Of a stretch of DNA of 57,600 nt, positions 1 through 57,600 are shown piece after piece. The first letter of the stretch is position 1, and each line of letters opens with the position of its first letter. The notes beneath the pieces are model-generated. The model was not told the origin of the DNA, made no database searches, and saw nothing but the letters and a program-made list of their open reading frames with translations. A program made the position numbers and the translations under genes. Source of the stretch: an uncultured Candidatus Thioglobus sp. (GTDB taxonomy: Bacteria > Pseudomonadota > Gammaproteobacteria > PS1 > Pseudothioglobaceae); NCBI GenBank assembly GCA_905620445.1, contig CAJQTP010000020.1:1-57600 (forward strand), written 5' to 3'.

Positions 1-1
1 A

Positions 2-2140
2 AGCATCTTAGAGTGTATTCCTCCTGCATCTGAAATTGCAGATCTTAGAATTTTAGGCAAAGATTTAAACTTTATTCAAGCAATGACTAAAAGAGCTGAT
101 GACTTAACATCTCAAGCTCTTAGTGCCACTGATTACTCCCAGTTGGTTAAAATATCAGATAGCTTTACTAAACTTACTGACAGAGCAGAAGCTAAAACCA
201 AAACTTTAAAAGAGTTAGCGAATGATTCTAACCCCTTAACTGAAGTAAATAGCTCTGCAGAGCTGCTTGAAAAAGTTCAATTATTAGCTCAAACACTCGA
301 AACTAAAACTCAAGAACTTTCGAGTCAATATAAATCAAATGAAAATTCTTTAATTGACTCATATGGAGGCTCACTTAATGAGCTCATCAATAGAGTTGAT
401 TCAATCAGCTCGGCTGATGGTGTTGTCTCAGTATTTCCTGAACTTGAATCTTTGTTTAAGACCATTGATGAAAATATTCGTTATTTAAATAATAGTGCTG
501 AGTCACAGGGTATTGCAGATAAAGTTCAAGAACTTTCAAAAGGCTTTGCAGATAAAGCAGAGCAATATAATGATGCTTTTTTAAGTGAAATGGGCTCACA
601 AATAGCGTTATTAAATGAAAAAATCTATACATTAAAAGCTAATATAGACTACCTTAGCTCCAACTCCAATCTTCAGTTGCATTTAGATCAGCTTTCTCAA
701 ATAAGAGAGCAAGTTAATGCTTCAGCGCCAATATATAAAAATTTTCCTGGTGTTAGGGATATGATTTTCAATCTAGATACATTGAGTATTTCAACGCATG
801 CCAAAGTTACAGAAATGGTAAATAGTAATGAAATTGTATCTGACTTAATACCCTTAATAAATGATCCTGAGGCTCTCTCTAGAGCAGTCAAAGAAGCTGC
901 TATTAGAACTAATGTTAGTACAGTTGAGAGTGTGCTAATGCCACTAACATCAAAAGCTAATGAGCTCAGTGCAAAAGTAATTGAATTAGCAGGTAGATAC
1001 GATGCTGGTAATTATGGTGACATAAAACTAAGAGCGGTAGCAAGCTTTGATAAAACTGTAGAAAGGCTTGACAGGCAGTATATATCAGTTCGATCAACAG
1101 ATCCTGAGGCTCTTGGCATAAAAATTGAAGCGCTTTCTAACAACATAGAATCAAACATGGGGTCTATTCTTTCTGTTGATCCAGAATCTCAAGTAGAGTA
1201 TTTTTCCTCCATGAGTTCACGAGTTGGTGAATCAATAACTACTTCAGACTTTACTCTATTTGTTAATAATGTAATATCAATTCCAGGTGACGTGATGATG
1301 AGCTCTCGTAACTGTGTTGATGCTGCCTTTAAAGACTTTACAAGAGAGTTTGGGAGCAATATTGAAGCATTCTTTGATCCATTAATGTTTTTTTTGGTTT
1401 GGTTGGAAAGATTGTTATTGTCCACACCATGGCCGGTTTTTCTTGCGGTAGCAGGTATTCTAGCTTGGCTTGGCGCACGAAGTATTAAGGTCTCAATTTC
1501 AGTTATGCTTGCATTCTTTGCAATTGGATTTCTTGATATGTGGGATCCCATGATATCAACTGTGACAATGATTTCAGCTGCAACTCTTCTATGTTTGACC
1601 TTAGGTATGCCGCTTGGAGTATGGATGTCAAAGTCTGAAAGAGCGCAATCGTGGATAACTCCAGTACTGGATATTATGCAAACAATTCCTCCCTTTGTGT
1701 ATCTTATACCTGTTGTTATGATGTTAGGTATTGGTAAGGTGCCTGGATTAATTGCAGTTTGTATTTACGCTATGCCGCCTATTGTGAGACTAACAAATTT
1801 AGGTATACGGTTAGTTGATAAAGAAGCCATGGAGGCAGCAGATGCATTTGGTGCAACGTATAGGCAACGATTATTTATGGTACAAATTCCACTTGCTCTA
1901 CCAAATATTTTTGCTGGGATAAATCAGACTATTATGATGGCGCTAGCGATGGTTGTTATTGCTTCAATGATTGGAGTGGCAGGACTTGGACTGCCAGTGC
2001 TTCAGGCTGTTCAAAACCAATACTTATCAATGGGTACTCTAAATGGACTTGCAATTGTTGCTCTAGCAGTAATATTTGATAGAGTTTCTCAAGCGTTTGG
2101 TACTCGGATTCAAAAACACCGCTCTGGAGATGTGCTATGA
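2..2140 (+). CDS. Glycine betaine/proline-type ABC transporter permease (ProW-like) with a very long N-terminal helical/coiled-coil region; 5' end lies outside the window
   Basis: The listed ORF (83..2140) stays open in frame back to position 2 with no stop, so the ATG at 83 is probably internal. The C-terminal ~270 aa has BPD-permease features (TPVLDIMQTIPPFVYLIPVVMMLGIGKVPG...AADAFGATYRQRLFMVQIPLALPNIFAGINQ). ATGA overlap with a ProV-like ATPase. Confidence 0.88.
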   Translation, partial: SILECIPPASEIADLRILGKDLNFIQAMTKRADDLTSQALSATDYSQLVKISDSFTKLTDRAEAKTKTLKELANDSNPLTEVNSSAELLEKVQLLAQTLETKTQELSSQYKSNENSLIDSYGGSLNELINRVDSISSADGVVSVFPELESLFKTIDENIRYLNNSAESQGIADKVQELSKGFADKAEQYNDAFLSEMGSQIALLNEKIYTLKANIDYLSSNSNLQLHLDQLSQIREQVNASAPIYKNFPGVRDMIFNLDTLSISTHAKVTEMVNSNEIVSDLIPLINDPEALSRAVKEAAIRTNVSTVESVLMPLTSKANELSAKVIELAGRYDAGNYGDIKLRAVASFDKTVERLDRQYISVRSTDPEALGIKIEALSNNIESNMGSILSVDPESQVEYFSSMSSRVGESITTSDFTLFVNNVISIPGDVMMSSRNCVDAAFKDFTREFGSNIEAFFDPLMFFLVWLERLLLSTPWPVFLAVAGILAWLGARSIKVSISVMLAFFAIGFLDMWDPMISTVTMISAATLLCLTLGMPLGVWMSKSERAQSWITPVLDIMQTIPPFVYLIPVVMMLGIGKVPGLIAVCIYAMPPIVRLTNLGIRLVDKEAMEAADAFGATYRQRLFMVQIPLALPNIFAGINQTIMMALAMVVIASMIGVAGLGLPVLQAVQNQYLSMGTLNGLAIVALAVIFDRVSQAFGTRIQKHRSGDVL

Positions 2141-3171
2141 CGCAGGATATAAAAATCAAAATTTCAAATTTAACTAAGATTTTTGGACCTAAAGCAGACT
2201 CTGTCATAAAGTATGTTGACAACGGAATGGGAAAAGACGATCTCCTTAAGGATCATCAACATGTCCTTGGGTTGAGTAATATTAACCTTGATCTAGCAAA
2301 TAAGAATATTGAAGTTATTATGGGTCTCTCTGGTTCTGGAAAGTCCACATTGATTCGTCACATTAATCGACTTATTGAGCCTACTGCTGGTTCTATTATG
2401 ATTGGTGGTGAGGATGTAATTAAAATGCCTATGGAGCAGCTTCGTAAGTTTAGACAGCAAAAAACAGCGATGGTTTTTCAAAGTTTTGCATTACTGCCCC
2501 ATAAAACAATTATGGATAATGTTTGCCTAGGTATCCATTTACAAGGCATTAAAGGTGATGATGCTATTAAAAAAGCAAAAAAATGGATTGACCGAGTAGG
2601 ATTATCTGGCTATGAGAATCGCTACCCATCTCAACTTTCTGGTGGAATGCAGCAGCGCGTTGGACTAGCAAGAGCTTTAACTTGTGATACTGAAATATTA
2701 ATGATGGATGAGGCTTTTAGTGCCCTTGACCCTCTAATTCGAAGTGATATGCAAGATTTACTCCTAGAGCTTCAAAAAGAGCTTCACAAGACAATTGTTT
2801 TCATTACTCATGATCTTGATGAGGCGCTTAAGATTGGTGATCGTATCGCTATTTTGAATGGTGGTGAGTTGGTTCAGCATGGAACAACGCAGGAAATTTT
2901 AATGACGCCTGCCGATGACTATGTAAGGGACTTTGTGAAAAAAGTAAATCGCTCTCATGTACTTCAAACAAAATCTGTAATGACAGATCTTAAACCATCA
3001 AAGGACTCTATGACAATAGCAGTTGATGAGATGGACTCAGTCGATTCTGCTTTATGTGAAATGCTTCGTGAAAATGCCGACTGTTGTATTGTTCAAGATT
3101 CAAGTGGCTCAGTTGTAGGTTATTTAAATAAGAAAGATATTGCTGAAGTTGTTAAGCCTTTAGAAGCTTAA
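2137..3171 (+). CDS. proV: Glycine betaine/proline ABC transporter ATP-binding protein (ProV-like)
   Basis: Walker [10 protein letters not shown], signature LSGGMQQRVGLARAL, Walker B ILMMDEAFSALDPLIR, C-terminal CBS-like tail; overlaps the upstream permease. Confidence 0.9.
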   Translation: MTQDIKIKISNLTKIFGPKADSVIKYVDNGMGKDDLLKDHQHVLGLSNINLDLANKNIEVIMGLSGSGKSTLIRHINRLIEPTAGSIMIGGEDVIKMPMEQLRKFRQQKTAMVFQSFALLPHKTIMDNVCLGIHLQGIKGDDAIKKAKKWIDRVGLSGYENRYPSQLSGGMQQRVGLARALTCDTEILMMDEAFSALDPLIRSDMQDLLLELQKELHKTIVFITHDLDEALKIGDRIAILNGGELVQHGTTQEILMTPADDYVRDFVKKVNRSHVLQTKSVMTDLKPSKDSMTIAVDEMDSVDSALCEMLRENADCCIVQDSSGSVVGYLNKKDIAEVVKPLEA

Positions 3172-3175
3172 AGCT

Positions 3176-4744
3176 TCAATTTTCTCTTGTAGAGCTAAAG
3201 GTTAAATCTGGGTGGCGCTCGATTGTAAGCTGAAGATTGACCATACTTGGAGCTAAGTAAGAAAGCATTCCAGCGCTATCAATTGCTACATTATTTCCTG
3301 CTTTTATTTTAAGCTGATCGATATCTTTATCAAGACCAGTAACCCATCTTGCTGTAGCTACATTTATCGTTTCGAATTGACAGTCCACCCCGTACTCATA
3401 TTTAAGTCTATGCGCAACGACATCAAATTGAAGTATACCAACAGCCCCTAAAATTTGAGAGCTATTAGAAATCGGTCTAAATACTTGAGTCGCACCTTCT
3501 TCTGAGAGTTGATCTAGGCCTTTTTGTAGTGCTTTAGCTTTTAGAGGGTCCTTGAGTTGTGCTCTTCTAAAAAGCTCTGGAGCAAAGTTAGGGATACCTT
3601 GGAAGTTAATTTTCTCGCCTTGAGTAAAAGTGTCTCCAATACTAATCCCTCCATGATTATGAATTCCTATGACGTCTCCAGCATAGGCTACTTCAGTTGA
3701 GCTTCTTTCACGAGACATAAAGGTTACAGCATTTGCAATTTTTATTTGCTTTCCTGTTGGCACTTGAAGAACCTTCATTCCTTTCTGATACTCTCCGCTG
3801 ACAATGCGCATAAAAGCCAATCTGTCATGGTGTTTAGGGTCCATATTAGCTTGGATTTTAAAGATAAATCCAGTGAGTTTACCTTCTTCAGGAAGCACCT
3901 TTCTAGTATCACTTTGCCTGCTTTGAGGGATTGGAGCATATTTGATAAATCCATCTAGCAAATTTTCAATACCAAAGTTATTGATTGCTGAGCCAAAAAA
4001 TACGGGCGTCTGTTTACCCTCTAGAAAATCATTTAAGTTAAAAGGATTAGTTGTTCCGCTAATGAGTTCAATTTCATCTCGGGCTTCTTGTGCCAAATCT
4101 TCGCCCAAAATTTCATCAAGCTGAAGATTGTCAATTCCTTCAATAATTGTGTTGTCACCTATATTTGCATTTTTACCGCTTTCAAACAAATAAACTTTAT
4201 TTTCTAGAAGATGAAAAACCCCTTTGAAGCCTTTGCCCATACCAATTGGCCATGTAATTGGTGAGCATTCAATATTGAGCACTGATTCAACTTCATCCAA
4301 TAAGTCAATAGGCTCACGACCTTCACGGTCCATCTTATTGATAAAAGTGATAATTGGCGTATCACGTAGTCTGCATACTTCCATTAATTTAATCGTTCTT
4401 TGCTCAACACCTTTGGCGACATCAATAACCATCAAGGCAGAGTCCACAGCAGTTAATGTGCGGTAAGTATCCTCAGAAAAGTCTTCATGACCCGGAGTGT
4501 CTAGTAAATTAATAACGTGATTATCATAAGGGAACTGCATCACAGATGAAGTAATAGAAATGCCTCTTTCTTTTTCCATTTCCATCCAATCACTTGTAGC
4601 ATGACTATCAGCTTTTCTTGCCTTTACGCTTCCTGCAGTTTTAATAGCGCCACCATAAAGTAATAATTTTTCAGTGACTGTCGTCTTTCCAGCATCGGGG
4701 TGTGAAATGATCGCAAATGTGCGACGTTTAGAAGTTTCGGACAT
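3176..4744 (-). CDS. prfC: Peptide chain release factor 3
   Basis: 522 aa GTPase with [34 protein letters not shown] and [16 protein letters not shown], typical RF3. Confidence 0.95.
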
Positions 4745-4749
4745 AATGC

Positions 4750-5316
4750 TTATGCCTTTGGCAGAGTAACGCCAGTCTGACCTTGGTATTTACCATTTCT
4801 ATCTTTATATGAAGTTTCACAGACCTCGTCAGACTCAAAAAATAGCATTTGGGCAACTCCCTCGTTGGCATATATTTTTGCTGGTAAAGGTGTCGTATTA
4901 GAAAACTCTAGTGTGACATGTCCTTCCCATTCTGGCTCAAGTGGCGTGACATTAACAATAATGCCGCATCTTGCGTATGTTGATTTTCCAAGACAGATAA
5001 CAAGTGTGGAGCGAGGAATTTTAAAGTATTCAACTGTTCTTGCTAGCGCAAAAGAATTTGGCGGAATAATGCATTCATCTGAATCGATCTCAACAAAGCT
5101 TTTGGCATTAAAATTCTTAGGGTCAACAATATTGTGATTAATATTAGTAAATATTTTAAATTCGGTGGAGCAGCGTACGTCATAGCCATAGCTTGAGGTG
5201 CCATAAGAGATTATCTTTTGATCATCTGATTGGCGTACTTGTTTTGGCTCAAATGGATGAATCATACCATTTTCAAGAGACATTTTACGAATCCATTTAT
5301 CTGATTTTATACTCAT
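4750..5316 (-). CDS. dcd: dCTP deaminase
   Basis: 188 aa; [28 protein letters not shown]-like and [11 protein letters not shown] motifs. Confidence 0.95.
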
Positions 5317-5350
5317 GAATCGGTATTTTACAGTGCGTAAACAATCAACA

Positions 5351-6436
5351 TTATCGAATCTTTATGCTGGCTAAACTAATTAGAACCAAAATCAAGGTAA
5401 TTATCCAGAACCTAACAATAATTTTTGGCTCTTTAAGACCCTTTTTTTCATAGTGATGATGAATTGGCGCCATTAAAAAGAATCTTTTCTGAGTTCGTTT
5501 AAAGTAGCCTATTTGAATAATCACTGATAAGGTCTCGGCAACGAATATACCGCCCATTAGAATTAATAATATCTCTTGGTGAACAATAATAGCGATAACG
5601 CCTAAGATTGCGCCCAAAGATAGCGATCCAGTATCGCCCATAAATATTTCAGCTGGGTAGGTATTAAACCAAAGAAATCCAAAACCAGCTCCTACTAATG
5701 CTGCGCATAATACGAATATTTCACCTGTTCCCGGCATGAATGGCATATTAAGATAGCCCGAGAAATTATAATTTCCCCCAATATAAGCAAAAACTGCCAG
5801 CGCACCACTAATTAAAATAACAGGCATGATTGCTAAGCCATCTAGACCGTCTGTAAGATTGACAGAATTAGAGCTTCCAACAAGTGCAAACCAGCCAATA
5901 ATCAAAAAGGCAAGTGCATTAAGCGGAATAATAAGGTCCTTAAAGAATGGAACTAAAAGTTCTGCGCCAATTGTTTTAGAATTTAAGCTAAGTAGCCATA
6001 CACAAATTAATATTGCACTAATTGACTGCGCTGCAATTTTTTGTCTTCGACTGAGACCATCTGAGTTTTGTTTTTTAATTTTAAGATAGTCATCGATAAA
6101 GCCAATTGAGCTAAAAAGAAGAGCTGTAACAATTACTATCCAGAGGAAGGGGTTGTTCCAGTCTCCCCAGATAAGAACACTGATAAAAAAAGCAAAAAGT
6201 ATAAGTACTCCTCCCATAGTTGGAGTTCCTTGCTTTTCTAGGTGAGTTTCTGGACCGTCCTCACGAACCACTTGACCAATTTGATAGTGCTGTAGTTTTG
6301 AAATAATCCATTTTCCAAGAACTAATGTAATGAGAAGGGCGGTCATCATTGCAAAGACAGCTCTTACAGTTAAATAGCTTAAAACATTAAAGCCAGTATC
6401 TAGTGTGGAAAGGAAGCTTAATATTTCTAGAAACAT
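5351..6436 (-). CDS. mraY: Phospho-N-acetylmuramoyl-pentapeptide-transferase
   Basis: 361 aa polytopic protein; [32 protein letters not shown] and [12 protein letters not shown] motifs. Confidence 0.95.
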
Positions 6437-6439
6437 TTT

Positions 6440-7432
6440 TTATTTATCCTTTGCAGAAATTAGAATTAGCTCAAATATTATGAATGAGTCTTGAGGTATA
6501 TTGCCGCTTGGAGCATCACCAAATACATATTCATAAGTTGCAATAATAGTGCGCTCTTCTCCAATTGTCATTGCTTGAGTATTTTCCTCAATAATTCTAA
6601 TTATTTCACCACTTCCAAGTGTGAGGTCAATTGGACTTCCTGGCGCGCGCATTATTTGTCCACTGTTAGCTTTGAGCGCTACATCTAATGAAACAAGCTG
6701 GCCATTGGTTGCTAGATTGCCATCACCTTTCTTATTAATTCTTGTAAAGTATCCTAAATCATTTTTTGTAGCATCAGGATAAGTGGAGAAGGCAAAGTCT
6801 TCAAAGTCAATTTGACGCAAGGCTTGTTGAGCAATGATTCCTTCATTTGCTCTTGTCAAAAGATCATTAAATGCACCCTCATTAGCAATAAAATTATTTG
6901 CATCATCACCAGAACGCTCAATTTTTACAGCCTCCAGAGTGTCACCTTGTTTGATGGAGTTTACAACTTCCATCCCCTCAACGACATGACCAAAAACAGT
7001 ATGCTTTCCATCTAGCCATGGAGTAGGCACATGAGTTATAAAAAATTGTGATCCATTGGTTGCCGGCCCAGAGTTAGCCATTGATAGTACGCCAGGTTTG
7101 TCATGCATTAAGTCAGTAAATTCATCTGCAAACCTATAGCCAGGTCCGCCAGTACCATCTCCTTTTGGATCTCCACCTTGAATCATAAAGTCATCTATTA
7201 CTCTATGAAAAGATATCCCATCATAAAAAGGAACGCCAATATCCTTGTTACTTTTTTTAGTGCCTTCTGATAATGCAATAAAGTTGATTACAGTGAGCGG
7301 TGCTTTTTTATATGCCAGCTCAACAACTATTTTTCCCTTGTTGGTTTGCAAATGTGCATAAATTCCATCATTAGTTGCCGCAAATGAAATAGAAGATAAT
7401 AATAAGGAAAAAACAACTAAAAGTATTCTCAT
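6440..7432 (-). CDS. Exported cyclophilin-type peptidyl-prolyl isomerase with a C-terminal FKBP-like domain
   Basis: Cyclophilin core ([51 protein letters not shown]) followed by an FKBP-like segment ([59 protein letters not shown]). The signal peptide supports the ATG at 7432 rather than 7474. Confidence 0.88.
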
Positions 7433-7569
7433 AATAACCCTAGAAATAAAATGATTAATGATACCCAAAATCATCTTTATTTTTGCTCTGATACGTTAAA
7501 ATATGTGTCTTTTAAAAAGAAAATACAACTACCTTGGTTGTATTAAATTAATATCTAAGTTGAGGGTGA

Positions 7570-7818
<249 letters not shown>

Positions 7819-7822
7819 AGTT

Positions 7823-8932
7823 TTATATCGTCTTTTTTAGTGCACTCAAGCAAAGCTCTATATTCTCTTTTCTTGAAGTGTAGCCCATGAGTCCAATTCG
7901 CCAGATCTTTCCTGCCAAGTTGCCAAGGCCAGCACCAATTTCCATATTGTAATCGTTTAGCAAAGAAGAGCGAACTTCAGCATCATTTACTCCTTCAGGA
8001 ATGAACACACTATTTAGTTGAGGCAGTCTGCTGGACTTTTCAACCAAGTAACTAATACCAAGCTCACCTAAGCCATCTCTAAGTAACTGGTGATTTTGTT
8101 GGTGCCGTTTCCATGAATCTTCAAGTCCCTCTTCACAAAGCATAACTAAAGATTCATGAAGGCCATATAGAGTATTTACTGGGGCTGTATGATGGTAAGC
8201 GCGCTTTGCCCCTTTACCCCAATAACCCATCACTAAGTTAAGGTCTAAAAACCAGCTTGTTACAGGTGTTTTTCGATTACTTATTTTATGTGTCGCTTTT
8301 TCACTAAAGCTAACTGGTGACAACCCTGGCATTGCAGAAAGACATTTTTGGGAGCCTGAATAGATCGCATCAATACCCCAATCGTCGACTCTTAATTCTG
8401 AGCCAGCTAATGAGGTTACTGCATCAACAATAGTTAAGCAGTTGTGCTTATTTGCAATTTCACATAGTAATTTTGCATCCGACAAGGCGCCTGTTGAAGT
8501 TTCTGCATGAACAAATGCAACAATTTTAGTATCAGGATTGTCAATGAGAGCTTGTTCAAGTTTTTGAGGACTAACAGGCATACCCCAATCGTCTTCAATA
8601 ATTATTGCTTGACCACCAATTCGAGTTACATTCTCTTTCATTCGAGATCCAAAAACACCATTGATACAGACTATAACCTTGTCTCCAGGCTCTACAAGAT
8701 TTACAAAGCAGGCTTCCATTCCAGCAGATCCAGGCGCTGATATAGGCATTGTTAGTGCATTTTCAGTCTTGAAAGCATATTGCAGCATTTCTTTAATTTC
8801 ATCCATCATCTCGATAAAAGCAGGATCTAGATGACCGATGGTTGTTTTTGCCATTGCATTAAGGATTCTTGGATGAACATCAGAGGGGCCAGGGCCCATA
8901 AGAGTTCTTGAAGGAGGGTTAAATGATTTCAT
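7823..8932 (-). CDS. Class V aminotransferase, serine/alanine--glyoxylate aminotransferase family
   Basis: 369 aa; GPGPSDVHPRIL start, PLP lysine region AIYSGSQKCLSAMPGLSPVSFS. Confidence 0.88.
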   Translation of the reverse strand: MKSFNPPSRTLMGPGPSDVHPRILNAMAKTTIGHLDPAFIEMMDEIKEMLQYAFKTENALTMPISAPGSAGMEACFVNLVEPGDKVIVCINGVFGSRMKENVTRIGGQAIIIEDDWGMPVSPQKLEQALIDNPDTKIVAFVHAETSTGALSDAKLLCEIANKHNCLTIVDAVTSLAGSELRVDDWGIDAIYSGSQKCLSAMPGLSPVSFSEKATHKISNRKTPVTSWFLDLNLVMGYWGKGAKRAYHHTAPVNTLYGLHESLVMLCEEGLEDSWKRHQQNHQLLRDGLGELGISYLVEKSSRLPQLNSVFIPEGVNDAEVRSSLLNDYNMEIGAGLGNLAGKIWRIGLMGYTSRKENIELCLSALKKTI

Positions 8933-9197
8933 AAGTTTTTTTTAAGGAAATATAATTAATAACTCTTTATAATGTTTTCAGTTCCGATTATTATCATAGA
9001 TTCTGTGTAAAGATTTTTTAATAATATTCATAGCGACTTGAACTATATTAATTGAGCCACTAATTAATTAAGTTACTATAGGCATAAGTTAATAGAGTGC
9101 ATCAACATTAATGTTTCATTCTATGAAACTAGATTTCATTTTATTTGATTTTTTAAAAAAAACAAGTTTTAACATTAATTATTTAAATGTAAGTTAT

Positions 9198-10628
9198 ATG
9201 TCTATAATTTCACAATTAACCAAGGCTTTGCCAAAAAATTCAGTCATATTTGGGGAAGAGAATACTCGCCCTTTCGAATGTGATGGACTTAGTGTTTATA
9301 AACAAAAACCCTTAGCTGTTGCTTTGCCTAGTAACGTTAACCAAATTAAAAAGGTTTTGGAGATTTGTAAGAAAAACAATACTCCTGTCGTTACAAGAGG
9401 CGCTGGAACTGGATTGTCTGGAGGCGCTTTGCCTCTTAAGGACAGCGTCGTTCTTGGGCTTTCAAAGTTAACTCGTGTTATATCTATTGATCTAGAAGCT
9501 CAAACAGCAATAGTTGAGCCAGGAGTGCGTAATATTGCTATTAGTGAGGCAGTTGAAGAGTATGGTTTGTATTATGCTCCCGATCCCTCTTCTCAAATAG
9601 CGTGCACTATTGGCGGAAACGTTGCAGAGAATTCAGGCGGCGTACATTGCCTTAAGTATGGACTAACTGTTCAAAACTTAGAGGCAGTAAAAATATTAAC
9701 AATAGACGGCGAAGAGCTACTTCTTTCGAGACAAGATGAAGGTATGGGTTTACTGGCATTAATGACTGGATCAGAAGGACTCTTGGGCGTTATATCTGAA
9801 ATTACCGTTAAGCTGACTAAAAAACCACAACAAGCAAAACTTATAATGGCCGGTTTTAATAGCGTTAGAGATTGTGCTAATGCAGTTGCATCAATTATTA
9901 AGATTGGCGTCATACCAGCTGGTTTGGAGATGATGGATCAATTTGCTATAGAGGCATCTGAAGCATTTGCTCAAGCAGGATACCCACTTGATGCTAAGGC
10001 ACTTTTACTGTGTGAGTTAGATGGCTCTGAAGACTTGGTAGAAGACGACTTAAATAAAGTAATGGGTATACTTTCTAAAGCGACTTCTGTAAGAGTTTCA
10101 GAAAACGAGGAGGAACGATTACTTTTCTGGAAGGGGAGGAAGTCAGCATTTCCTGCAGTTGGCAGACTGTCTCCAGATTATTATTGTATGGACGGAACTA
10201 TTCCAAAAAGGCATCTTGGTGATGTTCTTGAAAAAATTAATGACCTCTCAAAACATTATGGCCTTAGAGTTGCCAATGTTTTCCATGCCGGTGATGGTAA
10301 TTTACATCCCCTCATATTATATGATGCTGGGAAGCCAGGGGAGTTAGAGAAAACAGAGGCTTTTGGGATGGACATATTAAAGCTTTGCGTTGAAGTCGGC
10401 GGCTCAATAACTGGAGAGCATGGAGTTGGGGTTGAAAAGCTAGATGCAATGTGCCATCAATATAGTGCTGCTGAATTGGATGTTTTTCATCAAATTAAGG
10501 CTGCCTTTGACCCTCATGAACTTCTGAACCCAGGTAAGGCTGTGCCAACTCTTCATCGATGCGCTGAGTTAGGTAATATGCATGTCCACCATGGCAAGCT
10601 ACCTCATCCAGAATTGGAGCGATTCTGA
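9198..10628 (+). CDS. glcD: Glycolate oxidase subunit GlcD (FAD-linked oxidase)
   Basis: TRGAGTGLSGGALP FAD-binding motif, GDGNLHPLILYD, GGSITGEHGVGVEK, FDPHELLNPGK. Start taken at MSIISQL rather than the upstream ATG at 9111. Confidence 0.93.
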   Translation: MSIISQLTKALPKNSVIFGEENTRPFECDGLSVYKQKPLAVALPSNVNQIKKVLEICKKNNTPVVTRGAGTGLSGGALPLKDSVVLGLSKLTRVISIDLEAQTAIVEPGVRNIAISEAVEEYGLYYAPDPSSQIACTIGGNVAENSGGVHCLKYGLTVQNLEAVKILTIDGEELLLSRQDEGMGLLALMTGSEGLLGVISEITVKLTKKPQQAKLIMAGFNSVRDCANAVASIIKIGVIPAGLEMMDQFAIEASEAFAQAGYPLDAKALLLCELDGSEDLVEDDLNKVMGILSKATSVRVSENEEERLLFWKGRKSAFPAVGRLSPDYYCMDGTIPKRHLGDVLEKINDLSKHYGLRVANVFHAGDGNLHPLILYDAGKPGELEKTEAFGMDILKLCVEVGGSITGEHGVGVEKLDAMCHQYSAAELDVFHQIKAAFDPHELLNPGKAVPTLHRCAELGNMHVHHGKLPHPELERF

Positions 10629-10630
10629 TT

Positions 10631-11194
10631 ATGAGTTCAATTGCAGAGTTTCAGAAAAAAGTAAAGCATTCCCATCAGCTTAGGATTACTAATTATGGTG
10701 ATAGTTCTGATGAAGAGCTAGTGAATATGTCTTCTTATTCTGGCGTGGTTGAGTATTATCCTGAAGAGCTAGTAATAACGCTTAAAGCAGGCACAGTAAT
10801 TAAAGAAGTTAATAAAGAGCTTGCTAAAAATAATCAAGCATTTCCTTTTTTTATTGGAAATCCAGAGCAAACTATCGGCTCTTTGTACGCAACCTCTGGC
10901 GCTGAATTATCTGATAGTGTTCTGGGAGTTCAAATAGTTAATGGAAAAGGTGAGCTTCTAAATTTTGGCGGACAGGTAATGAAGAATGTTGCTGGATATG
11001 ACGTCTCTCGTCTTTTGGTTGGCTCTATGGGTAAGCTGGCAATTATAACTCAGATTAGTTTTAAAATTCTTCCAGGGAAAGCTGCTAAAAAATTTCAGCA
11101 AGAGGCACCAATAAAAAACAAAGAAAACTCACTAAGACTTATTTATGAGGCAAAGCTAAAAAAAGTTTTTGATCCTTATGGGATTTTTATCTAA
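10631..11194 (+). CDS. glcE: Short GlcE-like glycolate oxidase FAD-binding subunit
   Basis: Lies between glcD and glcF. FAD_binding_4-like segment (VVEYYPEELVITLKAGTVIKEVNKELA...GGQVMKNVAGYDVSRLLVGSMGKLAIITQISFKILP) followed directly by a GlcE-like C-terminus (KKVFDPYGIFI). Confidence 0.82.
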   Translation: MSSIAEFQKKVKHSHQLRITNYGDSSDEELVNMSSYSGVVEYYPEELVITLKAGTVIKEVNKELAKNNQAFPFFIGNPEQTIGSLYATSGAELSDSVLGVQIVNGKGELLNFGGQVMKNVAGYDVSRLLVGSMGKLAIITQISFKILPGKAAKKFQQEAPIKNKENSLRLIYEAKLKKVFDPYGIFI

Positions 11195-12348
11195 TGCATG
11201 CTGAATTAAAGAACCTGTCAATTTCAGAGCTGAATAACAAAAAAGCAAGTCAGATTATTGAGTCGTGCGTTCATTGTGGTTTTTGTTTAGCAACTTGCCC
11301 AACTTACCAGCTTTTAGGTGATGAGCTTGACTCCCCTAGAGGCCGAATTTACTTAATTAAGTCGGCACTTGAGCAAAATCAGTTCAGCAGAAAATCACTC
11401 AGTCATATGGATCGTTGTCTTACATGTCGCTCATGCGAAACAACCTGTCCATCAGGCGTTGAGTATGGCCAGTTGCTTGAGATTGGCCGTGAAATTATGG
11501 AGTCAAAGAGATCAAAACTTCAGACTCTTTATCGTTATACGGTTCGCAAGGCACTAACAACGCCATTTTTATTTAAACCTGTTGGTTATTTTTTCCGGCA
11601 CTCAAAGGTTGTCTCAAAGCCAATTAAGCCTAAAAGTATAAAATCAACTGTACTTCTTATGGGCGGTTGCGTTCAGCCAACCTTAGCACCAAATATTAAT
11701 CACAGTATCAAAAATATTTTAGCTAAATTAGACATTGAAGTTTTAGAGGCGCCACAAAGTGAATGTTGTGGAGCTCTTGATCAGCACATGGCTGCATCTG
11801 GCGATGCAATCAAAAAAGTTAAGCGAAATATTGATAAGTGGACTTCACAGCTTAATGATGGGGCTGAAGTTATATTATCAAGTGCAAGTGGTTGCGGGGT
11901 AATGATAAAAGACTACCCAAAATTGTTTGAAGAGTCAGACCCATATTTTGAAAAGGCTAGAGCTATCTCTACAAAAACTCAAGATATCGCTGAGTTTCTT
12001 GCTAGTAGGGACTTGGGTAAGCTGCAATTATCAGAATCGAATGTTTCCTATCATGAGCCATGTACTTTGCAGCATGGACAAAAGTTAAGTGGGCTTGTTG
12101 AATCTATTCTTACACAGTTTGGCTACGTTAAAAATTCAATCAAAGATTCCCATATTTGCTGTGGATCTGCAGGAGCATATTCTATCTTTGAATCTAAAAT
12201 ATCAAACCAATTAATGGTAAACAAGCTTGAAAATTTGAACGCTTCAAATCCAAAAATGATTGTTACTTCCAATATTGGTTGTTTATTACATCTTCAAAAG
12301 GGAAGTTCAATCCCTGTGAAGCATTGGGTGGAGTTGTTAGATGTCTAG
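11194..12348 (+). CDS. glcF: Glycolate oxidase iron-sulfur subunit
   Basis: Two 4Fe-4S motifs (CVHCGFCLATCPTY, CLTCRSCETTCPSGVEYG) and CCG domains (ECCGALDQH, CCGSAGAYS). Confidence 0.93.
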   Translation: MHAELKNLSISELNNKKASQIIESCVHCGFCLATCPTYQLLGDELDSPRGRIYLIKSALEQNQFSRKSLSHMDRCLTCRSCETTCPSGVEYGQLLEIGREIMESKRSKLQTLYRYTVRKALTTPFLFKPVGYFFRHSKVVSKPIKPKSIKSTVLLMGGCVQPTLAPNINHSIKNILAKLDIEVLEAPQSECCGALDQHMAASGDAIKKVKRNIDKWTSQLNDGAEVILSSASGCGVMIKDYPKLFEESDPYFEKARAISTKTQDIAEFLASRDLGKLQLSESNVSYHEPCTLQHGQKLSGLVESILTQFGYVKNSIKDSHICCGSAGAYSIFESKISNQLMVNKLENLNASNPKMIVTSNIGCLLHLQKGSSIPVKHWVELLDV

Positions 12349-13663
12349 AAGTAGAAAGCTAAAGAGTAAAATTTATGAAATAGAAATTGAGTCGTTATCA
12401 CATGAAGGGAGAGGTATTTCTCATAGTGATAACAAAGTTATATTTACTAGAGGTGCGCTTCCTGGAGAAAAAGTTATTGCATCTCGCACTCTCTCTAGAG
12501 CAAAGTATGAAGAGGCCGATGTTGTCGAAATAATTAAATCATCTCCAGATAGAATTGAGGCAAAGTGTGCAGTGTATGGAATATGTGGTGGCTGCTCATT
12601 TCAACACCTTTCATCTGAAAATCAAATTATTGCAAAACAGAGTTGGCTTCAAAGTGCATTTATTGGTCAAGCTAAGACTGAACCTAAAAACTGGCTAGAA
12701 CCTATGCAAGTTCAAAGCTGGGGATATCGCCGTAAAGCTCGATTGGGCGTTCGCTATGTTGCCAAAAAAGAAAAAGTTCTTGTTGGGTTTAGAGAAAAAA
12801 AGTCTTCATTTATAACTGTAATGAGTCGCTGTGAGGTCTTACATCCGTCGCTTGGAGACAATCTAGAAATAATTGCAGAATGTATTGGCAAACTTAGCAT
12901 AAGGGAGCATGTGCCTCAGATTGAGGCTGCAATTGCCGAGTCAGATACAATATTGATTTTAAGGCACCTCCAACCTTTAACTCAAGGTGATGAGGCTATA
13001 CTTAAAAAGTGCGGTGAAAAATTATCAATAACTTGGTATACGCAGAGTGGAGGTTTAGATACCATTAAGCCTTTGATCGAGGCTGTAACATTAACTTATT
13101 CTATTCCCAATCATAAGATTGAAATGGCATTTTTACCAAATGACTTTACCCAAGTTAACTTTGCGCTTAATCAAAAAATGATTAACCTTGCGATTGAATT
13201 GCTTGAATTGAATGATAAAGATAGTGTTCTTGATCTTTTCTGTGGGCTTGGTAACTTTACGCTTCCTATTTCAAAATATGTGGAAAAAATTGTTGGAATA
13301 GAGGGCGATAAAGGCTTGGTAGAAAGAGCTGAAGCAAATGCTGAAGCTAATGGAATTACTAATGCCTCATTTTATAAGGCAGACCTGTCTGAAGATGTAT
13401 CAGGCTCTGAATGGTTTAGAGGCCAAAAATACAATAAAGCTTTAATTGACCCAGCTAGAACTGGGGCAATTGAGATTGTTGAGCTTCTTCCAAAATTAAA
13501 CATTGAAAGATTAGTTTATGTTTCTTGCAATCCTGCTACTCTTGCTAGAGATACTGCTCGTTTGATTGAATTAGGCTTTACTTTAATGAGTGCTGGCGTG
13601 ATGGATATGTTTCCGCAAACTGCACACGTAGAGTCAATTGCGCTTTTTACTCGCAAAAAATGA
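12341..13663 (+). CDS. rlmD: 23S rRNA (uracil-1939-C5) methyltransferase
   Basis: 440 aa; TRAM domain, CxxxGxCGGCSFQH cluster, VLDLFCGLGNFTLP, DPARTGA, YVSCNPATLARD. Confidence 0.92.
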   Translation: MSRSRKLKSKIYEIEIESLSHEGRGISHSDNKVIFTRGALPGEKVIASRTLSRAKYEEADVVEIIKSSPDRIEAKCAVYGICGGCSFQHLSSENQIIAKQSWLQSAFIGQAKTEPKNWLEPMQVQSWGYRRKARLGVRYVAKKEKVLVGFREKKSSFITVMSRCEVLHPSLGDNLEIIAECIGKLSIREHVPQIEAAIAESDTILILRHLQPLTQGDEAILKKCGEKLSITWYTQSGGLDTIKPLIEAVTLTYSIPNHKIEMAFLPNDFTQVNFALNQKMINLAIELLELNDKDSVLDLFCGLGNFTLPISKYVEKIVGIEGDKGLVERAEANAEANGITNASFYKADLSEDVSGSEWFRGQKYNKALIDPARTGAIEIVELLPKLNIERLVYVSCNPATLARDTARLIELGFTLMSAGVMDMFPQTAHVESIALFTRKK

Positions 13664-13716
13664 GTATTAACGTATGATAATATTAGATAAGATTTTAATT
13701 TCAATAGGAAAGATAA

Positions 13717-14130
13717 ATGAGCTATAAGCGTAACTTATTGCCAAAAATGGCTTTAGAAAGACTTAAGGAAAATCCAGAGGCTGTATTGATTGATGTTAGA
13801 ACACGTGCTGAATATAAGTATGTAGGCTATCCAGAAAATTCAATTCTTATTCCTTGGTTTGATGAGCCGGATTTAAAATCTGATCCAGAGGCTTTTTACG
13901 AATCAGTTCTGAATGAACTCGGAGACCGAAGTGAAGTACTGAATACTGAACTGATTTTTATATGCAGAAGTGGATTCAGATCAAATGAAGCGTTAAAATG
14001 CCTTCAAAGTAATGGGTTTACTTGTCTTTCCCATGTTGCTAGTGGATTTGAGGGTGACTTGGATGAAAATGATCATCGCGGCAACCTTAATGGTTGGAGG
14101 CATGATGGCATGCCTTGGTCTCAAGGCTAA
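13717..14130 (+). CDS. Rhodanese-like domain protein
   Basis: 137 aa; LIDVRTRAEYKYVGYPENSILIPW and active-site loop FICRSGFRS. Confidence 0.88.
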   Translation: MSYKRNLLPKMALERLKENPEAVLIDVRTRAEYKYVGYPENSILIPWFDEPDLKSDPEAFYESVLNELGDRSEVLNTELIFICRSGFRSNEALKCLQSNGFTCLSHVASGFEGDLDENDHRGNLNGWRHDGMPWSQG

Positions 14131-16295
14131 ACTATCTCAAGGTTAGCGTAAGAACTAATCAACCATTTCGTTCCAGCTTTTTGAAAATTAATTTGCAGTC
14201 GCATTGAATCGCCACTCCCCTCATAATTTAAAATAGTGCCAAGTCCAAATTTATTGTGTTTGACAACCTGACCTATTGAATAAATTGAATCATTAGTTGC
14301 AACTAACTTTTTTTTGTCATCTGGATTATTTTTGTATCCTTGATAAGTTACTTCACTATTTGGGTTTTTAATATATGTTAAAAAACTTTTTGGTATCTCA
14401 TCTAGGAATCTTGATTGCATTGAATAAAAAGTTTGTCCTTTGATAAAACGTCTACTAGCATAGGAGAGGGTTAAAGACTTCATTGCTCTGGTCATACCTA
14501 CATAACAAAGGCGTCTTTCTTCATCAGTATTAGGAGCTTCTCCCTCGCGTTGTCTGGATGGAAACAAATCCTCTTCAAGGCCTACCAAAAAGACTACAGG
14601 AAACTCTAATCCTTTGGCCGAATGGACAGTCATTAGTTGAACAGAACCTAGATTGCCTTGATTAGATTCACCATTAGAATCAAGAGTAGCAAGAGCAATA
14701 AAGCCCTGAGTTTCATTCAATTCATTATCTTCTTCATGAGTATACTGCGTTGCATTAGTTACAAGTTGATCGAGGTTTTCACTTTTACTGCCTGCCTTGT
14801 CAGTCTTATCATTAGCGTAATGATTTATTAATCCAGACTGAATTAGTATAGAGTCCACTTTCTCACTAAGGGCGAGGTTTTTAGTTTTGTCAGTTATCTC
14901 TTCAATTAGATGGATAAATGCTTTTAAAGCATTTGCTGCCCTTGCTGGAAGGGTATCAACAATAGCAATAGATGACTGAAAGAGGTCGGTATGGTTTTCA
15001 ACTGAGTGAGATTTAATATCTTCAATTGTTTTCAGCCCAATTCCACGAGTTGGAAAGTTCACAATCCTCTCAAATGCTATGTTGTCAGAAGTATTTTCAA
15101 TGAGTCGAACATAACCCATAGCATTTTTAATTTCAGCACGGACAAAAAATGGCAATCCTCCATATACTCTATAGTTAAGATTTTGTCTTAAAAGTGCTTG
15201 TTCAAATTCTAAAGATTGGGCATTTGAGCGATAGAGTATTGCGCACTCATCTAGGTTTCTACCTTGATGAAATTGAGTCTGGATTTCACCAACGACATAT
15301 TGTGCTTCCTCTGTTTGAGTTCTTGCATTGAATACATTGATAAGGTCTCCGTCGCCTGACTCTGTCCAAAGGGACTTTTCAAGACGATTTTGATTATTTG
15401 CAATCAATGCGTTTGATGCGCTAAGAATATTCCCTGTTGAGCGATAATTTTGCTCAAGCTTGATAACCTGAATTGGCTTAAAGTCACTTTCTATTTTTTG
15501 AATATTTTCAATTCTTGCACCCCTCCAACCATAAATAGATTGATCGTCATCACCAACACAGAAAACATGGTTATCTTGATTATGAAGTATTTTTATAAAC
15601 TGATATTGGACTCGGTTAGTATCTTGAAATTCATCAACCAAGATATGACGAAATTTTTTTTGGTAATTAACTAAAAGAGATTCATTGTTCTTTAAAAGCT
15701 CATAACTTTTAACTAGTAAGCCAGCAAAATCAACCAAGTCATTGGCCTGACAATGCTTCTCATAAAGATCAAAAACTTTAGTGCTTTGTTTTACAAAAAA
15801 GTTATAACCAGCATCAATTTGATGGGGCAATATGCCTTCATCTTTCTGTTGGTTAATAAACCACTGCACCTTTTTTATAGGAAACTTTGTTTCATCAATA
15901 CCATTCTCTTTCATCAAGCGTTTAACGATTCGAAACTGATCTTGTGCATCTAAAATTTGAAATGTGGGCGAAAGATTTGCCTCTACAGGATGAGTCCTAA
16001 GGAGTCTATGTGCAAGCGAATGGAAAGTACCAACCCACATCCTGCCAATTGGCCGTCTTAGAAGATCACTCAATCGCTCTTTCATTTCATTTGCAGCTTT
16101 ATTTGTAAAAGTCACGGCAAGTATGTCGTCAACATTACGATTTTTTGATGTCACTAAATGATGAATTCTTTGAGTTAATACGCGCGTCTTTCCGCTCCCA
16201 GCACCTGCAAGAATTAATGCATTTGTGTCTTCACTTAGTGTTACAGATTGTTGTTGTTTTTCGTTTAGTCCGTCAACTATTGGCGCAGAATTCAT
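14127..16295 (-). CDS. uvrD: UvrD/PcrA-type DNA helicase
   Basis: 722 aa; ALILAGAGSGKTRVLTQRI, VDEFQDTNRVQYQFIK, GDDDQSIYGWRGA, TVHSAKGLEFPVVFLVG. Confidence 0.93.
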   Translation of the reverse strand: MNSAPIVDGLNEKQQQSVTLSEDTNALILAGAGSGKTRVLTQRIHHLVTSKNRNVDDILAVTFTNKAANEMKERLSDLLRRPIGRMWVGTFHSLAHRLLRTHPVEANLSPTFQILDAQDQFRIVKRLMKENGIDETKFPIKKVQWFINQQKDEGILPHQIDAGYNFFVKQSTKVFDLYEKHCQANDLVDFAGLLVKSYELLKNNESLLVNYQKKFRHILVDEFQDTNRVQYQFIKILHNQDNHVFCVGDDDQSIYGWRGARIENIQKIESDFKPIQVIKLEQNYRSTGNILSASNALIANNQNRLEKSLWTESGDGDLINVFNARTQTEEAQYVVGEIQTQFHQGRNLDECAILYRSNAQSLEFEQALLRQNLNYRVYGGLPFFVRAEIKNAMGYVRLIENTSDNIAFERIVNFPTRGIGLKTIEDIKSHSVENHTDLFQSSIAIVDTLPARAANALKAFIHLIEEITDKTKNLALSEKVDSILIQSGLINHYANDKTDKAGSKSENLDQLVTNATQYTHEEDNELNETQGFIALATLDSNGESNQGNLGSVQLMTVHSAKGLEFPVVFLVGLEEDLFPSRQREGEAPNTDEERRLCYVGMTRAMKSLTLSYASRRFIKGQTFYSMQSRFLDEIPKSFLTYIKNPNSEVTYQGYKNNPDDKKKLVATNDSIYSIGQVVKHNKFGLGTILNYEGSGDSMRLQINFQKAGTKWLISSYANLEIV

Positions 16296-16452
16296 ATTGG
16301 GTATTTAATTAAATTTGGAGGTTTTTTGTTCTAATTATTTGAAAAAGGTTATTACTTGATGGGAGTATAGATAAATTATAATCAGATTATGAGTCATTAT
16401 AATGATGACTGATTCCTTTGTCACAGTTAAGCTGGCTTACTACTAAATTAAT

Positions 16453-17394
16453 ATGAATAAATCTTGGAATGAGAGTGTGCGATTATCATTGAAAAGCTCT
16501 AATGAGTGCAACGAATATTTTGGCGGAAATACTTTTAAAGATTTTCACTTTCCTGTCAAGATACCACTTGAATTTGCAGAAAGAATTGATAAGTCCGATC
16601 CTTTAGATCCGCTAATGCTTCAAACTCTTCCAAGAGAAGTCAAAGCTTCTGAGGGCTTTTTTGATTCACCTGTTTCAGATGAAGAGCACTCTCCAGTTAA
16701 GGGTTTAATTCATAAGTATCCTTCGCGAGTCCTTCTAATAGCATCTAGTGTGTGCGCAATTCATTGTCAGTACTGTTTTAGACAGAATTTTGATTACGAA
16801 TCACATGATATTTTAAAAAACTGGTCAGCCATTGAGGATTATTTATTCAATAAAAAAGAGGTGAGTGAAGTTGTTTTGAGTGGCGGTGACCCTTTGACAT
16901 TAAGTGATAAAAAAATTAGCAAAATACTAAACAAGATTGAGGATGTCGGTCATATTAAGACAGTTAGATTCCATACTAGAACGGCTGTAGTTATTCCATC
17001 AAGAATTACTCAGGAGCTGATTGATATGCTTAATAAAACTAGGTTAAAAGTTGTTTTCGTTTTTCATATAAACCATGCCAATGAAATATCTGGTGAGTTT
17101 ATGAAAAATGTTGAGGGTTTGAAGGCCCATACTTTGTTAAATCAGTCAGTATTTTTGAGAGACGTTAATGATAGTGCTCAGATTTTATCTGAGCTATCTA
17201 ACAAGCTTTTTGAGTCTAGTATATTGCCATACTATATTCACCTTCTTGACAAGGTAACAGGGGCCGAGCGTTTTTTAGTTACCGATAAAAAAGCTAAAGA
17301 AATTTATAAAAAAATTCAAACTTTATTGCCGGGTTATTTAGTGCCAAGAATGGTTCGAGATGAGGGCGGTGACTCTAAGAGGCTGGTACGATAA
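16453..17394 (+). CDS. epmB: EF-P beta-lysylation protein EpmB (lysine 2,3-aminomutase family radical SAM)
   Basis: 313 aa; radical SAM motif CAIHCQYCFRQNF, VVLSGGDPL, YYIHLLDKVTGAERF. Confidence 0.9.
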   Translation: MNKSWNESVRLSLKSSNECNEYFGGNTFKDFHFPVKIPLEFAERIDKSDPLDPLMLQTLPREVKASEGFFDSPVSDEEHSPVKGLIHKYPSRVLLIASSVCAIHCQYCFRQNFDYESHDILKNWSAIEDYLFNKKEVSEVVLSGGDPLTLSDKKISKILNKIEDVGHIKTVRFHTRTAVVIPSRITQELIDMLNKTRLKVVFVFHINHANEISGEFMKNVEGLKAHTLLNQSVFLRDVNDSAQILSELSNKLFESSILPYYIHLLDKVTGAERFLVTDKKAKEIYKKIQTLLPGYLVPRMVRDEGGDSKRLVR

Positions 17395-17902
17395 ATTTGT
17401 TCAAATCGTCTATTGTAATCTCACCCATAAAAGTGTGAAGTAGCTGACCCTCTGGGCTATAAATTTGAGTTGTTGGCATGCCTACAATCTCTCCAAAATT
17501 TGAATATTCAGAGTCGTTATCTTCGTCATAAAGTACGATAGGGTAGTTAATAGAGAAGCGCTCCACATAGTCATTAATTATTACTAGGTCTACAGGCTCA
17601 AAATCCAGTCCAAGAATCTCAACATGATCAGAATTTTCATCATAAAATTTTACAAATGCAGGAATCTCCTTTAAGCAAGGGGTGCACCAAGTTGCCCAAA
17701 AATTTACAACTAGATATTTTCCGCGAGTATTTCTCTCTGTAAAGATATTACCTTTTGTGTCTGTTAGGCTGAATGAAAGATCTGGAATAGATTCATGCCA
17801 TGGCATTAAAGGCTTTGCCCAGTCTACTATATCGTTAAAACTTAATGCTTGGCTTGCATGAAATGGAGTTATTAGCCAGAGTATAATTAGAATTTTTTTC
17901 AT
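17375..17902 (-). CDS. Exported TlpA-like thiol-disulfide/redoxin protein
   Basis: Signal peptide, GKYLVVNFWATWCTPCLKEIPAF active site, VGMPTTQIYSPEG. Confidence 0.9.
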   Translation of the reverse strand: MKKILIILWLITPFHASQALSFNDIVDWAKPLMPWHESIPDLSFSLTDTKGNIFTERNTRGKYLVVNFWATWCTPCLKEIPAFVKFYDENSDHVEILGLDFEPVDLVIINDYVERFSINYPIVLYDEDNDSEYSNFGEIVGMPTTQIYSPEGQLLHTFMGEITIDDLNKFIVPAS

Positions 17903-17913
17903 CAGTTTTTATT

Positions 17914-18261
17914 ATGAATGCCAAGATTTATCACAATTCGCGCTGCTCTAAATCAAGAGCAACTGTTGCCATTTTAGAACAAAATGATGTTGACTTTGAT
18001 GTTGTTAATTACTTGATTGAGCCTCCTAGTGAATTAGAGCTAAGGGAAATTTTGAATGATTTGGGTATGAGCGCTAGAGAGCTTCTTAGAAAGGGTGAAT
18101 CTAAGTTCAAGGAATTGGGACTATCTAATAAATCTTTAAGCGAAGGCGATTTAATTAAAGCAATGCTTGAGTTTCCCATTTTAATTGAGCGACCAATCGT
18201 TAGAACAGAGAAGGGCGTTGCTATTGGAAGGCCTCCTGAGAATATTCAATCAATTCTCTGA
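17914..18261 (+). CDS. ArsC/YfgD-family arsenate reductase-like protein
   Basis: 115 aa; IYHNSRCSKSRATVAIL, ELLRKGESKFKELGL, LIERPIVRTEKGVAIGRPPE. Confidence 0.9.
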   Translation: MNAKIYHNSRCSKSRATVAILEQNDVDFDVVNYLIEPPSELELREILNDLGMSARELLRKGESKFKELGLSNKSLSEGDLIKAMLEFPILIERPIVRTEKGVAIGRPPENIQSIL

Positions 18262-18269
18262 TGTATATT

Positions 18270-18737
18270 TTATTCTCTATGGTATGGGTGGTTATTAAGT
18301 AAGCTATAGCCACGGTAGATTTGCTCTACCACTATCAATCTTGCCATTGAATGCGTCATAGTTAGATTGGAAAGACCCCAAAGCTGATGACATTTTTGTT
18401 TTATTTCTGAGGAAAGTCCATCTGCACCTCCAATTATCAATGCAACACTCTCACCTTCAAGCTGCCAGTTTTCAATTGATTTAGAAATTTGTTTACTGGT
18501 TTGTTGCTTTCCAAGTTCATCAAAGGCTATCAAGAGGGTTGACTCGCTGGCAGCTTCTAGCAGTAATTTTGATTCAAGGTTTTTTGAATTTTCAGCACTA
18601 CTTGATTTACGGCTCTGAGAATCTAAGCTTGTGATTTTGAAATTGTAGTAACTAGGGAGTTGTTTTTGATAATGTTCAATGCCAAGGTTAATCCAATTAG
18701 GCATTTTTTTGCCGATCGTAATTAGGTTAATCCTCAT
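18270..18737 (-). CDS. rlmH: 23S rRNA (pseudouridine-1915-N3) methyltransferase
   Basis: 155 aa; LIIGGADGLS, LTMTHSMARLIVVEQIYRGYSLLNNHPYHRE. Confidence 0.94.
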   Translation of the reverse strand: MRINLITIGKKMPNWINLGIEHYQKQLPSYYNFKITSLDSQSRKSSSAENSKNLESKLLLEAASESTLLIAFDELGKQQTSKQISKSIENWQLEGESVALIIGGADGLSSEIKQKCHQLWGLSNLTMTHSMARLIVVEQIYRGYSLLNNHPYHRE

Positions 18738-19062
18738 CTTCCTCAGTAGACCATAATTTTTCTAATTTATAGAAGTCCCTTGTTTTTTCAGTCATTAAGT
18801 GAACAACAACCTCACCTAGATCAACTAAGGCCCACTCACTTTGTTGTTTACCTTCGATTCCTAGGACAACCATATCAACTCTTTTAGCCTCAGTACTGAC
18901 GTTATTAGCCATACTTTTGACATGTTGGACCGATCTGCCGGTAGCTATAATAATCGCCTCTATATCATCACACTGCTTCATAACGTTCAGAGTTACAATG
19001 TTCTCACCTTTTAAATCGTCAATTACGTTTTCAACAATTTTTATTTGTTTATCAAGAGTCAT
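18727..19062 (-). CDS. rsfS: Ribosome silencing factor
   Basis: 111 aa DUF143/Iojap type; IIIATGRSVQHVKSMA, WALVDLGEVVVHLMTEKTRDFYKLEKLW. Confidence 0.94.
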   Translation of the reverse strand: MTLDKQIKIVENVIDDLKGENIVTLNVMKQCDDIEAIIIATGRSVQHVKSMANNVSTEAKRVDMVVLGIEGKQQSEWALVDLGEVVVHLMTEKTRDFYKLEKLWSTEEDED

Positions 19063-19661
19063 ATTTTTTTTATAAAGCTAATTATGGGAATAGGTAATAA
19101 ATTATCAAGATTTTGATTGGCGGCAATTTTACCTCTAATATCACTCGATGAAATATCTATCATTTGAGAATTGGAAAAATATAAGTGCCCATTTGGTTTT
19201 GCTTTAAGTTGATGAGTATCTTCTGCTGTGTCAAAAGTCTCTAGAGTTTTACTAGTTGGTTGGCCACCATTTCGTGGAAGAACAATTAAATGAATCAACT
19301 TTGAGAATTCATTCCAGTTTTTCCAAGTTTTAAAATTGATAAAGCTATCCATTCCAATAATTAAGCAAATTGACTCATTTTTAAATGCCTTTTTTAAGTC
19401 GAGTAGGGTGTCAATCATGAAAGAGCTTCCACCACGAAGAATTTCTCTCGTATCAATTTCAAGAGTAGTGAACTCTTTAATGGCCAGATTAAGCATTTGA
19501 AGTCTTTGATTAGAGGTGTAATTAAGAGAATTTTTATGAACGGGTTCGAAGCACGGCAGCATAAATAGTCGATCAATATCGAGCTCGTTTTTTATCGATG
19601 TTGCTGTTTGGAGGTGTCCAAGATGAACGGGATCAAAGGAGCCACCATAAATACCTATCAT
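19059..19661 (-). CDS. nadD: Nicotinate-nucleotide adenylyltransferase
   Basis: 200 aa; IGIYGGSFDPVHLGHLQTA, DISSSDIRGKI; typical rlmH-rsfS-nadD order. Confidence 0.94.
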   Translation of the reverse strand: MIGIYGGSFDPVHLGHLQTATSIKNELDIDRLFMLPCFEPVHKNSLNYTSNQRLQMLNLAIKEFTTLEIDTREILRGGSSFMIDTLLDLKKAFKNESICLIIGMDSFINFKTWKNWNEFSKLIHLIVLPRNGGQPTSKTLETFDTAEDTHQLKAKPNGHLYFSNSQMIDISSSDIRGKIAANQNLDNLLPIPIISFIKKI

Positions 19662-20380
19662 AGTAGGGCATTTACTTCTTCTAGTGTCATTGGAGACATA
19701 GGGTACGTTCTAGTTGAGTCATGAACATGCATTCTGTATCGAACAAACGTATCTTCATCTTTGATAAGTAAAAAAGGGTTTGCTTTTTTTTGCTCTGAAA
19801 TTGTTGTTGTTATTTCTGATCCATAGTTATGCCCACATAATAAGTGAATATCATCTCCCACTTCAGCCAATAATTTTTTAAGTGAATGAAATAACGTCAC
19901 TGGATTGGAGCCTGCAAGACTACAAATTCCAACGCCATAAACAAATAATGTGTCACCAGCAATGAGGTGTTCATCCAAAAGGTAGCAAATACCACCAGCA
20001 GTATGCCCAGGTGTTTCAATTATTTTGATTTCAGTTTCACCTAATTTAATGGTTTCACCATCTGTAACAGTGTGCAATGTATTTTCAATATTTAAGTAAG
20101 AGACTTCATTAGCCCCAGCAGTAATTTTTGCGCCTGTTTTATTGGCTAAATCATCGACCGCATTCGTATGATCCCCATGCCAGTGCGTAATCCAAATATC
20201 AGTAAGGGTGAAGCCTTTGTCATTAATTTTCTTTAAAAATAAGTCTGGTTCCCACGCTGGGTCTACTATTGCACATGTCTTGGTTGCCTCATCAAAAATA
20301 AAATGAATTGAATTTTCATAGGCGCCAATATGATAAAGCACGTCGATTGAGTATTGATTACTGTTATATGTTTTTTCCAT
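19658..20380 (-). CDS. MBL-fold hydrolase (glyoxalase II-like)
   Basis: 240 aa; THWHGDHTNAVDDL, TPGHTAGGICYLL, AGDTLFVYGVG, CGHNYGSE. Confidence 0.88.
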   Translation of the reverse strand: MEKTYNSNQYSIDVLYHIGAYENSIHFIFDEATKTCAIVDPAWEPDLFLKKINDKGFTLTDIWITHWHGDHTNAVDDLANKTGAKITAGANEVSYLNIENTLHTVTDGETIKLGETEIKIIETPGHTAGGICYLLDEHLIAGDTLFVYGVGICSLAGSNPVTLFHSLKKLLAEVGDDIHLLCGHNYGSEITTTISEQKKANPFLLIKDEDTFVRYRMHVHDSTRTYPMSPMTLEEVNALL

Positions 20381-20405
20381 AATGCATTATTTTACCAATT
20401 TTGAC

Positions 20406-20433
20406 TTGACTGAAATGAGATACAGATTATAAT
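20406..20433 (+). promoter_or_regulatory. Putative sigma70 promoter for the tRNA-Ala/tRNA-Glu transcript
   Basis: TTGACT (20406-20411), 16-bp spacer, TATAAT (20428-20433), 30 nt upstream of the tRNA-Ala 5' end. Confidence 0.6.
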
Positions 20434-20463
20434 TTACGCTTTTGCTAAACATCCTAGTTTCTT

Positions 20464-20539
20464 GGGGCTATAGCTCAGCTGGGAGAGCGCTTCGCTGGCA
20501 GTGAAGAGGTCGGCGGTTCGATCCCGCCTAGCTCCACCA
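20464..20539 (+). tRNA. tRNA-Ala(GGC)
   Basis: Complete cloverleaf: acceptor GGGGCTA/TAGCTCC, anticodon arm CTTCG-CTGGCAG-TGAAG, T arm GGCGG-TTCGATC-CCGCC, encoded CCA. Confidence 0.95.
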
Positions 20540-20548
20540 AGCAAAATA

Positions 20549-20632
20549 GTTTTAATGTCGCGTTCGTCTATCGGTTAGGACTCCAGGTTTTCATCCTGGC
20601 AAGAGGGGTTCGATTCCCCTACGCGATGCCAT
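20549..20632 (+). repeat. 84-bp direct repeat copy 1 (tRNA-Glu plus 8 bp upstream)
   Basis: Matches 22477..22560 at constant offset 1928 bp with 2 mismatches (20561 C/T, 20608 G/A). Confidence 0.93.
20557..20631 (+). tRNA. tRNA-Glu(TTC), copy 1
   Basis: Acceptor GTCGCGT/ACGCGAT, anticodon arm CCAGG-TTTTCAT-CCTGG, T arm AGGGG-TTCGATT-CCCCT, encoded CCA. Confidence 0.92.
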
Positions 20633-20897
20633 ACTCAAAGCAAACCTTATATATCTGGGTTTAGAGAGATAAAAGCACTATTAAATTATATAAAAAATTA
20701 TTTTATATACCAAATATATAGAATTATTTCAAAGTGATTTAATAATTACACCTCTAATCATGCATATATACTAAGATCTTGCAGAGCTAGACGGGAGAGA
20801 GGTTTCGCTCATATCGCAAATCCAGTTATGCACTCTCCATAACACATCGGTGAGGATTTATATTTTCACTAGGATTAAATTAAAATATAATTGTGGT

Positions 20898-22205
20898 ATG
20901 AAAAGTCAAGATCCTTCAATAGAGCTTTTACAGCGAATCGTAAATCTCTTCACTAATGGTAAATTTCAACAAGCCTTGACTAACTCTAACCATTTGTTGG
21001 AAAAATTTCCAAACTCAGTAATTCTTCGCAATATTTCTGGGGCTTGCAATTCAGAATTAATGCAATTTGATGATGCTATTGACAGCTATAAAAAGGCTTT
21101 AGAGATTAAGCCTGGGTATTCTGAAGCTTATTACAATATGGGTATCGCCTTCAAGAACAAGGGCGATCTAGATGCATCTATTGACAGCTATAAAAAGGCT
21201 TTAGAGATTAAGCCTGACTATGCTGAGGCTTATAATAATATAGGTAATACCTTCAGCGATAAGGGTGATTTAGAGAGTGCTATTGATAGCTATAAAAAGG
21301 CTTTAGAGATTAAGCCTGATTATACCAAGGCTAAAGAAAACCTTGTTTCATTAATGACGAGTTATAGTCCACAAAAAGAAAATCCAAATCTAATAGTAAG
21401 AGCCAATAAAGAAATTAGGAAAATTAAAATAAAAGGCAATATTTCAAAAATTATTTCTGATGACCAAGTTGTAAACTTATTTTCCAAATCTGAAGATTGT
21501 ATAAATAGCTTAGGATTAGAGCTTGAAACTAAACTATCTCAGGTTTATCGTCGCAACTCAGTTGAGTTGAACTGCTCAAGGCATAAGTCAATCTTTAATA
21601 AACATGACATTATTCCCGAATTTTGTTTTGGTTGCTATAAAGTTCAAGTTGAGCCTAGATCTATAATTGAATTAATAAAATTATTTATTGTCTTTGATCA
21701 ACTAGAACTAAATGAAAATAATACTCGAAAGTGTATGGTGGAGCTGAGACCAGAAATTACAGGATTTTATAAGGGTCTTATTTATTGTTCTGGACTGAAG
21801 CAAGCTACTCTAATTGCAGCTCATCTTGATAACATTATCAAGCAAAGTATTGGACCAGGCCTGCCTATTTCAGTAAAAAGAGGCTGCTCAGAATACGCAA
21901 TTTCTTACCCTGATTATAAAGAAATCAATCAATCTGGCCCTCAATTAATGAACTTTAACAAAGATTGGAAGGTTTTTGAAGAATCTCATGACAGAAAAGA
22001 CTCTATATACTCCAAGAAAATCATCAGAAAAAGTCTTTATGGTTTAAATCTAAATGATATTCTAATTATTCGAAAGTGGATTGATTATGCGAAGGGTATT
22101 AGAGACCCAAGTGCTGATTTATTAAGCCAAAATACAGTATATTATCAACACATTTATAATCAAGCAAGAGCTCGACTGGATTCGTTTGACTTGACTTCAC
22201 TTTAA
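20898..22205 (+). CDS. TPR-repeat protein with an uncharacterised C-terminal domain
   Basis: Start taken at ATG 20898 (MKSQDPSIELL). TPR units (AIDSYKKALEIKPDYAEAYNNIGNTFSDKGDLE) are followed by ~260 aa with a Cys-containing segment (LNCSRHKSIFNKHDIIPEFCFGCYKVQVEP) that I do not recognise. Confidence 0.8.
   Translation: MKSQDPSIELLQRIVNLFTNGKFQQALTNSNHLLEKFPNSVILRNISGACNSELMQFDDAIDSYKKALEIKPGYSEAYYNMGIAFKNKGDLDASIDSYKKALEIKPDYAEAYNNIGNTFSDKGDLESAIDSYKKALEIKPDYTKAKENLVSLMTSYSPQKENPNLIVRANKEIRKIKIKGNISKIISDDQVVNLFSKSEDCINSLGLELETKLSQVYRRNSVELNCSRHKSIFNKHDIIPEFCFGCYKVQVEPRSIIELIKLFIVFDQLELNENNTRKCMVELRPEITGFYKGLIYCSGLKQATLIAAHLDNIIKQSIGPGLPISVKRGCSEYAISYPDYKEINQSGPQLMNFNKDWKVFEESHDRKDSIYSKKIIRKSLYGLNLNDILIIRKWIDYAKGIRDPSADLLSQNTVYYQHIYNQARARLDSFDLTSL
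21078..21383 (+). repeat. Three tandem 102-bp TPR-coding DNA repeats
   Basis: attga[c/t]agctataaaaaggctttagagattaagcctg recurs starting at 21078, 21180 and 21282 (exact 102-bp period); flanking parts of each unit are more diverged. Confidence 0.85.
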
Positions 22206-22476
22206 TAATATTTTTCTCAGTTTCTTTGATTGAGTATTTATTCAAAAGGGGCAGGTATTGTCCTTAAATTTGAGATTTTATTGGTATAAATAGTTACTGT
22301 TATTCTGAGTATAGTTTAGCAAATAGATGCCTAATTTGGTATAATATGTTCACACAGAAGTATCACTATTTAATCTTTTTTAACCCAGTTTTATTGGTAT
22401 TTTTTAAGTGTGTATGAATAAGGGTTAATAGCGACATTTGTTATCTGGGTAACCCCTAGCTTTTCAAATTAAATAT

Positions 22477-22560
22477 GTTTTAATGTCGTGTTCGTCTATC
22501 GGTTAGGACTCCAGGTTTTCATCCTGGCAAGAGGGATTCGATTCCCCTACGCGATGCCAT
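22477..22560 (+). repeat. 84-bp direct repeat copy 2
   Basis: 82/84 identity to 20549..20632. Confidence 0.93.
22485..22559 (+). tRNA. tRNA-Glu(TTC)-like copy 2, probably degenerate
   Basis: Same as copy 1 except C5->T (T-G wobble in the acceptor stem) and G53->A (22536), which breaks the normally invariant G53-C61 pair. Confidence 0.75.
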
Positions 22561-22624
22561 TTTTTTAATTATAAAAGGTATATTTTAATCTAGAGTCCTA
22601 ATGTAATACTAAATAAAACTCTTT

Positions 22625-22701
22625 GTCCCGTTCGTCTAGTGGCCTAGGACGCCAGGATTTCATCCTGGAAACAGGTAGTTCAAATCTCCTACGGGACGCC
22701 A
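22625..22701 (+). tRNA. tRNA-Glu(TTC), third gene with an atypical T arm
   Basis: Acceptor GTCCCGT/ACGGGAC, anticodon arm CCAGG-ATTTCAT-CCTGG, encoded CCA; the T stem reads AGGTAG/CTCCT, requiring a bulged T or a mismatch. Confidence 0.8.
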
Positions 22702-22748
22702 CTTCATAAGAGTTGAAGATGCAACTTTAACTTAATTAAATGTTAGAG

Positions 22749-22777
22749 TTGACTTGACCTATATCACATTTGATAAT
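22749..22777 (+). promoter_or_regulatory. Putative sigma70 promoter upstream of the malyl-CoA lyase operon
   Basis: TTGACT (22749-22754), 17-bp spacer, GATAAT (22772-22777); ~100 nt upstream of the ATG. Confidence 0.45.
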
Positions 22778-22878
22778 TACTCAATTCACTCAGTTTTTTT
22801 ATTGCTATAGTATCTCCTTAATAAGCTTAAAACACTAAACATCATTCAATAGCTTTATATTATTTAAAAGGAAATATT

Positions 22879-23832
22879 ATGAGTCATATTATTTATGAAC
22901 CAGTAAAACAGAGGCTTCAACGAAGCGAGTTAGCTGTTCCAGGATCTAGCCCTAAGATGTTTGAAAAAGCGTTAACAAGTGCCGCAGATTTTGTATTTTT
23001 AGATTTAGAAGACGCCGTAGCTCCAGATGACAAGGTTACGGCAAGGCAAAATGTTATTGAGGCACTTCAAGATTTAGATTGGCAAGGTAATGGTAAGACT
23101 ATTTCTGTTCGAATCAATAGTATCGATACACACTACATGTATCGCGATGTAGTTGAGGTGGTTGAGCAAGCGGGCGAACATCTTGATACTATTTTACTTC
23201 CTAAGGCAGGCACTGCTTCTGATGTCTATATGCTATCAGCAATGCTTAATCAAATTGAAACTGCTAAAGGCTTTAAAAATCGTATTGGAATTGAAGTTTT
23301 AATCGAAACTACGCTTGGCATGGCTAACGTGATGGATATTGCTAAATGTGGACGTGAAGAGCGACTTGAGGCGATGCACTTTGGCGTAGCAGACTATGCT
23401 GCTAGTTGTCGAGCGCGAACAACTGTTATTGGTGGTTTAAATCCAAATTATCCGGGTGATCAATGGCATGCAGGGTTATCTCAAATGTTAGTAGCCTGCA
23501 GGGCCTATGGAATCCGACCGATTGATGGCCCTTTTGGAGACTTTAATGATCCTGAGTCTTATAAAGATGCCGCTCGAAGAGGAGCCGCTCTAGGTTTTGA
23601 GGGAAAGTGGGCGATTCATCCTTCGCAAATTGAGTTAGCTAATGAGGTATATACGCCCCCAGAATCAGAAGTCTCGCATGCTAAACAAATTCTCATCGCA
23701 TTAGATGAGGCCGCTAAAGAGGGCCGTGGTGCTGCCCAATTAAATGGGCGAATGATTGACGCTGCTTCTGCAAAGATGGCAGAGAATATTGTTAATACAG
23801 ATAATGCAATAAATGGGAAAGTTAGCGCGTAA
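22879..23832 (+). CDS. mcl: HpcH/HpaI (citE-like) lyase, likely L-malyl-CoA lyase
   Basis: 317 aa; RSELAVPGSSPKMFEKALTSAADFVFLDLEDAVAPDDK, LIETTLGMANV, GFEGKWAIHPSQIE; followed directly by malate-CoA ligase-like subunits. Confidence 0.85.
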   Translation: MSHIIYEPVKQRLQRSELAVPGSSPKMFEKALTSAADFVFLDLEDAVAPDDKVTARQNVIEALQDLDWQGNGKTISVRINSIDTHYMYRDVVEVVEQAGEHLDTILLPKAGTASDVYMLSAMLNQIETAKGFKNRIGIEVLIETTLGMANVMDIAKCGREERLEAMHFGVADYAASCRARTTVIGGLNPNYPGDQWHAGLSQMLVACRAYGIRPIDGPFGDFNDPESYKDAARRGAALGFEGKWAIHPSQIELANEVYTPPESEVSHAKQILIALDEAAKEGRGAAQLNGRMIDAASAKMAENIVNTDNAINGKVSA

Positions 23833-23834
23833 TT

Positions 23835-25016
23835 ATGAATATTCATGAGTACCAAGCTAAAAAGTTATTAGCCAAATATGGAGTCCCAATTCCAAAGGGT
23901 GGTGTTGCACACTCTGCGACTGAGGCAATTTATCAAGCAAGCGAGTTAGGCGGGAATAAATGGATTGTCAAAGCTCAGCTTCATTCAGGTTCTCGTGGTA
24001 AAGCCGGAGGCGTAAAGTTATGTAATAGCCATCAAGAAATTGCTGATTTTTGTGATAATTTTCTTGGTAATAAGCTTGTAACTCATCAGACTGGACCAGA
24101 GGGGAAGATGGTTTCAAGCATCTATGTCGAAGAAGCAAGTGATATTGCTAAGGAGCTTTACTTTAGCATTGTTCTTGATAGGGCAACTCAAAAAGTTACT
24201 TTAATTGCCTCTACTGAAGGCGGTATGGATATTGAACAAGTTGCAGAGGAAACCCCAGAAAAAATTTCAAAAATTATGATTGATCCTGCTGTTGGAATGC
24301 AGCCTTTTCAGGCTCGTCAGTTAGCTTATACATTAGATTTGCCTAATGAGGTTGTTGGCGCTGCGAGCCGAGCAGTTATGAAGTGTTATCGAGCATTTAG
24401 AGATACTGATGCTAATTTATTGGAAATTAATCCATTAATATTGACAACTGACAATAAAGTAATGGCTATTGATGCGAAGATGACATTTGATGAAAATGCA
24501 CTCTATCGCAGGCCAGAAATTCTAGAATTTCGTGATAAAACACAAGAGGATCCTCGTGAGACAAATGCAGCGGAGCATGATTTAAGTTATGTTGGTTTAG
24601 ATGGGAATATTGGGTGCCTGATTAATGGAGCTGGCCTTGCAATGGCTACAATGGATATGATTCATCACGCCGGCGGAGAGCCGGCAAATTTTCTAGATAT
24701 TGGAGGCGGTGCCTCTGCTGAGAGAGTAGCAACATCAATAGAATTAGTATTATCTGATAACTCTGTTGAAGCTATTCTGATTAATATTTTTGCTGGAATA
24801 AACCGATGTGATTGGGTTGCTCAAGGTATTGTGGATTTACTGAATAAGCGGGATATTGAAGTTCCTTTGGTTGTGCGCTTATCTGGGACCAATGTAGAAA
24901 AAGGACAGAAAATATTAAAAGATAGTGGTAAAAAAGTTATAACCGCTGATACCTTATCTGATGCAGCATACAAAGTGGTAGCTGCATGGAAACAAGAAAA
25001 AAAGGATAAGAATTAA
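23835..25016 (+). CDS. mtkA: Malate--CoA ligase / succinyl-CoA synthetase beta subunit
   Basis: 393 aa ATP-grasp; MNIHEYQAKKLLAKYGVPIPKGGVA, DIGGGASAERVATSIELVLSD, NIFAGINRCD; context with mcl supports malate thiokinase. Confidence 0.83.
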   Translation: MNIHEYQAKKLLAKYGVPIPKGGVAHSATEAIYQASELGGNKWIVKAQLHSGSRGKAGGVKLCNSHQEIADFCDNFLGNKLVTHQTGPEGKMVSSIYVEEASDIAKELYFSIVLDRATQKVTLIASTEGGMDIEQVAEETPEKISKIMIDPAVGMQPFQARQLAYTLDLPNEVVGAASRAVMKCYRAFRDTDANLLEINPLILTTDNKVMAIDAKMTFDENALYRRPEILEFRDKTQEDPRETNAAEHDLSYVGLDGNIGCLINGAGLAMATMDMIHHAGGEPANFLDIGGGASAERVATSIELVLSDNSVEAILINIFAGINRCDWVAQGIVDLLNKRDIEVPLVVRLSGTNVEKGQKILKDSGKKVITADTLSDAAYKVVAAWKQEKKDKN

Positions 25017-25018
25017 TT

Positions 25019-25906
25019 ATGAGTATTTTTATAGATGAAAAAACTCCAGTTTTAGTGCAAGGAATAACTGGTCGTATCGGCTCTTTTCACACTCAAGAGA
25101 TGATTGACTATGGCACAAATATTGTGGCAGGTGTCACTCCAGGTAAAGGTGGAACAACATATCTAGGAAAGCCTATATTTAATACAGTTAAAGAGGCCGT
25201 ATTAGCTACAGGTGCAGAAGCGAGTATTGTTTTTGTGCCGCCAGCCTATGCTGCTGATGGAATTATGGAGGCGGCAGAATCAAACATTAGGTTTTGTGTC
25301 AGCATTACTGATGGAATTCCAACACATGACATGATAAGGGTTAAGCGTTATATCAATAGTGCTCCCAAAGAAAAACGTATGGTTTTAACTGGACCTAATT
25401 GTGCTGGCACGATTAGTCCAGGAAAATCTTTGTTAGGGATTATGCCGGGGCATATTTATAAACAAGGCAGTGTCGGTTTGATTGGAAGGTCCGGAACTTT
25501 AGGCTACGAGGCCGCATCTCAAATGAAAGAGCTGGGCATTGGTATTAGTACCAGTGTTGGAATTGGCGGTGATCCAATTAATGGAAGTTCTTTTTTAGAA
25601 ATTTTAAAGTATTTTGAAAATGATGATGAAACCGAAGCTGTCATGATTATTGGAGAAATTGGAGGACCTCAAGAGGCTGAAGTAGCTGAATATTTTCAAA
25701 AACATATGAATAAGCCTATGGCTGCTTATATAGCCGGCCTAACTGCTCCTCCAGGCCGTCTTATGGGCCATGCAGGGGCTATTGTTAACTCAAGTGGGGA
25801 AAGTGCTGCAGAAAAAGTAGTTATTCTTAAAGATGCTGGGATTATGGTTGCGCCGACTCCCTCTGATATGGGATCGACAGTAGCATCACTCTTAAAAGGT
25901 CGCTAG
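25019..25906 (+). CDS. mtkB: Malate--CoA ligase / succinyl-CoA synthetase alpha subunit
   Basis: 295 aa; [64 protein letters not shown] phosphohistidine region. Confidence 0.85.
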
Positions 25907-25981
25907 ATATCTAAATATATTTACCTGATTGGTCTATATAATAACCTCACTTAATTCAATACTTTTTAGCTAGTATTTAAA

Positions 25982-26581
25982 ATGAAGAGCTCAAACGTTA
26001 TTTATCATCAAGCATCCGTAACTCGGCAAAGACGCAATAAGTTAAATGATCATCACTCAGTTGTTCTTTGGTTTACTGGCCTTTCTGGTTCTGGGAAGTC
26101 GACTTTAGCCCATGCTTTGGAAGAAAAACTATTTCAAAAAGGATGTAGAACTTTTGTATTAGATGGTGACAATATCCGTCATGGTTTAAATTCTAATCTT
26201 GATTTTAGTGAGAAAAGCAGAACTGAAAATATTCGTCGAGTTAGTGAAGTTAGTAAGCTAATGATGGAATCTGGCTTAATTGTAATGACAGCATTTATCA
26301 GTCCATTCAATAAAGATCGTGATAAGGCAAGAAAATTAATTTCTAGTGATGATTTTATAGAAATTTACTGTAAAGCCAGTCTAGAAACTTGTGAATCTAG
26401 AGACGTTAAAGGCCTTTATAGGCGAGCAAGGGCAGGGGAGATAACCAATTATACGGGCATTGACTCTCCTTATGAGGTGCCAGAAAATCCAGAGTTAACA
26501 ATCGATACAGATAATCAAAGTCTAGAGGGATCAGTATCTACTATTCTTAGCTTCTTGAAATCAAATGGAATAATTAACTAG
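25982..26581 (+). CDS. cysC: Adenylyl-sulfate (APS) kinase
   Basis: 199 aa; [79 protein letters not shown]. Confidence 0.95.
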
Positions 26582-26595
26582 CTTAATTATTTTTT

Positions 26596-28410
26596 TTAAT
26601 AAGGCTTAAGGCCATCAATGAGCGGTTGAATATGCGACTCATATTTTTTCCAGTCGTCAGAGCTACCTTGGTACATTTTTTTTCTAACCTGTGATGTGCT
26701 TGCTGTTTTTACAGCTCGCTTGTTAGTGTGAAAATTTAAGCAACTCTCGTCCCACTCTAATTCACAATATTTCAATAATTTTTTAGTTTCTTTTTCTTGG
26801 TTGTTAGTTAAGTCTTCATAATTGATATCATATATTTGATTTGGAAATAATTCATGCCAAAAAATCATAAGTTCTGAATATAATGCATAAAAACTAGCTA
26901 AATCATTTAAATTATAAGCCCATTCATTGCCCTTACCACTGAAGTAGTTTTTATAAATTGACCAGCATACTGCTCTTGCATCTCTTCGTAAATGAATAAT
27001 TTTGGCCTCTGGAAAGGCTGTCAAAATAAATCCAATATATTGAAAATTAAGAGGCCATTTATCGGTAATGATATCTTCATTAATATCAAGATTGGAAAGA
27101 GAGTCTAAGTATTTTTGACGAATAGATAAAAAATACTTTTCAGACAAGTTATTTGTATCTTGAGTTGATGGGTCGGCTAAAATTGAACTAGTGAGATCGC
27201 TTATTGTGCTTAATTCATCTGCTCCATATACTGCATGATGACTTGAAATGATTTGTTCAACTAGTGTTGTTCCTGAGCGAAGCATACCAACAATAAAAAT
27301 TGGGCATTTAAACTGAGGTTCATCTAACAAGTCTTTATTAATAGAAGGAAGGTCATGACTAAAGATTTTTTTAATTAGTGAATGCTTGACCTGATAATCA
27401 TTAATAGAATAATTTAATTGCTCTTTACGAAGGCGATTTCCCTTATTTAAAAACTTAAATAGTACATCTTGATTGTCTAAATCGTCATTCACTTTAGCTA
27501 GAGCAAAATTTATAAATATTTGATCTGATTGGTTGAGATTGCCAGAAGAAAGGAGTGATTTCATTTTAGAAATCTGAATATCATTTTTTTTATATTTTTT
27601 TAATCTGCTTAAATTGAAGTGAGCTTCAGCAAAGTCAGGTTTAACATTGATTGCTTCTTCGTAATGATTTAATGCTTCAACTTCAAGGCCAAGAATTTCG
27701 TATGAAATTCCTAGATTATTAAATGCTTGAGCATATTTTGGGTTAATAGTTACTGCTTTTTTATAATGTTTTATAGCTTCATCAAATTTATCTAGCTCTT
27801 GAGATGCTGCACCAAGGCTATTATGAGCTTCAGCATATTCTGGGCTATAGGCAACTGCCCATTCAAAACTCTTGATTGCAGAGTTTATATAGCCAAGCTC
27901 TAAGGAAATAAGTCCTAGGTTATTATGAGCAGTAGGGTACTCATGTTTAACATTAATTGCTTCTTTATAGTGTTTGATTGCGTTATCAAGCTGATGGGTC
28001 TTTTGAAATGCAACCCCAAGATTATAATGTGCTTCAGCATATTTAGGATTAAGGGCTATTGCCTTTTCAAAGTTATTAATTGCTAAATCAATTGGACCAA
28101 GTCCACTATAACAAGCGCCACTAATATTAAATAGTAATGGATCATTTGGGAAGTCTTTAATTAAAAGTTGATTAGCATATAGTGCTTCTTGGAATTTGTC
28201 ACAAGAGTAGTATTGAATGATTTCATTTAACTGTTCTTGTGTTGGCGTTATTTCTTTTTTTTGGGCTATTTTAGATAGCTCTTTTTTTGCTTCTTGGTTA
28301 TTTGGAAAAGACTTAAGAACAGTTAAATAAATTTTTTGAGCCTCACTTATCTGTCCTTTTTTTTTGAGTTTTTGTGCGCGATTTAAAAGTCGTTGTGTTT
28401 TGATTGTCAT
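26596..28410 (-). CDS. TPR-repeat sulfotransferase (Sulfotransfer_3-like)
   Basis: N-terminal TPR array; C-terminal PAPS-binding PIFIVGMLRSGTTLVEQIISSHH and IIHLRRDARAVCWSIY; C-terminal NKRAVKTASTSQVRKKMYQGSSDDWKKYE. Confidence 0.88.
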   Translation of the reverse strand: MTIKTQRLLNRAQKLKKKGQISEAQKIYLTVLKSFPNNQEAKKELSKIAQKKEITPTQEQLNEIIQYYSCDKFQEALYANQLLIKDFPNDPLLFNISGACYSGLGPIDLAINNFEKAIALNPKYAEAHYNLGVAFQKTHQLDNAIKHYKEAINVKHEYPTAHNNLGLISLELGYINSAIKSFEWAVAYSPEYAEAHNSLGAASQELDKFDEAIKHYKKAVTINPKYAQAFNNLGISYEILGLEVEALNHYEEAINVKPDFAEAHFNLSRLKKYKKNDIQISKMKSLLSSGNLNQSDQIFINFALAKVNDDLDNQDVLFKFLNKGNRLRKEQLNYSINDYQVKHSLIKKIFSHDLPSINKDLLDEPQFKCPIFIVGMLRSGTTLVEQIISSHHAVYGADELSTISDLTSSILADPSTQDTNNLSEKYFLSIRQKYLDSLSNLDINEDIITDKWPLNFQYIGFILTAFPEAKIIHLRRDARAVCWSIYKNYFSGKGNEWAYNLNDLASFYALYSELMIFWHELFPNQIYDINYEDLTNNQEKETKKLLKYCELEWDESCLNFHTNKRAVKTASTSQVRKKMYQGSSDDWKKYESHIQPLIDGLKPY

Positions 28411-28419
28411 TACAAATTT

Positions 28420-30243
28420 TTATTTTTTTAAAAAAGGCTTGAGACCATCAATGAGCGGCTTAATATGCGACTCATATTTTATCCAAGCCTCAGAGCTTCC
28501 TTGGTACATCTTCTCTCTAACTTGTAAAGAGCTCGCTGTTTTGACAGCGCGTTTGTTTTTATGAAAGTTTAGGCAGTTTTCATCCCAATCTAATTCACAA
28601 TACTCTAATAATTTTTTAGTTTCTTGTTCTTGATTAGTAGTTAAGTCTTCGTAGCATATGTCGTAAATTTGTCCTGGGAACTTTTTATGCCAATAATCCA
28701 TCAGTTTAGAATACAGACTATAATATTTAACTAAATCATCGATATTGTAAGAAAATCCATAACCATTGCCACTCCACTTAGATTTATAAATTGACCAGCA
28801 TATTGCTCTAGGATCTCTATTCAGATGAATAACTTTTGCCTCAGGAAGTATAGAAAAAATTAGACCTATGTGTTGGAAATTTGCTGGCGTTTTATCTGTA
28901 ATAATATTAGCAGGGGTATTTAAATGATTAAGGGAGTCTAAGTATTTTTCACGAATTAACGTCAGATTTTTTTTAGAAAGTATTTTTTTATCTTCTGTAT
29001 TAGAAAGCTTACTCTCTAATATTGGGGAGTAGAGCTCCTTTAAAGTACTTAATTCTCCAGCGCCATAAACATTTTTATGGCTAGAAATAATTTGCTCAAC
29101 TAGGCTTGTTCCAGATCGAGGTAAACCAAGAATAAATATGGGGCGTTTAGCATGTGTTTTATATGGCAATGATTTATTAATGGAGTTTGAGCCTATAGCA
29201 AAGATCTCATAAATAATTGAAAATAACCTTTGAGACGTAGTAAAAGAATAATTTAGTTCTTTTTTGCGTAAGCGGTTGCCTTCATTAAGGTAATTAAAAA
29301 ACTTATTAGTATTTCCTAAATCTTCATTAGCATTTGCTAATGCAAAATTAATTGTAATTAGGTTAGATTCACTAACATTTTCGTTACTGAGAAGTAATTG
29401 CATTTTTACAACTTGCTCTTTACTTAAAGTGTACTGCTTGAATAGGCTTAAATTATAGTATGCATCTGCATAATTAGGATCGACCGACAATGCTTTTTCA
29501 AAATATATTATTGCACTATCTATGCTATTTAACTCTTTTTTAGCAAGACCAATATTATTATAAGCATCAGCAAGTTGTGGGTTAGCCGCTAGTGATTTTT
29601 GATAATATTTTATTGCATTTTCAAAGTCCCCACTATTTTGAAAAATAACACCTCGCTGATTAGCAGCTTCTGCATAATTTGGTTTAATAGCTAATGCTTT
29701 ATCAAAGTTTATGCCAGCTTCAAAATCTTTTTGAAGTAGTTTATTTGCAACACCTAAGTTATAGAATGCTTGGGCAAATTTAGGGTTAAAAATTACCGCT
29801 GATTCAAAATGCTTAATAGCAGCATCATATTTCTTAATGATTAAAAGAGCATTACCAAGATTATAATGCGCATTTGGATATTCATTTTTAATACTAATGG
29901 CATTCTTGTAGCTTTTAATAGCCTCTTCAATGAGACCAAGCTCCCGAAGCGTAACCCCAAGATTGTAATGAACTTCGGTATAGTTTGGCTTTAGGGCTAA
30001 AGCTTGCTTAAATTTTTTAACTGCAACATCAAGTTGGTTATTAGCCTTGTAAAAAGAACCACTAACATTAAATAGCAATGGCGCTAGAGGATAATCCTTG
30101 ATTAATACTTCTATTTCAAAAATTGCCTCTTTTTTTTGTCCTTTTGAAAAAGTATCAATAATCGATTGAACAAGATCTTTAGGGGGCTCTTGATGATTTT
30201 TAATATTCTGTAAGTTAATAAGTCTTTTTTTTTGTTTCTTCAT
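28420..30243 (-). CDS. TPR-repeat sulfotransferase (Sulfotransfer_3-like)
   Basis: Same architecture; PIFILGLPRSGTSLVEQIISSHKNVYGAGEL, VIHLNRDPRAICWSIYKSKW, NKRAVKTASSLQVREKMYQGSSEAWIKYE. Confidence 0.88.
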   Translation of the reverse strand: MKKQKKRLINLQNIKNHQEPPKDLVQSIIDTFSKGQKKEAIFEIEVLIKDYPLAPLLFNVSGSFYKANNQLDVAVKKFKQALALKPNYTEVHYNLGVTLRELGLIEEAIKSYKNAISIKNEYPNAHYNLGNALLIIKKYDAAIKHFESAVIFNPKFAQAFYNLGVANKLLQKDFEAGINFDKALAIKPNYAEAANQRGVIFQNSGDFENAIKYYQKSLAANPQLADAYNNIGLAKKELNSIDSAIIYFEKALSVDPNYADAYYNLSLFKQYTLSKEQVVKMQLLLSNENVSESNLITINFALANANEDLGNTNKFFNYLNEGNRLRKKELNYSFTTSQRLFSIIYEIFAIGSNSINKSLPYKTHAKRPIFILGLPRSGTSLVEQIISSHKNVYGAGELSTLKELYSPILESKLSNTEDKKILSKKNLTLIREKYLDSLNHLNTPANIITDKTPANFQHIGLIFSILPEAKVIHLNRDPRAICWSIYKSKWSGNGYGFSYNIDDLVKYYSLYSKLMDYWHKKFPGQIYDICYEDLTTNQEQETKKLLEYCELDWDENCLNFHKNKRAVKTASSLQVREKMYQGSSEAWIKYESHIKPLIDGLKPFLKK

Positions 30244-30286
30244 TTTAAGAGCAGGAATGTAAGTTTAAAAGAATTAAATAGCTTAA

Positions 30287-31000
30287 CTACTGTTTTAAAT
30301 AAGGCTTAAGACCATCAATTAGTGGCTGAATATGTGACTCATATTTTTTCCAAGTCTCAGAGCTTCCTTGATACATCTTTTCTCTGACTTGAAATGAGCT
30401 GGCAGTTTTTACAGCACGTTTATTTTCATGAAAGTTTAGGCAGTTTTCATCCCACTTTAATTCACAATACTTCAATAATTTGCGAGTCTCCTCTTCTTGA
30501 TTATTAGTTAAATCCTCATAACATAAATCATATATCTGATTAGGATAGCGCTCATGCCAAAAGTCCATTAAATCCCTATATAATCCATAAAAGTGCACCA
30601 AATCATCAAAGTTGTTTGAGTATCCATTTGCCTCACCGATGAAAGAGCAAGTAAAGTTTGACCAGCATGTAGCTATAGCATCTCTTTTCAGATGAACAAT
30701 TTTTGCTTCAGGAAATGCTAACAAAATAAATCCGATGTATTGAAAATTTAAAGGCAGCTTATCGGTAATAATTCTATCTGTAGTGTTTAATTGATGAAGC
30801 ATCGCTAAGTATTCTTGACGAACAAATGTAAGAGCCTTTTTACTAAGATGAGTTATATCTCCTTCAATAAAATTTTTTATTATTGGATTTATGAGTTTAG
30901 TTAACGTATTTAATTCGCCTCCACCGTATACTTTATGGTGATTCGAAATAATTTGCTCTACAAGAGTTGTTCCAGATCGGGGCATACCAAGGATACTCAA
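30287..31000 (-). pseudogene. Sulfotransferase domain fragment (3' part of a disrupted TPR-sulfotransferase gene)
   Basis: ILGMPRSGTTLVEQIISNHHKVYGGGEL to the conserved C-terminus. No TPR part; the ORF begins at a TTG inside the inverted-repeat arm. Confidence 0.8.
30527..30625. repeat. 99-bp perfect inverted repeat, arm 1 (inside the sulfotransferase coding sequence)
   Basis: Reverse complement is identical to 30991..31089. Confidence 0.97.
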
Positions 31001-31089
31001 ACAACTTTGATGATTTGGTGCACTTTTATGGATTATATAGGGATTTAATGGACTTTTGGCATGAGCGCTATCCTAATCAGATATATGAT
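30991..31089. repeat. 99-bp perfect inverted repeat, arm 2 (at the break between the TPR and sulfotransferase parts)
   Basis: Begins ggatactcaaacaactttgatgatttggtgcac and ends cctaatcagatatatgat; identical to the reverse complement of 30527..30625; 365-bp spacer. Confidence 0.97.
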
Positions 31090-32458
31090 CAGTAGAATAA
31101 TTTAATTTCTTTTTAAGTAAGCTATTCCCTTCATTTAAGAACCTAAAATATTCAGTAGTATTTTCTAGATTTTTATATATTGTAGCTAAGGCAAGACAAA
31201 GGTGGATCCTTTCTGAATCTTCAAGATTAGCATTTGAGAGAATTGATTTCATTTTTAAAATATGTACATCATTTTCTGAATCATATTTTTTTAAATAACT
31301 TAAGTTGCGATAAGGTTCAGCATTATCAGGGTTAATGGATATAGCTTTCTCAAAGCTTTCGAGTGCAGAGCTTATTTTCCCAGTTTCTTGGTAAGCAATA
31401 CCAAGGTTATTTAATGCTCTAGACTCTGGAAAAATAGATATGGAATTCTTATAGCATGCAATTGCAGCATCAATTTGACCAAGACTTTGATGTGCTACAC
31501 CAAGATTATTATGAGCCTCTTGGAAGTCAGAATGAAGCGCTATTGCTTGATTAAATTGGTGCATTGAAGAATCGACTTCATCAAGTTGAAGAAGAGTTTT
31601 TCCAAGATTATTATGCGCTTCAGCAGAGCTAGGGTTGAGCTCTATAGTCTTCTCAAAATGCGTAACTGCTTCATATAATTGACCAAGGTCTTTGAGGGTG
31701 TTGCCGAGATTATTATGAGCCTCACCATACTCAGGATTAATAGCTATTGCCTTCTCATAACAGTTAACTGCTTCATCTAATTGACCCATTTCTTGGTAAA
31801 TAATTCCAATATTATTTTGAACATTAGCATATTCCGGATTAATGGATAGCGCCTGTGAATAAGAATTAATTGCTTCATCACTTTGTCCGAGTTCATTGAG
31901 GGTATTGCCAAGGTTAATGTGAACCTCAAAATAATCTGGCTGAACACCTAATGCTTTCTTATAGCAGTTAGTTGCCTCATCCAATTGCCCAAGTTTTTGT
32001 AGAACAACACCTAAGTTGTTATGCGCCTCTGCATAGTCTGGATGTGCTTCTATTGCTTGCTCATAAGACTTAACTGCAGCTTCCATTTGTCCAAACTCTT
32101 TGTAAATAACACCAAGGTTATTATGCGCCTTAGCATAGTTTCTATGAATGGCTAATGTCTCTTTATAACACTTAACTGCAGCATCCAGTTGATTGAGTTC
32201 TTGAAATGTAAGTCCAAGGTTGTAATGAGCATCGGCAAATTCAGGTTTAATTTCTAAAGCCTTCTTGAAGCATTTAACTGCCATCTCTAATTCACCCGTT
32301 GTTCTGTAACAAACACCACTGATATTATGAAGTAATGATTCGCCAGGATGATGACTTATTAAAGTTTGAACGTTATCGAGTGCTTCTCCTATATGCCCAG
32401 AAGAATATAGTTCAATTATAGAATTAATTTTATTATTTAAAAGAGGCTCCATGCTCAT
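31073..32458 (-). pseudogene. TPR-repeat protein truncated before its sulfotransferase domain (5' part of the disrupted gene)
   Basis: ~11 TPR units, then FLNEGNSLLKKKLNYST, which in the intact paralogs leads into the sulfotransferase domain. Here it enters inverted-repeat arm 2 and stops (HISD*). Confidence 0.78.
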
Positions 32459-32467
32459 ATTAAAACT

Positions 32468-33157
32468 CTAGCCAGTACTGAGTTTTTTTAAATTTTCCAG
32501 CGCTTGAGAACTATCAGGCTCGATAGTGATGACCCTCTGATAACAATTAGTAGCGCCATCTTTTTGTCCAAGTTCATTAAGGGTATCCCCAAGATTTAAA
32601 AGAGCCAGAGTATAGCTTGGATTAATTTCTATAGCTTTTTCAAAATTTTTAGCTGCGTCACTAATTTTGCCAAGTTTTCGATTGGCAACACCTAGATTAT
32701 TGTGAGCTTCATAAAAGTCATATTTATAGGCAACTGCCCATTCTAAATGTTCAATAGCATCCTCAAATCGATTTAAGTCTATGAGCGTAATCCCAAGTTT
32801 ATTATGGGCCTCAAAGTATTTTGGTAAAATTTCTATTGCTTTTTTAAAGCTTTTAGCTGCATGATCAAGTTTACCAATCTCTCTCATAACGACGCCATGA
32901 TTCAAAAATGCTTCAGCGTAGTCAGGCTTTATTGAAATTGCTGTCTCAAAAAATTGTGCAGCAGTGTCAAATTGCTCTAATTTGTTATAGCATGCACCAA
33001 GTAAGTTGAAAAGTAATGGCACATTAGGATAGTCTTCGTTTAAGGCTCTAATCATATTCATTGCCTCATTTATCTTGTCACTAGAATAAAGACCAATAAC
33101 TAAATCGACTTGCTTCTTGGGAAGGGCAAGTGGAACATTTTCATTTTCATTTTTCAT
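32468..33157 (-). CDS. TPR-repeat protein (TPR-only paralog)
   Basis: 229 aa with the same N-terminal module as its neighbours (LYSSDKINEAMNMIRALNEDYPNVPLLFNLLGACYNKL) and no sulfotransferase domain. Confidence 0.8.
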   Translation of the reverse strand: MKNENENVPLALPKKQVDLVIGLYSSDKINEAMNMIRALNEDYPNVPLLFNLLGACYNKLEQFDTAAQFFETAISIKPDYAEAFLNHGVVMREIGKLDHAAKSFKKAIEILPKYFEAHNKLGITLIDLNRFEDAIEHLEWAVAYKYDFYEAHNNLGVANRKLGKISDAAKNFEKAIEINPSYTLALLNLGDTLNELGQKDGATNCYQRVITIEPDSSQALENLKKLSTG

Positions 33158-33362
33158 TTTGTAATTTTTTTTTGCTTAAAATTAATAGATTTATGCTTCA
33201 TAAATATCTTTCTTTTTTATTTTACATATTATCTATATTCTTGACGTCTATTTATTTATCTTATTGAGAGCAGCTTTAAGTGTCTTTTGGTTAGATTGAG
33301 CCTTTACTCCATAAATTTTTAACGAGCTTAAGTTTATAGTTGTTATCAATTAAAATGACTGC

Positions 33363-34304
33363 ATGAAAATACTAAATATCATCATCCCAGAGAGGATGAC
33401 AGGAAGTAGGCTTGATTCTTCATTAGCTGAAATGCTTCCTGATTATTCTCGCTCAAAAATAACTTCATGGATTAAATCTGGAGATGCCTTAATCAATCAA
33501 ACAACTTTTAAGCCAAAGGATAAAGTTAGTGGTACTGAAATTGTTTCTTTAACTTTAAATCAAAAGCAAAGTAACGACTGGATTGCTGAGAAAATTCCTT
33601 TAGATATTGTTTATGAAGATGAAGATATTATTGTAGTAAATAAGCAGTTTGGTCTGGTGACTCATCCAGGTGCAGGAAATTGGAGTGGAACCTTGGCAAA
33701 TGCTCTTCTTTATTATGACCCAGCTTTGTCAACACTTGATAGGGCTGGCATTGTTCATCGATTAGATAAAAATACTTCGGGCTTAATGGTTGTTGCTAGA
33801 AATGAAAAGTCACAAAAATATTTGGTTGAGCAGCTCCAAAATCACTCTGTTGACAGGGAATATTCTGCCATAGTTTATGGGCATATGATTGCTGGAGGAA
33901 CCGTTGATGAGCCTATAGGCCGGGATCCTAAAGATAGGGTTAAGCAAGCTGTCTTAATGAGCGGTAAAGAAGCGACAACGCACTATAGGGCAATTGATCG
34001 GTTTAAAAGTCATACTCACGTTAAAGCAATTTTAGAAACTGGCCGAACGCATCAAATACGTGTCCACCTTTCCCATGTTGGGCATTCTTTGATAGGGGAT
34101 CCAATGTATGGTGGCCGTGTACGTTTTCCAAAAAAAGCAAGTGAGGAGCTAAAAGAAGCCCTTCTTAATTTTAAAAGGCAGGCACTCCACTCAAAAAAGT
34201 TATCTCTAACTCATCCTATTTCAGGAGAGCTAATGTCATGGAAGGCGCCTCTACCAGATGACATGGTAGGGCTGCTGGATGCCTTAAAAAAATTCGATTC
34301 CTGA
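33363..34304 (+). CDS. rluD: 23S rRNA pseudouridine synthase RluD
   Basis: 313 aa; S4 domain, GIVHRLDKNTSGLMVVARNEKSQ, ETGRTHQIRVHLSHVGHSLIGDPMYGG. Confidence 0.93.
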   Translation: MKILNIIIPERMTGSRLDSSLAEMLPDYSRSKITSWIKSGDALINQTTFKPKDKVSGTEIVSLTLNQKQSNDWIAEKIPLDIVYEDEDIIVVNKQFGLVTHPGAGNWSGTLANALLYYDPALSTLDRAGIVHRLDKNTSGLMVVARNEKSQKYLVEQLQNHSVDREYSAIVYGHMIAGGTVDEPIGRDPKDRVKQAVLMSGKEATTHYRAIDRFKSHTHVKAILETGRTHQIRVHLSHVGHSLIGDPMYGGRVRFPKKASEELKEALLNFKRQALHSKKLSLTHPISGELMSWKAPLPDDMVGLLDALKKFDS

Positions 34305-34326
34305 TAATTTTGACTTGTTTAAATTA

Positions 34327-35049
34327 ATGAATTTTTTCCCAAGCAATATTAAACTAATTTCAACACCAAGGCTTTTAGAGGGTGGGAGCAGTAAGGGTAA
34401 CTTTGATAATTTTAATTTGGCGCTTCACGTTAATGATGATCAGGATGCGGTGTTGGCAAATCGTGACTTATTATTGAGGTGCTATAATTTACCCTCTGCT
34501 CCAGCATGGATTAATCAAACGCACTCTAAAATAACTGTTGATGCCGACTCAATATCATCAATAGTTAATGCTGATGCAAGTTATAGCAAAAAACTTGGAA
34601 CAGTTTGTGGAGTGCTTACGGCTGACTGCCTGCCAGTTTTTGTATGTAATAAGCAGGGAACCGCTGTTGGGATTGCTCACGCTGGCTGGAGGGGTTTAGT
34701 TGACGGAGTAATTGAATCTTTAATTGAATCTTTGGATTGCAATGGAGAAGACTTAATAGCTCACTTAGGGCCGGCAATCTCTCAATTATCTTTTGAAGTA
34801 GGCGGTGAAGTTAAATCTCAATATCTTTCTAAAAATAAAAATTTTGAAAATTGTTTTTCTTACTTAAATAATAGATATTATCTTGATTTGTATGAAGCAG
34901 CAAGGATAGTTCTTAAAGGCTTAGGAGTAAATTCAATTAGTGGGGGAGATAGGTGTACCTATAAAGAGTCGGATCAATATTTTTCATACCGAAGAGATGG
35001 CAAGTGCTCAGGTAGGATGGCGCATCTAATTTGGATGGAGAGCGGCTAA
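34327..35049 (+). CDS. pgeF: YfiH/PgeF-type multicopper polyphenol oxidase/laccase domain protein
   Basis: INQTHSKITVDADSI, GVLTADCLPVFVCN, AVGIAHAGWRGLVDGVIES, YFSYRRDGKCSGRMAHLIWM. Start probably ATG 34327 (listed ORF starts at TTG 34315). Confidence 0.88.
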   Translation: MNFFPSNIKLISTPRLLEGGSSKGNFDNFNLALHVNDDQDAVLANRDLLLRCYNLPSAPAWINQTHSKITVDADSISSIVNADASYSKKLGTVCGVLTADCLPVFVCNKQGTAVGIAHAGWRGLVDGVIESLIESLDCNGEDLIAHLGPAISQLSFEVGGEVKSQYLSKNKNFENCFSYLNNRYYLDLYEAARIVLKGLGVNSISGGDRCTYKESDQYFSYRRDGKCSGRMAHLIWMESG

Positions 35050-35453
35050 GAGGTTATTTCTTTCTCTTTGCCTTTTTCACTAAACTTCATTTCCCCACTC
35101 TCTTTTTCAAGTAAGTAGTAGTGAAGTGATTTCTGTTTACGCTGCTTTTGCTGGGTAATGCACCCATGAACTTCAAAATCATCAGTCAGGTTTATATCCT
35201 CATAGGAAGAGTTAAGGCATCTCATAAGCTGGTTATTGTTTTCAATAACATACTGACGAAAATAAAGCTCATCATTAAAATCAATTATTACATAAGCCTC
35301 ATTATGAATGGGCATTCCAGGATCGACAATGATAATGCAATTTTCACTGAATTCAGGCGACATCATGTCACCAATATTTTGAAGTGCGTAAGGCTCTGAA
35401 TTAGTTGAGCAGGTGCTTTGAAATAAAGCTTTGGGGTTATCTAATGCTGACAT
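35046..35453 (-). CDS. LexA/S24-like domain protein, apparently lacking the catalytic Ser/Lys
   Basis: 135 aa; EPYALQNIGDMMSPEFSENCIIIVDPGMPIHNEAYVIIDFNDELYFRQYV aligns by eye to the S24 core (GDSMxPxxxxGDxxxVDP...VxR). Confidence 0.72.
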   Translation of the reverse strand: MSALDNPKALFQSTCSTNSEPYALQNIGDMMSPEFSENCIIIVDPGMPIHNEAYVIIDFNDELYFRQYVIENNNQLMRCLNSSYEDINLTDDFEVHGCITQQKQRKQKSLHYYLLEKESGEMKFSEKGKEKEITS

Positions 35454-36253
35454 TTAGGGCAATAATAAGTGGCTCGTTGATTTTGTACAATTTTTTTAAT
35501 TGTACCATTGCATCTATTACACAGCATATCTTTACGGTCATAGACAGATAAGATTTGATAAAAATAACCAGGCTCACCGTCAACATTAGAAAAGTCATTT
35601 AAGGTAGTGCCGCCATTATTAATTGATTCTGATAAAACCTCTTTGATACAATTTACAAGAATCTTATAGCGCTTCTTCGACGTTTTACCCGCCTCTCTTT
35701 TAGGGGATATACCGGCTAGAAATAAACTTTCTGACGCATAAATATTTCCTACCCCTACAACGATACTACTATCCATAATGAATGTTTTTATGTTTTTTGT
35801 TTTTCCAATTGAAGAATTGAAGAGTGAGTTTTCATCAAACTCATAACTTAATGGTTCTGGACCTAACTTTTCAAGGAGCGAAAGCTGCTCACCATTTTTT
35901 TGCCAAAGAATTGAGCCAAATCGACGAGGGTCATGAAAACGTATGCTTGAATTATTATCTAATTTAAGCTCAAAATGGTGATGTTTTTTTAGCGGCTCGT
36001 TAACAGGGACAACACTTATTGATCCAGTCATTCCAAGATGCATAACCAGCTGTCCATCAGCAAAGTCAATTAGTAAATATTTCGCACGTCTCGATATTTT
36101 CTGGATAGTTTTATTTTTTAAAGTATCTACAAGATGTTTAGGGATTTCCCAGCGAAGCTTTTTTTTATAGATATGAACAGATGTAATTTTTCTATCAACT
36201 ATTAGAGGCTCAAGACCTCTTCTAGTAGTTTCAACCTCTGGAAGTTCAGGCAT
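35441..36253 (-). CDS. mutM: Formamidopyrimidine-DNA glycosylase
   Basis: MPELPEVETTRRGLEPLI, YASESLFLAGISP, C-terminal zinc finger CNRCNGTIKKIVQNQRATYYCPKCQ. Confidence 0.95.
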   Translation of the reverse strand: MPELPEVETTRRGLEPLIVDRKITSVHIYKKKLRWEIPKHLVDTLKNKTIQKISRRAKYLLIDFADGQLVMHLGMTGSISVVPVNEPLKKHHHFELKLDNNSSIRFHDPRRFGSILWQKNGEQLSLLEKLGPEPLSYEFDENSLFNSSIGKTKNIKTFIMDSSIVVGVGNIYASESLFLAGISPKREAGKTSKKRYKILVNCIKEVLSESINNGGTTLNDFSNVDGEPGYFYQILSVYDRKDMLCNRCNGTIKKIVQNQRATYYCPKCQH

Positions 36254-36258
36254 GACTT

Positions 36259-37914
36259 TTATTCTTGATCGTTAACTAATGCAATCTTTTTAGTTGCACT
36301 AAAGTCAGTTTTACCACTACCTAGTTTTGGAATTTCATCAACATTTAAAACATTAGCTGGATGATAAAGAGGATTTATTTTGGCATCTGAAAGTATTTTT
36401 TTAAGCTTAATTTTATCCATATCGGTTGTGGCAAGAAGTACAATCTTTTCACCTTTGCGTTGATCTGGAAGGCAGGTTGCTGCAATTTCTAGGTCTGCAT
36501 CATTACAAGCATCTAATATCTCCTCTTCAACTGTTGTTAAGCTAATCATTTCGCCAGCTATCTTAGCAAACCTCGAGTATCGATCAACAATCGTTAAAAA
36601 ACCATCTTTATCTAAATGTCCCTTATCTCCAGTTCGATACCATCTATAGCCATCAATTAGCTCAATTACCTCTGCAGTTTTTTCTGGCATTTTGAGGTAT
36701 CCCTTCATGATTTGTGGGCCACCTATTAAAATTAACCCATCTTCTCCAGTTGCAATAGGGTCCAGGGAATCTGGATCAACAATTCGAAACTCAGTACCAC
36801 TAAATGCTCTTCCAACGGTACCTGGTCTATTGCGTAACTTTTCAGGATTTGAGTCAGTTGCAGCAATATCTGGTAAGTTGACTGATGCTCCTGGAGAGGT
36901 TTCAGTCGTCCCATAACCCTCATAGACAGGTATGTTAAATTTTGACTCAAAGCCTTCTCTGACTTCTGACCTTAATTTTTCAGCACCAGCAACCACAAGA
37001 CGTAAAGACTGCATAGATTTAGAAGTAACTTTTTTATTTATAGAGTACATTCTTAAGAAAGTAGGTGTTCCAACAAGAATGGTGCCAGAGTATTTTTCAA
37101 TTCCAGATGCAATCGTTGTGACATCTTTTGGGTCAGCATGACAGACAATTGGAATGCCTTCTGAAAGAGGCATCAGGGTTGTAATAGCAAAGCCAAATGC
37201 ATGAAAAGTTGGAAGGGTAGACATAATAACATCCGTATTAACAGCGCCTAATTCAATTGCTGCTTGCTTTGCGTTGGCTGCAATGTTACTGTGTGATAAT
37301 TCAACACCTTTAGGAGACCCTTCAGAGCCACTTGAAAACAATATAGCCGCAGTATCGTTCATTGACACTTCTTTAAAGTAAATTTTTCTTATTAGATTTA
37401 TTGGCATTAATATTGCTTTTAAAAGCGTAGCTAGCCTAGTTAAAGTAGAAATTTCTTTTTTAATATCCTCCAGCATGAGAAGCTTTGAGTTTGGAAAGAA
37501 TGATTCCAAGTTCATTCCTCTTTCAGCCATCTTATCTAAAAACTTACGTGACGTATAAATATGCTTAACTTCAGCTTGTTCAGCTGCAGACTGCAGTGCT
37601 TTTTTACCAGCAGTAAAGTTGAGATTAACAATTGTCTTTCCAAGTGCAAGTATCGCCATGGAGGCAATTGCTCCACCACCACTACTGGGAAGTAATAAGC
37701 CAACATTTTGCTCTGGGCTATAGACTGCAATTTTTTTTGAGAATAAAAGAACCCCAGTTAAAAACTTTTTATGAGATATCTCTACTCCCTCTATATCGGC
37801 TACAGCAAAGGCAGTGTTTGATTTTTTGGCATTTTTAAGCCAAGCTATATGAATAGGATCAAGCGTTAAAGGATAATCTTGCCACTCTGCAAAAGAACTA
37901 GGGGGGTTCGACAT
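36259..37914 (-). CDS. AMP-dependent acyl-CoA/acyl-ACP synthetase family protein
   Basis: 551 aa; AAILFSSGSEGSPKGVELSHSNI, YEGYGTTETSPGASVN, YRWYRTGDKGHLDKDGFLTIVDR. Confidence 0.9.
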   Translation of the reverse strand: MSNPPSSFAEWQDYPLTLDPIHIAWLKNAKKSNTAFAVADIEGVEISHKKFLTGVLLFSKKIAVYSPEQNVGLLLPSSGGGAIASMAILALGKTIVNLNFTAGKKALQSAAEQAEVKHIYTSRKFLDKMAERGMNLESFFPNSKLLMLEDIKKEISTLTRLATLLKAILMPINLIRKIYFKEVSMNDTAAILFSSGSEGSPKGVELSHSNIAANAKQAAIELGAVNTDVIMSTLPTFHAFGFAITTLMPLSEGIPIVCHADPKDVTTIASGIEKYSGTILVGTPTFLRMYSINKKVTSKSMQSLRLVVAGAEKLRSEVREGFESKFNIPVYEGYGTTETSPGASVNLPDIAATDSNPEKLRNRPGTVGRAFSGTEFRIVDPDSLDPIATGEDGLILIGGPQIMKGYLKMPEKTAEVIELIDGYRWYRTGDKGHLDKDGFLTIVDRYSRFAKIAGEMISLTTVEEEILDACNDADLEIAATCLPDQRKGEKIVLLATTDMDKIKLKKILSDAKINPLYHPANVLNVDEIPKLGSGKTDFSATKKIALVNDQE

Positions 37915-37919
37915 AATGA

Positions 37920-38480
37920 CTAACCTCCAAGCATCGCCTTTTTCAAATTTTTCTGAATTGGGTTTTTAGATAGCCAGATTCCAAAGAAAGCTTTTTTGAA
38001 TTCAATTCCAGGAATTGTATCGATGTATGTAGAGTTTTTAAGTACATTGATTCCTGCGTCTGGCATATAGATAAATTCAAAAAAATCACCATCAGTGACA
38101 TCACTATCAAAGGTAGAGATGAGTTGCTCAATCTCTTCATTAATAGGACCGGTATTGCTTCCTGTTGATTTAACTAATCCTGAATTCAGTGCATCCTTCA
38201 GAGCGTCTGAAGTAACCATAGTGGACGTCACATCAATACGAATAGCCATTGCCTCATTACTGTTAAGTATTTCTTCAGCATCGCTGCTCTGAGAGCCCAG
38301 ATAAAGACTTGTATCATAAACTTTCATAAAGAACTTTACACGGGTACCCTGACCATTAAGCACTAGCTCTGACCCTTGGTATTCCATAGAGCTGGGAGCT
38401 TCTGCAGCATTAATTGGCGATAATATAAACGCGCTAATTAAGATTAATAATGGTAGTAGTATTTTTGATTTAATTGTCAT
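37920..38480 (-). CDS. Exported chalcone isomerase-like domain protein
   Basis: 186 aa with signal peptide; LVLNGQGTRVKFFMKVYDTSLYLG and C-terminal FKKAFFGIWLSKNPIQKNLKKAMLG. Confidence 0.82.
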   Translation of the reverse strand: MTIKSKILLPLLILISAFILSPINAAEAPSSMEYQGSELVLNGQGTRVKFFMKVYDTSLYLGSQSSDAEEILNSNEAMAIRIDVTSTMVTSDALKDALNSGLVKSTGSNTGPINEEIEQLISTFDSDVTDGDFFEFIYMPDAGINVLKNSTYIDTIPGIEFKKAFFGIWLSKNPIQKNLKKAMLGG

Positions 38481-38604
38481 GAGTTATCCCTAAATTTTCA
38501 TTCAAAATTAAGTATATCGTATTATAGATATAAATTATAAAAAAACCTTTGCCTATTAACGAACTATTTATAATGGTAACTTTATAACTAAATTAAAAAA
38601 TACT

Positions 38605-39195
38605 ATGAACCCATTGACCTCTGTTAAAGGCACCATCGTTTCAGGCTTTGTTTTGGCAATTATTGTTGCGTTCTACTTGTCACCTGAAGGCTCATCTTTG
38701 ATTCAGCGTAACCTCAGCGTTTGGCTTCATGCCCTTTCCGGTGTTACTTGGGTTGGACTGCTCTATTACTTTAATTTTGTTCAGGTTCCTGCAATGGCAG
38801 AGGCTTTGTCTGACGAGGGCGGTCCAGGGCCGGCTGCAATTGGTAAGTATATTGCGCCGAAGGCTTTATTATGGTTCCGTATGTCAGCAGCTGTAACATG
38901 GTTAACAGGAGCGTGGGCTCTTTCATTGGGCTATGGCTTTACGAATGCATTCCTTTTGAAGCCTGGCGCTGAGATGATCGGCTTAGGCTCGTGGTTAGGA
39001 ACGATTATGCTTTTTAATGTTTGGGTTCTTATTTGGCCAAACCAGAAAAAAATCCTTGGTATGGTTGAGGCGAGTGCTGAGGAGATTGCAAAAGCTAAGT
39101 TCACTGCGGCAATGGCCTCGCGAACTAACGTGGTGCTGTCGGTTCCAATGCTCCTTTGTATGATTGGCGCTGGCCATGGCGGGTATTTATTTTAA
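38605..39195 (+). CDS. Membrane protein resembling the PuuD/urate hydroxylase N-terminal membrane domain
   Basis: 196 aa, several TM helices; WLHALSGVTWVGLLYYFNFVQVPAM, LWFRMSAAVTWLTGAW. Confidence 0.65.
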   Translation: MNPLTSVKGTIVSGFVLAIIVAFYLSPEGSSLIQRNLSVWLHALSGVTWVGLLYYFNFVQVPAMAEALSDEGGPGPAAIGKYIAPKALLWFRMSAAVTWLTGAWALSLGYGFTNAFLLKPGAEMIGLGSWLGTIMLFNVWVLIWPNQKKILGMVEASAEEIAKAKFTAAMASRTNVVLSVPMLLCMIGAGHGGYLF

Positions 39196-39220
39196 GTAAC
39201 CAAGATTAAGTTAAGTTTTT

Positions 39221-39246
39221 AAAACCGGGTTCGCCCGGTTTTTTAT
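39221..39246 (+). terminator. Rho-independent terminator
   Basis: aaaaccgggttcgcccggttttttat: GC stem ACCGGG/CCCGGT with a T run, 26 nt after the 38605..39195 stop. Confidence 0.9.
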
Positions 39247-39449
39247 TGTATGAGTAAAAAAACAACAAAACTGCAAAAAAATAACAAAATAAATAATCAT
39301 TCAAATAAAAGTAAATAGTATTGGTGATTAGCGGATCAATATCTAAAAAATATATAACACGTCAAGCACTAAATCTAAAGGCCTAAAGCTAAAATATGTA
39401 TGAATTGTGGAAAAAAAACAACTAAATGTATTATTTTTACAAATAGTTG

Positions 39450-39478
39450 TTGACATTGGCATAGGAAGTGGTTATTAT
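39450..39478 (+). promoter_or_regulatory. Strong sigma70-like promoter for the porin-like gene
   Basis: TTGACA (39450-39455), 17-bp spacer, TATTAT (39473-39478). Confidence 0.7.
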
Positions 39479-39559
39479 GGTTTTATTGTTACTCAATAAG
39501 AGTAGCAAAGGCTGCTAAGGAAGACCTTAGCAATTAATATATTCTAAATGGAGAATAAA

Positions 39560-40405
39560 ATGAAAAAACTAATCGCACTATTCGCAGTATCTGCAATGGC
39601 ATCTACATCAGCTATGGCAGCAATTGCAATAAGTGGAACGGCTTCTGTATCGTATGACGATAATGGATCTGCTGCTTCTGGAACTTCTTATGACGCTGAC
39701 TTAAGCATAGTAGGAACTGCTGGCACAACTACAGTAACAATCGGTATGGACGTTGATGGTATAAATCCTGCTACTACAGGTGTTGACATGGCAACTACAA
39801 TTGGTCCTGTAACTATTGCTGCTGATATGTTTAATCAAAATTCAGCTGCTGATTCAACTAACGTTGCTGGTGGTCAAAAATTAGAAGGTTCTGCTGCAGA
39901 TGATACAGGCGTAACTATTAGCGTAGACGCTCCAATCGGTGACGCTACTGTTGGTGTTGATGATTCTGGAGTCTTAACTGTTTCAGGTACTTGGTCTGGC
40001 ATTACTATGTCATCTTCAACTGGTGATTTAACTACTGCTTCTGGTAGTATTGCTGGTATGGATGTTTCTGTAACTAACGATGCTGGTTCAACTACTTGGA
40101 CTTTAGGTACAACAGTTAGTGGTGTCGCTTTGACATTAGCTAGCAGCCAGAAAGTTACTGCTACATTTGGTCTAGCTGGTAACACAATGGTTGTTTCAAG
40201 CATTCCTGCAGTAGCTTATGCAGCTGCTACTACTGGTGCTGTTTCAGGCGTTCATGCAAACGGTTATGGTAAATACGTAACTAATGCAGTTGTTTCTTAC
40301 TCAAGTGTTGCAATATCTCGTTCATTAACTTCAGGTGCAACATTAGCTGCTACTTATAGCACGCTTGATGATTCACTTACACTTAAGGCTTCTGTTGCAT
40401 TCTAA
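39560..40405 (+). CDS. Exported Ala/Ser/Thr/Gly-rich protein, probable outer-membrane beta-barrel/porin-like
   Basis: Signal peptide MKKLIALFAVSAMASTSAMAA, no Cys, repetitive beta-prone sequence, terminal Phe (LKASVAF). RBS-like ggaga just upstream of ATG 39560. Own promoter and terminator. Confidence 0.75.
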   Translation: MKKLIALFAVSAMASTSAMAAIAISGTASVSYDDNGSAASGTSYDADLSIVGTAGTTTVTIGMDVDGINPATTGVDMATTIGPVTIAADMFNQNSAADSTNVAGGQKLEGSAADDTGVTISVDAPIGDATVGVDDSGVLTVSGTWSGITMSSSTGDLTTASGSIAGMDVSVTNDAGSTTWTLGTTVSGVALTLASSQKVTATFGLAGNTMVVSSIPAVAYAAATTGAVSGVHANGYGKYVTNAVVSYSSVAISRSLTSGATLAATYSTLDDSLTLKASVAF

Positions 40406-40451
40406 ATTCGTTTAGATTCATTGGTTGGCTTAGGAATAAGTTAATATTCGT

Positions 40452-40483
40452 AAAAACCCAGAGCTTGCTCTGGGTTTTTTTAT
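40452..40483 (+). terminator. Rho-independent terminator
   Basis: aaaaacccagagcttgctctgggtttttttat: perfect stem CCCAGAGC/GCTCTGGG with a T tract, after the porin-like gene. Confidence 0.93.
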
Positions 40484-40548
40484 TTCTAATTGAAAATAAA
40501 CTCAGTAAAAATAGATAAAATGAAGCTACTTTAATAGTTAAATAAATT

Positions 40549-41373
40549 ATGTTTTTTCATCTTAAAAATCGCGCACTTCTAAGGGTATCTGGCTCAGATG
40601 CTGAGACCTTCCTTCAGGGGCAGCTCAGTAATGATATTAGTAAGCTTGACGCATTAAGTGTCCAATTAAATGCCTATTGCCAGCATCAGGGGAAGATCCT
40701 AGCGTTGTTCTGGGTTTTGAGGCTTGAGGATAGTTTTTTACTGTCATTTCCTTCAGACTTGCTTGAGGTTATAAAGCCAAGACTTCAGATGTTTGTCATC
40801 ATGTCTGATGTCGTTATTGAGGACGTAACAAAAGAGCATATCCAAGTTGGCTCTATTGATGAGCCTCATCAAAAGGCATTGGCTATCAATGAAACGCTAT
40901 CCCTAATAATTACTAACAGACAAGACATCAGTCAATTTAATATGGGGCCAATAGAGGATTGGGGTATGGCTTGTATTGATTCAGCCCTCCCTGAAATCTA
41001 TCTAATGACTAGCGAAAAATTGGTGCCGCAGATGCTCAACTTGGATATTGACGAGATAGGAGTAAATTTTTCAAAGGGCTGCTATCCCGGACAGGAGGTC
41101 GTTGCGAGGCTTCATTACCTGGGCTCAGCAAAACGTCGTCTTTTTGCCTTTGAATCAAACTCTGAAATAAATATTAGCGATCCTCTCTACTGCGCCTCTT
41201 CGAAGTCTGCAAAAGATAGAGGTGCTCGTTATAAAGGCAGCGGAATGGTGGTATTTAGGATAAAATATAATTCGAAATTTTATTGCTTAGCTACCCTAGA
41301 GGTAGAACTTAAAGATGAGGCAGTAACTCTTAATAATGAACAGGGCCCTGAGCTAACAAGAATACAAAAATGA
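40549..41373 (+). CDS. ygfZ: Folate-binding YgfZ/GcvT-like protein
   Basis: 274 aa; FLQGQLSNDISKL, INFSKGCYPGQEVVAR-like (VNFSKGCYPGQEVVARLHYLGSAKRRL). Confidence 0.9.
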   Translation: MFFHLKNRALLRVSGSDAETFLQGQLSNDISKLDALSVQLNAYCQHQGKILALFWVLRLEDSFLLSFPSDLLEVIKPRLQMFVIMSDVVIEDVTKEHIQVGSIDEPHQKALAINETLSLIITNRQDISQFNMGPIEDWGMACIDSALPEIYLMTSEKLVPQMLNLDIDEIGVNFSKGCYPGQEVVARLHYLGSAKRRLFAFESNSEINISDPLYCASSKSAKDRGARYKGSGMVVFRIKYNSKFYCLATLEVELKDEAVTLNNEQGPELTRIQK

Positions 41374-42749
41374 AAAAAATACTACTAATATTAATTGGCT
41401 TAATTCCAAGCCTAACTTTCGCTTCAACGGATGCTGCTAATCTTGATTTAACTAGCCACTGGGCTGGATATCTTGCTGTAACGTTATTTGTTATTGCTTA
41501 TGCCTTTGTGATGCTTGAGGAGTTCACGCACTTTCGAAAATCAAAGCCAGTTATCTTGGTCGCGGGATTAATCTGGGGAATTATCGGCTGGGTCTATGCA
41601 TCCAAAGGGATACCGCACGCAGCAGAGGCAGCTCTAAGGCATAATTTTTTGGAATACGCTGAACTGTTTCTATTTTTATTAGTGGCAATGACCTACATTG
41701 AGGCGATGCGTGAGCGACTCGTTTTTGAGAAATTGAAGGTTTATCTTATATCAAAAGGGTTTAGTTACAGGCAGCTATTCTGGCTGACAGGTTTTATAGC
41801 GTTCTTTATGTCGCCTATTGCTGACAACCTTACTACGGCTCTTGTCATGGGCGCAGTGGTATTGGCAGTTGGGGCTGGGAATGCGAAGTTTATTTCGGTT
41901 GCGTTTGTGAATATCGTGGTCGCTGCTAATGCGGGAGGCGCGTTTAGTCCATTCGGAGATATTACGACCCTCATGGTCTGGCAGAAAGGCCTGGTTGACT
42001 TCCAGCAGTTCTTTGTCTTGTTCTTTCCATCACTGGTTAATTTTCTTATACCCGCTGCGATCATGCACTTTGCAATTAAAAATGAGAAGCCAGAGGTTGT
42101 AGATGAAGTGGTTGATATTAAGACTGGCGGCATTTTAATTACCTTTATGTTTCTGTTAACGATTGCAACGGCCGTAAGCTTTCATAATTTCCTTCATCTT
42201 CCGCCTGCGATGGGGATGATGACAGGCCTTGGATACCTTATGGTAGTGGGCTACTTTGTTAAAATTAGGCATAACCTGAATGACCCAATGTCAGAGAGGT
42301 TTGATGTATTTAGAAAGGTCTCTAGGGCAGAGTGGGATACGCTGTTATTTTTCTTTGGCGTTATTGTTAGTGTTGGTGGATTAGGCTTTATGGGTTACTT
42401 GGCGCTTGTCTCTGAAGCCATGTATGTTCAGTTGGGCGCTACCTATGCGAACGTTTTGGTCGGTATTCTCTCTGCCATCGTTGATAACATTCCTGTGATG
42501 TTTGCAGTCTTAACGATGACGCCCGACATGTCTCTGGGCCAGTGGCTCTTGGTAACACTCACTGCAGGCGTTGGAGGCAGTATGCTTTCTATCGGATCGG
42601 CAGCAGGTGTTGCGTTGATGGGTCAATCAAAAGGACACTATACATTTGTCTCACACCTCAAATGGATATGGGCAATTGCTCTAGGCTATGTGGCAAGTAT
42701 TTTCATGCATTTATGGATCAATGCAGCCCTCTTTGATGTCCCAATCTAG
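41370..42749 (+). CDS. nhaD: NhaD-type Na+/H+ antiporter
   Basis: 459 aa polytopic; MSPIADNLTTALVMGAVVLAVG, NAGGAFSPFGDITTLMVWQKG, VDNIPVMFAVLTM. Confidence 0.9.
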   Translation: MKKILLILIGLIPSLTFASTDAANLDLTSHWAGYLAVTLFVIAYAFVMLEEFTHFRKSKPVILVAGLIWGIIGWVYASKGIPHAAEAALRHNFLEYAELFLFLLVAMTYIEAMRERLVFEKLKVYLISKGFSYRQLFWLTGFIAFFMSPIADNLTTALVMGAVVLAVGAGNAKFISVAFVNIVVAANAGGAFSPFGDITTLMVWQKGLVDFQQFFVLFFPSLVNFLIPAAIMHFAIKNEKPEVVDEVVDIKTGGILITFMFLLTIATAVSFHNFLHLPPAMGMMTGLGYLMVVGYFVKIRHNLNDPMSERFDVFRKVSRAEWDTLLFFFGVIVSVGGLGFMGYLALVSEAMYVQLGATYANVLVGILSAIVDNIPVMFAVLTMTPDMSLGQWLLVTLTAGVGGSMLSIGSAAGVALMGQSKGHYTFVSHLKWIWAIALGYVASIFMHLWINAALFDVPI

Positions 42750-43428
42750 CCTCTTTGTTGATATAGGTAACTCTGCTGTTAAGTGGCGCACATGTGACTC
42801 TGAGGTTTTTACTCAAGGCGTAGATTTTTTTTCATCAAAATTACTACCCGAGGTGGAGTCAGTTTGGGTAAGCGCTGTTGCGCACCCAAATATCGTACAA
42901 GCCATAAAGGTTCAGTTTGCCAGCGTTAAGTTAGTTGAGCCGTTAAAGCAATACGGAAAATTAACCCTGTCCTATGATGATCCATCCAAGCTCGGCGTGG
43001 ATCGGTTTCTTGCTATGCTGGGAGCTCTTGAGCGCTTCCCTGAGCAACCTTTACTAGTGATTGACGCTGGAAGTGCAGTTACATTCGACGTTATAGATAG
43101 CAAAGGGATGCACCAAGGCGGGTTAATAATGCCTGGAATTAAGGCCCTAAGACAAAGCTTTCCTAAGTTTTCAACAGGTGATTTATCTCTAAAGTCTTCA
43201 TTCCTTAAAAATAGCACTAAAGGAGCATGGCAAAGCGGTACTCATGCAATGCTTGTGTCGGCTATTTACTCTCAAATTCAAAATTTTGAATTAAAATATC
43301 CAGGCGGCGTTGTGACTATTTGCGGAGGCGTTGCAAAAGAAATACTCAAAGAGCTTCCAATATTGGTTAAACCCTACGATAATTTGGTTTTAGATGGCTT
43401 GGAAAGCTATAGCCAATCTATGGGATAA
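42736..43428 (+). CDS. coaX: Type III pantothenate kinase
   Basis: SLFVDIGNSAVKWR, LGVDRFLAMLGA, LLVIDAGSAVTFDVI, GGLIMPGIKALRQS. Start taken at ATG 42736, overlapping nhaD by 14 bp. Confidence 0.9.
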   Translation: MSQSSLFVDIGNSAVKWRTCDSEVFTQGVDFFSSKLLPEVESVWVSAVAHPNIVQAIKVQFASVKLVEPLKQYGKLTLSYDDPSKLGVDRFLAMLGALERFPEQPLLVIDAGSAVTFDVIDSKGMHQGGLIMPGIKALRQSFPKFSTGDLSLKSSFLKNSTKGAWQSGTHAMLVSAIYSQIQNFELKYPGGVVTICGGVAKEILKELPILVKPYDNLVLDGLESYSQSMG

Positions 43429-43464
43429 TTGAACCATTAACATTAAAGCCTTCTATTAAACACA

Positions 43465-44664
43465 ATGAAAGATCACCGAGTATTATCTGGAATGCGGCCC
43501 ACAGGCCAATTACACCTTGGCCACTATCACGGCGTCCTAAAAAATTGGATTGAACTTCAAAATGAGTATGATTCTTACTATTTTGTTGCCGATTGGCATG
43601 CCTTTACAACGCACTATTCGGACAGAATTAACTTAGAGAAAAATGTTTCAGATATGGTTGTTGATTGGTTGGCAACCGGTCTTAATCCTAATACTTCGAC
43701 AATTTTTGTTCAATCTAAAGTGCCTGAGCATGCAGAGCTTCATTTACTACTCTCTATGACAACTCCTCTTAGCTGGTTAGAAAGGGTGCCGTCTTATAAG
43801 GACCAACAAGAAAAACTTAAAACTAAGGATTTGTCGACTTATGGCTTTTTGGGCTATCCTCTTTTACAAAGTGCGGATATTTTAATTTATAAAGCTGGTC
43901 TGGTCCCTGTCGGTGAAGACCAAGTGGCACATGTTGAATTCACGCGAGAAGTTGCAAGGCGCTTTAATTTTATATATGGACGCGAAGTGGATTTTGAAGA
44001 GAAGGCTGAGGTTGCTGTCACCAAGATGGGCAAAAAACAATCAAAACTTTATAGAGCCTTAAGGAAGTCTTATCAAGAGACAGGTGACGACGAATCTTTA
44101 GTTAAGGCGAAAGCTTTGCTTGGTGAGCAGCAAAATATTACTCTTGGTGATCGTGAGAGGCTTTTGGGATATGCAGAGGGATTAGGAAAGATAATTTTAA
44201 CGGAGCCTGAGGCTCTTTTAACCAAAGCATCTAAAATGCCTGGCCTAGATGGGCAGAAAATGTCAAAATCTTACAATAATATGATTTCGTTAAGAGAGGA
44301 GCCAGACTCTGTCAAGCAAAAAATTAATAGAATGCCAACAGACCCTGCTCGAGTTAAATTAACTGACCCAGGTGACCCAAAAAAATGTCCAGTATGGCAG
44401 TTACATCAGATATATTCATCAGAAGACACTCTCAAGTGGGTAAATGAAGGCTGCACAAAGGCTAAAATAGGCTGTATTGAATGCAAGGGCCCAGTTGTGG
44501 ATGCAATTATTGATGAGTTAGAGCCTATCCAAGAGAATATAGCCAAGTATCAATCGAACCCCAATCTCATTCAGGAAATTATTTTTGAAGGCTCAGAGAA
44601 AGCGAGAGTTGTTGCACGAAGTACGATGGAAGAAGTGCGAGATGCAATGGGCATAACCTACTAA
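43465..44664 (+). CDS. trpS: Tryptophanyl-tRNA synthetase
   Basis: 399 aa; SGMRPTGQLHLGHYHGVLKNW (HxGH) and KMSKSYNN. Confidence 0.95.
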   Translation: MKDHRVLSGMRPTGQLHLGHYHGVLKNWIELQNEYDSYYFVADWHAFTTHYSDRINLEKNVSDMVVDWLATGLNPNTSTIFVQSKVPEHAELHLLLSMTTPLSWLERVPSYKDQQEKLKTKDLSTYGFLGYPLLQSADILIYKAGLVPVGEDQVAHVEFTREVARRFNFIYGREVDFEEKAEVAVTKMGKKQSKLYRALRKSYQETGDDESLVKAKALLGEQQNITLGDRERLLGYAEGLGKIILTEPEALLTKASKMPGLDGQKMSKSYNNMISLREEPDSVKQKINRMPTDPARVKLTDPGDPKKCPVWQLHQIYSSEDTLKWVNEGCTKAKIGCIECKGPVVDAIIDELEPIQENIAKYQSNPNLIQEIIFEGSEKARVVARSTMEEVRDAMGITY

Positions 44665-44680
44665 TTTAAGATAAAAATAA

Positions 44681-45415
44681 ATGTCAGAAAGACTACAAAA
44701 ACTTATTGCCAATGCTGGCTATGGATCAAGACGCTGGGCAGAAAGGCTCATAGAGCAGGGCAGAATTTCTATTAATAACAAAGAAGCGACGCTTGGTGAC
44801 AAGGCAACAATAGCTGACAAGGTTACAATTGATGGAAGGTTGATCGACCTCAAGCGTTATTCAGAAGAAGAGACTAAGGTGTTGATGCTGAATAAGCAGG
44901 CAGGCGTTATTTGTTCAAACAAAGATGAAGAGGGTCGTAAAAGTGTATTCGACTACTTGCCTGAAAATACGCGCTGGGTTATGGTGGGGCGACTTGACCT
45001 TAATACATCTGGATTATTACTATTTACTAATAATGGAGATCTAGCGAACAAGCTAATGCACCCTAGCTCTGAAATAGATAGAGAATATGCAGTGCGAGTT
45101 TTAGGAAGGGTTAGTGATGAGGATATAAAACAATTAATTAGTGGAATAGAGCTCGACGATGGATTTGCTAAATTTCATAAAGTAACTCTTGGCGGCGGCG
45201 ATGGCGCAAATCGATGGTATCACGTTGTTGTAAGAGAAGGTAGAAAAAGGGAAGTTAGAAGACTTTGGGAGGCTCTAGATTTTAAAGTTTCAAGGCTTAT
45301 TAGAACAAGATTTAGTGACATTCGGATGCCAGATAACTTACGCGCAAATCAGTCCGAGCTTCTCAAGCCAAAACAAGTTCAAGCGTTACTTAATGCGGTT
45401 AAATTGAAAGGCTAA
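44681..45415 (+). CDS. rluB: RluB-family 23S rRNA pseudouridine synthase
   Basis: 244 aa; S4 domain, VGRLDLNTSGLLLFTNNGDLANKLMHPSSEIDREYAVRV, VREGRKREVRRLWEAL. Confidence 0.9.
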   Translation: MSERLQKLIANAGYGSRRWAERLIEQGRISINNKEATLGDKATIADKVTIDGRLIDLKRYSEEETKVLMLNKQAGVICSNKDEEGRKSVFDYLPENTRWVMVGRLDLNTSGLLLFTNNGDLANKLMHPSSEIDREYAVRVLGRVSDEDIKQLISGIELDDGFAKFHKVTLGGGDGANRWYHVVVREGRKREVRRLWEALDFKVSRLIRTRFSDIRMPDNLRANQSELLKPKQVQALLNAVKLKG

Positions 45416-45526
45416 TTTAATGTTTTTTTATATGCTTTAATTTACTTTTCAAAAGCATTATCAATCTTGTTAAGCCATGTGTGTCAAGTATAATGGCGTT
45501 TTTATATAGAAAAAATTAACGCCTTA

Positions 45527-48295
45527 ATGTCTGATTATAAAACCACCTTAAATTTACCTGCAACTGATTTTCCGATGAAAGCCAATTTAGCAAACCGCGA
45601 AGGCGGCTTCCTAAAAGAATGGCAGGATCAAGATTTATATCATCAAATTCGTCACAAATTTAAAGGAAAACCTTTATTTGTTCTTCATGATGGACCTCCT
45701 TATGCGAATGGAGATATTCATATTGGACATGCAGTAAATAAAGTACTTAAAGACGTTATTGTCAAAAGCAAAACCTTGTCGGGCTATGATGCGCCATACG
45801 TCCCAGGATGGGATTGTCATGGACTTCCTATTGAGCATATGGTGGAAAAAAAGAAGGGAAAAGTCGGCCATAAAATTACTGCCGATGAGTTTCGAGCAGC
45901 CTGTAGAGAGTATGCAGACAAGCAGATTGAAAAACAAAAAGTTGATTTTAAGCGTTTAGGGATTCTTGGAGACTGGGATAACCCATATCTGACTAAGAAT
46001 TTTAAGTATGAAGCTGATATTGTCCGCTCACTTGGGAAAATTGTTAAAAATGGGCATCTTGCTAAGGGATATAAGCCAGTTCATTGGTGTACAGAGTGTT
46101 CTTCTGCGCTTGCAGAGGCTGAGGTTGAGTATAAAGACAAAGGCTCCGATACCGTAGATGTTGCCTTTAAAGTTATCGATAATTTTTTTGAATTGGACAA
46201 GCCTGTTTCTGTTGTTATTTGGACGACAACACCTTGGACTTTGCCTGCAAATGAAGCTGTTGCTTTAAATCCTGAACTAGTCTATGCTTTGGTTGATTTA
46301 GGCGAGCAGTATTATATCCTTGCTGAAGATCTACTTGAATCTGCCCTAGAGAGGTTTGGCTTAAAGCCTTTAAATAAACTCGATAAAATTTATAAAGGCG
46401 CTGATCTAGAAGGCATAATGCTCCAGCATCCATTCTATGATAAGCAGGTGCCCATTATTTTAGGTGCGCATGTTACAACAGAGGCTGGAACTGGAGCAGT
46501 CCATACAGCTCCTGCGCATGGTCAAGATGATTACGTAGTGGGCCTTAAATACAACTTACCAGTAGAGTGCCCTGTTGATGGGAGGGGTGTTTTCGTAGAG
46601 ACAACTGAAGGGGTTGCTGGAGAGTTTATCTTTAAAGCGAATAGCACAATTATTACTCTTCTGCAGAATAAAGGCACTTTAGTCAAACATGAGCCAATTA
46701 CCCACTCTTATCCTCATTGCTGGAGACACAAGACGCCTGTAATATTTCGCGCGACGCCGCAGTGGTTTGTTTCAATGACCCAAAAAAAATTAAGAGACAA
46801 AGTCAATAAAGAGATTTTAAATGTTAAGTGGATTCCTGATTGGGGTCAGAAACGCATTGAATTAATGGTTGGAAATAGACCCGATTGGTGCATTTCACGT
46901 CAAAGATATTGGGGAACGCCAATTACTTTATTTATTAATAAAAACTCTGGAGAGTTACATCCTGAGACAGAATCCCTATTTGAAATTGTTGCTAAAAAAA
47001 TTGAACTTGATGGAATAGAGGCTTGGTTTAAACTCAAAGTTGAGGATATTTTGGGTGATGAAGCTCCTGAGTACGAAAAAACAACCGATACACTGGATGT
47101 TTGGTTTGACTCTGGTGTGAGTCATTATGCAGTATTGAAGGCAAGTGATCATTTAAGCGATGTTGCTGATATGTATCTAGAGGGTTCAGATCAGCATCGA
47201 GGTTGGTTTCAATCATCTCTATTAACTTCATGCGCAATGAATGGAATGGCGCCCTATAAGCAGGTTCTTACTCATGGCTTTACTGTGGATCAAAATGGCC
47301 ATAAAATGAGTAAATCAGTTGGTAATGTAGTTCCCCCTCAAAAAGTTGTCAACTCACTTGGCGCTGATATCTTAAGACTTTGGATTGGAGGCACTGATTA
47401 CTCTGGTGAAATGACAGTGTCAGATGAGATCCTTAATAGAAGTGCTGATAGTTATAGGAGGATTCGAAATACAATGCGCTTTATGTTGGCAAACATGGAA
47501 GGTTTTGATCCAAGCAAAGATCTTGTAGGCATTGATCAAATGCTTGTTTTAGACAAGTGGATTGTTTCTAAGACTGCTGAATTACAAAAAAATGTTATTA
47601 GTGAATATGATGAGTACAATTTTCACTTTGCCATGAAGGCAATATTAAATTTTTGCACAAATGACCTGGGCGGCTTTTATTTAGACATTATTAAAGATAG
47701 ACAATATACTACTCAATCTGATTCTTTGGCGAGACGTTCTGCCCAGAGTGCGTTATTTCATATCTCACATGCCATGGTTCGTTGGCTAGCTCCTATTTTG
47801 TCATTTACCGCTGAAGAGATATGGCAATTTTTACCAGGCTCTTCAAATGAAAGTATTTTTTTACAGACATGGTATGAGGGCCTAGAAGCTAAATTTAATA
47901 ATCATTCAATTGATGTTTCTAGAGACATTAACTCCCATCTTCGAAAAGAACTTGAAGAGATGAGGCGTGATAAGATTATTGGCTCATCGTTAGATGCTGA
48001 AGTTGATATTTATTGTGAAGATGAAAATTATCAAGCCCTATTAGAGATGAAAGATGAATTAAGATTTGTATTTATTACTTCTGATGCAAAAGTCCATCCG
48101 TTAAAGGATAAGCCAGTAAATGCCAAGGATATTGATAACTCACTGGCTATTTTAGTTAGAAAAAGTGAGTATGAAAAGTGCGATAGATGTTGGCATCATA
48201 GGCCTGAAATAGGTCAAAATATATTACATAAAGATCTATGTAGTCGCTGCATTGAAAATGTCACGGGTGATGGAGAAACTAGGATATTTGCTTAA
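45527..48295 (+). CDS. ileS: Isoleucyl-tRNA synthetase
   Basis: 922 aa; [34 protein letters not shown]-terminal zinc motif [12 protein letters not shown]...CSRCIENV. Confidence 0.97.
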
Positions 48296-49386
48296 TGTCA
48301 ATTAGTCAAAAAATTCTAAATGTAGACCTTGGAGACAAGTCGTATCCGATTTATATTGGATGTGATTTGTTGTCTCAAAAGTCATTTTTTGAAGACCATA
48401 TAAGCGGCAAACAAGTTATGGTTGTCTCTAATACGACGGTTACTCCATTGTATTTAGATAGAGTGACTAAGTTACTAGGTAAATTTAATGTCAAGGTAGT
48501 TATATTGCCAGATGGTGAGCAATATAAAACACTTGAAACTACTAATCTTATATTTGATGCTCTTTTAAAAGCAAAGTTTGATCGAAGTGCCACTTTGATT
48601 GCTCTTGGCGGAGGAGTGGTTGGCGATATAACCGGCTTTGCTGCAGCGTCATATCAGCGCGGAATTAATTTTATCCAGGTGCCTACTACTTTACTTTCTC
48701 AAGTAGATTCTAGCGTAGGCGGAAAAACTGGTGTTAATCATGAGCTGGGTAAAAACATGATCGGTTCTTTTAAGCAGCCGCAGGCAGTCATTATTGATGT
48801 GGATACCTTGGACACATTGAGTGATCGTGAATACTCAGCAGGAATGGCTGAGGTTATAAAATATGGATTACTTGGTAATATTGATTTTTTATCTCTGCTT
48901 GAAGCTAATATTGAATCAATTATGAAACGTGATCAGAGCTTGATTATCGATTTAATTTATCGCTCATGTAAAGATAAGTCGATCATCGTTTCTCAAGATG
49001 AATTTGAGCGCGGTAAAAGAGCACTATTAAACTTCGGACATACTTTTGGTCACGGCATCGAAAATACCTTTGGATACGGTGTTTACTTGCACGGAGAGGC
49101 TATTTCTATTGGTATGTATATGGCTTCAATGCTTTCTCAGTTCGAAGGAGGATTGTCTCAAATCGATGTTGATCGTATTCAAAGTATCCTGATGAAAGCT
49201 AATTTACCAACAAGTATAAAGAAAGGCGTTAACAGTGAAAACTTGATTCAGGCAATGTCAGTCGATAAAAAAGCAGTTGATGGTAATATAAGACTCGTTC
49301 TTTTAAATAGCGTGGGCGACTCTTTTGTAACTGGATCATATTCAAAAGAAAACTTTCAAAAAGTTGTGTCAAATTTTTGTCAATAA
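48295..49386 (+). CDS. aroB: 3-dehydroquinate synthase
   Basis: 363 aa; ALGGGVVGDITGFAAASYQRGINFIQVPTTLLSQVDSSVGGKTGVNH, NFGHTFGHGIE. Confidence 0.96.
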   Translation: MSISQKILNVDLGDKSYPIYIGCDLLSQKSFFEDHISGKQVMVVSNTTVTPLYLDRVTKLLGKFNVKVVILPDGEQYKTLETTNLIFDALLKAKFDRSATLIALGGGVVGDITGFAAASYQRGINFIQVPTTLLSQVDSSVGGKTGVNHELGKNMIGSFKQPQAVIIDVDTLDTLSDREYSAGMAEVIKYGLLGNIDFLSLLEANIESIMKRDQSLIIDLIYRSCKDKSIIVSQDEFERGKRALLNFGHTFGHGIENTFGYGVYLHGEAISIGMYMASMLSQFEGGLSQIDVDRIQSILMKANLPTSIKKGVNSENLIQAMSVDKKAVDGNIRLVLLNSVGDSFVTGSYSKENFQKVVSNFCQ

Positions 49387-49399
49387 ATACTAATTAAAT

Positions 49400-49687
49400 A
49401 TGTCATTAGATAATAAACAAGTTAAAGAAATTGCCTATTTAGCTAGACTCAGCATCGAAGATACTGAGTTAGAGCAAAGCACGTCAGAATTAAATAATAT
49501 ACTTAGCCTGATGGCTGATCTAAGTGAAATAGATACTGGCGATGCAGAGCCTATGGCGCATCCACTGCATATGTCTCAGCGCCTTAGAGAGGACGAGGTG
49601 ACTGAAGAAAACTTGGCTGAAGAATTTCAAGCTATTGCGCCAAAAACAGGCAAGAGCCACTTCCTTGTTCCAACGGTAATTGAATGA
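49400..49687 (+). CDS. gatC: Asp/Glu-tRNA amidotransferase subunit C
   Basis: 95 aa; [38 protein letters not shown]; followed by gatA and gatB. Confidence 0.95.
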
Positions 49688-51132
49688 TAATGCATAATTT
49701 ATCTATCGCCGAACTAATCAAAGGTCTTAAAAATAAAGACTTTTCATCTGTAGAGTTGACTCAGCATTATCTTAAGCGAATTAACGAATCTAAGCTCAAC
49801 GCATTTATCTCAGTTACTGATGACCTTGCACTTTCACAGGCAAATGAAGCTGACCTGAAAATAGCTAAAGGAGATAGCACTCTTTTGACTGGAATTCCAT
49901 ATGCCCATAAAGATATTTTTTGCACCAAGGGCGTAAAAACCTCCGCGGGCTCTAAGATGCTAGATTCATTTATTTCTCCATATGACGCAACTCTCAGCCA
50001 TAAGTTTAATTTAGAAAACATGGTAATGCTGGGAAAGACAAATATGGATGAGTTTGCCATGGGGTCATCAAATGAAAACTCCTACTATGGCCCAGTAAAA
50101 AACCCTTGGGACTTGAAAAAAGTACCCGGTGGCTCTTCTGGAGGATCAGCTGCTGCTGTAGCATCTCGCATCACTCCTTTTGCAACTGGAACTGACACTG
50201 GCGGCAGTATTCGCCAACCTGCAAGCTTGTGCGGCATCACTGGGATCAAGCCAACGTATGGAAGAATCTCTAGGTATGGAATGATCGCTTATGCTTCAAG
50301 TCTCGATCAAGCAGGCCCAATGACCCAAACTGCTGAAGATGCGGCAATCGTTTTAAATGCAATGGCAGGCTTTGATACTAAAGACTCTACCAGTGCCACT
50401 AAAGAAACCCCAGACTACACTAAAAAATTAACAAACTCCTTGGATGGATTAAAGATTGGGCTTCCTAAAGAATTTTTTTCCAGTGGCCTAGATGACGGAG
50501 TTGAAAAAGTTGTTATGCAGGCAATTAAAGAATATGAGGCAATGGGGGCTAAGATTCAAGAAGTCTCACTTCCTAATTCAATGCACGCAATTCCTACTTA
50601 CTATATTGTAGCGCCTTGTGAGTGCTCTTCTAATCTATCTAGATTTGATGGTGTAAGGTATGGGTATCGATGTGAAGACCCTAAGGATTTAGATGATCTA
50701 TATTTGAGGTCACGCTCTGAGGGATTTGGTAAAGAGGTTAAAAGGCGAATTATGATTGGCGCTTATGCACTTTCTGCCGGTTATTATGATGCATATTATC
50801 TAAAAGCTCAAAAAGTACGACAGCTAATTAGTGAAGACTTTAAAAAAGCTTTTCAAAGTGTTGATGTCATAATGGGGCCAGTTTCTCCCTCAACTGCCTT
50901 TGATTTAGGTTCTGTCAAAGATCCTGTCTCAATGTATTTAGCGGACATTTATACTCTCTCAGTAAATTTAGCAGGATTGCCTGGCATGAGCATACCTGCA
51001 GGTTTTTCTAAAAACCTTCCTGTCGGTCTTCAGTTGATAGGTAATCACTGGTCTGAAGAGCTGTTACTGAATACTGCTCATCAGTTTCAATTGAAAACTG
51101 ATTGGCATAAATCCACACCAATTGAATTATAG
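49684..51132 (+). CDS. gatA: Asp/Glu-tRNA amidotransferase subunit A
   Basis: 482 aa amidase signature [53 protein letters not shown]. Confidence 0.96.
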
Positions 51133-51145
51133 GGAAGGGTTGATT

Positions 51146-52573
51146 ATGACTTGGGAAACTGTAATTGGATTGGAGATACATTCACAATTAAAAACAAAAT
51201 CAAAAATATTCTCTGGAGCATCAACTGAGTTTGGCGCAAAAGCAAATACTCAGGCATGCGCTGTTGATTTAGGTTTTCCTGGGGTTTTGCCTGTTTTAAA
51301 TAAAGAAGCAGTTCGAATGGCTCTTCGATTTGGCTTAGCTGTAAATGCAACTATTAATAAGCACTCAATTTTTGCACGAAAAAACTATTTTTATCCAGAT
51401 TTACCAAAAGGCTATCAAATTTCACAGTTTGAAATACCAATTGTTGGAAGTGGGACAATTGATATCCCGCTTGATAACGGTGAAAATAAAAAGGTAGGAA
51501 TTACTCGCGCACATTTAGAAGAAGATGCAGGGAAATCAATTCATGATCTATATGATGATTACACAGCAATTGACCTTAATCGAGCAGGAACACCGCTATT
51601 AGAAATAGTATCTGATCCAGATATGAGTAATGCTAAAGAAGCCGTCGCCTATGCTAAAAAAATTCATGCATTGGTTCAATATATTGATATCTGCGATGGA
51701 AGCATGCAGGAAGGATCGTTTAGATGTGACGCCAATGTGTCTGTTAGAAGGAAGGGTGAAGGGTTAGGCACTAGAGCCGAAATAAAAAATATTAACTCCT
51801 TTAAATTTTTAGAAAAGGCGATCAATCTCGAAGTTGAAAGGCAAATAGATATTTTAGAAGATGGCGGCTCTGTTGCCCAAGAAACCAGACTTTATGATTC
51901 AATTAAAAATGAAACAAGGTCTATGCGCTCAAAAGAAGAGGCCAATGACTATAGATATTTCCCTGACCCTGATTTACTTCCAGTCGTGATTGATGATGAG
52001 CTTCTAAAAGATATTAAAAATAGATTGCCTGAGCTTCCAACTGAAAAGAAAGCTAGGTTTATAGATACGCTCGGTTTAAGTGAGTATGATGCGGAAAATT
52101 TAACCTCACAAAAGGCGATGGCTGACTACTTTGAAATTATCATTGATAAGGGGGCTGATGTAAAGGTCTCAGCTAATTGGGTTATGGGTGAACTTTCAGC
52201 CTCACTAAATAAAAATCAAATCGATATTAAGGACTCGCCAATCTCAGCCTCTGAGCTTTATAAGCTCATTTCAAGAATTACTGATAATACTATTTCTGGA
52301 AAAATAGCTAAGGATGTCTTTAGAATTATGTGGAATGAAAAAAGAAGTGTAGATGAGATAATTAAAGACCAAGGCTTAGAGCAAATGACAGATATTGGCG
52401 CTTTAGAGTCGGTCATTGATGAAATCATTTCCAAAAATCTTGATCAAGTCGAGCAATTTAAAAATGGGAATACTAAACTTTTAGGTTTTTTTGTTGGTCA
52501 GGTTATGAAAGCAACGCAGGGGAAGGCAAATCCAAAACAAGTTAATCAAATTTTAAATGATAGGCTCTCTTAA
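51146..52573 (+). CDS. gatB: Asp/Glu-tRNA amidotransferase subunit B
   Basis: [53 protein letters not shown]. Start probably at 51146 (listed ORF 51122). Confidence 0.96.
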
Positions 52574-53942
52574 ATATTCAGATTTAGGTGATGAATACTT
52601 TGCTCAAGTTGAGACTAAAAAGCTTGAGAATAGTAAATTAATTCATGTAAATCAGAGTCTTAAAAAAGAGCTTAATTTAGACATTAGTGATGAAAATTTA
52701 TTAAGTATTTGTTCTGGTGAAAAAAAATTAGGCGACGTAACTCCTATTTCTACAGTTTATGCAGGTCACCAGTTTGGCTACTTTGTTCCGCAGCTTGGTG
52801 ATGGGCGCTCATGCCTTGTTGGTGAAATTAGTAACTATGAGGTTTCTTTGAAGGGCGCTGGAACATCTCCTTTTTCTCGAGGCGCAGATGGCCGCGCTGT
52901 GCTTAGGTCAAGTATTCGTGAGTATTTATGTTCTATAGCCATGGAGGCTTTAAATATTCCAACCACGAAAGCTCTAGCACTTGTTGCAAGTGATACCGGT
53001 GTTTATCGTGAACACTTAGAAAATGCATCAATTGTAACTCGTGTTGCAGAAAGCCATATTCGTTTTGGCCACTTTGAATTTTTTGCAGCTAATGGGCAAA
53101 ATGAAAATGTCAAAAAATTAGCTGATTTTGTTATTAAACATCATATGCCTGAGGTTGATAAAGAAAATTATCTGGACTTATTTAAAGAGGTAGTAAGATC
53201 AACTGCATTAATGATTGCACGATGGCAAGCACAAGGCTTTGCTCACGGCGTCATGAATACAGATAATATGTCGATTCTAGGCCTGACTATTGATTATGGC
53301 CCATTCAGTTTTATGGAAACTTACAATCCAGGATTTATCTGTAATCATTCTGATACACAAGGTCGCTACTCATTTGAAAAACAACCATCAGTAGCATTAT
53401 GGAATTTACATCGCCTGGCTGACGCATTAAAGTCTCTTGTTAATGAGACTCAATTAAAAGATGCTCTTTCAGAGTATGAGCCGGCACTAGTTAAAGAGTA
53501 TTCTTCATTAATGAGAAGAAAATTTGGGTTACTAGAGGTTAATGATGAGGACAACGCGTTAATAAATGATTTTTTAGAGTTGCTCTATATCAATAAAAAA
53601 GATTACCATCGATCTATGAGGCAACTTTCAAGCGGAAAAGAGCATTCATTAGGAGGTAATTTTGATTCTTGGTTTGTGCGTTACAAGGCTAGATTTGATA
53701 AAGAGACTTCAAAAATGAGTCAAAGGGTTGCTTTGATGCAAAGCGTCAACCCTAAATATATTCTAAGAAATTATTTAGCTGAAGTTGCAATTCGAAAAGC
53801 AGAAGATTTAAATGAATACGATGAAATTGAAACTCTTTTTCAATTACTTAAAAAACCTTTTGATAGTCATGAGGGATATGAGACATACGACAGCGAGCCG
53901 CCTGAGTGGGCTCAAAACTTAGAGCTTAGCTGTTCATCCTAA
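52557..53942 (+). CDS. selO: YdiU/SelO-family pseudokinase-like AMPylase
   Basis: 461 aa; [88 protein letters not shown]-terminal SCSS. Confidence 0.93.
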
Positions 53943-54569
53943 TAACACCAAGGCATACTGAAACCAGATCAAGAGAAATTCTACGACTGGAAGAACTAAG
54001 TAATTAAAGCCACCAATAAACATTAGCCCAAGCAGTATAAATAGACCGTATTGCTCTAGTTGATTATATTGATAGGCAAGATGATTTGGCAAGAGGGCAC
54101 TAATTACTCTAGAGCCATCAAGCGGAGGGATCGGCAAAAGATTAAAAACAGCCAGTACGCAATTTACAAGTATTCCGACACGACCCATTTCTATTAAAAC
54201 AGAAATATTTATTTTAATGGCAAGAATCATAATAAATAGCCAGCACACAGCCATAAATAAGTTTGCGCCTGGACCTGCCAAAGCAACCCAGATCATTCCA
54301 GACTTACCTGAGCGCAATGCATTAAAATTAATAGGAACTGGTTTGGCCCAACCAAAGATAAATCCAGCTGAAGATATTAATAAAAGTAATGGAATAGCTA
54401 ATGTACCAATTGGATCGATATGTTTTACTGGATTGAGGGTTACTCGCCCCATCATTCTTGCAGTATGATCACCTAATTTACTTGCTACCCAGCCATGAGC
54501 GGCCTCATGAAGGGTGATTGCGAAAAGTAAAGGAATAATATAAATTAATAAAGTTTGAAAATCAGGCAT
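53934..54569 (-). CDS. Site-2 protease family (M50) membrane metalloprotease
   Basis: 211 aa; AITLHEAAHGWVASKLGDHTARMMGRVTLNPVKHIDPIGTL and NLLPIPPLDGSRVI. Confidence 0.93.
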   Translation of the reverse strand: MPDFQTLLIYIIPLLFAITLHEAAHGWVASKLGDHTARMMGRVTLNPVKHIDPIGTLAIPLLLLISSAGFIFGWAKPVPINFNALRSGKSGMIWVALAGPGANLFMAVCWLFIMILAIKINISVLIEMGRVGILVNCVLAVFNLLPIPPLDGSRVISALLPNHLAYQYNQLEQYGLFILLGLMFIGGFNYLVLPVVEFLLIWFQYALVLLG

Positions 54570-54611
54570 TAGGTAAAATTGAATTTTTTATTGATATAAA
54601 AACCATTTTAT

Positions 54612-56315
54612 ATGAAAAGCACTGATTTTTTTATCTCAACAGTCAAAGAGGCGCCTAATGATGCCCAAATCATATCTCATCAATTAATGATAAGGGCTGG
54701 TTTAATTTCTAAGTTGGCATCGGGTCTATATTCATACCTCCCAATGGGTTTAAAAATAGTCCAAAAGGTGGAAAAAATAATTCGTGAGGAGATGAATAAA
54801 TCAAAAGCATTAGAACTATTAATGCCAGTTGCACAACCAGCTGAACTATGGCAAGAGTCAAAGCGATGGGAGGAGTATGGCCCTGAATTATTGCGCTTTA
54901 AAGATCGCCATGAAAGAGATTTTTGTATGGGTCCAACTCATGAAGAGGTGATTACTACTATTGCTAAACAATATCTAAGAAGCTATAAACAGCTACCAAT
55001 AAATTTTTATCAAATCCAGACTAAATTTAGAGATGAAATTCGACCTCGTTATGGGGTAATGCGCTCCAGAGAGTTTATTATGAAGGATGCATATTCATTT
55101 CATATCGATGAGAAGTCTCTTGGGGAAACTTATCAAATAATGCATCAAACTTATTGCAATATCTTTGATAGATTAGGACTTAATTACAGACCTGTCTTGG
55201 CAGACTCGGGCGCTATTGGAGGGGACAGCTCACATGAATTTCATGTTCTTGCAGAATCTGGAGAGGATGCAATTTGTTTTTCTGATGGCTCTGATTATGC
55301 TGCAAATATTGAGCGAGCAGAAACTCTTCCTCAGGGTGAGCCAAAGACTGCTGAAAAAGCTTTAGAGCTTGTCGAAACACCTGACGTTAAAACGATTTCA
55401 GATGTTTGTAGTTTATTAAAAGTTGAGGCAACCAACGCTATTAAAACTTTAATTGTTTTGGGTTCTGATGATAATTTGGTTGCGCTCGTTTTACGCGGTG
55501 ATCATGAATTAAATGAAGTTAAGGCATCAAAAATTGAAGGAATTAAACAACCATTTCAAATGGCAGAAGAAGGAGTTGTAAAGAAGGAATTGGGCTGTTC
55601 TTTTGGCTCAATCGGTGTTGTAAATCTTGAGATCCCAGTTATAGTTGATTTTGCAGCAGCCTCTTTGTCAGATTTTGTGTGCGGAGCTAATGAAAACGAC
55701 AAACACTTTATTGGTGTAAATTGGGGGCGAGATACTAAACCAATTATTGCTGGTGATTTACGTAATGTTGTTGCGGGTGACCCTTCGCCAGACGGAAAGG
55801 GTAGCCTTGAAATTAAAAGAGGAATTGAAGTGGGGCATATTTTTCAGTTAGGGACAAAGTATTCAGACTCAATGAATGCCAATGTTATTGGAGAAGATGG
55901 CAGGGCAGTTAATATGAATATGGGCTGTTATGGTATTGGAGTTACAAGGATTGTAGCTGCAAGTATTGAGCAGAATCATGATGATAGGGGGATTATTTTT
56001 CCTGAAGCTATTGCACCATTTCAACTGGTTATTGTTCCAATAAATTACAACAAATCATCTCGAGTTAAGGCCTTGGCTGACCAGCTTTATCAGGATTGTC
56101 TAGAGCAAAATATTGAAGTTTTACTTGATGATCGAAAAGAGCGCCCTGGAATTATGTTTGCAGACTCTGAACTTCTTGGTATACCTCATCGATTGGTTAT
56201 AAGTGATACACATGCGGACAATGGAAAAATTGAATATAAATCAAGAAAGATGCCCGATAAAGTTGAAATCGATTTTAAGGAAGTAGTAGGCTTTATTCTT
56301 GATAAGCTCGACTGA
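54612..56315 (+). CDS. proS: Prolyl-tRNA synthetase
   Basis: 567 aa; class II motifs ([27 protein letters not shown]), inserted editing domain, [18 protein letters not shown]. Confidence 0.96.
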
Positions 56316-57127
56316 TGGTTTTTCTTCAATACCTTTTGCCTCAGCATTTTTTATCAAGGCTGATGTTTCGATTTGCCAGAATTGAAAATAAATGGATTAA
56401 AAATAACTTTGCTCGCTGGTTTGTTAAAAAGTATAAGGTCAATCTATCCGAAGCAGAAATTGAAAATATTGAAGATTTTAGTCATTTTAATGACTTCTTT
56501 ACTCGCTCACTAAAGCCAAGTTTAAGGCCAATATCTGAATCTAAAATTATTTCACCTGTTGATGGGGTTGTTTCTCAGTCGGGCAAGATTAATGATTCTC
56601 AAATTGTGCAAGCTAAAGGTCGCAAATATAGCGTTTCAGCATTAACTGCCGACGAGCCATTTAAAGAAATACAAAATGGAAGTTTCGCTACGATATATTT
56701 GTCACCTAAAGATTATCATCGTATTCATATGCCCTGTGAGGGCACTTTGATTTCAATGAATTATATACCGGGTGACCTTTTTTCAGTTAACCAGAATACT
56801 GTAGATAATATTGATGGGGTTTTTGCTCGAAATGAACGTTTAGTTTGTTTGTTCGAAACTGATTTTGGCGTTATGGTTTTTGTATTAGTTGGCGCAATTT
56901 TTGTAGGATCGATGCAAACTTCATGGGAGGGTTTAATCACTCCGCCTTATTCTAAAGCAGTTAAAAACTATGATTATAAGGATCGTCAGATTAAGCTTTT
57001 AAAAGGTGATGAATTGGGCCGTTTTAACATGGGCTCTACAGTTATCATGTTGATGCCAGAGGGCTCCCCTGAGCTTAATCTTGAGGTTGGACAGGCTCTT
57101 AAAATGGGCCAATCAGTTACAGGTTAA
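56315..57127 (+). CDS. psd: Phosphatidylserine decarboxylase proenzyme
   Basis: 270 aa; FNDFFTRSLKPSLRPI, SPVDGVVSQSGKI, YLSPKDYHRIHMPCEG, C-terminal autocleavage motif FNMGSTVIML. Confidence 0.95.
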   Translation: MVFLQYLLPQHFLSRLMFRFARIENKWIKNNFARWFVKKYKVNLSEAEIENIEDFSHFNDFFTRSLKPSLRPISESKIISPVDGVVSQSGKINDSQIVQAKGRKYSVSALTADEPFKEIQNGSFATIYLSPKDYHRIHMPCEGTLISMNYIPGDLFSVNQNTVDNIDGVFARNERLVCLFETDFGVMVFVLVGAIFVGSMQTSWEGLITPPYSKAVKNYDYKDRQIKLLKGDELGRFNMGSTVIMLMPEGSPELNLEVGQALKMGQSVTG

Positions 57128-57600
57128 CTACACAGTTTCTAACTTATCCATAGCCTCAATTTGCGCCTCAAACTCCATTAAACGCTTATAGACACTTGCG
57201 AGCTCAATAATAGTAGGCCATGCTTTAAAAAGGTATTGGAGAGAACCTTCCACTCTTCCAAATGCTCTAATTATTTGCTGCATTACTCCTAATGTCATAA
57301 CTCCAGCAACTATAGCAGGGGCTAAAATAACATATGCAACTAATACATTTGCTTGAAGATAGGCAAGCCTTACAATATTAAAGTAAAGGTAATACAAGTA
57401 ATTCTTATAATTAATCTTTCGAACGCCTTCAAAAAGTTCATCAATATCTTTTGGCCTAACGGTGCCATCATCTTCAGCAATAACAAGTATTTTTCGATAG
57501 GAGGCCTCTCTTTTTTGAAGGTCATACTCAATACCAACAAGACCTAAAAACCATGAGGCTGCAATCATAAGTATCGTTCCACCTACAGCCCAAATAAGGG
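57128..57600 (-). CDS. SbmA/BacA-family transporter, C-terminal part; continues beyond the right edge
   Basis: GRVEGSLQYLFKAWPTIIELASVYKRLMEFE and LVGIEYDLQKREASYRK; the frame stays open to 57600 (…LIWAVGGTIL upstream of the listed Met). Confidence 0.8.
   Translation of the reverse strand, partial: LIWAVGGTILMIAASWFLGLVGIEYDLQKREASYRKILVIAEDDGTVRPKDIDELFEGVRKINYKNYLYYLYFNIVRLAYLQANVLVAYVILAPAIVAGVMTLGVMQQIIRAFGRVEGSLQYLFKAWPTIIELASVYKRLMEFEAQIEAMDKLETV

Follow-up and report, generated by a model that had tools for sequence, protein, structure and literature searches.

The question raised by this locus is how a perfect 99-nt inverted repeat came to lie within a TPR-sulfotransferase (TPR-ST) gene, and whether it arose by mutation in an ancestor of the cell or during preparation and assembly of the sequence. 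The window, i.e., the stretch of DNA analysed here, is a whole contig of 57,600 bases (C20) that contains no N and belongs to a draft genome whose 52 contigs total 906,769 bases, with an estimated completeness of 54% and contamination of 0%.

The inverted repeat and the broken gene

The arms of the repeat are reverse complements over 99/99 nt (100% complementary), with a 365-nt spacer and a start-to-start offset of 464 nt, and the match ends abruptly, as not one further base pairs at either end of the arms. Recomputed coordinates and complementarity therefore bore out the earlier note, which had described an exact 99-bp inverted repeat with a 365-bp spacer. The chance expectation from base composition for perfect inverted repeats of at least 99 nt in the window was ~10^-48. 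Perfect inverted repeats of ~16 nt are the size expected by chance in the window, and the 99-nt pair is the only one longer than 18 nt. The features of the locus, all read on the minus strand, are as follows:

26596–28410 (minus): TPR-ST paralog in tandem (P0003), intact, 604 aa with a 37-codon linker (translation, Pfam)
28420–30243 (minus): TPR-ST paralog in tandem, intact, 607 aa with a 37-codon linker (translation, Pfam)
30287–31000 (minus): sulfotransferase-domain part (3') of the broken gene, 237 aa when read from an internal TTG (Sulfotransfer_3, E = 1.6e-39)
30527–30625 (minus): arm 1, source copy, native sulfotransferase coding sequence (arm comparison, alignment with paralogs)
30626–30990 (minus): spacer, 365 nt, native sulfotransferase sequence in native orientation, beginning at the PAPS-binding loop (ILGMPRSGT)
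30991–31089 (minus): arm 2, inverted copy in place of the native linker, with an in-frame TAG (arm and ortholog comparison)
31073–31075 (minus): TAG within arm 2, the only in-frame stop of the 723-codon TPR-ST frame (translation)
31073–32458 (minus): TPR-domain part (5') of the broken gene, 461 aa, with ...KKKLNYSTDHISD as its last residues before the TAG of arm 2 (translation, Pfam TPR)

The two parts of the gene form one TPR-ST reading frame of 723 codons (32458–30287, minus strand) with a single internal in-frame stop. The 3' part matched Sulfotransfer_3 (PF13469) with 136.9 bits against a curated cut-off of 27, and no ribosome-binding site was evident before its internal TTG. Arm 1 encodes SNNFDDLVHFYGLYRDLMDFWHERYPNQIYD and aligns with both neighbouring paralogs (607 and 604 aa), in agreement with its earlier assignment to the sulfotransferase coding sequence in situ. 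Arm 2 follows the TPR part, which closes with ...KKKLNYS, and precedes the PAPS loop; in this place the linker of the broken gene comprises 33 codons, TAG included, and lacks the P(I/V)F with which the linker ends in other TPR-ST proteins. These alignments identify arm 1 as native and arm 2 as foreign. Little function need be lost through the break, since the other two members of the tandem family at this locus are intact.

The native linker in relatives and the rarity of the repeat

Comparison of the same locus in relatives, a check that the earlier note had proposed for close ones, revealed intact TPR-linker-ST genes in two genomes of related species. Genome G024 has the same gene order, with an RluD-type pseudouridine synthase, a 229-aa TPR protein and TPR-ST proteins of 687 and 597 aa, all intact, and the closed genome G040 carries an intact 691-aa TPR-ST gene near the same RluD gene. 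Judged by such related loci, the draft genome belongs with the marine SUP05 gammaproteobacteria, FRAM18_bin301 (“SUP05 cluster”) and a single-cell genome, AG-313-C04, being among the nearest named matches. The linker of both orthologs comprises 34 codons, compared with 33 at the broken gene, and spans 28–38 codons across all TPR-ST proteins collected from these and more distant genomes. Identity of the broken gene to its closest ortholog, that of G024, was 60% in the TPR part and 61% in the sulfotransferase part, but only 16% in the linker, and both edges of arm 2 fall near the edges of this poorly conserved linker. This drop in identity, together with the near-equal linker sizes, indicates that an inverted 99-nt stretch of downstream sequence took the place of ~100 nt of native linker (102 nt against 99 nt), the frame being kept and the net change being ~−3 nt. 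The orthologs thus support the earlier placement of arm 2 at the TPR-to-PAPS-loop linker as well as the proposal that a linker of near-equal length had been exchanged for an inverted copy of downstream sequence.

Among perfect inverted repeats of at least 20 nt in 794 kb of the same genome, no other was found except one 20-nt palindrome. With no second case of this kind, the assembly is not riddled with fold-back errors. When mismatches were allowed, with a limit of 5 kb, no comparable repeat was found in two closed relatives (420 kb and 400 kb sampled), in 418 kb of the single-cell assembly AG-313-C04 or in 70 kb of other relatives' loci, and the one further high-scoring pair was the L118 match described below; the sampling of relatives amounted to ~1.3 Mb in total. 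The repeat itself was not found in phages or in 29 genomes of the genus, its recurrence in independent genomes having been named earlier as an argument against a recent accident, and the exact junction sequences had no match in IMG/VR.

Given 99 matching positions out of 99, divergence can have reached at most ~1.5% per site per arm (95%), and gene conversion between the arms could have kept them identical for longer. A very recent origin of the repeat is consequently likely but not forced, and the earlier wording, “very recent or artefactual”, was somewhat overstated in view of what 99 identical bases can establish.

Template switching or artefact

The best explanation of this structure, to which we would give an even chance, is a single replication template-switch mutation of the four-point kind (pattern 1-4-3-2) in an ancestor of the cell. 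During synthesis through the TPR-ST gene, the growing strand would have come off its template where the linker begins or ends and been extended by 99 nt read in reverse orientation from a source 365 nt away, with either its own just-made part, folded back, or the single-stranded sister strand as template, before returning to the original template at the opposite linker edge. The outcome would be the deletion of ~100 nt of native linker, the insertion of an inverted 99-nt copy and a gene broken by the in-frame TAG. The strand being synthesised at the switch cannot be told from the sequence.

Two features of a four-point switch are seen here: the insert is the reverse complement of nearby sequence (99/99 nt, 365 nt away), and the ancestral state without the inverted copy is seen in G024 and G040, intact and with 34-codon linkers. 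The return junction joins the arm end ...GAGTATCC to native ...(TTT)ATCCTTGG; the arm ends in TATCC, and related genes read TTT-ATT-(C/G)TT at this place, so that microhomology of 4–5 nt (TATCC) is probable there, the true native bases having been lost. At the other junction, where the native bases are likewise lost, 1–3 shared bases are possible. The remainder of the gene is open, which was counted in favour of a real mutation. At the same time, the segment is long for this class of mutation and is known from one draft assembly, and the net change of ~−3 nt, with breakpoints that lie close to the two ends of the variable linker, is odd for a random event.

Artefacts, taken together, are nearly as likely as a real mutation. 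A de Bruijn assembler should not invent two new few-base junctions from intact molecules, so an artefact would need chimeric molecules or a gap-filling step. In the case of gap filling, the variable linker would have remained unassembled owing to strain variation and the three tandem paralogs, and the gap of ~100 nt would have been filled with an unturned mate read from ~460 nt downstream. Several features of the repeat fit such an error: the 99-nt arm has nearly the length of a 100-nt read, the strand inserted is that which a raw reverse mate would present, the 464-nt offset is near the usual insert size, the replaced and inserted sizes are near equal (102 and 99 nt), and both edges of arm 2 adjoin those of the poorly conserved linker. 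Furthermore, 99 is a common assembler k; the contig ends, checked for a fixed overlap from which the assembler k might be deduced, shared none. However, the ends would need to be joined on ~1–5 shared bases, arm 2 is without similarity to the native linkers of the orthologs, the window is free of N, and the 794 kb held no second case. We know of no specific program that makes such an error and regard this origin as unlikely, though less so than a chimera formed during amplification or library preparation.

Such a chimera, produced by phi29 multiple displacement amplification (MDA) or by fold-back at end repair, would have had to dominate local coverage. In an E. coli study (PMC1855051), inverted joins with an intervening deletion made up 85% of MDA chimeras; the joined segments mostly lay <10 kb from each other, and short complementarity primed most of the joins. 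Each single junction here resembles such a join. The likeness extends to the nearness of the joined segments, the deletion and the short complementarity, but MDA chimeras are described as single joins (PMC1855051), whereas here two joins flank a 99-nt insert, and two switches within 99 nt would be required instead of one. The genome is probably a metagenome bin, because its contigs are unsorted by size, unlike those of the single-cell assembly AG-313-C04, and in a metagenome bin amplification chimeras should be a minority of reads; the 418-kb sample of AG-313-C04 itself was without a comparable perfect repeat. For these reasons, we consider an amplification or library chimera quite improbable. 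The earlier note had set a fold-back switch against an amplification or assembly chimera; these were the right two candidates, and the sequence at hand does not separate them.

A functional invertible switch was also considered, in which recombination between the 99-nt repeats would flip the 365-nt spacer and so switch the gene on or off; arms that enclose a coding segment as perfect inverted repeats can recombine with each other. The spacer, however, is already in its native orientation, and the TAG in arm 2 interrupts the gene all the same; no recombinase was found among the ten neighbouring proteins tested, and the repeats are absent from every relative searched. A phase-variable switch was rejected, as the stop belongs to arm 2 and not to the spacer that would invert, and flipping would not mend the gene; we hold this origin to be extremely improbable.

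The event is thus either an artefact or a mutation of a known kind, among the longest of its class, and it is no new biological system. Two classes of local template switch are the most frequent, one of them the 1-4-3-2 pattern, which leaves one new inverted repeat, and the copied segments in great apes have a median of 12 nt and a maximum of 128 nt (PMC7954356). As in the four-point switches of Loytynoja and Goldman (PMC7954356), native sequence has given way to an inverted copy of nearby sequence, and one perfect inverted repeat results, but the present segment of 99 nt, with its source 365 nt away, is bacterial and known from a draft assembly. Quasipalindrome template-switch mutagenesis in E. 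coli (PMC7202029) likewise involves replication fold-back with inverted copying. The E. coli events, however, perfect a pre-existing imperfect repeat (PMC7202029), of which there is no trace in the paralog or ortholog linkers here. A pre-existing imperfect repeat perfected by switching was rejected for this locus, since the paralog linkers matched the inverted sulfotransferase part no better than shuffles did; arm 2 scored only 14–16 against the ortholog linkers. Long perfect inverted repeats inside coding genes are also found in the mitochondria of Nematomorpha (PMC6649704), where they are numerous and both arms encode conserved protein, whereas the present repeat is a single case in which arm 2 disrupts the gene.

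If the template switch was real, the locus offers a clean bacterial example of a long local switch with a native state known from orthologs of the same locus, and it shows one route by which accessory genes with tandem paralogs are lost. That a genuine bacterial switch left an inverted patch of ~100 nt, nearly preserving length and frame, and that it hints at longer fold-back patches passing mostly unnoticed in bacterial replication, is a tentative and somewhat doubtful proposition. If, on the other hand, the repeat is an artefact, it marks a quiet class of error that produces false pseudogenes in draft genomes and can be recognised by arms of about one read length lying about one insert distance apart.

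Neighbouring genes and related loci

An APS kinase gene (25982–26581, plus strand) adjoins the tandem TPR-sulfotransferase genes (26596–32458, minus strand). APS kinase makes PAPS, the sulfate donor, and this gene content suggests a small sulfation locus. The PAPS loop of P0003 reads IVGMLRSGT, compared with I(V/L)G(M/L)PRSGT in relatives, and this P-to-L change may affect activity.

In G040, the TPR-ST gene is followed by a gene for an 831-aa TPR protein (L112, 9881–12376, minus strand), the C-terminal half of which resembles O-GlcNAc transferase by eye. In the single-cell genome AG-313-C04 (G042), positions 5896–5967 and 9461–9532 of locus L118 form an 81% inverted match over 72 nt between TPR-ST genes in opposite orientations, and this locus may be prone to rearrangement.
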